Part shown: positions 1 through 64,000 of the stretch, piece after piece
Numbering within the stretch: position 1 is the first letter of the stretch
Layout: every line of letters starts with the position of its first letter
Source: Allodiplogaster sudhausi
Taxonomy: Eukaryota > Nematoda > Chromadorea > Rhabditida > Diplogasteridae
NCBI GenBank assembly: GCA_945643635.1
Contig: CALZFC010000082.1
Span: 1,133,501-1,197,500 of the forward strand
Length of the DNA stretch: 64,000 bases
Direction: 5' to 3'
Notes under the pieces: model-generated
Told to the model about the DNA's origin: nothing
Databases searched by the model: none
What the model saw: the letters and a program-made list of their open reading frames with translations, nothing else
Translations under genes and position numbers: made by a program

Positions 1-106
1 TGTCACGCATTGCAATGAACTTGTGTAGATATTCATACGACCATGAACAGTATGTAGTTAATGCAATATTGAGACCGATGCCATTTATTAATTAAAGCAC
101 TTCCTC

Positions 107-1886
107 TCATGAGTCATTCGGCATGTTTTGGAGTTGCGACATTGGAGCAACCACACGCCGACTTTTGGCTGATCGGAATGAACTGATAAGACGGCAAAAT
201 GGAGTCAGCCAGAGATCTACGAATGCCCGCCGATATGGACGGAAGACGTAGAGAATGAGGAAGTAGTAGGCAAACCTGAGGAATCTATATATTGATCTAA
301 AGGGAACTCAAGTCAATTCTGTACTCATTGGTCATTAAATGGTTCTTGTTCTACATCCACAAGAGAACTCAAGTCAATTCATGAATCCACTGGTCATTGA
401 ATTTTTCTTTTTCTACATCCCCAGAACTAGTCTTTCCAGCCCAGGAGAAAAAACGCTTTTCTCACGGGCTGAAAGTGTAGAGTAGAAGAAAAGAAAGGAT
501 GACGACTCTGCAGAGATGCATCTCTCGAATAACAAAAGTCGGTATCAAAAATGTAGCTAAAATTTATAGCTGATTTGTCACCTAATTCGATACACTTTAA
601 TTTAGCTAATATACGAACATACGATGAAGACAACTGTTGGAATCACGATGAAAATCGGAGCAACAAAGGCGAAGGAAAAGAGAAGGCGATTTGTGTTGTG
701 GAGAAGCTCGAAGGTGGCTTGGGTTAATGAAGGGCGCATCTAAAGATGACAGTGAGATATCCTCAGATTATTAGTAATTTTCATTTAAATTTTGTATTCC
801 CTTCAGTGAACCTTGTTTGATCTCATTTATTATGTTATTAAAGAAAACACTCTGACAAAAGTTAGCTGGTTACCAGTTCCGTTTGCTTTACTGTCGCTCG
901 TTTCATGGAAATCGTTGCGAGAAGCAAGATCGTCAGATTTGTGCCGTACGCAAAGATCAGAATCATAGAGGTTGTGTTATCTTCATTTACTCGCATCATT
1001 CCATACTCTTCCTTTAGCAGTGTTTCATCCATTCCTCCAACAGAATTCTGAAGAATACAGAAAAATTAGCGATAAACACTATTCAGAATCTTTTTTTAAC
1101 CTCTAATGGTGTCTTCGTAGTATTGAACAAGCCAGTGATAAATGCAACGTTAAAGATGGCAAATGCTGAAGAGACCACATGGATGACACTAACGATTGCA
1201 TATCGCCTTAAAGAAGAGCACCATGCTTTTTTACTGCTAATAATTTGTGCATAATTATACAAACCAACGAATCGGGAGCTCACGGTAGCGTCTTAAGAAC
1301 ACATTTTTCAAAGACAAACCATCCGTAACCGACAGGTAATTGACGAAGACGCCTGAATCGTCGATTTCAAAAGAAAATACATCAACAAGGAAGTAATTGT
1401 TATTGCCTACCAACAAATGCAGCCGTCGTAACGAAACATGTATTCCCGGCGAAGATGACAAATATGAGGTGATTGACAAGAGGAGAAACTCGGCGAAATA
1501 TTCCAGTGAAGAGTAGGGCCTAAATTGGAATTGAAAGCCATGCATATTTCTATTCTCATTAAGTGTCATACCTTCACAGCGCAAGGAATGAAAGGCTGGC
1601 TGATGCTCCACAAAACCGAGTGAATGATGCAACTTATCAGAAGAACAATAGTCGGTGGCCCACTTGAAATCTTCTCGTGCGGCCATTCTCGAACATTTCT
1701 GGAATAAGAGGGGACACGTAATTTAACTCAACGTTATAATAAATAATTATCTTACCTTCGCACGATGATGAGTAGTGAAATCGCTGTTGCTACTGAGATG
1801 ATTAGAACGCAGAGTTGTAATGGAAAGTTGTAGTAGCTAAGGGCCTGATAACTAGGAAGAAGGCTCGCCATGTCACTGGAAGCCAT
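107..1886 (-). CDS. Serpentine (7TM) chemoreceptor-like GPCR
   Basis: Probable nematode chemosensory G-protein-coupled receptor of the plasma membrane. Seven exons can be read by eye: 1756-1886, 1572-1698, 1411-1519, 1101-1291, 874-1047, 623-739 and 107-275, nearly all with clean GT/AG borders and agreeing phase. Hydrophobic segments follow in order: YYNFPLQLCVLIISVATAIS, PTIVLLISCIIHSVLWSI, HLIFVIFAGNTCFVTTAAFV, RYAIVSVIHVVSSAFAIFNV, TSMILIFAYGTNLTILLLAT and LFSFAFVAPIFIVIPTVVFI. The last exon gives FAYYFLILYVFRPYRRAFVD, a typical end of helix 7 plus basic tail, and stops at 107-109. The start at 1886 (MASSDMASLLPSY) gives a short extracellular N-terminus. The junction into the last exon is one base out of phase as I read it, so a small exon may be missing or the copy may be damaged. 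Family (srh, str, srd or other) not resolved. Confidence 0.68.
303..428. repeat. 62-63 bp tandem duplication in receptor intron
   Basis: Two direct copies of a unit beginning gaactcaagtcaattc and ending ttctacatcc lie back to back within the last intron of the receptor gene. The copies have diverged slightly. Confidence 0.75.
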
Positions 1887-2214
1887 TGTGAATGGACACA
1901 GAATGAGATGATTGCGAGGGATTTCACGTACAGCTAAAAGTATGTTTTGGAATTGTTGCTGGACATTCTATGAGTCATACTAACCATTAGAACGTTATGT
2001 ATGTCCATTGATAAGTTTGCGCATTGCGAGTTGTTCTTTTGATTCAAATAATAATGCAAGGATCAATGGGCAGCTGGGCTGCGATATTCTTTCCAATCCA
2101 ATTTGTCGCAACGTTAGCGCATGATTCAATTTTTCTTCCATATCTGTGCTGTTTTATACATTTACATAGTTATTGCAGAAAATTCCAACCAGGAGTTCAT
2201 GATAACAAATTATT

Positions 2215-2310
2215 TTAGACGATGAATGGACAATTGGTATGGCACAAGCCTCAAGTTACTATCGGAAGTTGAGGAGGCCAAACTACGGTCGCTCCGCCCG
2301 CAACGACAGT
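2215..2310 (+). pseudogene. Relic linker exon of the eight-Cys family
   Basis: The plus strand reads DNWYGTSLKLLSEVEEAKL, which aligns with the linker exon at 7494-7607 (DSWHSTSMKLLTEFEE). No flanking module exons are seen on this strand, so this is an isolated fragment of a plus-strand family member. The rest of 1,890-2,840 holds nothing else I can support. Confidence 0.5.
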
Positions 2311-2847
2311 CTTTATCAGATTTAAAAATACAACAAATGTTCCGAACTAAAAACTATTTTGCGGTCACAAATGAATGGCATTACATTCAAGAAAAATTAA
2401 GCTGAAGAAAAGATATCAAGGTAGCAAAAACATTTTCGTATAAATCAGGACAAAAATTCTTTTTAAAGCTATTTATTCCTGGATATTTAAAATCAAACGA
2501 GCGAAAGGTATGAAGGCGGGCCGAGTTTTCGTAGGAAAAATTTGCATTAAAATGAATAAATAAATTACTATTTAGTTTTCTGAGATATGTAAGTGCTGAT
2601 GAATTAAAAGTTACAGCTCAAAGGTATTTAACTTCCGTGCTAGCAATGTAGAACATTCATTTTTCATGGTAAAAAGGTGTCTTTGCGACTAACGAAAACA
2701 AGAATATCCTGGTGAATTAATGCAAACTTTCCGTAATGTGCAGTAAAGTACATATCAATTGCGACTAATAAACCATTAATATTTTAACGGGGGAGAAACG
2801 TTACGAATGAAAAGTTCTATACATATCTTTTTCCTCACAAAATGGTT

Positions 2848-3302
2848 TTAGATAATGAATATGTAGCCGAGGTACCGTACGGCATACGAGCCAGGGGATA
2901 CGCCTCGAGCTCGAGTGAACATCTCCACTGCTGTCGCCGTGAGGTTATCCCGGACGGAATAACTATTAGAGCAGCCTGCCTTGAATCTGCTGTCGCAATA
3001 GCACTCGTACCTGATAGCAGATCAGATTCCTCTCAAATGCTATGCCAAATGGAATGACAAAAGGAAAAAAGTTCTTGACAGCACACAATTATTAGGAATC
3101 ATTGAAGGAAAATACAGATAACGAACGAGTCATTCGTGTCGGCTTTCAGGTGACAGCCGTGCTTTTCAGCGGACTCGCAGAACTTTCCAGCCGTGTAGTC
3201 CACGTCTTCTGGATGCAGTGTGATCTCCAAATTGCAGTACGATTTCTCATGCGTACAGTTGTCCTTATTGCCCACGGAGTCAATGCAGAAAGTGGGAAGT
3301 GG
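2848..3302 (-). pseudogene. Eight-Cys module gene without a signal-peptide exon
   Basis: Two exons match the neighbouring minus-strand paralogue (3395-4065): 3127-3302 (PLPTFCIDSVGNKDNCTHEK, then CESAEKHGC) and 2848-3010 (YECYCDSRFKAGCSNSYSV, then NLTATAVEMFT). The first exon is exactly 176 nt, as in the paralogue, and splices in phase 2 through a gttcgt donor, so all eight cysteines are kept. The upstream gene ends at 3395, and no exon for a signal peptide lies between 3303 and that point. Either this is a promoter-less duplicate, or both loci form one transcript with alternative second halves. The frame ends VRYLGYIFII and a TAA at 2848-2850. Its function is not known. Confidence 0.6.
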
Positions 3303-3394
3303 CTGCAGAGATTTGTCTTCACTCTCCCTTCGATAAATGACAACTGGAAGAGCTTACTAAAGTTTTGAATGAAAGGAATCTTATGAAGATGGGA

Positions 3395-4065
3395 TCAAGA
3401 AACAGTTTGACATGCCTCTGACGTGGTAGTGGGCAGTTGGGTTGAGGGGAGCGAGGCTTTGTACCGAAATTCCCACTTGCCAGGGGAATTGCCTTGAGCT
3501 CGAGTGTACATATTGACAGCGGTCGCTGTTAGGTTTTGCTGCACGGGATCACTTTCAGAACAGCCTTGCTTGATTCTGCCATCACATACACAATAGTACC
3601 TAGAAAAAGATTACTCTTAAATGCCCCAAAAGCTAGAATGACAAAAAAAAACAAAAAAAGGCACAAAATTATTAAGAATAATTGAACGGAAACGCGGACG
3701 TCTCATTCGTGTAGGGTTTCAGTTGGCAGCCGTGCTTCTCGGCTGATTCGCAGAACGAACCAGACGTGTAATAAACCCTTTCCTGATGCAGTTCGATCAG
3801 CAGAGAGCAGTACGGTTTGTCATTCGTACAGTTGTCCTTGTTGCCCAGGAAATCAACGCAGAAAGTGGGCAGAGGCTGCAGAGAATATCTTTTACCAAAT
3901 AAATGTGCATAATTGTTTTTAAACTTTACATTCAAATGGCAGACGAGAGGAATAATCGAAGTGATCAAATTGGCATGTCACAACCTCGTTGTTCGCGTCA
4001 TCCGCCTTAGCGAGCAGCTGGAGGAGAGGAAGAGAAATGAGCAGAAGACGGAAGAGGTGACGCAT
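3395..4065 (-). CDS. Secreted eight-cysteine single-module protein
   Basis: Complete three-exon gene: 3985-4065, 3700-3875 and 3395-3599, giving 153 residues with consistent phases (0, then 2). Exon 1 is a clean signal peptide (MRHLFRLLLISLPLLQLLAK) followed by a short acidic stretch. Exon 2 has five cysteines (PTFC, DNC, PYC, SFC, KHGC) and exon 3 has three (YYCVCDGRIKQGC). The spacing C-x9-C-x6-C ... C-x7-C ... C-x-C-x7-C resembles nematode ET-module or three-finger-like extracellular domains, but this is pattern resemblance only. The tail (NLTATAVNMYTRAQG onward) has an N-glycosylation sequon. Probably secreted. The plus-strand paralogues from 5645 share the 81-84 nt first exon and the phase-2 intron inside the module, so the family arose by duplication and inversion. 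Confidence 0.78.
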
Positions 4066-4429
4066 TGGCGCAGATTGCACTGCAACTTCGCTTTGGGTCA
4101 AGCAAACTCTATTTTGAGGGGATTTGAAAACTGATATGATAGATATTTCAACTTAAAATCAGGGGAATGAAAGCTTTCCATGAATGAATAAATTTATTAC
4201 GGTATCGCAATACCCCATACGAGCGTAAACTAGCTAACAAATGAATATAATAAGGAAAATGGAACTAATAATGAGAGAGAACTAAAGATGAGGTCCTATA
4301 AAGCTTATTGAATGAAGACTGGGGCCTTACAAGGAAGGAGTGAGATCAGGATTTGAGCATGTATGCGAAGTATGAAACTGAGACCGCGTGTACTAGAATG
4401 TTTAAAATTCAGATACCATATTTTCTCTA

Positions 4430-4905
4430 TTAGTGCCCCTCCCTCTATTAGAACCCCCCCCCTCTAATAGTACCCCCCCCATTGAGAAGGCCATTGAAAA
4501 ATAGTACCCCTCCCTCTAATAGAACCCCTCCCCCCTCCAATAGTGCCCCCCCCTTATTAGTATAATACCTCGGCTCGAGACGTACCTCGAATAGATTCTG
4601 GGGGCATGGGATGCTGTTCCCAATGAACTGATTGCAAATTCACAAAAAAACTGCTGTAAAACGGATATTCCGGAGATGATTCCATTGAAGCTGAGCTACA
4701 AATCTCTTTTGTTAATAATAAATAGCTCTTTACAAACGTTTAGCCAATCACATTGAAAAATAGTACCCCCCCCTCTAATAGAACTATTAGAGGGGGGGGG
4801 GGGTACTATTTTTCAATGTGGCTTCGAAGCCCCCCTCTATTAGTGCCCCCCTCTCGCAATGGGATTGAAAAATAGTGCCCCCGGGGGCACTAATAGGGAA
4901 AATAC
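4430..4905. repeat. Poly-C / 'aatagtacccc' repeat block with perfect hairpin
   Basis: The block alternates short units such as gaaaaatagtaccccc and ctctaatagaaccccc, with homopolymeric C or G runs. At 4752-4819 a near-perfect palindrome is centred on ctaatagaactattag, with arms that both end in cattgaaaaatagtac. It behaves like a fold-back repeat rather than a gene. The flanks 4,066-4,430 and 4,905-5,100 show nothing else. Confidence 0.8.
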
Positions 4906-5099
4906 GGTAATAAGGGTTGTTGCGGGACAAATAGCAAAGATTAAAAAAAAATTATAACCGTTGCGAACATATTATTTTAAAATTATAAAGAAAAATGTCT
5001 TATGTATACTAAAAGGATTTGAATGATGTGAAATAGAGCAGGATGAAGCTTGAATGGCACTAAAGCTTGGGTAATTAAATCTTTCAAACATGAACAAGA

Positions 5100-5560
5100 A
5101 AGGCAAGGAAAGGAAGATCCCCTCTCCTCTCTACTCCTTCCCAGTTTCCCTTTCCCTTGCTCCATTCCCTTTCCCTCTTCCATTTGTTTGCTCCCTTCCC
5201 TTTCCAAGTCCCTTTCTAGGGCCTATTCACAATCCTCCATTTCCAAGTTCTCTCACACTTCCCCTCCATTCTCCTTACGTTCACCAATAACATTTCTCTT
5301 ACTCTTACCCACTTTCCCTTTAAAATTCGTTAACTGCCGATTCCACTTCTGCTTTTCTCTCCCTCCCCTTCCCATACCTATTTTATCAAAACCTTCGACT
5401 CTTCCTCTCCTCATGTACTTTTTTTTATTTCCCTTTACTCTTCCATTTCCCTTTTCTTTCATCTTTCCTCTTTCCCTGGTCCCTTTTGGGCTCGTGAACT
5501 GCCCGTTTTGCACGGAAACTTTACATCGTCCTTTCCTTTCTCAAAAAGTAAAAAGAAAAT
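5100..5560. repeat. Polypyrimidine tract upstream of the 5645 gene, copy 1
   Basis: Several hundred bases are almost purely C and T on the plus strand. The same kind of tract, with matching landmarks (tcccctctcctctctact, ttccctggtccc, ttgggctcg), recurs at 8820-9215 upstream of the paralogue at 9246. The duplicated unit therefore included its 5' flank. Long frames across it are low-complexity and not credible as proteins. Confidence 0.75.
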
Positions 5561-5644
5561 CCTAACAGTTTCTAAATCCTCTTAAAATTTCCAGTGGCTT
5601 GATCACCCATTAATTTCCCCTTTCTTCCAGTGCACTCGGCCTCA

Positions 5645-6860
5645 ATGCGTCTCCTCTTCCCTCGTCTGCTCCACTTTCTTCTTCTCTTTCTGCTGTTCGG
5701 ACTCGCCAAGGCTCCTCCTAACGAGGTTGGGACAAACGAATACTACTACGACGAATAGTAAAAAAAAATTGCAAAAACAATCCTGCACATATATTTGCTC
5801 AAGTGAAATATATTAATATCTGATGAAGACTAACAATAAGGAAAAAAATCACTGCAGGGAGGTCCCACTTTCTGCACGGCTGAAAGCTACATAGACTTAT
5901 GTACGAGAGAGAAGCCGTTCTGTCGGGTGAGAGTTGAAGTGGATCCGGAGAGGGTGTTCGGTGACAGTGCAGTTGGTCATAAGACCGTGGGCGTTGCTAA
6001 ATGCGCTTCGTCCGAGAAGCATGGCTGTCAAATTCAAGCCGATTCGCTCAATACGTCCGTCACATTCCTTTTTCCCTTATCCATTCTTAGCAGTTTTGAG
6101 ATCAAGAACCTTTTGATCAACAACTTGGCATCTAAGAGTCATCTGCTTTCAGGTACATGTGCTTCTGCGACAGCCGGGCTGCTCTTCCGAGCCTGGCATA
6201 GTGGTATACATATGTGCCATACATATTCAAACTGCTATTCTCGCATATGAATGATGCATTTATGATAGGAATTTTATATTTCTTACTGTTATATTTCCAG
6301 TACAACCTCACAGCAGTGGAGATGTACAAAGGAGCACATCGCTACTGTCTCAACGGCCTTGAAAATACGGTCTGTCCTGCTGCCTCCTTCTGCATCTCCG
6401 AGATCTTCTTCGATCCGCTCACCGGCATTCCGGCCAACGAAATCGGCCTTGGCTGTGTGGATAAGATTCCAGGAGAGGACTTCGAGGACGGCTGTCGCAA
6501 GGTTTCCTTGAACTTGATGGATACTGCTTATATAATTTGTTTACCTTGAATTGTGCTAATTTTCAGATCGAGCCTTTCGACATCTCCAATCCGGTCTTCG
6601 AGTGCTTCTGCGAGAGCGTTGCCGGACGCGCCTGCAACGATCTGAAAGAGGTGTCTAGAATCTCTTAATCCATTTTGATAAGTCCAGTAAAACTTTTTTT
6701 TAATAAAAAGAATAGATATTTCTTGTTTCAGTCGACTAACTCGGAGCGCAAGGCAAAGTGGGAGAGCGAGGGCGGGAAGATGCTGCTAGAAGTTATTAAG
6801 GAAGAAGCAATCGAGAAGTACAAGGAGTCACAAATTACGACTCCCGATGTCAGCGGCTAA
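5645..6860 (+). pseudogene. Two-module eight-Cys secreted protein gene, frameshifted
   Basis: Six exons: 5645-5725, 5858-6054, 6153-6203, 6301-6501, 6567-6650 and 6732-6860. Exon 1 encodes a signal peptide (MRLLFPRLLHFLLLFLLFGL). Exons 2-3 form module 1 (PTFC, DLC, PFC, AKC, KHGC, then YMCFC). Exons 4-5 form module 2 (YCLN, VC, SFC, GC, GCRK, then FECFC and RACND). Exon 6 is a charged tail (KAKWESEGGKMLLEV onward). Exon 3 is 51 nt, whereas the paralogue at 9901-9961 has 61 nt. The missing ten bases just after DSR shift the frame and bring a TAG before the donor. Exons 4-6 remain open and in phase, so the lesion looks recent, or it yields a one-module truncated product. Secretion is inferred from the signal peptide; function unknown. 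Confidence 0.7.
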
Positions 6861-7063
6861 CAATAAGAGGAGCAAATTCAAATTCGAGTCACTTTGAGTC
6901 ACAGAGGGGGGCACATTCATATTCTAGCGACTCTAAAAAAATAAATGCTAAACCGGAAGAGGAAGAAAAAAAGGAAGTGTTTTACCTGGCATCGCCTTAT
7001 GTACATATATGTATTTTATAGGTGAAATTATCTTAGAAAATTTTTCCTAATTCGCGGCTACAG

Positions 7064-8251
7064 CACTAATGCATGAATGGATCGTCTCGGATTGTCTGCT
7101 AGGTTTCCTCCTTCTGCCACTCCAAGATCTTCTTCGACCCGACCATCCGCTTCCAGAACAATCACAATGGATTTGGCTGTGTGGATAAACCGCCGGTGGA
7201 GAGCCTCAGCCATGGTTGTCGTAAGGTTTTTTTTACTTGTAAATGACCTATTTTGTAATTATTCGCTTTCTAATACATAAAAATTTATTAGAAATATATT
7301 TGAAAATTTCAAATAAAAAGTAAAATATATTAAGTCAAGATAAATTTAGCTGGAGCAATTTCTACTTATCCAAACCGGCATTCGAGTGCTTCTGCGCAAG
7401 CGAGATTGGCCACGCTTGCAACGACTTGGATGAGGTCAACAGATGTTCTGAAAGAGTACTGGATATCCAAGATTAAATATATATTCTTTTCAGTCGATAA
7501 ATATTAAGCGGAAGGACAGTTGGCATAGCACAAGCATGAAGCTGCTAACGGAATTTGAGGAGCCTCAACCTGCTTCCGCTCCGCTAACAAAAACTGCCGA
7601 CAACAATGTCAGAGTATTTTTTTTTATTGTTTTCTTTAATGTAAAAAAATATCGTCAGTGGCATTTATTGTACTTTCTAAGGAAATTTGTAAATACTCAA
7701 ATTATTTTCCATTACAGCACTACTGCCTCAACATCTCGACTCCCCTTGCTTGCGCTGGTACCTCCTTCTGCCACCCCAAGATCTTCTTCGATCCGGTCAC
7801 CCGCTACCCGGCCGCGCACGGTGGATTTGGCTGTGTGGACAAGCTTCCGCTAAAAGCTCTCGAGGGCGGTTGTCGCAAGGTTCTTGCTTTAATGCAAAAA
7901 ATAATTCAAATTATATTTCCGAGAAAACAACAAAACTGAACAAAATAGAGATTTAATTCAGGTGGAGCCTTTCACCCTCGCCAGCCCGGTGTTTGAGTGT
8001 TTTTGCCACAGCGAGATCGGCCACGCTTGCAATGACTTGGATGAGGTATGCTGTTCTCACCTGCTCAGAACTTACCATTGAAACTCACTAGTCTTAATTC
8101 CAAAGCAACTTTATTGTAATAAGCGATAGGATTTTCCATAGAATCATTGAATTTGTTTTAAATTCAGCCAATGAATCTGAAGCTGAGGGACAAGTGGTTT
8201 CGCGAAAGCAAGAAGCTGGAAGCAGAAGAGGCAGCTAAAGCTGTTTGTTGA
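7064..8251 (+). pseudogene. Tandem module-2 duplication; first copy decayed, second intact
   Basis: Exons 7064-7225, about 7352-7434, 7494-7607, 7718-7879, 7962-8045 and 8168-8251 encode module 2, a linker and a second module 2. The second copy is clean (HYCLN, LACAGTSFCHPK, FGCVD, GGCRK, then FECFCHSEIGHACND) and ends PMNLKLRDKWF ... KAVC plus TGA. In the first copy, the exon at 7064 reads H-stop-C and later VC-stop-V where its sister has HYC and CAG, and the following exon carries an extra base before FECFC. No signal peptide exon is seen between 6860 and 7064. Either these are downstream exons of an ancestral larger gene starting at 5645, or the locus is a dead duplicate. The linker exon (114 nt) has no counterpart in the other two plus loci, but it does have one at 2215-2310. 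Confidence 0.62.
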
Positions 8252-8819
8252 TCCCATTTTCAAAAGATTATTTTCATATATTTCTGGTTCCGTTCCTAAT
8301 TTATTTAATAAAAAAATATATTATAGTTGATTTAATAATAAAATTAGGTAATGAAAAATTTATATTGAAAAAAACTACTTCCAGCTCAAGCTTCCTCTGC
8401 ATCGCCGCTGAAACGATTCGTCTCCTTCTGGCTGGCCCCGCCTTCTCCCTTCTAGCCCTTCCCATCAAATTGTAGGCCACCCGAAAGTTTCGATAAAGTT
8501 TTGTTTTTGTCCTTGCCTTCCATTGACGAGTCCGCTCCGATAGGAAAGGAAGAGAGAGGAGGAAAAAATGGTTCATGATGGTAAGCACAATTGCGAAATA
8601 AAATGGGCACTGTACGTGGTTTCTTGAAAGATTTCTGAAAAACTGGAAGTTCTAACCAAAATTTTAGTTCACAAATTCACGAAACATTTAACTTTCTGTG
8701 TAGCAAACTACATTATGCGAAAGTGGAGCTTTGAAATTGTACAGTGTGCAGTATAAAAGCAGCTGAGTTGTCCATTTACCGTCATTCTTCCATTGGTTCT
8801 CCTCTTAGGATCACCGGAA
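8252..8819. other. Spacer without recognisable features
   Basis: This is AT-rich sequence between the module-2 tandem locus and the pyrimidine tract. I see no coding exon, RNA gene or repeat structure that I can support here. Confidence 0.5.
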
Positions 8820-9215
8820 GACATCTGCTGAGGTTCCTTTCCCCTCTCCTCTCTACTTCTTCTCACTTTCCCTTTCCCTTGCTCCCTTCCCATTTTCCTT
8901 CTTTCCTTTGCTTTCTCTATCGCCCTTTCCCTTATCTCTTCACAATTGTCCTGTTCTTTCTCTCTCACTTCCTCCCTCCCTTCCCTTCTCCTTACTTTCA
9001 CCAATTCCCTTTCCCTTGCTCTTGCCCACTCTTCGCTTTCCCTTTAAAATTTGTTCTCTGCGAACTACTCTTCCTCAGTTCTTTGACTCTTTTACTCTTC
9101 CATTTCCCATTCTCATTTTCTCTTTCCTCTTTCCCTGGTCCCCTATTGGGCTCGAATACTGTTTTGGAAGGAAACTTTATATCATCCTTTCCGTTCTCAA
9201 AAAAAATTACATTGT
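8820..9215. repeat. Polypyrimidine tract, copy 2
   Basis: This C/T-rich stretch is homologous to 5100-5560, and it sits at the same distance upstream of the paralogous start codon at 9246. Confidence 0.75.
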
Positions 9216-9245
9216 TTTCCCTTTTTTGCAGTGCAATCTGCCTCA

Positions 9246-10713
9246 ATGCGTCTCCTCTTCCCTCGCCTGCTCCACTTTCTTCCTCTCTTAATGTTGTTCG
9301 GACTCCCCAAGGCTAATGACACTTCTACGGTGAACAACCTGGTCTGCCATTATTGCTAGTAATGTTGCAAAAACAATTGTGCGCTAATATTTGATAATAT
9401 GAAATAAACTAATTTCTCATCGAGGGAAAATATTCACTGCAGGCTCCGAACACATTCTGCATTGCTGAAGGTTCCGCATTATTATGTTCGAGTGACGCGC
9501 CGTTCTGTCAGCTGACGGTTGAAGTGGATCCGGAGAGGGCGTTTGGTGGCGCAGTCGATGGTCATAAGGCTGTGCGCGTTGCTGGCTGCGCTTTGGCCGA
9601 GAAGCACGGCTGCGAAGTGCAAGCCGACTCGCTTAACACGTCCGTCGCCTTCCTTTTTGCCTAATTCATTCTTAGCTGCCAGGGTGGGGTGCCGGGTGAC
9701 CGTAAGTGCTATCGCGGAATACTACTGAGTTTCTATTAGACGAGCTATAGATTGAAGCGTGAGGGTGAACTATTTAGTTCCAGCGCCAATCGGAAGCAAT
9801 ATAGTTCTGCCAGATAGTGCGGCCTCGGTATACTATCTGCGCTGTGTGTAATAGTTTTGAGATCTAGAGCCTTTTGATCTACAGGGTCATCTGCTTTCAG
9901 GTACATGTGCTTCTGCGACAGCCGGATCATGTCGGGCTGCTCTAGCGATTCGGACATTGTGGTATATGTGGATCGTGGTATATTCAAATTGCTATCTTGG
10001 CATTCATATGTATAATGAAGTTATGATAGATATTTTATATTTCTTTCAATTATATTTTTTTGCAGAAATACCTCACGACGACAGCAATGGAGATGTTCAA
10101 AGTGGCATGGCAATTCTGCCTCAACGGCACTGAAAAGACGGTCTGCCCCGCTGCCTCTTTCTGCAACTCCAAGATCCTCTTCGATCCTCTCACCGGCATC
10201 GGCTTTGGATGTGTGGAGAAGTTGCCAGTAGACGGTCTAGAAGATGGCTGTCGCAAGGTGTCTGTGTACTTGAGTGAATTGTAAATTCTTATATACTATG
10301 TATAAATATATATTTTTTTTAAATTTGAATGCGCAAAAATTGATGCTGCAGAAATTAGGTTTTTTTTTCTCAGGTCGATCATTTCGACATCTCCGACCCG
10401 TCCTTCGAATGCTTCTGCAAGAGCGAAGGCGGCCGCGCCTGCAATGATCTGAAAAACGTGCTTGTCTAAAATCTCTGATTCTTTATTGATAAGTCGAGTT
10501 AAATGTAAAAGAAATAAGAAAAAAAAATATGTTTCTTTATTTCAATCGGCGAATTCGGAGAATAAGGCAACGTGGGAGAGCGAGGGCTTGAAGATGTTGT
10601 TAGAAGCTCGGAAGGAAGAAGCATTCGAGAGGATTGCTATTAGCCTCTTCGTGTTCCTCGCCTGTTTATGTTTAGAAAAGCAATCGATAGCCACAAAAAA
10701 ATATATTGTTTGA
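9246..10713 (+). CDS. Two-module eight-Cys secreted protein, damaged 3' end
   Basis: Exons 9246-9329 (signal peptide MRLLFPRLLHFLPLLMLFGL), 9443-9639 and 9901-9961 (module 1, ending YMCFCDSRIMSGCSSDSDIV), 10066-10257 and 10374-10457 (module 2, ending FECFCKSEGGRACND) are open and in phase. The nominal last exon, 10546-10713, keeps the SANSENKATWESEGLKMLL frame. However, its acceptor reads ttcaa where the paralogue at 6731 has ttcag, so normal splicing should fail. Reading through the exon 5 donor would add only VLV after KN and then stop. The 3' end also runs into a palindromic insertion at 10692-10852, which supplies the TGA. Both complete cysteine modules would survive the loss of the tail, so a functional secreted protein of about 208 residues is plausible. 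Confidence 0.68.
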
Positions 10714-10852
10714 AACAAACGTTGTTTCGGGGCAAAAATGAGACAATATTGTTTGATATGTCAAACAATTAAAACAAATTGTTTGATATATCAAACAATA
10801 TTGTTTGAGTTTTGCCCCGAAACAATGTTTGTTTCAAAAATTTTTTTTTGTG
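10692..10852. mobile_element. 161-bp fold-back (MITE-like) palindrome
   Basis: The left arm (cacaaaaaaatatattgttt, then gaaacaaacgttgtttcggg) is repeated as its reverse complement on the right, with few mismatches, around a short centre near 10772. The whole element can fold into one hairpin. It lies exactly at the 3' end of the gene starting at 9246 and provides that frame's stop codon. No flanking target duplication is obvious. The sequence from 10,853 to 12,280 has no other feature I can support. Confidence 0.75.
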
Positions 10853-12281
10853 TTCAATTGATCGATATGTAGTCGTTGATAAATCAATACTCGATGTAAA
10901 TTAATGAATAATACTGCAAAATCGATTGATAACCAATCAATAATTCTCGGTTTCGTTTTTAGCCGTCCTCGTCGGGATTTGGCGGAAATCCCTCAGAGCC
11001 ATTCGTCGTTGAAGTCGTATTCTAGGGAAATATCCAATTCCATGTGCACAGGGGCAAAGCCCATATAAAAATCTGCCAGATTTGGAAACACACTTAAACA
11101 AATTCACTACAGTGCTGCAACAAGTTACGAGTTTTGTGTTATGATATTTATGATGAAATGTTATTTTCAAAGACGATGGAGAGCGGACGGTAGCTAGCGA
11201 ATTATTGTGAATTTATTTTACATAATTTAGCGGTTACAATAAGTTCGTAGTTTTTTTCTTCGATTTCTTCGCTTTTCTTTTTGCGTCATCTCAACTGATC
11301 GTGAGTCGTTGGATCGAATTGTAAGTCACGAGCTGCGCCTTCATTCTCAGGAACCTTTGGTCAGGGGTCCCGGTAGTTTCCGGGACTGCTGCGTGAATTC
11401 TGAAAGTTACCGTACTGGTCCCGGAACTCTTTTTTCTAACCTCAGATTAATGGGGCTGCAGGAGCGAACAGGTGCTCAGTCGAAATGCTTACTGATAAAA
11501 AATTTTTGTTTTAAAAGTAATTGCAGTGATCTCCCCTCTCAATTAGTTTCTTATCTCGTTAGCATAATTTTACAGGATTAACCTTATAAGCTGCTGTTTA
11601 TTTCCCTTACCAAACGATATGCGTGGCATAACATTAATTCGTCTCAACATTAATCCCATATAAAGGATAGATGGATTCCCCCCCTATTATTCATCTCGAC
11701 GATAATCCCCCCATAAATGATAAATGGATCCCCTCTATCTTTTTACGCGTCACTCGCCAACTCACGTGAATGCCGCAACCTATATCCGGCGTGTTTTCGA
11801 GCTCATTATCCGTCTCAATAGTCGGCGTTGCGTGCTATGGCAACGGAAGCCCGTTGTTGTGTGTCTACTGAAAGAAGTGTCTGATAAAGAGTAGTAAGGC
11901 ATGCATTTGCGTCATCAAGTCTGTACGTACATAACTATAACTTCTACGTCTTCTCAATCTGTTGATGTAGACGGCTATACTTAGAGACCGCAGTAACCAA
12001 CATTTGACACAATGAACTTTGGGCCGGCTGCTACCGTACCTTAATTTCTAAAATACGGGCACCGTGAATGCACCTTAAAAAACGGGGGAACGATATTTTT
12101 AAGTTTAGTGATGTCCGCCGCGTCTCCATCGCTTCTGCGGCATTTTTTTAGTCTTAATTAATAGCATTTAAGTCACTAAGAAGAATGCTCGCTATTTTAT
12201 CCTATTTAGTGTCCATTCTCGTGGTCAATAGCAACATGCAATAATTTGACTGAATTTTTTTCGCCGCTTATATTGAGTAAA

Positions 12282-12735
12282 AAACATATTTTATACTGTC
12301 GTGGCGGGCAAATTTCAACGTTCTTTTTGAAGCCATGACCTTTCTAAGTATGTATACAAAATTTGAAGTTACTTTGATTATCGGGGTGTTAGATATATTC
12401 AAAAATGATTGTTTGGTATGTCATCCGAATTCATTATTTTGGGCTAAAAACATATTTATACTGCCGTGGCGGGCAAATTTCAACGTTCTTTTTGAAGCCA
12501 TGACCTTTCTAAGTATGTGTACAAAATTTGAAGTTACTTTGAATATCGGGGTGTTAGATATAGTCAAAAATGTATTGTTTGGTATGTCATGCAAATTCAT
12601 TATTTTGGGCTAAAAACATATTTATACTGCCGTGGCGGGCAAATTTCAACGTTATTTTTGAAGCCATGACCTTTCTAAGTATGTTTACAAAATTTGAAGT
12701 TACTTTGAATATCGGGGTGTTAGATATCATCGAAA
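12282..12735. repeat. 165-166 bp tandem repeat, about 2.7 copies
   Basis: The landmark gtggcgggcaaatttcaacg starts at 12301, 12466 and 12632, so the period is 165 then 166 bp. Each unit continues through gaagccatgacctttctaag and atcggggtgttagat. Because 165 is a multiple of three, open frames extend across the units. The translations have no family resemblance, and I do not call them genes. Confidence 0.9.
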
Positions 12736-15031
12736 CATTGCCGGCAGCTGATGTGAGACTCGTCGGCCCAAACAATTACTTTTTTCGCAGAATCATGGGC
12801 CACCGAACAAAGGAGTGGAGCGAGATTTAAAGATATTAGATTTAAAAATAAAGATAAAATTGTTGTGCTAAAAATAAAAAAAAAGAAAGTGTAAAGAAAT
12901 TAGTTGGGCATCGTCTGTAGCGATAATCTGACCGGCCGAATTTCAGATGACACAATGACATGCATCGGCAGGCATACTGTGGGCGTCCCATACTCCCCAG
13001 GAATATGCATATTAAAAACGCCTTTTAATGACTTAATTTCAATTTTGTTTGGGTTTCTGATTATAGATATGGTTTTCTCGTCACTGAAAATCCCCAGAAA
13101 CATCATTCGTTTACATTTCATTGCTATTTGAAAAAATCATCTGCGGTCTCTAGCTATACTCGTATAAATTCATAGATTACTATGTATGCAATCAAAGTCG
13201 TCGGGTGAATCACTTCATTTCCGCAGATTTTTCTTCTATCTTCCACCATAATTATAACACTGAATAACGATACGATTGTCCCACCATATGGTACATTCGT
13301 GAAATCATATTTCCGTGCCATAGAATGTTGAAGACCAGTGCTCAAAGATTTGTGGCAGTTTTATTGTCACCATTTTCAAGTTAAACAAAAAAAAAATTCA
13401 GATGTCACGAATAAAGTGTTCGATCGCGCGCGCGTGCATATATTTCTTTCTTCCTGAGATAGAACAACAAACACCGTATATTACGAAGAAACAGCAGACG
13501 GAAGGAGGCCGGAGGGTAGGAGGGATATAGGGCTAATAATAAGGGCATTCGGATACGATGGACAAAAGAACAACAAGAAATCGGGAGATCGCGAAAGAAA
13601 AATCGGAATATTATATAAAGAAGGAGCAGAAAAACACAGAGCAATCATTTACGTCTGGTTTCTCACGTCGACTACTTCGCTACGCTTACTGAACACGAGA
13701 GACTGTCAAAGCCCACACGATTAGGGAAATCTACTCCCGCACAGAAAACAAAAGTTACCGTAATCTAGCGACATTTATATATTGACAGACTGTCTGTTCA
13801 GCTTGGCAGCGAAAGAATCAATAAGCTCCCAGAATAGAAGAAAGGTCATTCTACACTGAAGATGGTAACTTACAATTCTGGTCAAATGAGGAGAAAGATT
13901 GAGATTTCCCAGGATAAATCATACGCAAATGAAGCAACCGAAATTGGCAGATACTGAACAAAAGAAAGGCTTCTTACTATTAAATTGGATGTTGATGAAG
14001 AAGAAAAACAGAGCGCAATTTTTCTCAAATGTCTCTCTAAAATCGAAAAGAGGATATTTCAGAAGAAAAAGAAGGAAAAAAAACAACAGAATTATGTACA
14101 GAACGGATGATGTTACGAAAAAATCGCACTTCGCTTTAAAAAAAAGTGATAATGATATCAGTAAATCAGAGCCAAATATGGACTAGGCGCAATACTGGCT
14201 CTCGTGTATGGATGAGAGGAAGACCGGGAGTTAAGGAGGGGGGGGGGTAAACGGATCTCGAGCGGAATTGAGGTTACGGTATTACAAGAGGAAAAAGAAA
14301 CGAGGACAAACACCGTAACCTTTGCGCTGCTACAATATACAGTAACCGTGGGTGGGGGTGCAACTAACGCTGTCAGATCGTCTCCATAGGAGCAAATTTT
14401 TTTCTTTCTTTTTTTTTGCGATATCTTTTTTTGTCAAGAGGAAAAGGGAAATAATTGCATAAAATTTTTTTCTTTACGAAGATTATCTTTTCTTCTCTCC
14501 CTTTTCTCCTTGACTACAATAGGCAGTTTTAAAGCCATGGTACGAGAGAAAAAAATTAAATACATAAGCATATCTATATTTTCGGTGTACTGGGAGTGGA
14601 TTACGGTGAATTTGATATACGAAAGAAACGCACTAAAAAAGAAAACCGGCCCTGGTCACGCCGCTCAATGGGCAGTTTTGATGAAAGCTGACTGAAGAAA
14701 CACCACACATTTGTCTGAGCAAATAGCAAGTGATGCAAAACTAGAGCGGCGCTACGCAAATCTCAAGTAAAAGAAGAAAATATGGAGAATACAAAAGAAG
14801 AAGAAAATTGTCCCTATCTATACATTAATAATATATATATTTATTTATGTAAAATACTTGTAAATTGAACCCGCATGTCAACAGTCAATTCGAGCGTTCA
14901 CAGAGCGCTACTCTTTGCATAGGAAATACGGTCAGAAGGCAGGCGATGCTAAGGCAACGTCGCTTCGGGACCTGGGTGCGTTTGAATAGGGGAGGACTAC
15001 GGTAGCTTTGGGCAGGGGGGGGGGGTGACGA
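12736..15031. other. Intergenic stretch without convincing genes
   Basis: Frames here are short and lysine- or low-complexity-rich, without plausible splice partners. There are poly-G runs at about 14237 and 15016, the latter just beyond the end of the minus-strand gene. A short alternating gcgcgcgcg stretch lies near 13427. No RNA gene was recognised. Confidence 0.4.
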
Positions 15032-18000
15032 TCACAGCCTCATGCGCTTGTTGTGGTGCGTGTCGCCAACGAGGGGGCAGAGCATGATGGAGGAAGACTC
15101 GTCACTTCGTCTCTTCTTCGGAGATGACGAAAGAGAGGGAGTCACAAAGCCCGTGTCCAGGTCTATAAGAACAACAATTATGATCAAGGCCAGTGCCCAC
15201 TGGCGGGAATTTTTTTTCGGGAGGGTCCAGATCAGAAAATCAAAATTTTTCGGGAGGGTCCAAATCAATAGTGTAAAGTGGGAAATTGGGTTATATAATG
15301 ATAAAAACCTTGATTCAAGGCAAACGAATATGGTAGACAATTTAATAACTGAAAATGCATAAATCTAAAATGTTAAGATTACATTCAAACATTGCTTGAA
15401 TTATATCAGCTTCTTCTTCAGACTCTAGCTTCTTTAGACATTAATTACTTTTTATGGAAATTTATATTAATACCACAAAATATTTATATATTTTTTACTT
15501 AATTATTAAGAGTTAATTGATAAAAACTGCACTGCACCCACCTGTGATCAGCCTTGGCGACGTTGGTGGCACCGAGAGGCAGAGCGGTTCGAGGGACGCG
15601 TAGACAACGCCGCCCTCCACTGACTCCGTCCTGTTCTCTCCTCCTCCTCCTCGTTCCGTGTGGTGGTGGTGGTGCCTCAGGGTGTGGCTGTCAGTTGAGG
15701 TGATTGACGACGGCTCGAGGAGATGCTCGCTTGAAGTCGTCTCTTCCAGGAGTGACTGGAATTACATTTTTTTTAAATTAACAATTAATTTAAAAAATGT
15801 TGCCAAATTAAAATCAGGTAAAGGCTAGGGAAAGCCCTTTTTTAAGTGTAATAAGCTGCACCATTAACGCAGTAAAACTAAAATGATGAAAACAATATAC
15901 TTTGAAGCAAAAACAATACATTTTGACAGAAAAAGAGTAATTTTTTTCCGGAAAAAGCGTCTTCTAAAACGCGGGAAAAACTTGAGGTCTTGAGAGGAAA
16001 AAGAGGTCTTTTCTAAAACACGGACATATGCCTTGAGGTCGTGGAGGCGGTGCCCGCCGAGTGCCAAGTAGAGCTCATCGCTTTCTTCGGCCGCAACTCG
16101 AGAGGACTCGTCAAGAAGGCTGCAAAAAATATTTCGTTAAATTTTATTGCACCTTTAATTCAATATTTTTTTTAATTTTCACTTTTTTCTCGCAATATAA
16201 TACCCATTAAATGATTCTAAATATAATTAGTTAAAGCACAATTGCATTGATCAATCAGCAGTTGTATTACATGATAGAATAAGTGTTTTTCGTCACAAGT
16301 TTCTATTTATAGTGTGTTGTTCCTACAGTATACCTTCCGTAAGACGACGAATTGGAGTGGACGCCTAGCACCATATTCCCGAGGAGGCCTCCGTTCGTGC
16401 CATTCTCATCCATGGTCATGCCGGTCGAGGAGCCAATCGGCTGCGAAGCAAGTGGAAGACTTCCGGTCGCCGCTGAATCTGGAGAAAGTGTACTTTTTTT
16501 AAAAATAAATTTTTATTCCTTTCTTACAATTAACCATTAATTTCCTTCATAAAACAGACTATTCGTAACTAATCTACCGGTGAGCATTACTGAAAGCAAA
16601 CAGTGCTAATGCTGATAAGATTAATATCTCTATGCCTATAATACCCCCTTAAATGATACTTAACTACTACAAGTCTATTTAACTGGCGCCAAACCTGTGG
16701 TTGAGTAGTAGTCCTCATAGATGGAATGGTGGAAGGTGACCGAATCGGAGGAAGTTAGGGAGAGGCGGTGCGAGGAAGCGGACAGCTGAGAGCCTGAAGT
16801 TGGCACGAAAATTAATCCATTTCCCTCCGGTGCAGAAGGTAAGATATATTAAAGAATAACTATATAATTTCAAAAAAAAATTAACTAGCTCACTCACGAA
16901 CGACGACATATATTAATTAAAAAAAGATAAAAGAAAATGAAACCTAAATTATCCATGTGCCTACCTCCGTCATATTCATGTAGAGGGTCTGGCAGATAGA
17001 TCGAAGATGAGGGCTCACTCGAGGAACCGGCTGCCTCGTAAGGGTCTCTGGAAGAAAAATTATTACGGTAAAAATGGATTCCAGGATTACGGTAACAATG
17101 GGTTAGCCCATTGCTACCTTAATCCAAAATTGCATCGAATACTTTCGTCTGCAGAATATTTTCTTAACTTTAGGTGGACTCTTATCATATTCATAAGGTC
17201 TTTTTTCAGATAATCTATGCTAAAAATAGCACAGGCATCGAAAAATCGTCTTGTTACGACCTCTTACCAGAATAATTCCAACAATAATCTCTAATTAAAA
17301 TACAATCCCCCAGTTACCGTACTTTAGGTCCTACACGGAATACCGTACCTCAGTTGCATCGCAATGGGAGACGAGCAGTCAGGAATGGAGGGAGAAGTGG
17401 AGAAGAGAAGAGACGGAGAAGACGGCTGCGCAGGCGAGATTCTCCACAGCGGGTTCTTCAAAATGAAGACATTTCTTCATGGCTGATATAATATTCAACA
17501 CTTCTAATTACTTTAACAGATAATAAAAATCCAAACGAATAATCACTTCTTCAAGCTTTCTTCAAGCCAATATAATAACAATCAACAGTCCTATTTTGAC
17601 TAATAAAACTATCCAATAAAAAACATAGCCAATTCTTTTAAAATATACACTTATATCAATTCTAATCTTGTATTTAAAAAAAAAATTCAACGCATTTTTC
17701 AAACTTTAACAATTTTGGGAATGGGAATAATTCTGGAATTAATCACTAAAGGATCAGTGATCAGTGAAAATAATATCTTTTCTTTTTCTTTCCCGCCAAG
17801 CCAACTTCAAACCCTCTTCCGCTCCTCACCTGTCTTCCACTCGAGACCATCTCGTCTTCTCTCTCCTCATCTTCTTCTTCCTCTCCACTGCCTGTGTCCT
17901 CTCCTTCTTCCTCGCTCTCTCCTTCATCTCCACTCTCTCCCTCTTCTTCTTCTTCCTCTTCACTCTCTCCTTCCTCCTCCTCGTCGCTGTCTCTAACGAC

Positions 18001-19093
18001 CATCGAAGTGTTCAGCTCGTCTTCCTATAAAACACAAATACATTTAATAAGCATAAGCCAAAGAACGAAAGAGATTATGAATTACACTTCTTTTTTCAAA
18101 TCCCTCTCAATCCTGGATAGCCCAATGATAAGATGATAAGATGCCCAAAAATCACATGGATCAATCCAATTGAAAGCTCATGCACTTTCAAGCCGATAAG
18201 ACGGCGCTAAACCGCAAGGTCCTCATGTTCTTTCAGAAAATATTTTTTTAATCCACGGTTTTCATCGGAACCTATACTTAAAGAAAAAAAAATCTTGTTT
18301 CACGAAAAAATAGTCAATATATTCCACAACATGAAATATGGACAACTTTTTCGTTTTTTGTTTTCTAGCCGGCGAACTTTCATGCAAAAAGTCTAGTATT
18401 ATCAGAAAGAGCGCAACTTTTGTTTAAAAAAAACATTCCCGCTGGGTATTATGAATTGCACTTTTTCTAATTCTTATATATACCGACTACTGCAATGAAA
18501 CACATGCTGAGAATCACAAATCAATCCGATGGAAAGCTCCGGAACTTTAAAGCCTTCATGCCGGCTCAAAACCACATGGTTCTTATATATTTTTAGCAAA
18601 CATTTTTTTCGGTTTTCATCGGATATTTAAAAAGAAATCCCATTTCATACAAAAAGTAGCCAATATATTCTACAAAATAAATTTTGTTTTCTAACCGACC
18701 TGTCCTTTTAGGCTGAAAGTTCCGTATAATCAGAAAAAGTGCAGCTTTTGTTAAAACCCTTCTCGATGTGTATAAAAATAACAAAATCCTCGGTAGCTAA
18801 CTTAATTTGTCTACTGTAGAAAGCCCTTCTGGTAAGCTGGAAGTCTTCCGGTAGTTTCACCCGGTAAACAGTTATAAAAAAAGGGCCATTTTCTAGATCC
18901 CATCTCATTTAGCTTCTTAGGATACACCTTACGAAGTCTCTATGTAAGCCCCTTGAGAATATCAGCTGATTTGCTGCAGCGGAAACCGGATGCGAGTTCC
19001 TACAAATATAGTCGTATCCAAGTGTCCATGTCTGGAACTAGAGGCAGAGAAAGAGAGAGAGAGAGAAAAAGAGAGAGAGAAAGAGAGAGAAAA

Positions 19094-19124
<31 letters not shown>

Positions 19125-19127
19125 TAT

Positions 19128-19164
<37 letters not shown>

Positions 19165-19165
19165 T

Positions 19166-19236
<71 letters not shown>

Positions 19237-20370
19237 GCTAAAGCGAACACATCCGGTTTTAAACGGCTACGGATGCATATGACTCATAGATAGACAGGAA
19301 CGGAAATCTGTAGAAGACGCTAAAAAAGATAGCGGTTTGCGAAAGGCATAATTGCCTAATAATTCTCCGTTTCCCATTCCCTCTAAAGTGTTCAACAAAA
19401 AGCCGTTGTGGGATATGGCTCTTAGGAGCAGGGAATAAGAGGGTTCCCGGATGGTCTACCAAAACAGGGTGTTGTAGGCGGAAAAAGGTGGTTGAAAAAC
19501 GGGGTTGGGTAATAAGAAAAAACCCAATTTAAACCCAGTTTTTTCCCATTATCCCCCTGAATACCCAAGTCGAAAAACGGGGTTGGGTAATAAGAAAAAA
19601 AAACAAAATTTAAACCCAGTTTTTCCCACCCAAAATTCCCTGAATACCCACGCTGCCAACGGTCGAAAAACGGGATTGGGTAATTAAAAAAAAAACCCAA
19701 TTTAAACCCAGTTTTTCCCATAACCCCCTGAATACCCAACCTCGTCGTCATCCTCTTCTTCTCGTTCTTCTTCCTCTTCCACATTCTGCACACTCCTCTC
19801 TGTCCCTTCCTCTCCATCTTCTCCTTCTTCTTCTTCCTCCAGATTCAACTCTTCTTCCATGTCTGCCTCCATCGCTGTCTCCGATTGCTTCTTGATCAGC
19901 TCGGCAACGAAGTTTTTGATGAGAACTCTGAAAAAAAATGGAATCTTTAAAGTAGGAGTCAATCAGAGTCAATACTTTATCTTTGTTTATAATACTAATA
20001 AACGTATGAAATTATACTTTTCCTAAAGCGCGACAAGGTATACTATACTTTTTGCTAAACACCACAACCACGACTTTATTTATGAGTCTCAAAATACCAT
20101 TTCCATACCCATATCTCCAATGGTAAGTTGCTTTTGTTAGCTCACATCTCCTATGCTTCTCCACAAAACATGGACTACAACTTAGTCAGGGTGGTCCCTT
20201 GTTTACTACAATGAGAATGTTTACTACGATGGTGACTAATGTGCACTTTCTTTCCCTCCTGACAATGAGAATTTCCATGCGATTCCTTTCGTAACCGGAA
20301 AACAATTCATGGGAAGAAAGGGGAGGTGGCTCTATTCATAGATCACTATGGCAAAGAGAGAGAAAGAGAC

Positions 20371-20413
<43 letters not shown>

Positions 20414-20722
20414 GTTAAAGAGAGAGAGAGAGACAGAGAGTGAAAGAGACCGCAATAGACTCTCTTCCTTCACCCTGTGATCTGTGGTCGTTCTTTGCGC
20501 CCCGTTTTCCCACGACGCTGACTGAGCGCGTGTCGACAAACAAGGTGCGGCAACGAAATATGAGCGAGGGGGAGTGAGAGAGAGAGCGAGAGAAAGAGAG
20601 AGGGAGAGAGACAGAGACACAGAGAGAGAGGGAAAGAGTGTGTGCGAGCGAGAGACACCCGCGTAAGCGAGACAATAGAGAGGGAGAGCGAAACGAGAGC
20701 GAGACAGAGAGAGAGAGAGAGC

Positions 20723-20763
<41 letters not shown>

Positions 20764-22502
20764 AGACAGAGAGAGAGAGAGTGACAGAGAGAGAGACAGA
20801 CAGAGATACGCCTATTTTGAACAATCCTACGACTACGTCACCGCCTGCCTTCTTACTGTCCAGTACACGACTAGGCGAGGACAAATTCTTCTCACTCTCC
20901 TTGCAAAGGGGATGTAAACAGAGAGAGAGGTAGCAGACTAGAGTCCTTATCGGGCAAAGTTCGCTCCGTTTTCCAAGTTCTGGAACTCTGCGAAATTCCT
21001 GGGTCAGGCTGGGCCGTGCCGTGATAAGGTTGTTGATAGGCCGGGGCCGTGAAATGCCTCCATGAGGGGAAACATGACGTACTAGAAACATCTCTCTTGA
21101 CTAGACTCTAGTATGTTGTCGAGTTTGAATCGGTTGTTTACCTCATACATCCATCCGGTCATTCATCACGGTTCTTCTCGAATCTTTCGCACCTTATATA
21201 ACTACGTCATGCTGCCCTCCCCCCTTTTCCGCTTTCTTGGCTAACACATTTTAAAGGGACAAAAATATATGCTTTTTTCCTCTCGTCTTCTAATTCTTAA
21301 TTCATAGCCACCCACGTGCTATTCAATTGAGAAAAAACATACCCGCGCTATTTAATGCTATAAAATCCTTGGATCGTTCTTTCTGATTGAGTACAAAAAA
21401 AACGGAAAAGGATGCAAACAAAGATTAATAAGAATATTATATAGCACGACGTAACTGGGTACAATCTTTAAAACTTCTGTACCTGCTTTTGTACCTGTAA
21501 TCTTTAAAACTACAGTAACCCACATCCACTCTAAGCTATAGCCACAACTTCATCGCGGCTCAGATTTTCGCTATTTTAAGCCCATAACCGTGACCGCGAC
21601 AAATCTCGCTGGGACCCAACTTCTCAAAATGTACAGGCGCCTAACGTATTCCTTTACAGTATTTACTACAAAAAGGCTTTCTGCTGGCAGGGGGACGGCT
21701 AACTTCGGGGGCTGCATAGACTTCACAACGTGAACTTTAGAAAGAAAGTCACAAAAAGTCATTCTATCTCTTAATAACTAGCATATATTACCTGAGTAGT
21801 TCTTCCTCAGAGGTCTTGTCTCCTACTGATAAACTTAACTCTTCCTCAACGAGCTCTTCCCCCTCTACCCAGGGAATAAAAGTCACTGTCGTCAGAAGAT
21901 TAAGCTGGGATGGAGGCATTGTGCATGGAAACCAGGGTGGGTTAGCTGTTCCTAAATGTTATTCAAAAACCTGGTGGGGTAGGGCATTGGTGAGGTCCAA
22001 AATCAGTGCGGGTCTGTCAAATAGACAGTATCTTTTTTTTCCTCTGCCACTGATATAAACACACTTCTTCTTCGGAAGAGGTCTTCCTCCCATCTCTTAC
22101 TCAAAGGGGTCTTCCCCCACCTCTTCAAGAGGTCTTCCGCCACCCCACAACCAGCTGATAACCTCCTCACCTCTTCCTCATGGCCAGTCAGGAATACCCG
22201 AGTAGACCCCTTGATAGACCCATCCCAACTCTTCCTCAAATGGAATCTACCCCCACCTCTTCCTCAAGGAGGTCTTCTACCACCCCCCCCCCAACTCCTG
22301 ATAGCCTCCTCACCTCTTCCTCATGGCCTGTCCTCCGCAGCCTGCTCTCCTTCTCTCCACCTTGTCCTGGCACTTCTCGACGGCCACCGAGCACAGATGG
22401 GTGATGACGTCATTCTCGTTCAGATTCAGCCGGCCGAGAGCGAGGAGCGACGAGTCGATCGAGGGCATCGGCGAAGTGGTCGTGGACGGAATGGTTGGTT
22501 GG
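15032..22502 (-). CDS. Acidic, Ser-rich probable nuclear protein (5' end not found)
   Basis: Eleven minus-strand exons are listed in transcript order: 22314-22502, 21792-21864, 19741-19927, 17830-18024, 17349-17455, 16965-17047, 16695-16793, 16334-16478, 16032-16119, 15542-15755 and 15032-15162. From 19927 onward every junction keeps phase. The protein has a region NENDVITHLCSVAVEKCQDK, a segment VLIKNFVAELIKK, and two strongly acidic exons of mostly Glu/Asp. A Ser/Thr/Pro-rich half follows with SNSSSYGSLLDE, DELYLALGGHRL and a five-His run, and the tail SSSPKKRRSDESSSIMLCPL contains a PKKRR nuclear-localisation-like motif and ends NKRMRL. A regulatory nuclear protein is inferred; I do not recognise the family. 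The intron below 16032 starts with GC instead of GT. The phase between the two most upstream exons does not match, and a partial duplication lies there. Confidence 0.55.
19040..19232. repeat. (GA)n microsatellite with periodic interruptions
   Basis: A GA dinucleotide tract with AAAG and GATA interruptions, lying in the intron between 18024 and 19741. The Arg/Glu or Leu/Ser frames across it are artefacts. Confidence 0.95.
19497..19740. repeat. Three tandem copies of an about 80 bp intronic repeat
   Basis: Each copy runs from gaaaaacgggnttgggtaat through aatttaaacccagttttt to gaatacccaa. Copies start near 19495, 19572 and 19662. The block lies in the intron of the acidic-protein gene, directly against the donor of exon 19741-19927. 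Confidence 0.8.
20350..20812. repeat. (GA)n / GACA microsatellite cluster
   Basis: Two GA-rich blocks at about 20350-20455 and 20571-20812 are separated by unique sequence. Both lie inside the largest intron of the minus-strand acidic-protein gene. Low-complexity frames in them are discounted. Confidence 0.95.
22090..22335. repeat. About 145 bp tandem duplication containing a splice donor
   Basis: Two related copies share cctcctcacctcttcctcat followed by ggcc. In the first, at about 22164-22187, the minus strand reads GGCCATGAGGAAGAG followed by gtgagg. The second, at about 22307-22330, has the same exon end and donor. The acidic-protein gene may therefore have a duplicated exon end. Confidence 0.65.
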
Positions 22503-22503
22503 C

Positions 22504-22504
<1 letters not shown>

Positions 22505-22548
<44 letters not shown>

Positions 22549-22583
22549 AGAGAGAGAGAGGAGGGAGAGAGAGAAGAGGGGGA

Positions 22584-22629
<46 letters not shown>

Positions 22630-22668
22630 TTGAAGGAAGGAAGGAAAAGAGAGGGAGAGAGAGTCAAA
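22505..22668. repeat. (GA)n microsatellite abutting a splice acceptor
   Basis: The GA tract starts three bases beyond the ctgcag acceptor of exon 22314-22502. On the transcribed strand it is therefore a very long CT polypyrimidine tract. Confidence 0.9.
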
Positions 22669-23764
22669 GATAAAGAAGCAGAGACATGTATGGTGCTGAT
22701 TGACGAAAATAGAAATATCTAATGTATAAATCCTACCTCTGTGGCTGTGAGAGGAGAGAGAGAGAGTGCAGAGAAGCACAGAAGAGAGTAATCGTACAGG
22801 GCGCTGTTGCCACCAAAGCACAGTCAGCAGCAGGATATCACCGAGAGGTAGAGAAACACAGAAGAAGAAGAGTACGCTATCTCTCTCCTGGAAATGGAGA
22901 GTTGCCGAAAAATGATGGGCATTTAGTTAGAAAGATTTTTGATATTATAGTTAAGAAAATAAAGACAGGATATAGAGTAAGAACGGGTGAGCGAATATCA
23001 CTCCAGTAATTCATAATTTGAGAAAGAAGAAGACGAGAATAAATGAGTCAAGAGGAGATGATATTGCATGGAATTTATAGAACGCGCGAAGAAAATTTGA
23101 TACTCGAGAAAAGGGTGAAAGTGTTTTAGATAAATGAATTTGGGGGGGGGGGCACCGGGTGCAGGTATTCGTCCCTTAAACATCAAATAATGTTAAAAAT
23201 CGCGTGGGGTCTGCGTCTGAGGAACGCGGATAATCGCATTTCCGAGAAGAGATGATATTATTATTATGATGATGATGATAATGATAAGAAGAGCATCCGG
23301 AATGTATCGAGAAGTCTTGGCAATTTGCCAAGAAAAAGAAAATGCCGAGTGATGGGAGAATATCAGCAAGGATTAGACAGGGGCCGACGTGTAAATCCAC
23401 ACCTCAATACACGTCTTTTCGCGTGTAAGGTTTGGCGTGTCAGAAAAATATATGAGCTTGTTAACTTGACACGAGATAAGCCGTGGATATGGTTTCAAGG
23501 CGGGCCGCTTGTGAAAAGGTGATGGGAATGTCGTAACATAACAATCTTAGGGGTCCAAAAAGAGTTTCTAACGATAAAACATGTAGCAAACTATGAGTAA
23601 ATCAAGGAAAGTTCTCTTACATCAACTAAAAAGGGAAAGGCTAAGGCTGCAAAGTAATCGACCTGAATATGAGGGAAAAAGAACGCAGGTCACCTGTTTA
23701 GAAACAAAGTCCGTGTCGTTTACACTAGCAGGAGCATATGGATGATGTCAAACGGAAACATGAT

Positions 23765-23809
23765 AGAGAGCGAGAGAAGGTGATAGGGAGAGAGAGAGAA
23801 AGAGGGGAG

Positions 23810-23862
<53 letters not shown>
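23765..23862. repeat. (GA)n microsatellite
   Basis: A GA dinucleotide run with a GGGAG interruption. The surrounding 22,670-24,780 contains no exon I can support. Confidence 0.95.
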
Positions 23863-24779
23863 AGGAGAGGGTTAAATAGATGAGCGAAGAGATGAAAGGA
23901 TGCGCGTCCTGAGTGCGCCTGTACTTTAGCTACAACATGTGTATACTATTACATCGAAGCATTATTTCCGTGAAACTAGCGCTACTATTGTAAAAGAAAC
24001 AGAGATATTTTACTATAAATTTAAGAACTAACAAATATCGTAGTTTTATTAATAAAAACTCTAGACGACTTAGTCGTGCTATTTCATCTAAATCATCGTA
24101 AAATCTAACCAATTTTAGCAGTGAAAACTTTAAAGAATGAAACGTTCATTCGCTTCAAGCTTTAGAGTTCATAAACTAACTGATATTTAACAAAAAGCGT
24201 ATTCACGAAGAGTGAAACCAAGGGAAATTCGCAAAGGTTGGTACCAAGTCGTAGAAAAGAATGGAGCGTTTAATGATTATACGATTTGAAGAAAGGAACA
24301 CAAACAAATATGCGTAGTGTAATAAAAATGGAGGACGACGAAAAGCGCAACAAGTCTCCACCGGGAAACAACATGAAATAACGCGAAAATGATGCAATAC
24401 ACAACAATAAATTAGTGCTACAGTAATATCCAAATTTATATAATTCGGAAAGCCAAACTCCGGTTGTATATTTGATAATGCACTAAGCTTTTACGAAAGT
24501 TTCGACACAACAAGGGCTAGCAAGACAACATCCCAAAATGCAAAAACTGTTTTTTACGCCATTTTTTTTTAAATTTAACTTACGTGATCGACACAGGAAT
24601 CAACATCAAACGGCAAGGAAAGAGTCCAACGTCTTGAATAAATCATTTAGAACAACAAGAAACTCGTGGCTTATGAGATTATATGGGAAAGGAGGAAAAG
24701 TCTGTATAGTCCCGCGAACATTGAATATGCTCGGCTACATCCTAGCCAGTGCATGTTTTTCAAAGTCTAATAAAGGATT

Positions 24780-24800
24780 CTCTTTCTTTCTCTGCTCTCT

Positions 24801-24854
<54 letters not shown>

Positions 24855-25059
24855 GCTTTCCTTTCTCATTCCTTTTTTCCAACGTTTTCTCCCGGTCACG
24901 TGCAAAGTATTTCTCATGGGTACGTGAGAAAAGACACATGAATACAAAATACAAGCACATTTCTCACGACACCTTAATGTTTACTCCGGAAGATTAGAGT
25001 GGTTCTTGTACACGCCGTGGCAAAACTACACACAGTCTTCGGGGTGGCCTCTTTTACTT

Positions 25060-25100
<41 letters not shown>

Positions 25101-25562
25101 AAAAGTCCAAATTAGCTTCCTTATTCGTCTGCCGCCTTCGCCTCTTTTTCAATTTTTCAATTTCCCGCCACTTTGGCTGGTACAAACTAGAACTCCACCA
25201 CCCTGGGGCGCAGTAGAAAGCAGCACACTAGGCTTGACAAGCTATCGGACACTTGACCATCCTTTTTATCGGAGGGAGGAGGAGACACACTGGGCGAGCA
25301 CCCAGAAGCATCTCTCTCTCTCTCTTTCTCTTTCTCTCTCTCTATCTCTCTCTCTCTCTCACTGACTAAGCATCTTCTTTTCTCTTCCTCTCTTTCTCTC
25401 GTTCTCTCTCTCTCTCACTCTTCTTTCTTCATGGCATAGATTCAGACAAACAATCAAGAGATGAGTCATCGCGACCATGCGTAAGACGTAGTTAAGTAGC
25501 TAATATTCTTCTTCTCCCTGTCTTGCACCTTTTCTCTCTCTCTCTATCTCTCTCTCTCTTTC

Positions 25563-25603
<41 letters not shown>

Positions 25604-25765
25604 TTCCCCCGTTCTTTCATACAATTCTTCGACAGCTTCTCTTTCTCTTTCTCATTGCTCCCTTTCATGGCTTTTTCCTTTTCATGTTCCTCGCTTATTC
25701 TCTGCTTTAATCTCTCTTCTTCCAATCTCTCCTCTCTCTCTCTCTCTCTCCCTCTCTCATCCACG
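24780..25765. repeat. (CT)n microsatellite cluster
   Basis: Separate CT runs lie at about 24800-24855, 25060-25100, 25312-25420, 25535-25605 and 25725-25755. They are on the opposite strand sense to the GA cluster that begins at 26285. No gene was recognised between them. Confidence 0.95.
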
Positions 25766-26282
25766 TCCCACAAAAGTATAGCGCCACGCACTAGCCACGT
25801 GTCTATTCCATAGGCCTATCTCTGAGGCTCTAAAGTCTCTCGTTCCGGAGGGGGGGGCACACAGACTGAGAGGCTACTACTCTACACGTTCATCATCATT
25901 AAGGAGAGAGGGGAGTGATATGGGAGTCGGGAGGGGGGATAGGAAGGAAGGGGTATATGGGGACCCAGGGTACAACTGAATTGGTCTCTAATAACCCCCA
26001 CGAAGGGGTCTCTTATACGCCCCCCTCCCCTTGGTGACGCATCCCTTTCATAACCCCCTTCCCCCCCCCACACTCTACCATTCCACGGTCCCCTTCCCCT
26101 CCATTCCAAACGACGCAGTAAAGCGGAGAGGGGGGACTGACTAGCTTTGCTCTATGCGAAGGGGAGTGGAGAAGAGAGAAAGAAAGGGGGAGCCGGGCCG
26201 GGCCGCAGCAGCAGCCGCACCCCGACCGACCGACCAAGGAGAAAAGGGGGGGGGGATGGGATGGGAGAAGTCGAGGGAGGAG

Positions 26283-26284
<2 letters not shown>

Positions 26285-26343
<59 letters not shown>

Positions 26344-26694
26344 AGAGAGAGAGGGACAGGGTGAGAGAGAGATAACAGGAAAGAGAGAGATACAGGGAGA
26401 GAAAGGGAGGCGTCCGGCCGGGCCGACTGCTGCTGCTGCTATCTAGTGCGGAGACGAGAGAGAGAGATGAAATGCGAAAGAGGAGCCGACAGACGAGCAG
26501 ACAGCGAGAGAGCGAGCCAGACGGGCAGAGAAAGAGGATTGAGAGAGTGAGGGAGAAAGAGAGAGTGAGAGAGAGACAGAGAGAGCGAGAGAGAGAGAGT
26601 GAGAGAGACAGAGAGAGCGAGAGAGGGAGAGAGAGTGAGAGAGAGACAGAGAGAGCGAGAGAGAGAGAGAGTGAGAGAGACAGAGAGAGCGAGA

Positions 26695-26740
<46 letters not shown>

Positions 26741-27960
26741 GATGGGAACCAGACCCGGCCCCATCACATACATCGCACACACTCAACGGCGAGTGATCGT
26801 ACAGCGCGAAGAGCCAGAGAAAACAGAGAAGGACGGAGAGAGAGCGAGAGATAAGAGAAGCGAGAGGGAGGGGTGCTAGAGAAAGATGGAGAGAGAACGA
26901 GAGAGTGACAGCTCGAAAGATCTAGAGATGTCAGATGAAGACGGAGAGAGAGCGAGAGATCGGCGTATAAAGAGACGCAGGATAGTTAGAGAAAGGCAGG
27001 GAGATGAGAGAGTGATGAAGAAGGAACTAGAGAGCGAGAATTCGAAAGATCTAGAGAAGTTGGGGTAAGACGGAGAGAGAGCGAGAGATAAGAAAGGCGA
27101 GAGGTAGGGGGGCTAGAGTAAGACGGAGAGAGAGCGAGAGATAAGAAAGGCGAGAGGGAGGGGGGCTAGAGTAAGACGGAGAGAGAGCGAGAGATAAGAA
27201 AGGCGAGAGGGAGGGGGGGGCTAGAGTAAGACGGAGAGAGAGTGAGAGATAAGAAAGGCGAGAGGGAGGAGGGGCTAGAGTAAGACGGAGAGAGACGAGA
27301 GAGTGAAGCTAGAGATGTTAGATGAAGACGGAGGGTGAACGAGGGAGTGAAAATTGCCACGACGCAGGGAAGCTATGCAAAGACGGAGAGAGAGCTAGAG
27401 ATCGACAACAAAAGATACGCTAGAACTTTAGAGGAAGATGAGAGATCATGAAAGAGTGACACATACGTAGATACAGAGAAGTCAGCGAAGGCGAGAGAGT
27501 AGAGACTCAAAAGAAGCAGAGATGGGAGAGGGCTAGAGAGCGACAAACAAAGAGACATCAGACGGTTAGGGACGGGGTGGAGAGAGAAAGATGAAGAGAG
27601 AATAAAGGAGAAAGAGAGAGAGGCGAGGAGGTTAGAGAAGGTAGAAAGTCGGCGAGAAAATAAAACTGGCATGTGATGCAAAGAAGCTAGAGAAAGTGGA
27701 GAGAGCGTGAGAGAGTATTATGGAGAGAAGAGGCGAGAGAAGCACAGAAATTGGAGAGAGATCGAGAGAGTACGCGAGAGGAAGACACGGAAAAGAAAAG
27801 GGGGCAAAAACGGCGGAGAGAGAGCAACGAACCGATCGCGGCCGATTCCGCTGAATAAGATGGGAGAGCGAGTGAGAGAGAGAGAGGGAGGAGAGAGGGT
27901 TAGAAAGAGAGAGAGACTTAGAGAAAGAGAGACGGCCAGAGTGCCAGGTGGCGAGAGCGC
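26285..27960. repeat. GA-rich satellite-like region
   Basis: About 1.7 kb is dominated by gagagag on the plus strand, with longer-period substructure. At 26530-26720 gagagtgagagagacagaga units recur. At 27066-27290 a 53-55 bp unit (taagacggagagagagcgag, then agataagaaaggcgagag) is repeated about five times. Many open frames cross it, but all are biased Arg/Glu or Leu/Ser repeats. Confidence 0.92.
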
Positions 27961-30764
27961 GCACAAAGCCTAGTCACATACATATTCCCTCTGCGTCTCT
28001 CACCCGATTGATTTTTCTCGTCGCCTCCCCGTGTACCGAGGCCAAGAAAAGGAAAAGACTTTGCCCCTCTTTCTAGCGAATTCTAAATTGGCAGAAAGTT
28101 ATTTCGTTAAAGTAATTTTAAAAAGCAGGAAATATTTGAGAAAAATTTACATTGTAATTAGCAGTAATTAATTATTAGCCGCTGAAGCTGTCAATGTTTG
28201 TTAGAGCTCTTTTTCAGAGAGGATAATTAGGTGTCTGACTGAATCTTGCAAGAGCTGCTGGGCATGGATATTGGAGGAAAACATCACTTGAACTCTGCGT
28301 GGTCCATTAGTGGCCTTAGTGGTGGAGTGTACTTTTAGTGGCATTTCTGAGAGAGAGACTTTCCTCTGTGCCATCAGAGAGTCTCTCACGCCTTTCTCCT
28401 TCCCTTCTGGCCTGTTCTGTCTTCTGCTCCGACCATCTTTCCATCCGTTGCGGTCTGCAGCGCGGGAAGTTCAAATTGTTGATTATGAAGAGGTCCACCG
28501 GCTAGAAGACATCTCTTGCTAACATTACTGGATTATTGTCCAGTGAGTAATTCATGTATATACATATATACATACATACATAAACGTATCCACAGGTCGT
28601 GCATCTACTGTAAAGACACTACATATATACATGATGATAAGCTGAGAATGCACATGTAATATTTGCATGGTCTGCGTTGCTTTACCCTCTGCTTTCTTCA
28701 TGAAAAGAATGAAAATTACTTAAACGGTATTATTCATTATCAACATTGTATTGCATGAATGAATATATTAAGTCGGTTTTCTGCCATTTTTCAACTTTCT
28801 ATCTCATCTATCTCACAATATCCTCTCTTGTGGAGTGTCTTTTTTCGTCTGCCCCCCCCTGTGCGGTTGATTTTTTCTCTCTGTCTCTTTCCGCTTCTCC
28901 TCTCTGTATCTTTGTTATTCTAAATGAAAATTTGAAAAGGTTTATATTTTCTTTTTCACTTTTTCAGGGTTATAAGTTCAGGAGATTAATGCCCTGCTTT
29001 ATATAGCATTCCAAAACATCACTCTGCCGTGTTCTTAATCCTGCGAAACATAAGAAACCCCATGTGTATAGACAGAAGTGAATATGTTATGGACTACATG
29101 CATGGTTATAACTATTTGTCCGGGACATGTCTCCTACAAAATGGAAGATAAACGACGCTGTAGGAAAAAAAACGGTTAGAATCTTCGGCTTCGATTCTCA
29201 TCCAAACAAGTATGTGGGTAGATAAAATAGTTTGAGAACGTTTCTACATACATACATACATAGGTTCTCGAAAATATTTCAGAATTTTTTTGTAGCCTTT
29301 CGTAGCTGACTGCCGTACATATTCAAGCCGTTTCAACATGTCGCCTTCATTGTTCCGAGTCCATTCGTCGAGTAAAGTTCCACTGGTAGATCAATTAGCC
29401 TGAAGTCGAATTGCTTCGGCAATTGGCCGACACCAGTTGCTCCTTCTCTTATTGTTAGAGCTCATCATCTAAAATACATAAGTGCAATTGCTGCATAAAT
29501 CCAATTTAATTTAATAAAAAAAAAACCATTTCGCAATGATTTTATAACGAATTTTACACTTAAATTAAGCATGTATACAAAAAGAATATCCGCATAACAA
29601 CTTTTTATCTGCAAACATTGATAAGTTGTTAGTGAATATAATGAGTCAATATTTATCGTGTTGTAATGGGTATACCGCCAGAAATACTCTCGGCGCATGC
29701 GGGTTCACTCCTGCCAGGAGAACAATTGTTTGTACCCAACGGATGAACTACGGATTGTACTACGAATATTGTATCGATATGGGAAAGTCTAAATACGGAT
29801 TTTTGCGCATGAAAGTGAAAGAACGGGACAAACCCGTAGTATATATCCGTTGCAAATAACGGATATTTCTTCTGTTTGTAGCATAGAGCCCGTGGGGCCG
29901 TCCGGCTCAACTTGGCGGACCGTCCGGGCAGAGCCCAAAAAAAGTGGGCCGACCCGCAGGCCCGTTTAGGTCAGATTCGCTCACAATTTGGTCAAGTCAA
30001 CGATTGGTCGCAGGCAATATGAGATGCAACTTAATTTCTTTTCTAAAATTTTTCCTTCTACACATAAAACTTAATGTATGTGGCACATGAAATTCCGTGG
30101 CACGAGCGGATGTCCTTTTGTAAAAAAAAATAACAATCCAACCGACTCGAGTAGGATATTTTCCCTTGCAGCACTCCATGCTTTGAATATCTCCTGCTGC
30201 TCTCGGATGGAATTTCTTCCGTATACGGTATACCAGCACACTCTGCGACAATACACTCCAATGAGAAGCCCTTGATTTGTTGGAAAGAGCAGTGACGATT
30301 CTATCTCATGAACCCATTTTTTTTTAATCTCTGAAAACAAATACATCAACTATGGGAACTTTAATTTATCGATCTGATTACTTATTCTAATAGAAAGCAT
30401 GTTTAGTGCTACATGTAATCACACTCAACCTTAAAAATACATACATACATATATCATGAATTTTAACGAAAATTGTTGAAACAGCTCATCGGACAACAGT
30501 TTTACCCGAATTTTGAAATCGAGCCCAAATTTTTAGTGCACATGAAGGGTCCTGCAGGCCTTGGGAAAGACGGAACGGGCCAGAACATTTAATATTTACA
30601 TAGATAATATGTACACGAGAAGACGACTAGCTAGCAAAAAGTTGCCAACTTCATTTTCAAAGACAACAAACTACGATTGCTAATTGCGAGCAATGTGTGT
30701 TAGCAACCTCTTTTTTGGGGCCCTATTGGTACCCATTGGGGGACACCATTTCAGACCCATTCAC
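27961..30764. other. Intergenic sequence without supported genes
   Basis: Contains short catacata / acatatat runs (about 28560, 29247 and 30440) and AT-rich spacer. No exon with coherent splice borders was found on either strand. It ends at the stop codon of the first C6-domain gene. Confidence 0.4.
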
Positions 30765-31818
30765 TCAAGGAATGGCCGAGCAGACGGCCTTCGTTATGGC
30801 GATGGTCTGGTCGCGCGCGAGCCGCCAGCCAGAGCCGTCAGCCGCGCACGTGAGCACCTCGGTAGGGCCGGGCACAACGCCGTTGGCGCCGCTGTTCAGC
30901 TGCGCAAATAATACCCATTTGAATTTGCCGCGCATTTTCTCACGGCGACGATGTCGTTATGGAATTTAGAATATGCCACTCACTGTTTGCCATTTATGAC
31001 GATAGGAAAAAGTTCTCAAATTACAGTTTTGACAATTTTTGCTATCGGTTATAATGACAAATAGTGGAACTTTAGTAATTCCAGGGCAACATTTACTGGA
31101 AAAAACCCAAATTGCATTTAGTTAATATCCGTCTTATACGTATGTGCGTGTTTGCAGATATTGACGATTTTGTTCTCGAGATAAATATATATTTGTGAGG
31201 TTATGTTTTAAAGGAATACAGAAGAAAATGCATGAAATCTTTGAAAAAAACCAATTTTTTTTTGTTGAAAAATCTGTTCATCTATTCAGAATAAATTTTT
31301 AAATTTACATAATACTAAATCTCGACCAAACCTCGATGGTCGCCTGCGTGCCGGTGCAAGTGAGGGTTAGGGTGCCGCAACCGTCGGCGCCCGTGCCGAG
31401 AACGGCGCTGTCGAAGGCCTTCTCACCTGGCCCGGTGCCGGGTGCCAGATTCACCTGGGCCTCGGTGCACGAGGCGCAGGCTATGCGTGGGAAATTAACT
31501 TGGTTTGCCACAAGTTATATAAGAACGTAAATTGCACAATCATGAAGAAGTCTTTTTGTCTATAATTTTTAAATATTAAAGAAAAAAATGGCGAGAGGAT
31601 ATTTAGCTTTCAATTTTTTTTATACTTTTTTTAAGCAAATGCATACATTTATGAGTATGGATCCCTCTCTCTGATATATGTACATATGAATGTACATATT
31701 TCTACATACTGTTAGGGGCGGGCGTTGTGACTGGTCGAACGGCGCCACACGCATACGCAGACGGCAGAATCGACGCAGCGATGCATATCGAAAACACGGC
31801 AAGTCTAGGGTGCGACAT
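30765..31818 (-). CDS. Secreted C6-domain protein (intact copy 1)
   Basis: Three exons: 31710-31818 (109 nt), 31332-31480 (149 nt) and 30765-30899 (135 nt), with phases 1 and 0. Exon 1 is a signal peptide ending YACGAVRP plus a short Thr/Pro linker. Exon 2 has CASC, then QVNLAPGTGPGEKAFDS, DGCGTLTLTC and TGTQATIE. Exon 3 has NSGANGVVPGP, EVLTCAADGSGWRL and TKAVCSAIP plus TGA. The six cysteines, CxxC start, GC-x5-TC core and C-terminal TC ... W ... VC pattern match the nematode C6 domain family (Pfam C6), whose function is unknown. Predicted about 130 residues, extracellular. Exon lengths and splice phases are shared by all paralogues here. Upstream (31,820-32,790) is the repeated cassette spacer. 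Confidence 0.85.
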
Positions 31819-32099
31819 GGCGAAGCTGAAATCTCCATTTGCACACATTTCTCATTTATGCATTGCCTTGGGAACTTTATACTAATCGTATAAGAGAAAC
31901 AGTGTAAGAGGTTAGAACATACAATGCGGGAGTCCTTGATGGATAATAGGAGCAATTTAACAAAAAAAAATCTTATAACTATTATTGCAAATGTTTTCAC
32001 TTTGATCTTAAAAAGAACCGTAACCTTAAGAAAAGAAAATGTAAGATAAAAACAACCACATACAGTACAGTACGATAAATTTTAAGCTCCATAGACAAC

Positions 32100-32337
32100 C
32101 TCATTAACTTAATTTACGGAAAAAAGTGCAGCCAGTTGAGGTGGCAACGAGAAGTGTGCAATACGCACAAATGGAACACGATCTGAACAGGCGCAGCTTG
32201 AGCATGCCGCTTCCCTAAGGGCGAGTGGAGAGTGTAAATGGCCGGGATCTTTCACTTTGCCTTTGTCCTTTTTATGCGAATTTAGCTGGCCATTCTATAG
32301 ACATCTCCATCACTTTTCCTTTCTCTCTCTCTCTCTA

Positions 32338-32383
<46 letters not shown>

Positions 32384-32800
32384 TCTCGTTATCAATCTCT
32401 CTATCTCATAATCAGCCTGTCTTTCTCATTTCTATTCCTCTCGGCTATCTCTTTTCGTTAGTTCACTATTTCTCTTTCTTCCTGCTGCTCGTCATATCTC
32501 TCTCTCTCTCTGTCTCTCTGTTTATCTCTCTCTCTCTCACTCTCTCGCCATCACTCCCACTCACTTTTTTTTTTCGTATTTTACACAGTCTATTGTCTCC
32601 ACGCGCGTTTTTACCGAATCCTCAATCGGCTGCTCCCTTTTTCGCCTTGTCATTTCTCTTTTTTTTATGTTTCTTGCCTCATCCCGCGACGCTTGCTGCG
32701 CGTGCTATTGAGTCAGCCGCGCTAATAATCCTGTTTGACCAAAGGTTAATGACGCTTTATTTTCGACCTGAGTGAAAAGTCAATGAAATGTTTTAATGAT
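32100..32800. repeat. C6 cassette spacer, copy 1
   Basis: The order is: a conserved block (gaggtggcaacgagaa ... gagtggagagtgtaaatggc), a C/T tract at about 32315-32540, a block with ccacgcgcgtttttaccgaa, and finally gtttgaccaaaggttaatga. The same order recurs near 34.3, 38.3, 39.0, 42.3, 44.3, 59.9, 60.6 and 63.5 kb and, inverted, near 46.7-47.0 and 57.0-58.5 kb. Confidence 0.82.
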
Positions 32801-33147
32801 GTTTAATAGCGGGTGACCTTTACATAAAAAAAAGCTCAAACCAAATTTCAAAACTTCAAACAAAACTACAACTGCTGCAAAATATATATAACAAATGAAA
32901 CAATATCCGTTAACTTGGTGGACAGAGTTTGCAGATGCTCTCTCTATCCGTATTCAAAATCCATGAAAGATATATAAGAAGACTACTTGCTTACTAAATA
33001 TCAGTTTCTATCAACTAAAAGCAAACAACTGTATAACTAAAACCTACGATAGCTAATTAGTTGTAAGTAATGCGATTAGGTGCTACGTTTTTGAGACACT
33101 TGGGGACATTTCATAGTCCCGTGGCTACCAGCATTGACTCGCTTCTC

Positions 33148-34201
33148 TTAAGGGATGGCCATGCAGACAGCCCTCGTGATGGTGATGGTCTGATCGCGGC
33201 CGAGTAGCCAGCCCGAGCCGTCGGGCTTGCACACCAGCGTCTCCGGCGACGGCAGCACGCCGTTCGCGCCGTTGTTGTACTGTACATATTTATTTTTTAC
33301 TATTTAAATACAGTATGACCAAAAGTTTAAAATAAAACTTTTTTTTGAATTTCGCGCCATTCCACGAATAAGAATGTGGAGTGCTCACATTCAAATGAAT
33401 TAAAACAAAAAATTTTTTTACAGTTGTCGCATACATACTATGTGAAAAGACATGTATTGATAAAATTTTGTGTCCAAACGATAGAGACATATTCTGTGAG
33501 AGTCTGTAATTGAAAGGAATTAAGAAGAAAATAAAAGAAATCCTTAAAAAATAGTTGAAGAAGAAGAAAAAGAGTTTAATCTCGGGCTTCTACGTTTTCA
33601 CTTTGATCTACCTCACTTTTGATCTACCTCACTTTTGATCTACCTCACTTTTGATCTATCTCACTTTTGATCTACTTCACTTTTGATCTACCAAACCTCG
33701 ATCATCGCTGCTGTGCCGGTACACGTGAGCGTGAGGGTTGCGCAGCCGGCAGCGTTCGTTCCAGCGACGGCGCTATCGAACGCCTTCTCGCCTGCGCCCG
33801 TACCGGGCGCCAGATTCACTTGCGCTGGCGTGCACGCGGCGCAGGCTAAAGAGTGAGATGTAAAAAAAAACAAAAAAAAACAAATTGTTTTGCCACAAGT
33901 TATATAGGAACCGATATTGGAATATCATGAGGTCTTTTTTTCTCTAGAATTTTTCTAACACACAATATCTCTCTTAATATTAGAGACAAAGATAGCTAGA
34001 GCAATATTCAGTTTTCAATTTTTTTAACTTTTTTTTAAAGCATATATGAGTATGGGTCCCTCTCTTTGATATATGTGCATATTTCAACATACTGTTAGGG
34101 GCTGGCGTTGTGACCGGTCGAACGGCGCCACACGCGAATGCAGACGGCAGAAGAGAGGCAGCGATGCACATCGCAAAAACGGCCATTCTAGGGTGCGACA
34201 T
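33148..34201 (-). CDS. Secreted C6-domain protein (intact copy 2)
   Basis: Exons 34093-34201 (109 nt), 33697-33845 (149 nt) and 33148-33279 (132 nt) splice cleanly. The signal peptide is [20 protein letters not shown] followed by AFACGAVRPVTTPAPN. The domain shows CAACTPAQVNLAPGTG, AAGCATLTLTC and TGTAAMIE, then NNGANGVLPSPETLVC, KPDGSGWLL and TRAVCMAIP plus TAA, so all six cysteines are present. The predicted protein is about 129 residues and extracellular. It is closely related to the 30,765-31,818 gene in the same orientation, so tandem duplication is clear. A 16-bp minisatellite occupies the intron end next to exon 2. Alternative identity is unlikely; function unknown. Confidence 0.86.
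33597..33691. repeat. 16-bp minisatellite in C6 intron
   Basis: About six copies of acttttgatctacctc end a few bases from the minus-strand donor at 33696. The repeat is absent from the sister introns. Confidence 0.9.
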
Positions 34202-34319
34202 ATCAGACGAAGCTGAAATCTCCGCTTACTTATATGCATTTATAGGATGCGAGGAAAGTAGTAAAAACTTGTTTGCATATACATAATTCAATGACTATTC
34301 ATACTTTTTAACTTAACAC

Positions 34320-34553
34320 TTACTACTTACAGTTAAAGAGTACAAATGCTGGTGGCAAGGAGAAATGGTTCAATATGGACAAATGGAACACGATTGGAGC
34401 AGTCGTAGAGCTTGCCGCTTCCTTGTGAGAGAGTGGAGAGTGTAAATGGCTAGGATGTGTTCAGGTTGCCGTTTGCCCCCTTATAAAGGAACTTGACAGG
34501 CGAACAGTCATACGCGAATCATACTCAAGCATCTCCTTTTCGCACTCTTCCTA

Positions 34554-34612
<59 letters not shown>

Positions 34613-34885
34613 TTCTTCATCTCTCCATCTCTCTTTCCCATTTTCTCATTCTCCTTTCTATTGGCGTCTCTTTCTCTTTCTCATAATCAGTCTATCCCTT
34701 TTCTTTATCGCTTTCTCTCTTTCTCTCTCTCTATGTCTTTTATTTTACACTTTCTCATGTCTCCGCGCGTTCACACCAAATCATCGGATGCTCCGTCCTT
34801 AACCTTGCCCTTTCTCTTCTTCATACTTTTTCCTCTTCCCTGGGCTTATTAATTCAGTTTGACCAAATGTCTACTGGCGTCTTGG
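34320..34885. repeat. C6 cassette spacer, copy 2
   Basis: Has the conserved block (ggtggcaaggagaaatggtt, then gagagtggagagtgtaaatg), a C/T tract at about 34555-34740 and the closing cagtttgaccaaatg. Same order as copy 1. Confidence 0.82.
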
Positions 34886-34967
34886 CCAATAATGGCTCTA
34901 TTCATATTCGTTCATTTCTTCAAAATTCAATTTCTTTATTTAACTAAGCAAAGAAAACAAAAATTTT

Positions 34968-35040
34968 CGACCATGGCAGGATTCGAACCTGCAATCTTCT
35001 GCTCCGTAGGCAGACGCGTTATCCATTGCGCCACACGGCC
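34968..35040 (-). tRNA. tRNA-Arg (anticodon ACG)
   Basis: The minus strand folds as a 73-nt tRNA. The acceptor arm ggccgtg pairs with catggtc, with two G-T wobbles, plus discriminator G. The D arm includes gcgcaatggataacgc. The anticodon stem tctgc/gcaga encloses loop ctacgga with anticodon ACG. The T arm is gcaggttcgaatcctgc. A ttttt Pol III terminator follows within about ten bases. No intron. Confidence 0.93.
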
Positions 35041-35530
35041 ACGTTACCTCGGCTCAAGATATTTCCTTATTGCAGCGTTGCTCGCGACAACCTTTTCACC
35101 CTTTTTCCCACTTAAAATTCTGACCATAAGTGCTAGAAATTATCTTTCAAATAAGTGATGACTTTGGCCAATAAAATTATGATCGTATACGGCAAGAGCT
35201 CTAATATATTCCATTAGCATCGCATGCTCCGAAGACGAAAATACTTTCATTTTCTATTTCGTTTTATTGTCGGGAAACTGAAAGAAGACACATGTTGCCG
35301 GGTACAAGAAACATTGCATTGTATTTCAAAATAATTATAACGAAGCAAAAATGCACATTTACCCTCAATCTTGATATTTCTAGATTTCAAACTTTCTACC
35401 AACTCATTTCGACGAATATTCAGCATAATTCAACAAATCTATCAACATCAGCTCGACGTCAGATTTTCTTAGCAGCTTTTTTCTGCTAATATATAGAAAG
35501 AAAAAAGTCACGTGTTGAAAGAACATATCA

Positions 35531-36723
35531 AGCATTTGAAGGGAAACGTACAAGAAAACGAAAGCAGAGAACTGCACTATCGTATTTTAACAGGAATACT
35601 GGAAATCTGAGAGCGCGTTGGAAGAGACAATCTTCTGTGGTTAGTTTGTGGGGCTCGCCTCCTTGCTTGTCTTGCATGAGAAGAAGCCGCCAAAAGCTGC
35701 AGGAATTCGTTGTCGGCTCATGACGAACGCACACTTTGAGGTCGTCGAACAGGTTGACACAGCCTTACAATTATAGTTACCTAATTGCTTTCTCATGAAA
35801 AATAAATAAAAAATTTCAAATCGATATTGAGCTAATAGAATAAGATATATTTATTTTTATTTATATATTTTATATTTAATGAGCGAATACAATAAGATAT
35901 ATTTTATTTTTATTTATATATTTTATTTTTAATGAGCGGATAGAATAAGATATATAGATATATTTTATTTTTATTTATATATTTTATTTTTATTAAGATA
36001 TATTTTAATTTTATTTATATATATTATTTTTATTGAGCGAATAGAATAAGATATCTTTTATTTTTATCTATATATTTTTTTTGAGCGAATAGAATAAGAT
36101 ATATTATATTTTTATTTATATATTTTATATTTAATGTGCGAATACAATAAGATATATTTTATTTTTAGCTAGCAACCTTGCGTATTGATGATTCAGTAAT
36201 GATCGCCTGAAGAGCGTTGGACATCTTATTCTGGTGCAGGATGGCGTACATGGAATGCGACCGGAGTCGCTCGCAGAAGGGCCACTCTTGATTGCTATGC
36301 AATGTTTCTTTCACACATGAAGCTGACACTGTTTTTAGGATTAGGATAGTTTCGTTTTACCGACCTTTTTTTCTGATACACGTCTCGAATTTCAATCATC
36401 AATACAATACCACATTCGTTCACTCGACTTACAGATCTCAAGAGTGAACCCAAAATTCACCGAAAATATCGCGTTTGCACAGTATTGTTGTCAGTTTACA
36501 AACGAGGAAAAGTTGGTTATTAATTTATATTAACGAGAATAACCTCGAAGACCAACGAACGAGGTGTCCTGGAGAAGAATTTGACCGTATTCTCGATGTC
36601 GAAGACAATGTTGTCGTGCTTGATAAGCACATTCCGCACTGATGTATTTCTTCCTCTTGCTATCACCTTCCCGTGGTATGCGGGAATCGTGTTGTGCTCT
36701 GTGTAGGAGAGCAGCCATGAACC
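35531..36723 (-). CDS. Partial gene of unknown function (three candidate exons)
   Basis: Three minus-strand segments read like coding exons. 36,536-36,723 follows a ttccag acceptor and reads GSWLLSYTEHNTIPAYHGKV, then HDNIVFDIENTVKFF. About 36,170-36,300 reads EWPFCERLRSHSMYAILHQN and SNALQAIITESSIRK, ending at a gttgct donor. About 35,531-35,760 reads VNLFDDLKVCVRHEPTTNSC, then SFWRLLLMQ, ending FPSNA plus TGA. Phases between them do not close as I read them, so exons may be missing or the locus may be degenerate. No domain recognised. The intron between the last two is filled with an AT-rich tandem repeat. The 5' end was not found. Confidence 0.4.
35833..36165. repeat. AT-rich tandem repeat, unit about 50 bp
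   Basis: Roughly seven degenerate copies of gagcgaatagaataagatat followed by T/A-rich sequence (ttttatttttatttatat). It lies within the candidate intron of the 35.5-36.7 kb gene. Confidence 0.88.
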
Positions 36724-37839
36724 TGGAATTGAAAAGTCCCTAAAATAGATGATTCCTTACAATTAGAGAGTGAAACTTTGAAACGACACCAGCTTGAAAC
36801 TAGAAGGAATCCTTGCTTCCCTCTTTTCCGGGAGTCAGAAGAAATCTTTTCCCCGCGCAATAAAACTGCTGTTTTTCGACAGAATCAATGTAATATGAAG
36901 GGCGACATTTGGAAGAGCGAAGTGGTTATCAGCAGGGAAGTCGCAGCTCATAGCTTATTAAATCCGCCTACTAATTGTTCGAAGTGACTTTACAAAGTGA
37001 ATAAGGTAAGATGAACATTTGACACTTCATCACTGACGACGAGGCTAAAAGCTGGCCTCGTTGCCGAAGCAAAACATTTCTGGAATTAACCACTAAGCAA
37101 TGAGACATTGTCCACAGGAATGTGTAGTCTTCCTGTACCCGAATGTGGAAATTGCAAACCAGATTCCTTACAATTAATCTGAAGCTAGGGCTCTAAGCAT
37201 AAATTTTTTTGTGTCTGACTTAGGTCAGTGAAAGGAGCGTTCGACCCCTTAAAAGTGATAAAAACTCCTACCGTCCGACGCCTTAAAAGTGCTAAAAACT
37301 CTATCTTAAATTAGCGCCTCCTTGCCCGACACAAGGATGAGACAACACGTAGTTTAGAGAGGCGCGACTACAATTGTCTGGAAAATTCTAATTGTTTTTA
37401 TTGTTTAATAACGGGCTATATGTATGTATATACCAACTTATGACATCATTGGCATGAGAATTTAGGCATAAACTTGCGAGAAATGATAGAATTCCTGAAG
37501 AAATGCGTCATAAATTGGGAAAAGCAAGGGAACTAAGAGAAGACGAAATGGATGACTGAAATGAAAGCATCTATGTGTGTACATATGTACATAGGAAAAG
37601 AAAGAATCACTTGTTGATCTGAATCTCTCAGATAACAATAAGTTAAAAATTAATCATTTCGTAAAAGAATTACATGATCAAATCGTGAAGTAATAATACC
37701 AGACAAAGAGAGCGAGATGTGAATGTTTAGTGTTCAATTCTTTTAACCTTTTCATGATGCATGTACATATGTATATAGCATGGAAAAATGTCAAATCTCT
37801 TTTTCTTTCGCTCTCTCTGATATGCGTATTTAAACATAC
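36724..37839. other. Spacer without supported genes
   Basis: Lies between the unidentified gene and the orphan C6 first exon. One frame near 37.02-37.09 kb follows a ttccag acceptor (KCFASATRPAFSLVVSDE), but it has no partner exon that I can identify. Confidence 0.3.
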
Positions 37840-37948
37840 GCATAGGGTTCGGCGTTGTGGTCGGTCGGACGGCGCCACACGCGAATGCAGACGGCAGAAG
37901 CGAGGCAACGATGTACACCGCAAACACGGCCATTCTAGGGTGCGACAT
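37840..37948 (-). pseudogene. Orphan first exon of a C6-domain gene
   Basis: An intact 109-nt exon encodes [20 protein letters not shown], then AFACGAVRPTTTPNP, and has the usual gtatgt donor. No C6 exon 2 or 3 follows on this strand before the unrelated locus at 36.7 kb. It is a relic, or a donor of signal-peptide exons by recombination. Confidence 0.75.
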
Positions 37949-38139
37949 GGCAGACGACTCTCAAATCTCGGCCTGCTCATCTCTTTTAAACAGCTTAGGA
38001 TGAACAGCGACGGAGTTGCTATTGACTAATTGTAAGAGGAGCAGTTTATGAGGATAGGAAATACAATGTACGAGTGATTGGAGGCTACTTGGACGAAAAA
38101 AATTAAAACATTTTGTTACAATTAAAGTTAGAAAAGTAA

Positions 38140-38800
38140 TGATTAACATTTTGTATACTTTTTACTCAGAGAGGCTGTCCAGGGGTCTTTAAAAGGATCG
38201 TAACCCTCAAGAAAGAACATGAAAGACGAGAGAGGCTGACAGTAAAATTCGGGAAGATTGTAAGTATGTATAAAGGAGAAAGGTTCTGTACGCACTAAGA
38301 GAACACGATAGACATAAGCGCAGAGCTCCTTAAAGGAGAGTGGAGTGTAAATGGCAAGGATGAGTAGTTCACTTTGCCTTTGCCCTTTTTTATCTGCTCT
38401 GTACATCTTTCTCCCGCTCTCTCTCTCTCCTTTGTTGTAATCAGTCTGTCTCTTTTTCATATTCTATCGGCTCTCACTTCTCTTTATCTTTCTATTTCTG
38501 TTTTTTTCTGCTGGTCTCACTCTCTCTCACTCTCTCGCCATCGCTCCCTCTCTCTCTCTTTTTTTTATTTTAAATTTTACACAATACTTTGTCTCCACGC
38601 GCCGTTCATACCAAATCCTCAATCGGGTGCTCTCTTTCATCTCGTCGTTTCTGTCCTTTTTATGTTTCTTCATAATGAATGGAGGCTTGCTTCGGGTTGC
38701 TGAGCGAGCCGTGTTCCGATCCAGTCTGACCAAAGGTTAATGACCAGTTAACTTATTATTAGTAGACCTGAGTGAAAATTCTGTGAAATGCTTTACGGAG
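38140..38800. repeat. C6 cassette spacer, copy 3
   Basis: Contains gagagtggagtgtaaatggc-like and tttgcctttgccc landmarks, a C/T tract, ccacgcgccgttcatacc and gtctgaccaaaggttaatga, in the usual order. Confidence 0.78.
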
Positions 38801-38969
38801 CGTTTGGTAAGCGCATTTTGTGAGACATACATCCAAGTTTCGAAATTTCATAATACAAAAACTGATGAATAAATGTACAACACGGTAAACAATATCCATG
38901 TAACCTGGTGAGCGGATCTTACGGAGGCTCCTTCATTCTACACACAAATTGCGAGGAAAACAACAGTAA

Positions 38970-39660
38970 AAACTGACCATGAGTACAGGCACGGTGGCAA
39001 GAGGAATGGTTCAATATGCCCAAATGGAACACGACGGTAGGAACAAGCGCAGAGTTTGCCGCTTTCTTGTGGGAGAGTTGAGAGTGTCAATGACCATAAT
39101 ACATTCATCAGGGTTGCCCGAGGGCAGCAAATATCCGGCCGCGGCCTCAGTGCTCGGCCCCAACACATACCTTTCATCTTCGTGGCTGGGTAGCCACGAA
39201 GATGAAAAAATCTTTAAAATTATTAAGTCGGAGAAAAAATCCATCTAAAATTGAGAACGTTTCGTATGGGCAACGCATCTTTGACACTTTCTCTTTCTCC
39301 TTTCTTCTATCGTCTCACTGACTTTCTAATAAACTGTCTCTCAGTCTCTCTCTCTCTCTCCCTTTCTCTCTTTCTCTCCTTCTTTTGACCCTCTCATTTC
39401 CTTTTCTCTCCATTTCTATTTCTTACTGCTCCTCTCTCTCTCTCTCATCCCCGATCGCTTTCCCTCTCGTTTTTATTTTACACTTTCATTTCTCTCCAAG
39501 GGTATTCAAGCGTTTGCCTTGTCGTTAAACTTATTCATGCTTTTTTTCCCTTGTTTCCAAGGGGCACTTGCTGTGGGTTATTGAGTCAGCCTTCCTTATT
39601 AATCCAGTTTGACCCCAAATGTTAATTGGCGCCAGTGAGATGTAACGAGCAACTAACGCT
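38970..39660. repeat. C6 cassette spacer, copy 4, with insertion
   Basis: Has the conserved block at 38990-39110, then about 150 bp of foreign sequence including a hairpin (catcttcgtggct and its complement) at 39174-39207. The C/T tract and cagtttgacc end follow. It comes directly after copy 3, without a gene between. Confidence 0.72.
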
Positions 39661-40394
39661 AATCAGGTTTCGTCCTGGGCACTCTGTACTGACCATGAGC
39701 TTTCTGGGTTATAGTATTCCCGCCAGAGTAGTCTGACGCTAATTGTAAGATGCGAGAGACACAAACGCCTCGAAATCTGCCAACATTTCGTCGTGCCCCG
39801 CTTTTGACTTGGAGCCAAGTCCAGACTTGGAGCCAAGTCTGGACTTGAACGGCATAGTGCTAATTTGCATAAATTTGCATACTACTAAATTTTCTTTTAA
39901 GCAGTCCAATAAAAGCAGAGGCAATAAACGCAGTCCTCTTTTCTCTTCCGGTGATCTTTCATCGTCTATTTCGCTTCTGGCCTAGATCGAATAAAAGTAG
40001 GCAAATGACAAGTAATAAAACCGAAAAACAAAACCTCGGACAAAACCGAAAAAAAGTTGAGAATTCATAATACTACTTATCTTTTTCCGACCTTGATTCG
40101 ACCTGAGCCGGAAGCTAAATAGGAGGTATTTTTATTAGCGAAGTAAAGATCCCTTGTGCCCCCCCCCCCCGGAAAGTAGGGTTATTTGTCTTCTCCTGAA
40201 GAATACATAGATTATTTTAATCATTTTACAACAATGACAGCTTTTGCCATTTCAACGAGAGCTTTTTTGCGTCATAGTAGGTACAACATACCTGTGATAA
40301 CTAAAAACTAATCAATTGCTCACCTGAAAGATGTTTCACTTTGTGTCATTCTCTTATTGGTTCATTCGACTCGTGTTCGTGGATCCCAGTTTCG

Positions 40395-40396
40395 CA

Positions 40397-40447
<51 letters not shown>
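40395..40447. repeat. (CT)n microsatellite
   Basis: A pure CT run between spacer copy 4 and the next C6 gene. The rest of 39,660-40,737 holds only a small tandem (gacttggagccaagtc, twice, near 39808) and a (aataa)n run near 40540. Confidence 0.9.
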
Positions 40448-40450
<3 letters not shown>

Positions 40451-40737
40451 AATGTCTCTGCGACATTAACTAAATTTTTCTCTTTTATATTTATGCTGTT
40501 ACATTGAAATATGATTTCATGTACCATAAATAAATGAATGAATAAATAAATAAATAAACATCTGTAGAAGACGACTAGCTAGCTAGCTGCAAGTTCCTAA
40601 TCGCACATGAGGTAACATTTTTAAAAACAACGAAAATTGTTTTTACATATTATAGCTAATTGTAAGTACAATGATGGGTTATGGACCCTTGTGGGACCCT
40701 TTTGTTACCCCTGGGGGCCCTTGTTGACCCCGTATTC

Positions 40738-41303
40738 TTAGTTAACGGCCGAGCAGGTGGCCGCCGTGATGGGGATGGTCGGGTCGGTGAACCGCCAACC
40801 AGAGCCATCGGCCGCACACGTGAGCACCATGGTCATGCCTGGATTGTTGCCCATGGCGCCGCCGTTAATCTACAATAAAATAATACCAATTTGAATTTGC
40901 CGCCTTTCAAATGTTCTCAAAGATTTCTTTCTTTCATCTTCTACGAAAGTACATAGAAGATGAAAGAAATGTTCGAGAACATTTGACAAAGAGCAACTCT
41001 TATCCAGTTTATAAAAAGGAACTTATCAACTCAGAAGAAATCTTTATATAAAAAGAAACTATTTAAAATAACTAAAATACACTATAATCCAAACGAAAAT
41101 CCATAATATATGTATAAAAAGGAACTTACATAGGTATGTACTCAAAAGAGAAATCTTTTAAAATACAAGGAAAAAAGAGAGAGTAATCTCTCCATCTCTC
41201 TCTTTCTCTCTATCTCCCTCTCTCTCTATCTCGCTCTCTATTTCTCTCCTCGATCTCCTTTCTCTCTCTCTCTCTATCTCGCTCTCTATTTCTCTCCTCG
41301 ATC

Positions 41304-41335
<32 letters not shown>

Positions 41336-41351
41336 ATTTCTCTCCTTGATC

Positions 41352-41395
<44 letters not shown>

Positions 41396-41677
41396 CTAAC
41401 TGCGATCGTCGCCGATATGCCGGTGCACGTGAGCGTGAGGATGGTGCAGCCGGCAGCGTTTGTGCCGGGCGCGACGTTCGCGAACGCCTTGTCACCTGCG
41501 CCCGTGCCGGGTGCAAGATTCACTTGCACCATCGTGCATGACATGCAATCTAAGCGCGTGAGATTTGGTTTTGGTTTTGGTTTTGTAGCAAATTGGGATT
41601 TTTTTTGCCACACAAGTTATGTACATTTGGGACATCATGAAAAAGACTTTGTACGAAAATTTTTCTGGCAAACAACA

Positions 41678-41715
<38 letters not shown>

Positions 41716-41974
41716 TCTCAATGTTAGAGAAAAAGATAGCAAAATGAATAATTGGTTTTGAATTCTTTTAACGTTTTGTATGGAAAGAGTGAACTATCTG
41801 TCTCTCTGATACACATATATGTATGTATTTATACATACTTCTAGCGGCCGTCTGCGTAGTGGTAGTTACAGGGGTCGGCGTAGTGGTCGTTCGGACGGCG
41901 GCACACGCGAATGCAGAGGGCAGAAGCGAAGCAGCGATGCACATCGAAAACACGGCCATTCTAGAGTGCGACAT
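40738..41974 (-). CDS. Secreted C6-domain protein (intact copy 3)
   Basis: Exons 41839-41974 (136 nt), 41401-41549 (149 nt) and 40738-40869 (132 nt). The signal peptide is MSHSRMAVFSMCIAASLLPS, and the linker is longer than in copies 1 and 2 (TTTTPTPVTTTTQTAAR). The domain has CMSCTMVQVNLAPGTG, AAGCTILTLTC, then INGGAMGNNPGMTMVLTC, AADGSGWRF and TAATCSAVN plus TAA. All six cysteines and the phase-1/phase-0 intron pattern are kept. The exon 2 donor is gttagc, and the intron immediately becomes a long GA tract in transcript sense (CT on plus, 41160-41395). Such a tract against a donor could affect splicing. Predicted secreted, about 138 residues; function unknown. Confidence 0.84.
41160..41396. 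repeat. (CT)n microsatellite with higher-order units
   Basis: CT runs are punctuated by a repeated 50-60 bp unit containing ctatttctctcctcgatctc (about 41235, 41288 and 41335). It fills the 5' half of the second intron of the C6 gene. Confidence 0.9.
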
Positions 41975-42129
41975 GGCTGACGACGAAACTGAAATCTCGG
42001 CTTGCAAATCTTTTTTTTTTGTACACTAGGATGAACATGGAAGGAGTTGTTCATGATTAATTGTAATAGGAAGATAGAAGGTTGGTGGCATCTTGGAGGG
42101 AAGTAAAAAAAAAAGTAGTTTTGATACAA

Positions 42130-42870
42130 TTAATGTTTGGCTTATCGTATACTTTTAAGCAGAGAGGCTGTCAAGAGATCCTAAAATCTACTGTAACCAT
42201 GCAAGACGAGAGACGGAGACAGTAATGTTCGGTATTAACGGCTAAAACATATATGTATGTAGGTGGTGAGGTGGCAAGGAGAAAGAAGGACCAAAGCACA
42301 CGATAGCCACAGGATAGACACAAGCGCATGAGCTTGCCGGTTCCTTAAGGGAGAGATGGCAAGGATGCCGTTTACGTTGCCTTTGCCCTTTTTAAGGGAA
42401 TATAACCAGCGGGCATGGGTACGCGTACCATAGAACATCTCTACATCTTCTTTTATACTTTTTACATGCTTATTACACCTCTCTCTCTCAGTCTCTCTCT
42501 CTCGCTCTCTCTCTTTCTCTCTCTATCTCTCTCTCATTACCATTTTCACTTTCTTCTTGCTTTCTGCGCCTCGTTATCCCTCTCACTCACGGCTCTACCT
42601 TCTCTGTTTCTCTCTATTCCTGCTTCTTTCTGCTCTCTCTTGCCATCGCTCCTCCTCTTTTTTCCTTGCACTGCCTTATCTCCGCAGTCGTTCTTGCTCA
42701 AATCCTTAATCCGGTGTTTCCTCTATCGCCTTGTCGCTTCTCATCTTTTATGCCCTTTCATCATCCCCTGCCGTTTTCTGCCGGTTATTAAGCCATCCAC
42801 GCTTTTATGCCAGCTTGGCCGAAGGTCAAATGACGCTTGTCATTTGATCTGATAATGACTGAAAATTTAG
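42130..42870. repeat. C6 cassette spacer, copy 5
   Basis: Has the conserved block with acgatagccacaggatagac and acaagcgcatgagcttgcc, a C/T tract at 42478-42535, tatctccgcagtcg-type sequence and a closing cttggccgaaggtcaaatg. Confidence 0.82.
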
Positions 42871-42972
42871 CAAAATGTTTTAAGGATAGAGGGAATATTT
42901 AGTAAGCGTGTTGTCTTAAAAAAATAAATTTTTTTCCAAATTTCGAAACTTCATTACATACATATAAATTGC

Positions 42973-43475
42973 TTAAAGAAGGGCGATCACCGAAAATACA
43001 GTAATGTGCGTTCAAACGTACAAACACATCGAACGGAAGTCCGTTTAATTACTCAAAAATGTACGGTAGACTAGGAATGTGCGTGTGTTTTTTGAAGCGG
43101 GTTGTTATTGCTGTTATACCTATTTGATAATGTTCTGCGTAACAAGAATTTATAAAAACATTTTCTAAAACAAATAAACCAAAAGGTGATAAAGCATTCA
43201 CCATAACAATTTCTTCAAATCCTTGTAATTTTATTTTCCCGCGATGGGTACGTGGCCGTGAAGTTGGGATTCTACCGATGGGGTCTGCTTTTTCCCTGGC
43301 ACACCAATCACAAATTCATTCAAAATTTGCATTTTAAAGTTCATTATACTTGAATATGGAACTTTCTTGTACATTTTCATATACATATTCTTTTTCTGCA
43401 TGCCCCAGACTATTCAAAAACTACTAAGATGGTTCATTTATCGTCAATGACTTTTCGGTGATCGCCCTCCTTTAA
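42973..43475. mobile_element. TTAA-flanked inverted-repeat element, about 0.5 kb
   Basis: The left end reads ttaa-agaagggcgatcaccgaa. The right end reads ttcggtgatcgccctcct-ttaa, its reverse complement apart from one base. TTAA sits at both borders, which fits a TTAA target duplication as in piggyBac- or Kolobok-type non-autonomous elements. There is no coding capacity. A second copy with the same ends is at 45455-45650. Confidence 0.82.
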
Positions 43476-44329
43476 AGAATATACAACAATTTAAACTATA
43501 TCCCTTTCATTTAGTGGGCGGAGCTTACGGAGGCTCTCTCAATCCGTATGGAAAATCCGGGAAAACATATTCTACTCTCTCCATTATATACGATCTATGT
43601 ATATTCGGCCCCTGCTTTAGAAACTTGCTCCTCAGTGTTTTCACCTCGTCTAACCCTTGAACTATTTCTCTTTTCCTACGTTGTTCCGGATATTCCTAAC
43701 TTGACGCACCTGACAATATTACGCGTAAGCGAATCCTCTCTCTTTCCAGTCACTTTAATCGCATCGCGAACATTTAGATTTTTTTTTAAACTTTATCTCG
43801 CAGTTTTATTTTTGTCGTTATTGTCACTATTTCAATTTTAGTAATTAATTCGCGGTCTGCCACACGATTCCGATCGTTCTTCATACGAGCCACCAAGTCA
43901 TTCATCACCACAGCCAAATCGTGTAAGATCTCTCGAACTGCAGTATCGTTTCCCTCATCCATAACTATTGATTCATCCTATATTTTCAAAGTTTATTCCA
44001 CAATCAGGGACTGTGCCCGGTGGGTGAAGGCAAGGTGAAAGGCAACAGGGTTCATGACTGCGGTTCGCATCCAAGTGGCGGATAGATTTCGGTCGAATTC
44101 GTGGCGCCTTCGTTCTCGGGGACGTCCAGAATGCCTTTTCCACTTCCATGGTCATCCTATATACCGCTAGATGATATGCACGTTCCTATGTTTCACTTCC
44201 ATGATTATCATCTCAACACACGTGCTTACTTTATGTTCACCGTAATTAATCAATCACTACGGATAAGTCGATGCTTGGCATGTACTTTATTTTATCTAAC
44301 ACTTTATTTCAGATAGTACAGGTAATACA
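43476..44329. other. C6 3'-flank repeat and unassigned sequence
   Basis: Begins with gtgggcggagcttacggagg and ctctctcaatccgtat, which also occur near 32.92, 38.90 and 61.98 kb downstream of C6 loci. The remainder has no exon I can support. Confidence 0.4.
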
Positions 44330-44633
44330 GTTGTTGAGGCAAGGATAAAGGATCAAAATGCCCAAATGGAACGATAAGAAAAAGGGCAGAGCTTCCTTGC
44401 GGGAGGATTTTGTGTTCACTATGTGTCCCTTTGTGAAGGTAATTTAGCAGGTGAGCAGTTTTTCGCGAACCATACGCTGGTACGCTATCTACATCTCCTT
44501 TTCATCTCTCTCTTTCTCTTATTTTAAATTCTCAATTCACTCGCTTTCCCATTTTCTCTTTCTCATTTCTTTTGTCGTCTCTCTCACATTCTCATAATCC
44601 GTCTTTCTCTCTCTCTCTGTCTCTATCTAAATC

Positions 44634-44667
<34 letters not shown>

Positions 44668-44900
44668 ATTGAGCTCAATCTTTTCATTATCACTCTATTT
44701 CGATTTATTTCAGCTCCTCTCGTTCTCAATCCCCATCGCTTTCCCTCTACCTTTCCGATCTTCAATCGGGTGTTCACTCTTTGGCCTTGCCGTTTCACTT
44801 AGTTATCTTTTTTCCCTCTTCCCATGACACTTGCTGCGGGTGATGGAATAAGCCGTTCTACATAAAAATCCAGTTTGGCCAACAACTGTTAATTGGCGTC
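44330..44900. repeat. C6 cassette spacer, copy 6
   Basis: Contains a truncated conserved block (gcccaaatggaacgataag), a C/T tract at about 44580-44665, tcttcaatcgggtgttcac and ccagtttggccaacaa, in the standard order. Confidence 0.75.
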
Positions 44901-45454
44901 AGTGCGAGCCGCTATTTGGGTTCGGACTGGGTACTTTGTAATGGGTTTTCTGGATCTACCATATAGCCTTCCCCAAGGAGTACTCAAGTTCTTGCTCCTT
45001 GGATCTTAAGTTGCAATCAATAGCCTGCTCTATGTATGCTCACCGCAAGTCGAGTAGAACCCATAAAAAAAAAACAATATGCAGAGACCTTGAAACCTCT
45101 CAAGGTTTCGTCGTGTCCGTTTTTTTTTTACAATGAATAGACTCTGGGTACATACCTGCATAGGAAATGTCCCAAATATTACGGAAAGGCCACCCGAGCC
45201 CGGTATCTTTCCTGAGCCCACTCTTTCGCTATCAATGGATTCTAGTCGGCTGCATATCTCTTCTCTCAATGGCAAACATACATATATTTATTGATCTTTG
45301 ATGTCATGTAAAAAAAACCAAGCCAAGGTATCGGAATAAAGGTCAGATTGCGAGGCCACGAAGCGGCCGAATGACTAGCCGATGAATCGTGCATGAATCG
45401 GTTGGTAAATCAATAAATAAACAAATAAGTAAAGTTGAGATACGATAGCAATTT

Positions 45455-45650
45455 TTAAAGGAGGACTATCACCGAAAAATACTTAATGCAGGTTCGAATT
45501 GCCGCGACTGTCCTGTGATTGCTCACTCTCATTCTCACGTGTGCTATTTCGCTGGTCGCACAAACCCGCTGCGTGAAAATAATGAATGAGAGTGCGAAGG
45601 GCTGCGGCAATTTGAAATATCACATAATTTTTCGGTGATCGCCCTATTTT
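45455..45650. mobile_element. Second TTAA-type inverted-repeat element, about 0.2 kb
   Basis: Its ends, aggaggactatcaccgaaaa and tttttcggtgatcgccctat, match those of the 42973-43475 element. The left border has TTAA; the right border has drifted to TTTA. The interior contains further inverted sequence (cactctcattctcacgtg versus aatgagagtgcg). Confidence 0.78.
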
Positions 45651-45785
45651 ACGTACAATAGGTTCGGGACCATATGGTACCGTTTGCGACGCGTTAGGGG
45701 ACTCTTATGGACCTGTCTGGGACCCTTTGGTAGCACATTAGGGTGCTGTTCAGGTAGCCAAACACTATTAGTGACCCCATTCACG

Positions 45786-46660
45786 TTAAAGCGCCGAACA
45801 AACGGTACTCGTAATGGTGACAGTTAGATCTTCGACGAGCCGCCAGCCAGCGCCGTCTGCAGCGCACACGAGCACTTGGGTCGGGCCGGGTAACACGCCG
45901 TTGGCGCCGAGGTTCAGCTTCAAATAATACCCATTTGAATTTGCCGCCTTTTTCTCCCTGAATATTGTATTTGATATTCCACTGTATGCCTGCCTTTCCT
46001 ATCGCTAGGAAGAACGTTCAAAACTACATACATAGTACATACATACGTTCTGACACAATTTCATGCTGTGTCAGGAATGGTAAATTGTGGACAATATTCT
46101 AAATTCCTGGACAAAATATACTTTAAAAACCCAATAAGTTTTTAGTTGGCATCGATATATTTACAATATACATTTGAAAAAAGCATCTTGTTGTCTACTC
46201 ATAAGAAATCTTTCAAAATAATTTTTTAAGAGAAAAGCTACTCATCTAGGCAAACCTCGATGGTCGACAACCGGCCGGTGCACGAGAGTGTCAAGGTGGC
46301 GCAGCCGGCAGTGTCCATGCCGATCATGGTGCTCTCGAAGGCCTTCTCGCCTGGCCCGCCATTCGGCGTCAGGTTCACCTGGTCCATCATGCACGTACTG
46401 CATGGGGCTAAAAACATGTGCATGTAGTATGGAAAAAAAATGAATCTTTCTCTCAATCTTTCGCTCCCTCTCTCTCTCTCTTTCTCTCTCTCCATCTCTC
46501 TCTATCTCTATCTCTCTCTCTCTTTGATATACGGTATTTATACGTACATACCGGCAGGGGCCGGAGGGGCCGGAGGGGCCGCCGTAGTGGTAGTTGTAGT
46601 GGTCGGCGTGGTGGTAGTTCTAGGGAGCGGAGTAGTAGTAGTTGTTTGTAGGGGTTGCCG
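45786..46660 (-). pseudogene. C6-domain gene that lost its signal-peptide half-exon
   Basis: Exons 2 (46256-46407: CSTCMMDQVNLTPNGGPG, AGCATLTLSC) and 3 (45786-45917: NLGANGVLPGPTQVLVC, AADGAGWRL, STVCSAL plus TAA) are open and in phase. Exon 1 survives only as its Thr/Pro linker (46550 to about 46660: TTTTTPLPRTTTTPTTTT, APPAPPAPAG). Beyond that the sequence passes abruptly into a GA microsatellite, and no MSHPR signal peptide is present. Exon 2 and its introns are a near-identical inverted copy of 59030-59555, whose own exon 1 is complete but which lacks exon 3. Without a signal sequence this copy should not make a secreted product. Confidence 0.8.
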
Positions 46661-47306
46661 AGAAAGAGAGAGACAGAGAGGGTGAAAGAGAGAGAGAGAG
46701 AGGGAGAGAGAGAGAGAGAGACGCCGATAGGAAGGTGGAAGAGAAAGTGGGAAGAGATATGGGGAGTGAGAGAGAGAGAGAGAGAAATATCTACTGAGCA
46801 TGCAAAAAATAAGAGAAAGGGGTATAAAAGAAGATCTGTTCAATGGTTTGCATAAGAATGTAAACTGGTTGTATTCCCTTATAAAGTACAATGGCAAAGT
46901 GAAGTCATCTTTGCCATTGTACGCTTTATATTGTCCCTTTAGGAAGCGGCAAGCTTTGCGCTTGTGACTATCCTGTGCCTTTGGAGCGTACAGAACCTTT
47001 CTCCTTGAGACCACAACTAATGTTTAAGCCGTTAATACCGAACGTTACTGTCTGCGTCTCTCGTTTTGATTTTCTTTTTCTTGAGAGCTACGGTAATTTT
47101 CTGGACAGCCTTATTGTAAGGTAAAATTAGATGATAGTAATCCTTACATTTGCAATATTAATTGTACCAAGTAGCCACTCGCGCATTATATATTATATCC
47201 TCAAATACTCACTGCGCCACTTACAATTCATAAAAAAAACTGTGCCGCTGTTCATCCTATAGTGTATAAAAGAAATAAGCAAGCGGTGATTTTTGAGTCA
47301 TCTGCC
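46661..47306. repeat. Inverted C6 cassette spacer
   Basis: A GA tract, then gtacaatggcaaagtgaagt-type sequence and gaccacaactaatgtttaag. It reads as the reverse complement of the other spacers, and it resembles 58360-58800 upstream of the gene at 58823. Confidence 0.75.
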
Positions 47307-47321
47307 ATATCGCACCCTAGA

Positions 47322-48117
47322 ATGGCCGTGTTTGCGATGTTCATCGCTGCCTCGCTTCTGCCGTTTGCATTCGCGTGTGGCGCCATGCGAACGACTACAA
47401 CGCCGACTCCTATCACAATGCCGGGACCTGCCCCACCGCCGGGCTCTGCACCGTCGCCGGGTCAAGCCCCAACGCCGGGCCCTACCCCAACGCCGGGCCC
47501 TACCCCAACGCCGGGCCCTACCACAACGCCGGGCCCTACCCCAACGCCGGGCCCTACCCCAACGCCGGGCCGTACCCCAACGCCGGGCCCTACCCCAACA
47601 CCGGCCCCTCGTATGTATAAATATGTATATCAGAGAGAGGGAAAATTTACTCTTTTTTTTACCATATATATTCATAAAAACTAACATCTAGGCGCGAAAG
47701 CAAATTGATCTTTCTAAAATCTCACATGCTCTTAGCCCCATGCGCCACGTGCACTATGGAGCAAGTGAATCTTGCGGCCGGTACCGGACCAGGCGAGAAG
47801 GCGTTCGATGGCGTGTTCCCTGGCAGGAACACTGCCGGCTGCGCCATCCTCACGCTCATGTGCACCGGCGAAAGAGCAACGATCGATGTTAGCTTCTTTT
47901 TTTAGTATTATTTTAAACGATTTCTTCTGAGTAGAGACATAGAAAACTTTTTCAGTATTTTAGAAAGATCCAAATGGGTATCATTTTGTAGTTGAACAAC
48001 CGTGACGACGGCTCTGCGCGGCGGACGGCACCTGGCGGACCGCTTTGAACCCGACCATCCCCATCATGAAGGTCACCTGCTCGGCCGTTCCTCCTCTACC
48101 ACTGCAAGACCGTTAAC
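47322..48117 (+). pseudogene. C6-domain gene with lost start codon and broken exon 3
   Basis: Exon 1 (47322-47610) keeps the family sequence, but the usual ATG-TCG-CAC is ATA-TCG-CAC at 47307, so the first ATG is five codons later ([15 protein letters not shown]). The linker is expanded by an 18-bp repeat into many PTPGPT units. Exon 2 (47736-47887) is intact: CATCTMEQVNLAAGTGPG, AGCAILTLMC, TGERATID. Exon 3, from 47992, starts with LNN but has a deletion and a frameshift before CAADGTWRT. The correct frame resumes to IPIMKVTCSAV, then a 20-odd base insertion precedes the expected GTTAACTAA. A shortened secreted protein is possible but would lack the last two cysteines in frame. Confidence 0.75.
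47440..47605 (+). repeat. 18-bp coding minisatellite (PTPGPT linker)
   Basis: About eight or nine copies of ccaacgccgggccctacc keep the reading frame because 18 is a multiple of three. They encode a proline/threonine-rich, mucin-like stretch. Confidence 0.92.
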
Positions 48118-48282
48118 TAAGAGTACTAGGTCACGAAAGAGACCCCAGGGGGTACCAAAAGGGCCCCAAAGGTTCCTCAACCCCAATACTTACAATTAGC
48201 TATCGTATTTTAGCTTATAGTAGGTTGTCTTTGAAAATATTAGTGTTCATTCGAGTGAATGAATAACTCTAAATGTACATAC

Positions 48283-48888
48283 ATATGACGCGATTTGCGA
48301 GAGTATCAAAAAGGCCGGGGACCCGGCAAAATTAGATTTCGCTTAAAAGCTGTTTATAAGTACTTTTTAACACGGGGAAACGAATGGAATGGGTCCGGGA
48401 GTCTAAAAACGCCATTTCGGCGAGCTGTGCGAGATTTAAAATGTGAGTGCCCGGTGAGGCTTGCCGAGATGGCCGCACATTCGCGTTCGCTGTTTCGCGC
48501 AAAATAAAGCTATTTTCGTGAAATTTTGGTATTACATAGACAAGATATTGTTTTAAAAAGCTACTCAATTAGAATTTGAAAATATTCACTTTTAGGACCT
48601 CAGCGGCCTCTAGACTTTGAGGAAGCGTCGTTAGCTTAAATGGCATTATGTCATGGGTTTTCTATTTTAAGTTGTAGAGCTGAAAATTCTCTATCGAATG
48701 AGCTATCGTGTGCCTGATATTCACGAGGTCTAAGATGTTTCTCAGCCATTTAACTGTTCAGTACCAGCGCATCGGCGCGCACTTCGCATATGCGCTGCCC
48801 CCGCTGGAAGTCCAACTCAATCGATATTCCGCCGAAAGGCACTTGAGGAAACTTCTTTCGTGCATTAACGTATCTTTTCACTTTTTCC
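48283..48888 (+). repeat. Left terminal inverted repeat
   Basis: Reverse complement of 54628-55239. Matching landmarks are ccggggacccggcaaaatta, gagtgcccggtgaggcttgc, gcgcatcggcgcgcacttcg in context, and cgtgcattaacgtatctt at the inner border. Both arms contain the same 60-residue frame by chance of homology; I do not regard it as a gene. Confidence 0.9.
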
Positions 48889-49775
48889 TTTTAATGTCTT
48901 GTATAAGATGGTTTGTTTTATGTATCTTTCGTTATGTATATTCTGTTATAATACAGCTTTCCTCGCTTATTTAGCTATAATGAGCTGTTTTGTATCTCGT
49001 GGATTCGCTCCATCGGTGTCAGCGTCGTTTCGTTTTCGCCCACGTACTACCTGCGATGGAACGTTCATCAAGTCTGTTATTATACTTGTAAATATGTTAT
49101 TTTTTCCCCATTTATAACCAGTCAGTCAAATGAGCGCATAAAATTATAACCACGGATGTCCGACGCATGCACAAGAAGCGAGCAAAAACGAAAAACCTCA
49201 CAGAACTTTATCCCATTCAGTTGTGGTTAAGCTAGCCCCCTCCCACTGTTGCGCTGTCCAGACTCCAGAGGATCATTGGAACTAACGCTAATATAAAAAG
49301 GGCGGGGGGCTGTTTAACTATTAGGGAGGAAGCAGGTAAAGCTTGCTTTTGCTGTTTAACTGCTCTCTCGGTCGGAACCTCCCTCGGTCATCGCTGCCTT
49401 CATACTCTCTCTATATCGAAAAAGCCGGATAGTGTCGGTTGCGTGACTCGTTATGCATGCTTCCAAACGCCTACGAATTCTTCCTTGAAAATGTCAGGAA
49501 ACAACTCTGAGTAAAAAGGCGCCCTAAAAAAGGCGGATATTTTGAATGCCGAACCACTTTTACCGAGTGCTGTGCAACACTGACCCAGTCAGTTAGATAA
49601 TGGGATGACAAGGGAGGGCTAATGTGAAGACCCTTGCTGTCTAAAATTAAAGTTATCTGTTTTATGCCGATCGGTCAGCTTATAATTAAGTTTCATAATT
49701 ATAAGATTCAGCTATCAATGGCTTATGTGTACTTTCTTTTCTCGACGTAAGAGTAATGCAGAATTTCCACGCTTC

Positions 49776-52700
49776 TCGATGATGCTGATTGCGAGCTCTA
49801 TGGGTGCAGGAACAAAGCAGACTTGCTTTTCATTCGCGGTGTTGCAGAGTATTACGATTGGGACGATTTGGTGACTAAATGCAATCAAAGTTTTTTTTAA
49901 ACACTTTCTAACAGAAGTCTTTTCAAGCAAACCTGAACCGAATCTAGTTTTTAACATTTCAGCCCGATGATGTACTCGAGTCTTGTGTCTGTGAGACCCA
50001 TTTGTATGAGTTGGGCGAAGGATGGGAAGATCAGAATTACAAGCATGTACTGACTAAGGTGCAGCTAATAACAGATTATTATTATACAACGAAAACGAAT
50101 ACAGAAGCGACACTATTGCTGTTCTGTACCGGATGGTCACCGCACGAAGAAAACTGTTTCGAACGAATATGTCATGCACTGCAAGGATACCCTGCGGCTT
50201 CTCCGAAAAACGAACGTCCACATGTGGCCCGGTTCTCGTAAGTAAATAAAACAGTTTGCATTGATGCTAGAAATATTAAAATATATTATAAGACATTGTC
50301 TAATTGGAAGAAAAAAAATAATTTTAAGGATGGTGCCCTACTCACAGAGATGATCTACGATCAAATACTCCTGCATCCTCACAGGCAGACAAGAAAAGTT
50401 CTTAATCTGTGCATCTATTCATCTTGGGGTTCAGATTGCCCAAGTGGAGAGGTCGGATGATGAATCGACAGGATCTGAATACGAACCGGAGATGGAGGAG
50501 GACCCTCCTCTGCCGTACATGAAGAAGACAGCCAGTTCTGCCGATTCAAAGGTCTTCTTATCAACTAAATCTTTACTTAACTTTTTTAAAGTAAAATCTA
50601 ATCCCGCTTAAATTAAGGGGTTTACGTGTGTTAGGTTTTATTGAACATGATTTATTTTAGGTAAAGAATTGCGTTTTGGCTCTAGCGGACACACTAAATC
50701 TTACAAAGATGGAAAGGAGAACTGAGTGGTCAATGACTTCCGAAAAAACAAAACAGAGAAAAGCTAGCGGAGTTCGGAAGATTCTCGAAAGCGTTTGCGA
50801 GGTATGTACATGTAACGTTGAAAATTAAATATTAGCTAACTTTTTTTTTGTCCTTTACTATTTAAAGTGAGTTCCATTCGTTTAAAAAATAATTATGAAG
50901 GTTTATGCCCCGGAAGCCAAAGAGGAACTTAAGCAGAGAGCTATTCGCCCGGACATCCAAAAACTCCAGTCAAACTCTGCAAATGTCAGCTTACTTAATT
51001 TACCAACGAATCTAAATTTTCATTATTTTATTGATGAGTAGAATTTCAGTCACACGTCGCTCGATTATTGGAAGATGTTGCCCTTGTCTTTAACTCGGCC
51101 AATTCGCGTGATGAACGATTGTACTCTCTGGCAACAGTCACCAGTCTGCCTTATGATCAGGTTCAGAAATATGAAATGGTAACTTAATGCGAATGATTAA
51201 ATGTGGAGTAGCTCCGAAACGAAAATAGATTTAAAAATACTGCGGCATTCGGTGAAAAGATTTATTTAAACATATTTCTGTTAATTCAGATAAAGCGGTA
51301 CATAGATGTTTCGTCGTATTTCTACAACAAGGCAAAGAAGCTTGCGGCAACTGGAGAGCACGTTGAGGTTGAACAATACTGCCAAATATTGAAAATTTTA
51401 TTATTTTCTGAAGGTATAATGGTCGTTATTCAAAATTCAAAAATAATGATTGTTTCTTTCCAGAAAGAGCCAATTACACGATGCCGTTATAGCAAACATG
51501 CTGTCAGAGAATTCGTGACTTTCCTACTAAGGTTTCTTTCTTTTACATTCTTATAATTTGAAGTAATTTTTTTTAGTATAAATGAAATTCTTTGGCCCAC
51601 TTGAAGCAATCAAATATTAGAACGTTTGAGCTCGGTTGCTGCGGCAGGACTTCCGTTCGGAGAACGTGAAATAAAACGTTCGGACGGCACAGTCATCAAC
51701 ATCCCCAGCATGCTAAGAAAACTGAATGCATCCGAGCTCACACGTCTCTACACAAAGATGTGTGAGGAAAGGAATCAGTTACACCTCCGACTTACACGAT
51801 CCACAGCCATGAAAATCATTTCGTTGGTTCTGCCCGAGAAGAGGAGAAGTCTCTCATGTGTTGATGAAACACTGGTCTGCGCGCTTGAGGTACATATGCA
51901 TACATATTTTACGGTATACCAACGAATTCATTATTATTATTGGAACCAAAGGAGAGGAAAATTTAAAATTTACAGGCATTCGAAAAGCTAAACTGCGTTA
52001 TTGACAGAGCAGTTACGCTGCAAGGAATTGACATAGAAACAGCATCATCACTCAAACGCCGACTATCATTGGCCAAGAACTACCTTCGCTCCGATTACAG
52101 AGTTCACGTGGCGCTAGATTCTAGGTGCTTAGTGTACATAGCTCTGGCATTTTAAAACAATTATCAGTAATATTTAAACTAGTTGTGCATCTCACTGTAC
52201 TCTCCACGCACTGAGTGACCCGTCAACGATGGAATTTCATGTGGCTTGCAGTCATACGCATGTCGTCGAATGTGAGAGGTTAATTAAAACAAAATTGTTG
52301 CAAGTGTATCCTTGGGAAGTTGATAATTAAATTTAAGCTGCGCTGATGTCGAAGCAATTCAAACGCTAGTTTTGGACACCTTGAAGCTCGCTTCTGAGGA
52401 CACCCCGTTTGTTTCTATCCACATTTATGAAAACGATTCGATAACATCATTTTAAATCTAACAATTAGGTCCGGAAGGGAGTTGCTGGAGTATGCAGAGA
52501 TCTACTTGAACGACATAATGCTCTACAGAAATCACGTAGTGAGATCATCCCACTCAGCGATCATCAAGTCGCAGATTGTTGAGAGTCTGACACCGAATTC
52601 AGCCTTGGTTACCTGTGACTGGGCGCAGAAGTACCTAGCGCGATTTAGTCGCGAGGTCCAATCAGCATATTTCGGGAAAAAGGTTACTTTAAATTTATTA

Positions 52701-54501
52701 ATCAGATGTATTCATGCATACATGGGACGATATTTTAAACACAGTAATATTCTATTTTAAAGGGAATATCTTGGCATGTTGTACATGTGCTATCGTTCGA
52801 TGGTAAGGAGTACAGACAGCATACATTTTATTTCATCTTTGAAGACTCGATCAAGCAAGTAAGACTGTTCAAGAAATTATTAGCATCTCATATAGGAATG
52901 AAATTTACAGAATTTGTCGCCTTTTAGGATGCTTCGGCCGTTGCTGCCACTTTGTCTTATGTGCAGAAACAACTGTATTCGCAGGGAATCGAAGAGGTGA
53001 CTCTACGAAGTGACTGCGCAGGTAAGTGATTGTACTGGAACTTTAAAATTCAGTTTAAAACCCAACAGAAGCTTTATGAAACCAAAATTAATTTGTGAAA
53101 ATTAATAAGATTTTCAGGCTGCTATCGAAACACAAGCTTAATGGCATTCTTGCACCATCACAACGGAAGACCAGACGCTAGGGTAACAGCCTACACGTTT
53201 TCAGAGCCCCAATGCGGGAAAGATGCCTGCGACAGGATGGCTGCTCAGGCATGTTATAGTGAAACTCGATTGTTTAAAACCAATCTTATTATTCTGAAGT
53301 GCTTCCATTACAGGCGAAGAGAAAGGTAGCAGAAAGTTGTGATGCTGGTTTTGATGTCGCAACTCCTGCTCAACTAGCGGAAGCTATTCTCTCTGGAAAT
53401 GCTCTATCCGGTTGTTCCGTGATTCTGTGCCGCCTGAATTCCATACCTTCCAAGTCCTGCGCAATTGATGGCATCTCGAAGCTGTCTCATGTTGCCTTCG
53501 AACCTGCAACTCTCCGCGTCTTCAAGCATGCAGGAATCGGAGACGGACGGGTTGAGGACGCTTCGCGTCTCACGCCGGTCGACTCAACACTTGAAATAAT
53601 AAGTCAAGGCGGATTTCTTGCTGGAGATTCCCTCTTTTGGGGCGGAAGAACACCGCGCACTACCTCGCCTTCCATTCCCGTCAAGGACTCTCCAGTGTAT
53701 CGTTGTCACGCTGAACACTGTGCTTTGGAGTTTAACAATTATGCTGATTACGAGAGGCATGAGCTGCTGGAGGACCATCGTCCCCATTTGGAGCGAGAGA
53801 CCCTTACTGACTATGTCCTTTCCCAATTCGCTGCAAGAGCTGAGACTGTCGGTGCGCTGCACGCCGCAACTGCATTTGATATTCTGTCTACAGCAGCGGA
53901 TGGTGTTGAGGTGCAACAACTGGAGATGGGTTTCGCATTAAAAACCGGCAATCGCCCTTCAATTGACGCCGAAGCCAGGGCTTACATACAGGTACATACA
54001 TACTTTGCCTAATCTATGAAATATTCTAAGAGGAATAAGCCGACATTAAAACTCAATATAATTTTTGGAGTTGACCATAAAAAGTCATAATTAAATAGAT
54101 GTAATCTTGAAATAATCAAGAGTTAAATCTAAATATTTCAGATCGCCACAGAGCAGTGCTGGGCCGCGGAGAAGAGGGCGGATGCGGCCATGATTGTGAA
54201 GCAGATGTGCGCAGTTGCGGAAAACGGGCGCCCCAGATTTCGTCCAAGACAAATACCAACAACGCAGCAGGCTCACGGAGTGGTATTGCGACAACTGAAG
54301 CTCTTGCAAGCATTTCCCGATATGAAGGGAAATCGAGGAGTGAAGGATTCGGGAGTGCCGGAAGTGGACGAGGAGGAGGAGGATGAAGAACCATTCACCC
54401 CAGACCCTGAGGAGCTTGTGAGCAAAATTGAGAGCATGAAGGGCGAACTTTTCGCAACAGATGAGGTATCCCTTGAGCCCGCTAAGAAGATTAAGAAGTA
54501 A
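49776..54501 (+). CDS. Transposase-like protein of the long-TIR element
   Basis: I read these exons: to 49870, 49963-50237, about 50450-50551, 50661-50802, 50901-50984, 51050-51178, 51290-51367, 51464-51531, 51607-51889, 51976-52124, 52183-52278, 52338-52406, 52469-52682, 52763-52858, 52928-53021, 53118-53248, 53314-53991 and 54142-54501. Phases agree from 50661 to the stop. In order the protein has CELYGCRNKADLLF with ESCVCETH (zinc-ligand-like), a helical middle, and a second Cys/His cluster (CASHCTLH, HVACSHTHVVECESC). Next comes the core CDWAQKYLARF / FGKKGISWHVVHV / RSDCAGCYRN / FSEPQCGKDACDR, then a C2H2-like finger (CHAEHC ... HELLEDH) and an acidic tail ending KKIKK. The core spacing suggests an RNase H-like DD(E/D) nuclease, which is inference. 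Similar uncharacterised proteins exist in cnidarians, from memory. N-terminus not defined; the third exon's border is uncertain. Confidence 0.78.
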
Positions 54502-54627
54502 TTTGAATAATCAACAAGGTTTTACCGTTCTGAATTTTTTAATGTATTTAATTTCTAATTATTGGTTGTTGCTATCGGTTTCATTAAAGTTATATTTTCG
54601 CTTAATTTTTGCATATTATTAAATAAA

Positions 54628-55239
54628 AGTGAATAAAGATACGTTAATGCACGAAAGAAGTTTCCTCAAGTGCCTTTCGGCGGAATATCGATTGAGTTGG
54701 ACTTCCAGCGGGGGCAGCGCATATGCGAAGTGCGCGCCGATGCGCTGGTACTGAACAGTTAAATGGCTGAGAAACATCTTAGACCTCGCGAATATCAGGC
54801 ACACGATAGCTCATTCGATAGAGAATTTTCAGCTCTACAACTTAAAATAGAAAACCCATGACATAATGCCATTTAAGCTAACGACGCTTCCTCAAAGTCT
54901 AGAGGCCGCTGAGGTCCTAAAAGTGAATATTTTCAAATTCTAATTGAGTAGCTTTTTAAAACAATATCTTGTCTATGTAATACCAAAATTTCACGAAAAT
55001 AGCTTTATCTTGCGCGAAACAGCGAACGCGAATGTGCGGCCATCTCGGCAAGCCTCACCGGGCACTCACATTTAAAATCTCGCACAGCTCGCCGAAATGG
55101 CGTTTTTAGACTCCCGGACCCATTCCATTCGTTTCCCCGTGTTAAAAAGTACCTATAAACAGCTTTTAAGCGAAATCTAATTTTGCCGGGTCCCCGGCTC
55201 TTAAGCGTCCTTACGATTCTCTCGCAAATCGCGTCATAT
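54628..55239 (-). repeat. Right terminal inverted repeat
   Basis: The mirror of 48283-48888. A small unequal patch lies just inside the tip: about nine bases differ in length between gagtatcaaaaaggcc on the left and the corresponding right sequence. Confidence 0.9.
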
Positions 55240-56370
55240 ATCGTAGTCTCTCTTTTTTTTATTATAAATTACAGCTTCTTTCGGTCTGATCGCATCGCGG
55301 CTAAACCGCTCGCTCGCCTTTTCTCAACGAGACCTTTTGCTCGGCTGTTTATTGCTATCCGTTTTTCGTGTGGCTGCTCGTAGAATTTGTTATTATTTAT
55401 TTCGTCAATGCATCACTTGTTGTTGCATTCCCATTCGCTTCCGCATTCGTTGCAATCATGCTAAATGCAAAATAATAGCGCAACAAGGAGTTCCTTTTTG
55501 TGCTATCATTTTGCTTTCTCTTCTTTTATCGTCCCCTTCTTTTAGTCTGCTTCCTATTATCTAGTTCATTCTCTCTTCTTCTCCATAGTCTTCTTCTCGT
55601 TCTATTACTTCCAGGGCATTGGTCAAGGCAGGATTAAGCAAACGCTTCGCGCGCTTCCATCGTTTCTTCCCGTTTCCTTCCTTCATCCCAGCATCTATTC
55701 TCTCTTCATTTGTTACTCGTTCATTGACAAGATTAAGGCTCTCTTTATTCAAGCCATTTATTTCCCTAGAGGTGTGTGAATAAATTTGTAAATTATTCGA
55801 GTTGGTCCAGTTTTCAAAACCTTATTAAGAGTCAACAGTCAAAGGTGCTCAATAGTTTCCAGTCTGCCGGTCAAGTCCCCTGCAAATATGTATATATTGC
55901 ACTGATACATAGCATATGTAATTGATAAGATATGTTTCGTCACATTATTCTTGATGTGTGCATAGATAAATGAAAAAAGACTGTCCCCTTTTTTCTTACA
56001 GAAAAGACATGAGGCGAGGACATTACTTACAGTTAGATTACCTGTATTTTGGAACTTGAAGCCTCTCATGTAAATAAATGCGACTTCGACGAAAAGAGTA
56101 GATTTTTTCAGCATGGAAGAAAACGATAGGAAGGTTTTTATAACTTTTTAGGGGTTAAAAGCAAATTGTTTTTGTAAACATCGTCTGATATTGTATTCAG
56201 AAGTTGTAAATGGCTGAAGGCTATACAATTTTTGAACCGGTTTACTCGTCTGGTCCCGGAAGGGCTCGCATCGGATGGCCCTGACAATTTCCTGGCTCTA
56301 TAGTTAGGGGACCGATTTTCAAATTCAGGAAAAATAATTAAACTATGTATGTACCTTAAAATTATAAATA
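55240..56370. other. Spacer right of the transposon
   Basis: Short frames only. None has a plausible splice partner, and no tRNA or repeat was recognised. Confidence 0.35.
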
Positions 56371-56371
56371 T

Positions 56372-56713
56372 ATGAGAAAGAGAGGTCAGAATGAGAAAGA
56401 GAGGGCAGAATGAGAAAGAGAGGGCAGAATGAGAAAGAGAGGGCAGAATGAGAAAGAGAGGGCAGAATGAGAAAGAGAGGGCAGAATGAGAAAGAGAGGG
56501 CAGAATGAGAAAGAGAGGGCAGAATGAGAAAGAGAGGGCAGAATGAAAAAGAGAGGGCAGAATGAGAAAGAGAGGGCAGAATGAGAAAGAGAGGGCAGAA
56601 TGAGAAAGAGAGGGCAGAATGAGAAAGAGAGGGCAGAATGAGAAAGAGAGGGCAGAATGAGAAAGAGAGGGCAGAATGAGAAAGAGAGGGCAGAATGAGA
56701 AAGAGAGGGCAGA
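56372..56713. repeat. 19-bp minisatellite, about 18 copies
   Basis: Near-perfect copies of gagaaagagagggcagaat, with single-base variants at the start (gaggtcagaat) and in the middle (gaaaaagag). The 19-bp period is not a multiple of three. The minus-strand frame therefore cycles through all three frames and yields a 19-residue pseudo-repeat (LSHSALSFSFCPLFLILPS) that is not evidence of a protein. Confidence 0.96.
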
Positions 56714-57049
56714 AACAATAAGTAAAACAAATCATTTAAAACATCTTATAATAGGAAGAGCATTTTAAGTTTTTGAATAAGCATATACAATTCTATGAGC
56801 CATATTTATGGTCGCAATGAAAGAGAACAACGCGGTGGATAAGAATGAACACAAAAAAATTTGACGTCCTTTCTGTCGGCTTCCCTCCATAACCCGCAAC
56901 AAGTGCCCGAGACTGACATAACTAACAAGATAATGGTCAACAACAGAAAAATTACAACCGTTTAAAATTTCAAAAAAAAAATTGCCTTCTGTGAAATGGT
57001 ACTGTTGAAAACTGTATTAGAATATAATTCGTGAACGAACGTGTGGCCT

Positions 57050-57222
57050 AGTGGTTGGTAAGTGAAACGACAAGGCGAAAAAATGAGCACATGAAAGATT
57101 GAATTGAGGATCGTGGAGACAAGAGAAAATGTAAAACAAAAAGAGGGGGAACGATGGGGAGAGATAGCGAGAGGAGCTGAAAGAAATTGAAATAGAGAGA
57201 TAAAGAAAAGAGAGAGCTAAGT

Positions 57223-57265
<43 letters not shown>

Positions 57266-57917
57266 ATTATTAGAAAGTGAGACATAAGAAGTGGGAAAGG
57301 GAGTACGAGGAAAAGGGTGAAGCAGAGAGGGGTAAAAAAGAGAGGAATTTTAATGTAATATGGTATGTTAAACAGATTACAATTAGATAGATTTAGATTA
57401 GATAGATCGACAACAGATTGGCATTATCTATTCGAACAATGTCTAGAAGCTGTAAACTCTGTATATCTTTTCAACAGATATGTAGAAAGACTATGAGATT
57501 GTACTGCAGAGGTTAGAAGTGACATTTATTGACTATAATAAATAAAGAAATAAATGCCTCCAGACAAGTTGGCCATAGGACATGCAAATAAACATTCTTG
57601 CGTGAAAAGGAAGGAATTCTCGTTTCGCACTATTTTTCCTGCGGAACTTTCCCGCACCACTCAAGATTTTGTACAGGAATATTCTGGGACCGATGCGAAT
57701 TCTGGAAAGTTCCCGCACCCGGAACCTTTTTTCCACAGAAACAAGGCGCGGCTGGATGATTAGCATGATAGGCTCAGTGGCCCGGAGAAAGCGTCCCCGG
57801 ATGGCAAAAAAAATTTAAAAGTAAAGAGGGGGCATCGGATTGAGGATTTGGTAAATACACGCGTGGGGATAATAGAAAGTATCAAATAAAAAAAGAGGGG
57901 AGCGATGGTGACAGCGT

Positions 57918-57955
<38 letters not shown>

Positions 57956-58480
57956 TGGTGAGAGAGAGTGCGAGGAGTAGAAAGAAAGAGAATAAGTGAG
58001 ATAATGCGAAGAGTGAGCCGAGAGAAAGAGAAAAGAGACAGAGAGAAAGAGAAAAGAGAGAGATTACAAGAAAGAGAGATAGAGAGAGAGAGAGAGAGAG
58101 TGAAAGTGCGAACAGTAGAAAAAAAGAGGGAAAAAGAGATATAAAGAAAAGGGAGCCGAGAGAAAGCGAAAAGAGCTGGACTGATTACAAGAAATAAAAA
58201 GATAGATGCCGAAAGCAAGGAGAAAGTGAAAGTGAAAATGAGAGATCGTGAGAGAAAGGAAGAGAGAGAGGGAGAGAGAGATGTACTGAGCATGTAAAAA
58301 TAAGAGAAAGAGGTAATAAAGAAGAAGTAGAGAGATGTTCGCGTAAGAAAATATGCAGGTTATTTTCCCTAACAAGGACAAAGGCAAAGTGACCTCATCC
58401 TTGAACATTTGCACATTCCACTCTCCGTTAAGGAAGCGCCGGCCGCTTTCGCCTATCCTGTGTGGCTATCCGGGTGCCCT
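57050..58480. repeat. Inverted C6 cassette spacers upstream of the gene at 58823
   Basis: Reverse-complement landmarks of the spacer appear: gattgaggatttggtaaata, cacgcgtggggataatag and agcgatggtgacagcgtga, GA tracts at 57215-57262 and 57925-58100, then aaggcaaagtgacctcatcc. Two spacer copies seem to be joined head to tail. Confidence 0.75.
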
Positions 58481-58822
58481 TGATGCGTACAGAGCCTTTC
58501 TCCTTGAGACCGCACCTACAATATATGTTTTACAATTATTGAACTTTTCTGTCTACGTCTCTGTTCTTGAATGATCTTTTCTTGAAGAATACGGTCGGTT
58601 TTAAGATCCCAGTCTCCTAAAAGTATATGATATGCGAATAACCATTATATTTGTAACACTAATTGTAAAAAAAGTTATATTTATTTCCTCCAAATAGCCT
58701 CCAACCACTCTCACATTGTATATTCTATCCTCATAAACAGCTCCTCTTACAATTAGTTCATCCTAAAGTGTTTAAAAGTATTTAGAAGAGATGAGCAAGC
58801 TGAGATTTCAGATTTGTCTGTT

Positions 58823-59345
58823 ATGTCGCACCCTAGAATTGCCGTGTTTGCAATGTGCATCACAACTTCGCTTGTGCCGTCTGCATATGCGTGTGGCGCA
58901 ATCCGGCCGACAACTACTCCGATCCCTACAACTACCACTACTCTGACCACAATAACTACCACCACGGCAACCCCTACAACTACCACTACGGCGGCCCCAC
59001 CGGCCCCTCCGGCCCCTCCGGCCCCTGCCGGTATGTACATATAAATACCGTATATCAAAGAGAGAGAGAGAGATAGAGATAGAGAGAGATGGAGAGAGAG
59101 AAAGAGAGAGAGAGAGGGAGCGAAAGAGGGAGAGAAAGATTCATTTTTTTCCATACTACATGCACATGTTTTTAGCCCCATGCAGTACGTGCATGATGGG
59201 CCAGGTGAACCTGACGCCGAATGGCGGGCCAGGCGAGAAGGCCTTCGAGAGCACCATGATCGGCATGGACACTGCCGGCTGCGCCACCTTGACACTCTCG
59301 TGCACCGGCCGGTTGTCGACCATCGAGGTTTGCCTAGATGAGTAG
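58823..59345 (+). pseudogene. C6-domain gene lacking its third exon
   Basis: Exon 1 (58823-59030) gives signal peptide MSHPRIAVFAMCITTSLVPS and a long Thr-rich then Ala/Pro-rich linker (TTTATPTTTTTAAPPAPPAP). Exon 2 (59176-59327) gives CSTCMMGQVNLTPNGGPG, AGCATLTLSC and RLSTIE, with only four of the six cysteines. The following intron is near-identical, inverted, to that of the 45786-46660 locus up to about 59555. There it jumps to sequence matching 44965-45057 in reverse, skipping the segment that holds exon 3 there. Unspliced reading adds VCLDE and stops at 59345. A truncated secreted four-cysteine product is possible, but the copy is probably non-functional. Confidence 0.8.
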
Positions 59346-59652
59346 CTTTTCTCTTAAAAAATTATTTTGAAAGATTTCTTATGAGTAGAAAACAAGATGC
59401 TTTTTCAAATGTATATTGTAAATATATCGATGCCAACTAAAAACTTATTGGGTTTTTAAAGTATATTTTGTCCAGGAATTTAGAATATTGTCCACAATTT
59501 ACCATTCCTGACACAGCATGAAATTGTGTCAGAACGTATGTATGTACTATGTATGGTTCTACTCGACTTGCGGTGAGCATACATAGAGCAGGCTATTGAT
59601 TGCAACTTAAGATCCAAGCGAGCAAGAACTTGAGTAGTCCTTGAGGAAGCTC

Positions 59653-59694
<42 letters not shown>

Positions 59695-59736
59695 TCTCTC
59701 TCTCGTTCTCACTTTCTCTTTCTCCTTGCTTTCAGC

Positions 59737-59807
<71 letters not shown>

Positions 59808-59808
59808 A
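59653..59808. repeat. (CT)n microsatellites
   Basis: Two CT runs (59653-59690 and 59740-59805) form the pyrimidine part of the next spacer. Confidence 0.93.
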
Positions 59809-59899
59809 GTAATCAGTCTTCCTGTTTCTCTCTGCTCTCGCTCATTTCTTTATCTCTCTATGTCTCTTTTTTCTATTGCTCCTCCTCTATTTTTTTATT

Positions 59900-60161
59900 A
59901 TTATTTTAAACTGTCTATCATAGTGTGTTGGTGCGGTGGCAAGGAGAAAGGACCAAAGGCACACGATAGCCACAGGATAGACACAAGCGCATGAGCTTGC
60001 CGCTTCCATAAGAGAGGGTGGAGAAGTGTAAATGGCAAGGATGCCGTTCACTTTGCCTTGGCCCTTTTTAAGGGAATATAACCGGCGGACATGGAACCAT
60101 AGAACTACATCTTCTTGCATGCCCTCTTTCTCTTACTTTTTTTTACATGATCAGAACATTG

Positions 60162-60196
<35 letters not shown>

Positions 60197-60430
60197 TCTC
60201 TCTCGTTCCCACTTCCTCTTTCTCCTTACTTTCGGCGTCTCTCTCTCTATTTCTTGTAATAAGTCTGTCTCTTTTTCTCTTTCTCTCATTTCTTTATCTA
60301 TTTCTCTTAACGCCTACTCTCTTTTTTTATTTTACACTGCCGGTTATCTCCACGCGCTTTCATACCAAATCGTAAATCCGGTGTTCCCCCTTTGGCCCTA
60401 ATCTTTTTTTATGCTTTTACGTCATCCCAG
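59900..60430. repeat. C6 cassette spacer, copy 7
   Basis: The conserved block (aggagaaaggaccaaaggca, acgatagccacaggatagac, gtgtaaatggcaaggatgcc) is close to that of copy 5. The CT tract at 60168-60200 and tccacgcgctttcatacc follow. Confidence 0.85.
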
Positions 60431-60599
60431 GGTGAAACAGAATTTTTTTAAATATTTAAACTTTATAGTATATAAATTACTGTTAAACATATATACAACA
60501 CTAGAAACAATAACTTGGAGGGAGGAGCATCTTGCATAAAATCAGGAAAACCAACAAAAACAACGATTTTATTGACGCGTTATACATACTTTTAATGTA

Positions 60600-61150
60600 A
60601 CTCTTTATTTATTTACGGCTAGAACAGTTGAGGTGTGATGGCAAGGAGAAAGTGTTCGATGGGATATCAACAGGAGGCAGAGCTTGTATAGAGCGTGTAA
60701 ATGGAATTGATTTTGTGCTCACTTTGTGCTCAGGGGTCGCCGGAGGGGGCCGACAGCATCAGGCGGCGGTGCCGCCGTGGTCGGCCCCGCGCACCCACCC
60801 CCGTTTTGTGCTCCTCTTTTTTTTAAAGGAATCTAGCAGGTGAACTCTTTTACGCGACCCAAACGCTGGAACGCTATCTACATCTCCTTTTCATTCTTTT
60901 TCTCTTATTTTAAACTCTCCATTTCCTTTCTCACTTTCTTTCTCTATCTATCTTTGTCAACCATTTCTCTCTCCTTTCTCTCTCTCTCTCTCTCACTCTC
61001 TTTTATCTCCTTAACTCTATTTCTCTCTCTCTCTCCCTCTCTTCTCGATCTCTCTTTTTAACTCCTAATCTTCTCCCACCCACATTTTCTCTCTCACTTT
61101 TTTCATTCTCTCCCTTTCCTTTCGCAAACGCGCCAGTTAACACGGGTGAT
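60600..61150. repeat. C6 cassette spacer, copy 8, with GC-rich insertion
   Basis: Starts gatggcaaggagaaagtgtt. At 60722-60800 it is interrupted by a GC-rich block (ggtcgccggagggggccgac) that recalls the insertion in copy 4. Then come the usual agcaggtgaac and CT tract. No gene lies between copies 7 and 8. Confidence 0.72.
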
Positions 61151-62244
61151 TGTGCGAGGACGATGTTGAAAAAGTTTTTTTTTGGGGGGGGGGGGTGGTT
61201 AATGGGCTCTTTCCATTTTCTTCCTATGCCACGCCATCAATGCCTGTCAACGCTCTCATCCAAAATAGTCAGCTGCTCATGCGTTCCACACTTGGATTCG
61301 AACGTTGACCCCAGCTCTCGGCTGTTCACTAAAGGCTTGACCATCTTTTCTTTGCTGCATTCTTGACCCCGTGCTCTCGAGTCTGTTCTATTCACATTAA
61401 AAAAAAACACTTGGTTTTCTCTCTCTAAGACTTGCATATGTGTGTACATATGTAAGCGAACGGATAAAGCATGATGCATTACTTTAAAGGTCAAGAAGAA
61501 GAAAAAAAAGAAAAAAATCTCTCGAAAATTTTTTTTTGAAAATGTAGTTTGTAACGTCTATTGCATATAATACATACACCAAAGCAAGGTTGCAGCGTCT
61601 GTCGGGCTCTGAAAAAAAATTCTTTCTTTCTTTTTTTATAAACTATGACTACTACAATCAAATATGTAGACAGGCTGTTAGCAGTGCTCGATTGGCGTTG
61701 CCGGCTTCGCAAATGAACTTCCATGAGAACTTTGCATGAGAATGCTCCCGGTTCTCGAGGGCAACCTTAATGGTAAGCGTTCTCCTATGTATATATCTTA
61801 TATCTTTGTATCTTTTTCCACGATAATTCGTCGAACTTGCGGAAAAGCCAATAGTTAAGGCTAAGCCATTTTTATTTTTGCAGGAAAGGAAAACTGAGCA
61901 TTGTTACTGACAATGAACGAGTATCTGCCCTATACTATATGCAAGTTCACACATGATAAAAAAAAAGTGAACTTGGTGGGCGAGGCATACGGAGGCTCTT
62001 TCAATTCGTATTCAAATTCCGCGAAAACAACAACAGCAACAGAAAAAAAATACGAAGACGACTACTCCTAATGAACTAACTAAGGCTAGCATACGAAAGC
62101 TATGTAAAAGTAAGTGATGGAGTTGGGACCATTTTGAGATCCTACGGAAGTAAGTGATGGAGTTGGGACCATTTTGAGATCCTGTTAGGACCATTACGGG
62201 ACCTCTTCAGCGACCCTGCAGTGACCATTAGAGACCCCGTACTC
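61151..62244. other. C6 3'-flank and short duplications
   Basis: Contains a poly-G run near 61183 and the 3'-flank repeat gtgggcgaggcatacggagg at 61976. At about 62111-62182 there is a 43-bp direct duplication (aagtaagtgatggagttggg, then accattttgagatcct). Confidence 0.6.
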
Positions 62245-63325
62245 TTAACGGGACGAGAAGATGGCCCTGGTGACAGCGACGGTCGGGTCCACGCTGAGCC
62301 GCCAGCCAGAGCCGTCGGCCGAGCACGTGAGCACTTGGGTCGGGCCTTCCAGCACGCCGTTGGCGCCGTTGTTCAGCTGCAAATAATGCCCATTTGAATT
62401 TGCCGCGCATTTTATTCGCTGCAATTGCCCGTGCCGTCGGTCGCGCACACGAGCGTTACGGTCGGGCCAGGCATCGTGTCATTCCGGCCACAGTTGAACT
62501 ATTCTCATGTTGAAATTTTTTAATACGAATAAAGTTGAAAAATAAAACCGTGTTGCATTTCCCACCTTTCTATGGTTAAGCAAATACGAACTTTCTTATG
62601 AAATCACACATAAACTGTACAGCAGTACATGTGTATGTACATATGTGTCTGTACATACATACATACATACGTTGACAATTTTGTTCAAAAGATAAATACA
62701 TATTCTTCAGTCCGTCTTTTAAGGTATGTAACTGAAAATGAGGTAAATGCGAAAAAGTGATAGAAATCTTTGACAAAAACAATTCATCGCTCGGCAAACC
62801 TCAATGTTCGGCACCGTGCCGGTCACGTGAGGGTCAAGGTGGCGCAGCCGTTAGCGTCCGTGCCGATCACGTTGTTATCGAATGCCTTCGCGCCACTGCT
62901 CATATCGGGCATTAGATTCACCATCGGCGCGGTGCACATGGAGCAGGCGTCTAAGTACGTGAGATGTAGTAAGAGACATTTGTTTTGTCAAAATTTACAT
63001 ACAAAGAAAAACCAAAATGTGGCCATCATTAAGCCAATTTTGTCGAGAATTTTGCAGTATCGTCATTCAAGCAAGATGAGCAATAATTTTACAATTTCTT
63101 CAACGTTTTCAGCTGCATACATCTGTGTGTGTATGTTGTAGATAAGACTGAACAAAATGAAAGTTGTAAACAACTACAAACACTCGCTTTCTCTCTTTAT
63201 GATATATTTGACATACTGATAGGATTTAGCGTTGTGGTCGGGCGGACGGCGCCACACGCATACGCAGCCGGCTGAAGCAAGGCAGCGATGCACATCGAAA
63301 ACACGGCCATTCTAGGGTGCGACAT
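62245..63325 (-). pseudogene. C6-domain gene with one-base deletion and lost last Cys
   Basis: Exon 1 (63217-63325) is intact: [35 protein letters not shown]. Exon 2 (62800-62950) has CSMCTAPMVNLMPDMSS and NGCATLTLT. Its ACGTG-ACC then lacks the C present in paralogues (ACGTGCACC), giving an immediate TGA and destroying the fourth cysteine. Exon 3 (62245-62376) is open (NNGANGVLEGPTQVLTC, SADGSGWRL), but the final conserved VCS is IFS, so the last cysteine is replaced by Phe. With two independent losses this is a convincing pseudogene. A further exon-3 remnant lies at 62420-62500. Confidence 0.83.
62420..62500 (-). pseudogene. Second, decayed copy of C6 exon 3
   Basis: The minus strand reads FNCGRNDTMPGPTVTLVC followed by ATDGTGN, the start of a C6 third exon, and then diverges. 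It sits in the second intron of the 62245-63325 pseudogene. Confidence 0.65.
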
Positions 63326-63479
63326 GGCAGACGAAGCTGAAATATCATTCACACACTGTAGCATGCTACGACAGTGACGGAACTCTTTACTAATTGATAA
63401 ATAAGTAGTTTGTAAAGAAGAATATGCTATTGAAGTAACCTTATGAAGATTTGATACAATTAATGTTGATATAAATATA

Positions 63480-64000
63480 TATCATACTTAAAATTTATTT
63501 ACAGCTAGAAAACTACAGTTGCGTTGCCAAAGGAAAAAGGTTCCATACGAACAAATGGAACGATAGGAACAAGCACAGTGTGCCCGTTTCCTTACGAGAA
63601 AGTGGACTGAAGACGGCCTGGATGTTCATTCACTATGCCTTTGCCCTTTTAAAGGGTTTAAACAGGCGAACAATCTTTAGATAGCCATACGCTGGAACAC
63701 TCACTACATCTTTTTCACCGTCTTCCTCTTATTCTTTTTTCTTTCTCGCTCTATCTCGATCTCTTTCACACTTTCTCTTTCTCCAATCGTCTGGCGTCTT
63801 GCTAACTTGATCTCTCTCTCTCTCTCTTTCTCTTTCTCACTTTTTCTCTGCTCTCTCTCTCTCATCCAATCGCTCTCGTATGCTCTTATTTACACTTTCT
63901 ATTGTCTCCACGTGCGTTTTTTTCCAAATCCTCAATCGGGTGCTCCCTCTTAAGCCTTGTCGTTTCCCTTTTTCCATGTTTCTTTCCTTATCCCGGGATA
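63480..64000. repeat. C6 cassette spacer, copy 9, cut by window end
   Basis: Has the conserved block (caaatggaacgataggaaca, gaaagtggactgaagac), a CT tract near 63812-63870, ccacgtgcgtttttttcc and atcctcaatcgggtgctccc. Continues past the window. Confidence 0.8.

Follow-up and report, generated by a model that had tools for sequence, protein, structure and literature searches.

A probable autonomous DNA transposon with long terminal inverted repeats and a DDD transposase in the nematode Allodiplogaster sudhausi

Results

We have analyzed a window of 64,000 nucleotides of Allodiplogaster sudhausi DNA (contig CALZFC010000082.1), and find that it very probably contains an autonomous DDE/D-type transposon with terminal inverted repeats (TIRs), likely to have been active recently and encoding a transposase of the DDD type whose fold is predicted to be that of RNase H (integrase). 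We regard this reading as very likely because the element combines TIRs, an open gene and a conserved catalytic triad, and because its relatives have an integrase-like predicted fold. The question of its superfamily is split almost evenly between a Sola-type and an undescribed element, the comparison with Sola being one of published descriptions.

Structure of the element

The element occupies coordinates 48287 to 55235 of the window sequence, a span of 6,949 bp, and ATAT abuts both borders. A preliminary description of this DNA had set limits of 48283 and 55239 and reported inverted repeats of about 0.6 kb around a single gene of at least 18 exons; these limits coincide exactly with the element plus ATAT on both sides, the repeats measure 591 and 601 bp, and our gene model has 20 exons. 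The left TIR (48287-48877, plus strand, 591 bp) is composed of a 17-bp outer block, a 10-bp spacer, the palindromic GCCGGG-GA-CCCGGC and an inner block, and the right TIR (54635-55235, minus strand, 601 bp) is built of the same blocks with a 20-bp spacer. From the border inward the order at both ends is ATAT, GACGCGATTTGCGAGAG, spacer, GCCGGGGACCCGGC (whose 6-bp arms are palindromic), and inner block; GACGCGATTTGCGAGAG spans 48287-48303 at the left, and its complement spans 55219-55235 at the right.

The inverted arms at 48314-48877 and 54635-55198, each of 564 nt and 99% complementary, are the longest among the inverted pairs listed for the 64-kb window. The left and right TIRs are approximately 99% alike outside the short spacer, and differ at four positions across the 564 bp counted from the palindrome inward. 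A gapped alignment that starts at the second base of the outer block and runs inward (593 versus 600 bases) has 585 shared columns, with five mismatches and 13 gap columns, the gaps falling mostly in the spacer. The near identity of the 564-bp inner part, which stops at the spacer just outside it, implies either that the element inserted recently or that gene conversion has acted on its arms, and the element is probably young. There is no further match to the TIR within the 64-kb window, and no repeat of at least 14 nt was found inside the left TIR. With the joined 300-bp flanks as query no empty site was found within the window; besides themselves, the flanks match two adjacent pieces at 40652-40784, both of left-flank sequence, the nearer of which stops 84 bp before the border.

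The ATAT copies at 48283-48286 and 55236-55239 constitute a candidate 4-bp target-site duplication, and the chance of four agreeing flank positions is about 0.004 at the local composition. In the single copy read here the duplication may be ATAT or, equally readable, TA, with element ends of 5'-TGACGCG. The flanks of the element read ATAT and not TTAA, which a passage of PMC9587614 gives as the target duplication of piggyBac and Kolobok.

The spacers between the outer and inner blocks (48304-48313, 10 bp, at the left; 55199-55218, 20 bp, at the right) are mutually dissimilar, and we report as a new observation that their lengths are exactly 10 bp apart, about one helical turn, the distance from outer to inner block being greater by that turn at the right end. 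This difference, seen in one copy, may be a matter of chance. Unequal spacers could restrict pairing to a left end with a right end, by analogy with the 12/23 spacers of RAG signals, and such an end-pairing rule becomes testable through them.

Several other features lie in the surrounding DNA. A second inverted duplication (46027-46645 and 58928-59555) brackets the element without belonging to it; its arms agree at 95.6% over 630 alignment columns, rising to 99-100% in the outer ~413 bp, and contain C6-like coding pieces. A short cysteine-rich segment, for example CASCTEAQVNLAPGTG...GCGTLTLTCTG, is scattered through the window at 31350-31478, 33715-33882, 41419-41547, 46274-46402, 47741-47869, and 59181-59309. 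The nematode domain C6 is the only Pfam match, below cut-off, in two of four cysteine-rich segments (E 0.0058 and 0.018), and had no match in one further segment of this family that was scanned. Together with short introns, this family in the DNA surrounding the element suggests that the host is a nematode. There is also a 19-bp tandem array at 56277-56808 with nearly identical middle copies, a run of 18-bp tandem repeats at 47380-47627 within an open frame that has a signal peptide-like start and Pro/Thr-Pro-Gly repeats, and a tRNA-Arg (ACG) gene on the minus strand at 34967-35041, predicted by ARAGORN and also matched as tRNA in Rfam.

The transposase gene and its product

The predicted transposase gene extends from 49491 to 54501 (stop included) on the plus strand and was modelled from splice sites, phase and homology as 20 exons encoding 1,064 amino acids. 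Exons 1-7 are at 49491-49510, 49762-49870, 49963-50058, 50105-50237, 50385-50551, 50661-50801, and 50901-50984; exons 8-14 at 51050-51178, 51290-51367, 51464-51531, 51607-51889, 51976-52124, 52183-52278, and 52338-52406; and exons 15-20 at 52469-52682, 52763-52858, 52928-53021, 53118-53248, 53314-53991, and 54142-54501. The 19 introns are 46-251 bp long, 18 of them GT-AG and one GC-AG, and the 1,064-residue reading contains no internal stops. The start and exons 1-6 (residues 1-222) were placed by splice sites and phase, and the profile of relatives described below covers residues 249-998 of the product.

Exons 13-14 (52183-52406) encode a Cys/His cluster, CASHC...CSHTHVVECESC, at residues 487-519, which is probably a zinc site ahead of the catalytic core; C516 is cysteine in 21 of the 26 alignment rows, the others being four gaps and one other residue. 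The first catalytic aspartate, D591, lies in the motif CDWAQKYL in exon 15 (52469-52682), and the second and third, D673 (RSDCAGCY) and D714 (GKDACDR), are encoded by exons 17-18 (52928-53248). The D591-D673-D714 triad is kept across the protein family and defines a compact DDD core with 81 and 40 residues between the acids. Exon 19 (53314-53991) contains the end of the catalytic domain and a C2H2-like finger, YRCHAEHC...H (cysteines 850 and 855). When the relatives' profile was compared with the sequences of solved structures, the sole match at E ≤0.001 was a C2H2 finger protein, whose finger aligns at the exon 19 finger with an E value of 2.5e-05. We count this architecture of Cys/His cluster, DDD core and C2H2 finger as distinct.

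Related proteins and predicted fold

Eight proteins at E ≤0.001 were retrieved with the product's catalytic part as query, and a second search, with an alignment of six of these as query, returned 18, of which 17 were new; both searches scored only the approximately 8,000 candidates sharing most words. Among the 25 distinct relatives, five have source names (P0012, P0014, P0015, P0022, and P0024, including Oculina ACROYT_G026285), and these all come from cnidarians (Oculina, Porites, Paramuricea, Actinostola, and Acropora), annotated as hypothetical, unnamed, uncharacterised or C2H2-type proteins. The related cnidarian proteins mentioned in the preliminary description are therefore real, and the motifs it singled out (DWAQKYL, SDCAGCY, and FSEPQCGKD) are present, with clear counterparts in the relatives. 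Catalytic-region identity to the product is 31, 32, 21, 21, and 23% for the five genera in the order given and 21-35% across the relatives, the best being the unnamed P0001 at 35-36%.

Against a profile of 24 relatives, built without the visibly chimeric prediction P0022, the window product reaches 436 bits, compared with at most 1.8 bits for 200 shuffled versions of it. Translating the window in six frames gives 2,092 open segments, nine of which match the family profile (E ≤1), all of them within the element and on the strand of the gene. Some of the relatives are clusters standing for many sequences (157 members for P0011 and 82 for P0016), which may reflect repeated copies, redundancy being another possible cause. 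None of the 126 IMG/VR stretches that match the search patterns encodes a relative, nor does any of the eight stretches matching them in the bacterial and archaeal contigs of GTDB.

A tree was built from the 22 rows that have over 150 core residues, those of 21 relatives and of the window protein. The window protein forms a long branch in it, placed with weak support (86/67 and 80/79) close to P0008 and P0007, and thus has no close kin known here. P0007 itself has a long unrelated N-terminal part fused to a relative that ends before the third acid, and this fusion is either a captured domain or an artefact of gene prediction.

Predicted models of two relatives, the first of low confidence, contain an RNase H core that, among the matches listed, most resembles retroviral integrases. 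In the model of P0001 the first aspartate is on β1, the second follows β4, and the third is on the last core helix, and all 50 matches listed in its structure comparison are retroviral integrases, a result that speaks against none of the transposases missing from that list. Seven matches were found at E ≤0.001 in a library of viral structures, four named as retroviral integrase or Pol and three nameless. The third catalytic residue is glutamate in the integrases and aspartate in the window protein.

Searches against protein families

No transposase or integrase family is listed among the Pfam matches at E ≤10 of the product, scanned as a 1,041-residue version without part of exon 13, and all matches of the product and of four single-exon stretches are below the families' own cut-offs. 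With the 24 relatives at E ≤1 there were 27 matching families, and the 25 of them that were listed include no transposase or integrase; the best E value is 0.0014 (AsnC_trans_reg2, in two members), and zf-C2H2 was matched in three members. None of the 25 relatives has a precomputed Pfam domain, and NCBIfam, scanned with three of the 25, gave two matches in one protein, far below cut-off. Merlin, PIF/Harbinger, CACTA, Zisupton, and Ginger have no Pfam match listed for the product or the 24 relatives, although distant members can escape such scans.

The preliminary description was right that this is an intron-rich element with long TIRs and one transposase-type gene. The superfamilies with which it compared the element did not include Sola, Dada, Novosib, Academ, Zator, Ginger, IS3EU, P, Transib, or Zisupton.

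Discussion

Superfamily placement

The foremost candidate, itself short of probable, is a divergent member of Sola, most likely Sola2. Sola transposases are DDD enzymes, and the triad of the window product agrees with this. A passage of PMC3627910 describes dictyostelid Sola2 elements with an 888-residue transposase and AT-rich 4-bp target duplications that include ATAT, and Sola-3 has been reported from Pristionchus (PMC9297572) and Sola elements from C. elegans (PMC12239620). However, the dictyostelid TIRs are given in the same passage of PMC3627910 as 12-21 bp, as against approximately 600 bp here, and the duplication of our element is perhaps TA instead of ATAT.

Possible to much the same extent, and likewise short of probable, is an undescribed superfamily, the transposase of which would so far have appeared only among uncharacterised proteins of cnidarians and unnamed database entries. 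In its favor, the Pfam matches listed for the product and the 24 relatives include no transposase or integrase, and the architecture is distinct. Passages of PMC9587614 and PMC3706591 describe a C/DxxH motif between the second and third acids as common to hAT, P, MuDR, Kolobok, and Dada, and by eye this motif is absent between D673 and D714 of the product. We recognised no title describing the window element among the literature matches listed, most subscription papers being outside the coverage, and a literature search with a PANTHER name for the cnidarian proteins found nothing. The Pfam absence is nevertheless a weak argument, because Pfam may lack models for Sola, Dada, Academ, and others, and the literature result is weakened by the same gap in subscription papers. 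Moreover, cnidarian genomes are well curated for transposons, and a widespread family may therefore already be named in Repbase. It is quite unlikely that the element founds an undescribed DDD superfamily common to cnidarians and this host whose two ends are offset by a helical turn.

The element is unlikely to belong to any of the other minor superfamilies that have been named and whose core resembles integrase (Ginger, IS3EU, IS481EU, Academ, Novosib, or Zator). The modelled relatives have retroviral integrases as their closest solved folds among the matches listed, and target duplications are put at 4 bp for Ginger1 and 4 or 5 bp for Ginger2 in PMC10045372, but fold likeness alone cannot separate superfamilies and, as noted, neither the product nor the 24 relatives have an integrase or transposase among the Pfam families listed. 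Very unlikely, finally, is a reading in which the arms arose by a chance segmental inversion enclosing a host gene, or in which the gene is a domesticated transposase: inversions do occur in this region, since the flanks carry the recent inverted duplication 46027-46645/58928-59555, but the arms bracket a single transposase-type gene and end in 17 identical bases, with ATAT outside and no other match within the window.

Predicted transposition and implications

For the autonomous DDE/D transposon that we favor, the spliced transposase product would enter the nucleus, where its zinc-binding and helical N-terminal parts and the C2H2 finger would bind both long TIRs. A metal site formed by D591, D673, and D714 would then cut the paired ends beside GACGCG at both termini, and the 3' ends would be joined to target DNA with a short stagger, repair of which would leave ATAT (or TA) on each side. 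We infer in this scheme the binding, the cutting, the cut-and-paste mode, the activity, and the exact length of the duplication.

Through this intact copy with its clear ends, a group of proteins filed as uncharacterised in corals and anemones acquires a cut site and a likely function. Should the element belong to Sola2, these cnidarian proteins could be assigned to a superfamily, of which the host would have a young autonomous member; otherwise, the element would allow a further superfamily of eukaryotic cut-and-paste transposons to be defined and tested.

Comparison with known systems

Zisupton has an 8-bp target duplication and a KDZ-type Pfam model, and no KDZ-type match is listed for the window product. 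A passage of PMC9297572 reports Zisupton in diplogastrid nematodes with a multi-exon gene and proteins of up to 1,400 residues, and a multi-exon gene is common to both. The hAT, P, MuDR, Kolobok, and Dada superfamilies share DDE/D chemistry and TIRs with the window element. A TA duplication, if that is the correct reading here, would also fit Tc1/mariner, and the fold of one modelled relative is similar; no Pfam transposase match is listed for the product. The retroviral integrase core and the Mos1 (Tc1/mariner) transposase resemble the predicted models of the relatives in fold and in the placing of the three acids, whereas their flanking domains differ from those of the window family and there is no sequence match to them in solved structures. 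Sola2 has a large single transposase and a 4-bp AT-rich duplication, the first as in the window element and the second possibly so. The cnidarian proteins share the Cys/His cluster and the DDD motifs with the product wherever their sequence extends that far, although P0022 and P0024 deviate at two and one of the three acids, respectively.
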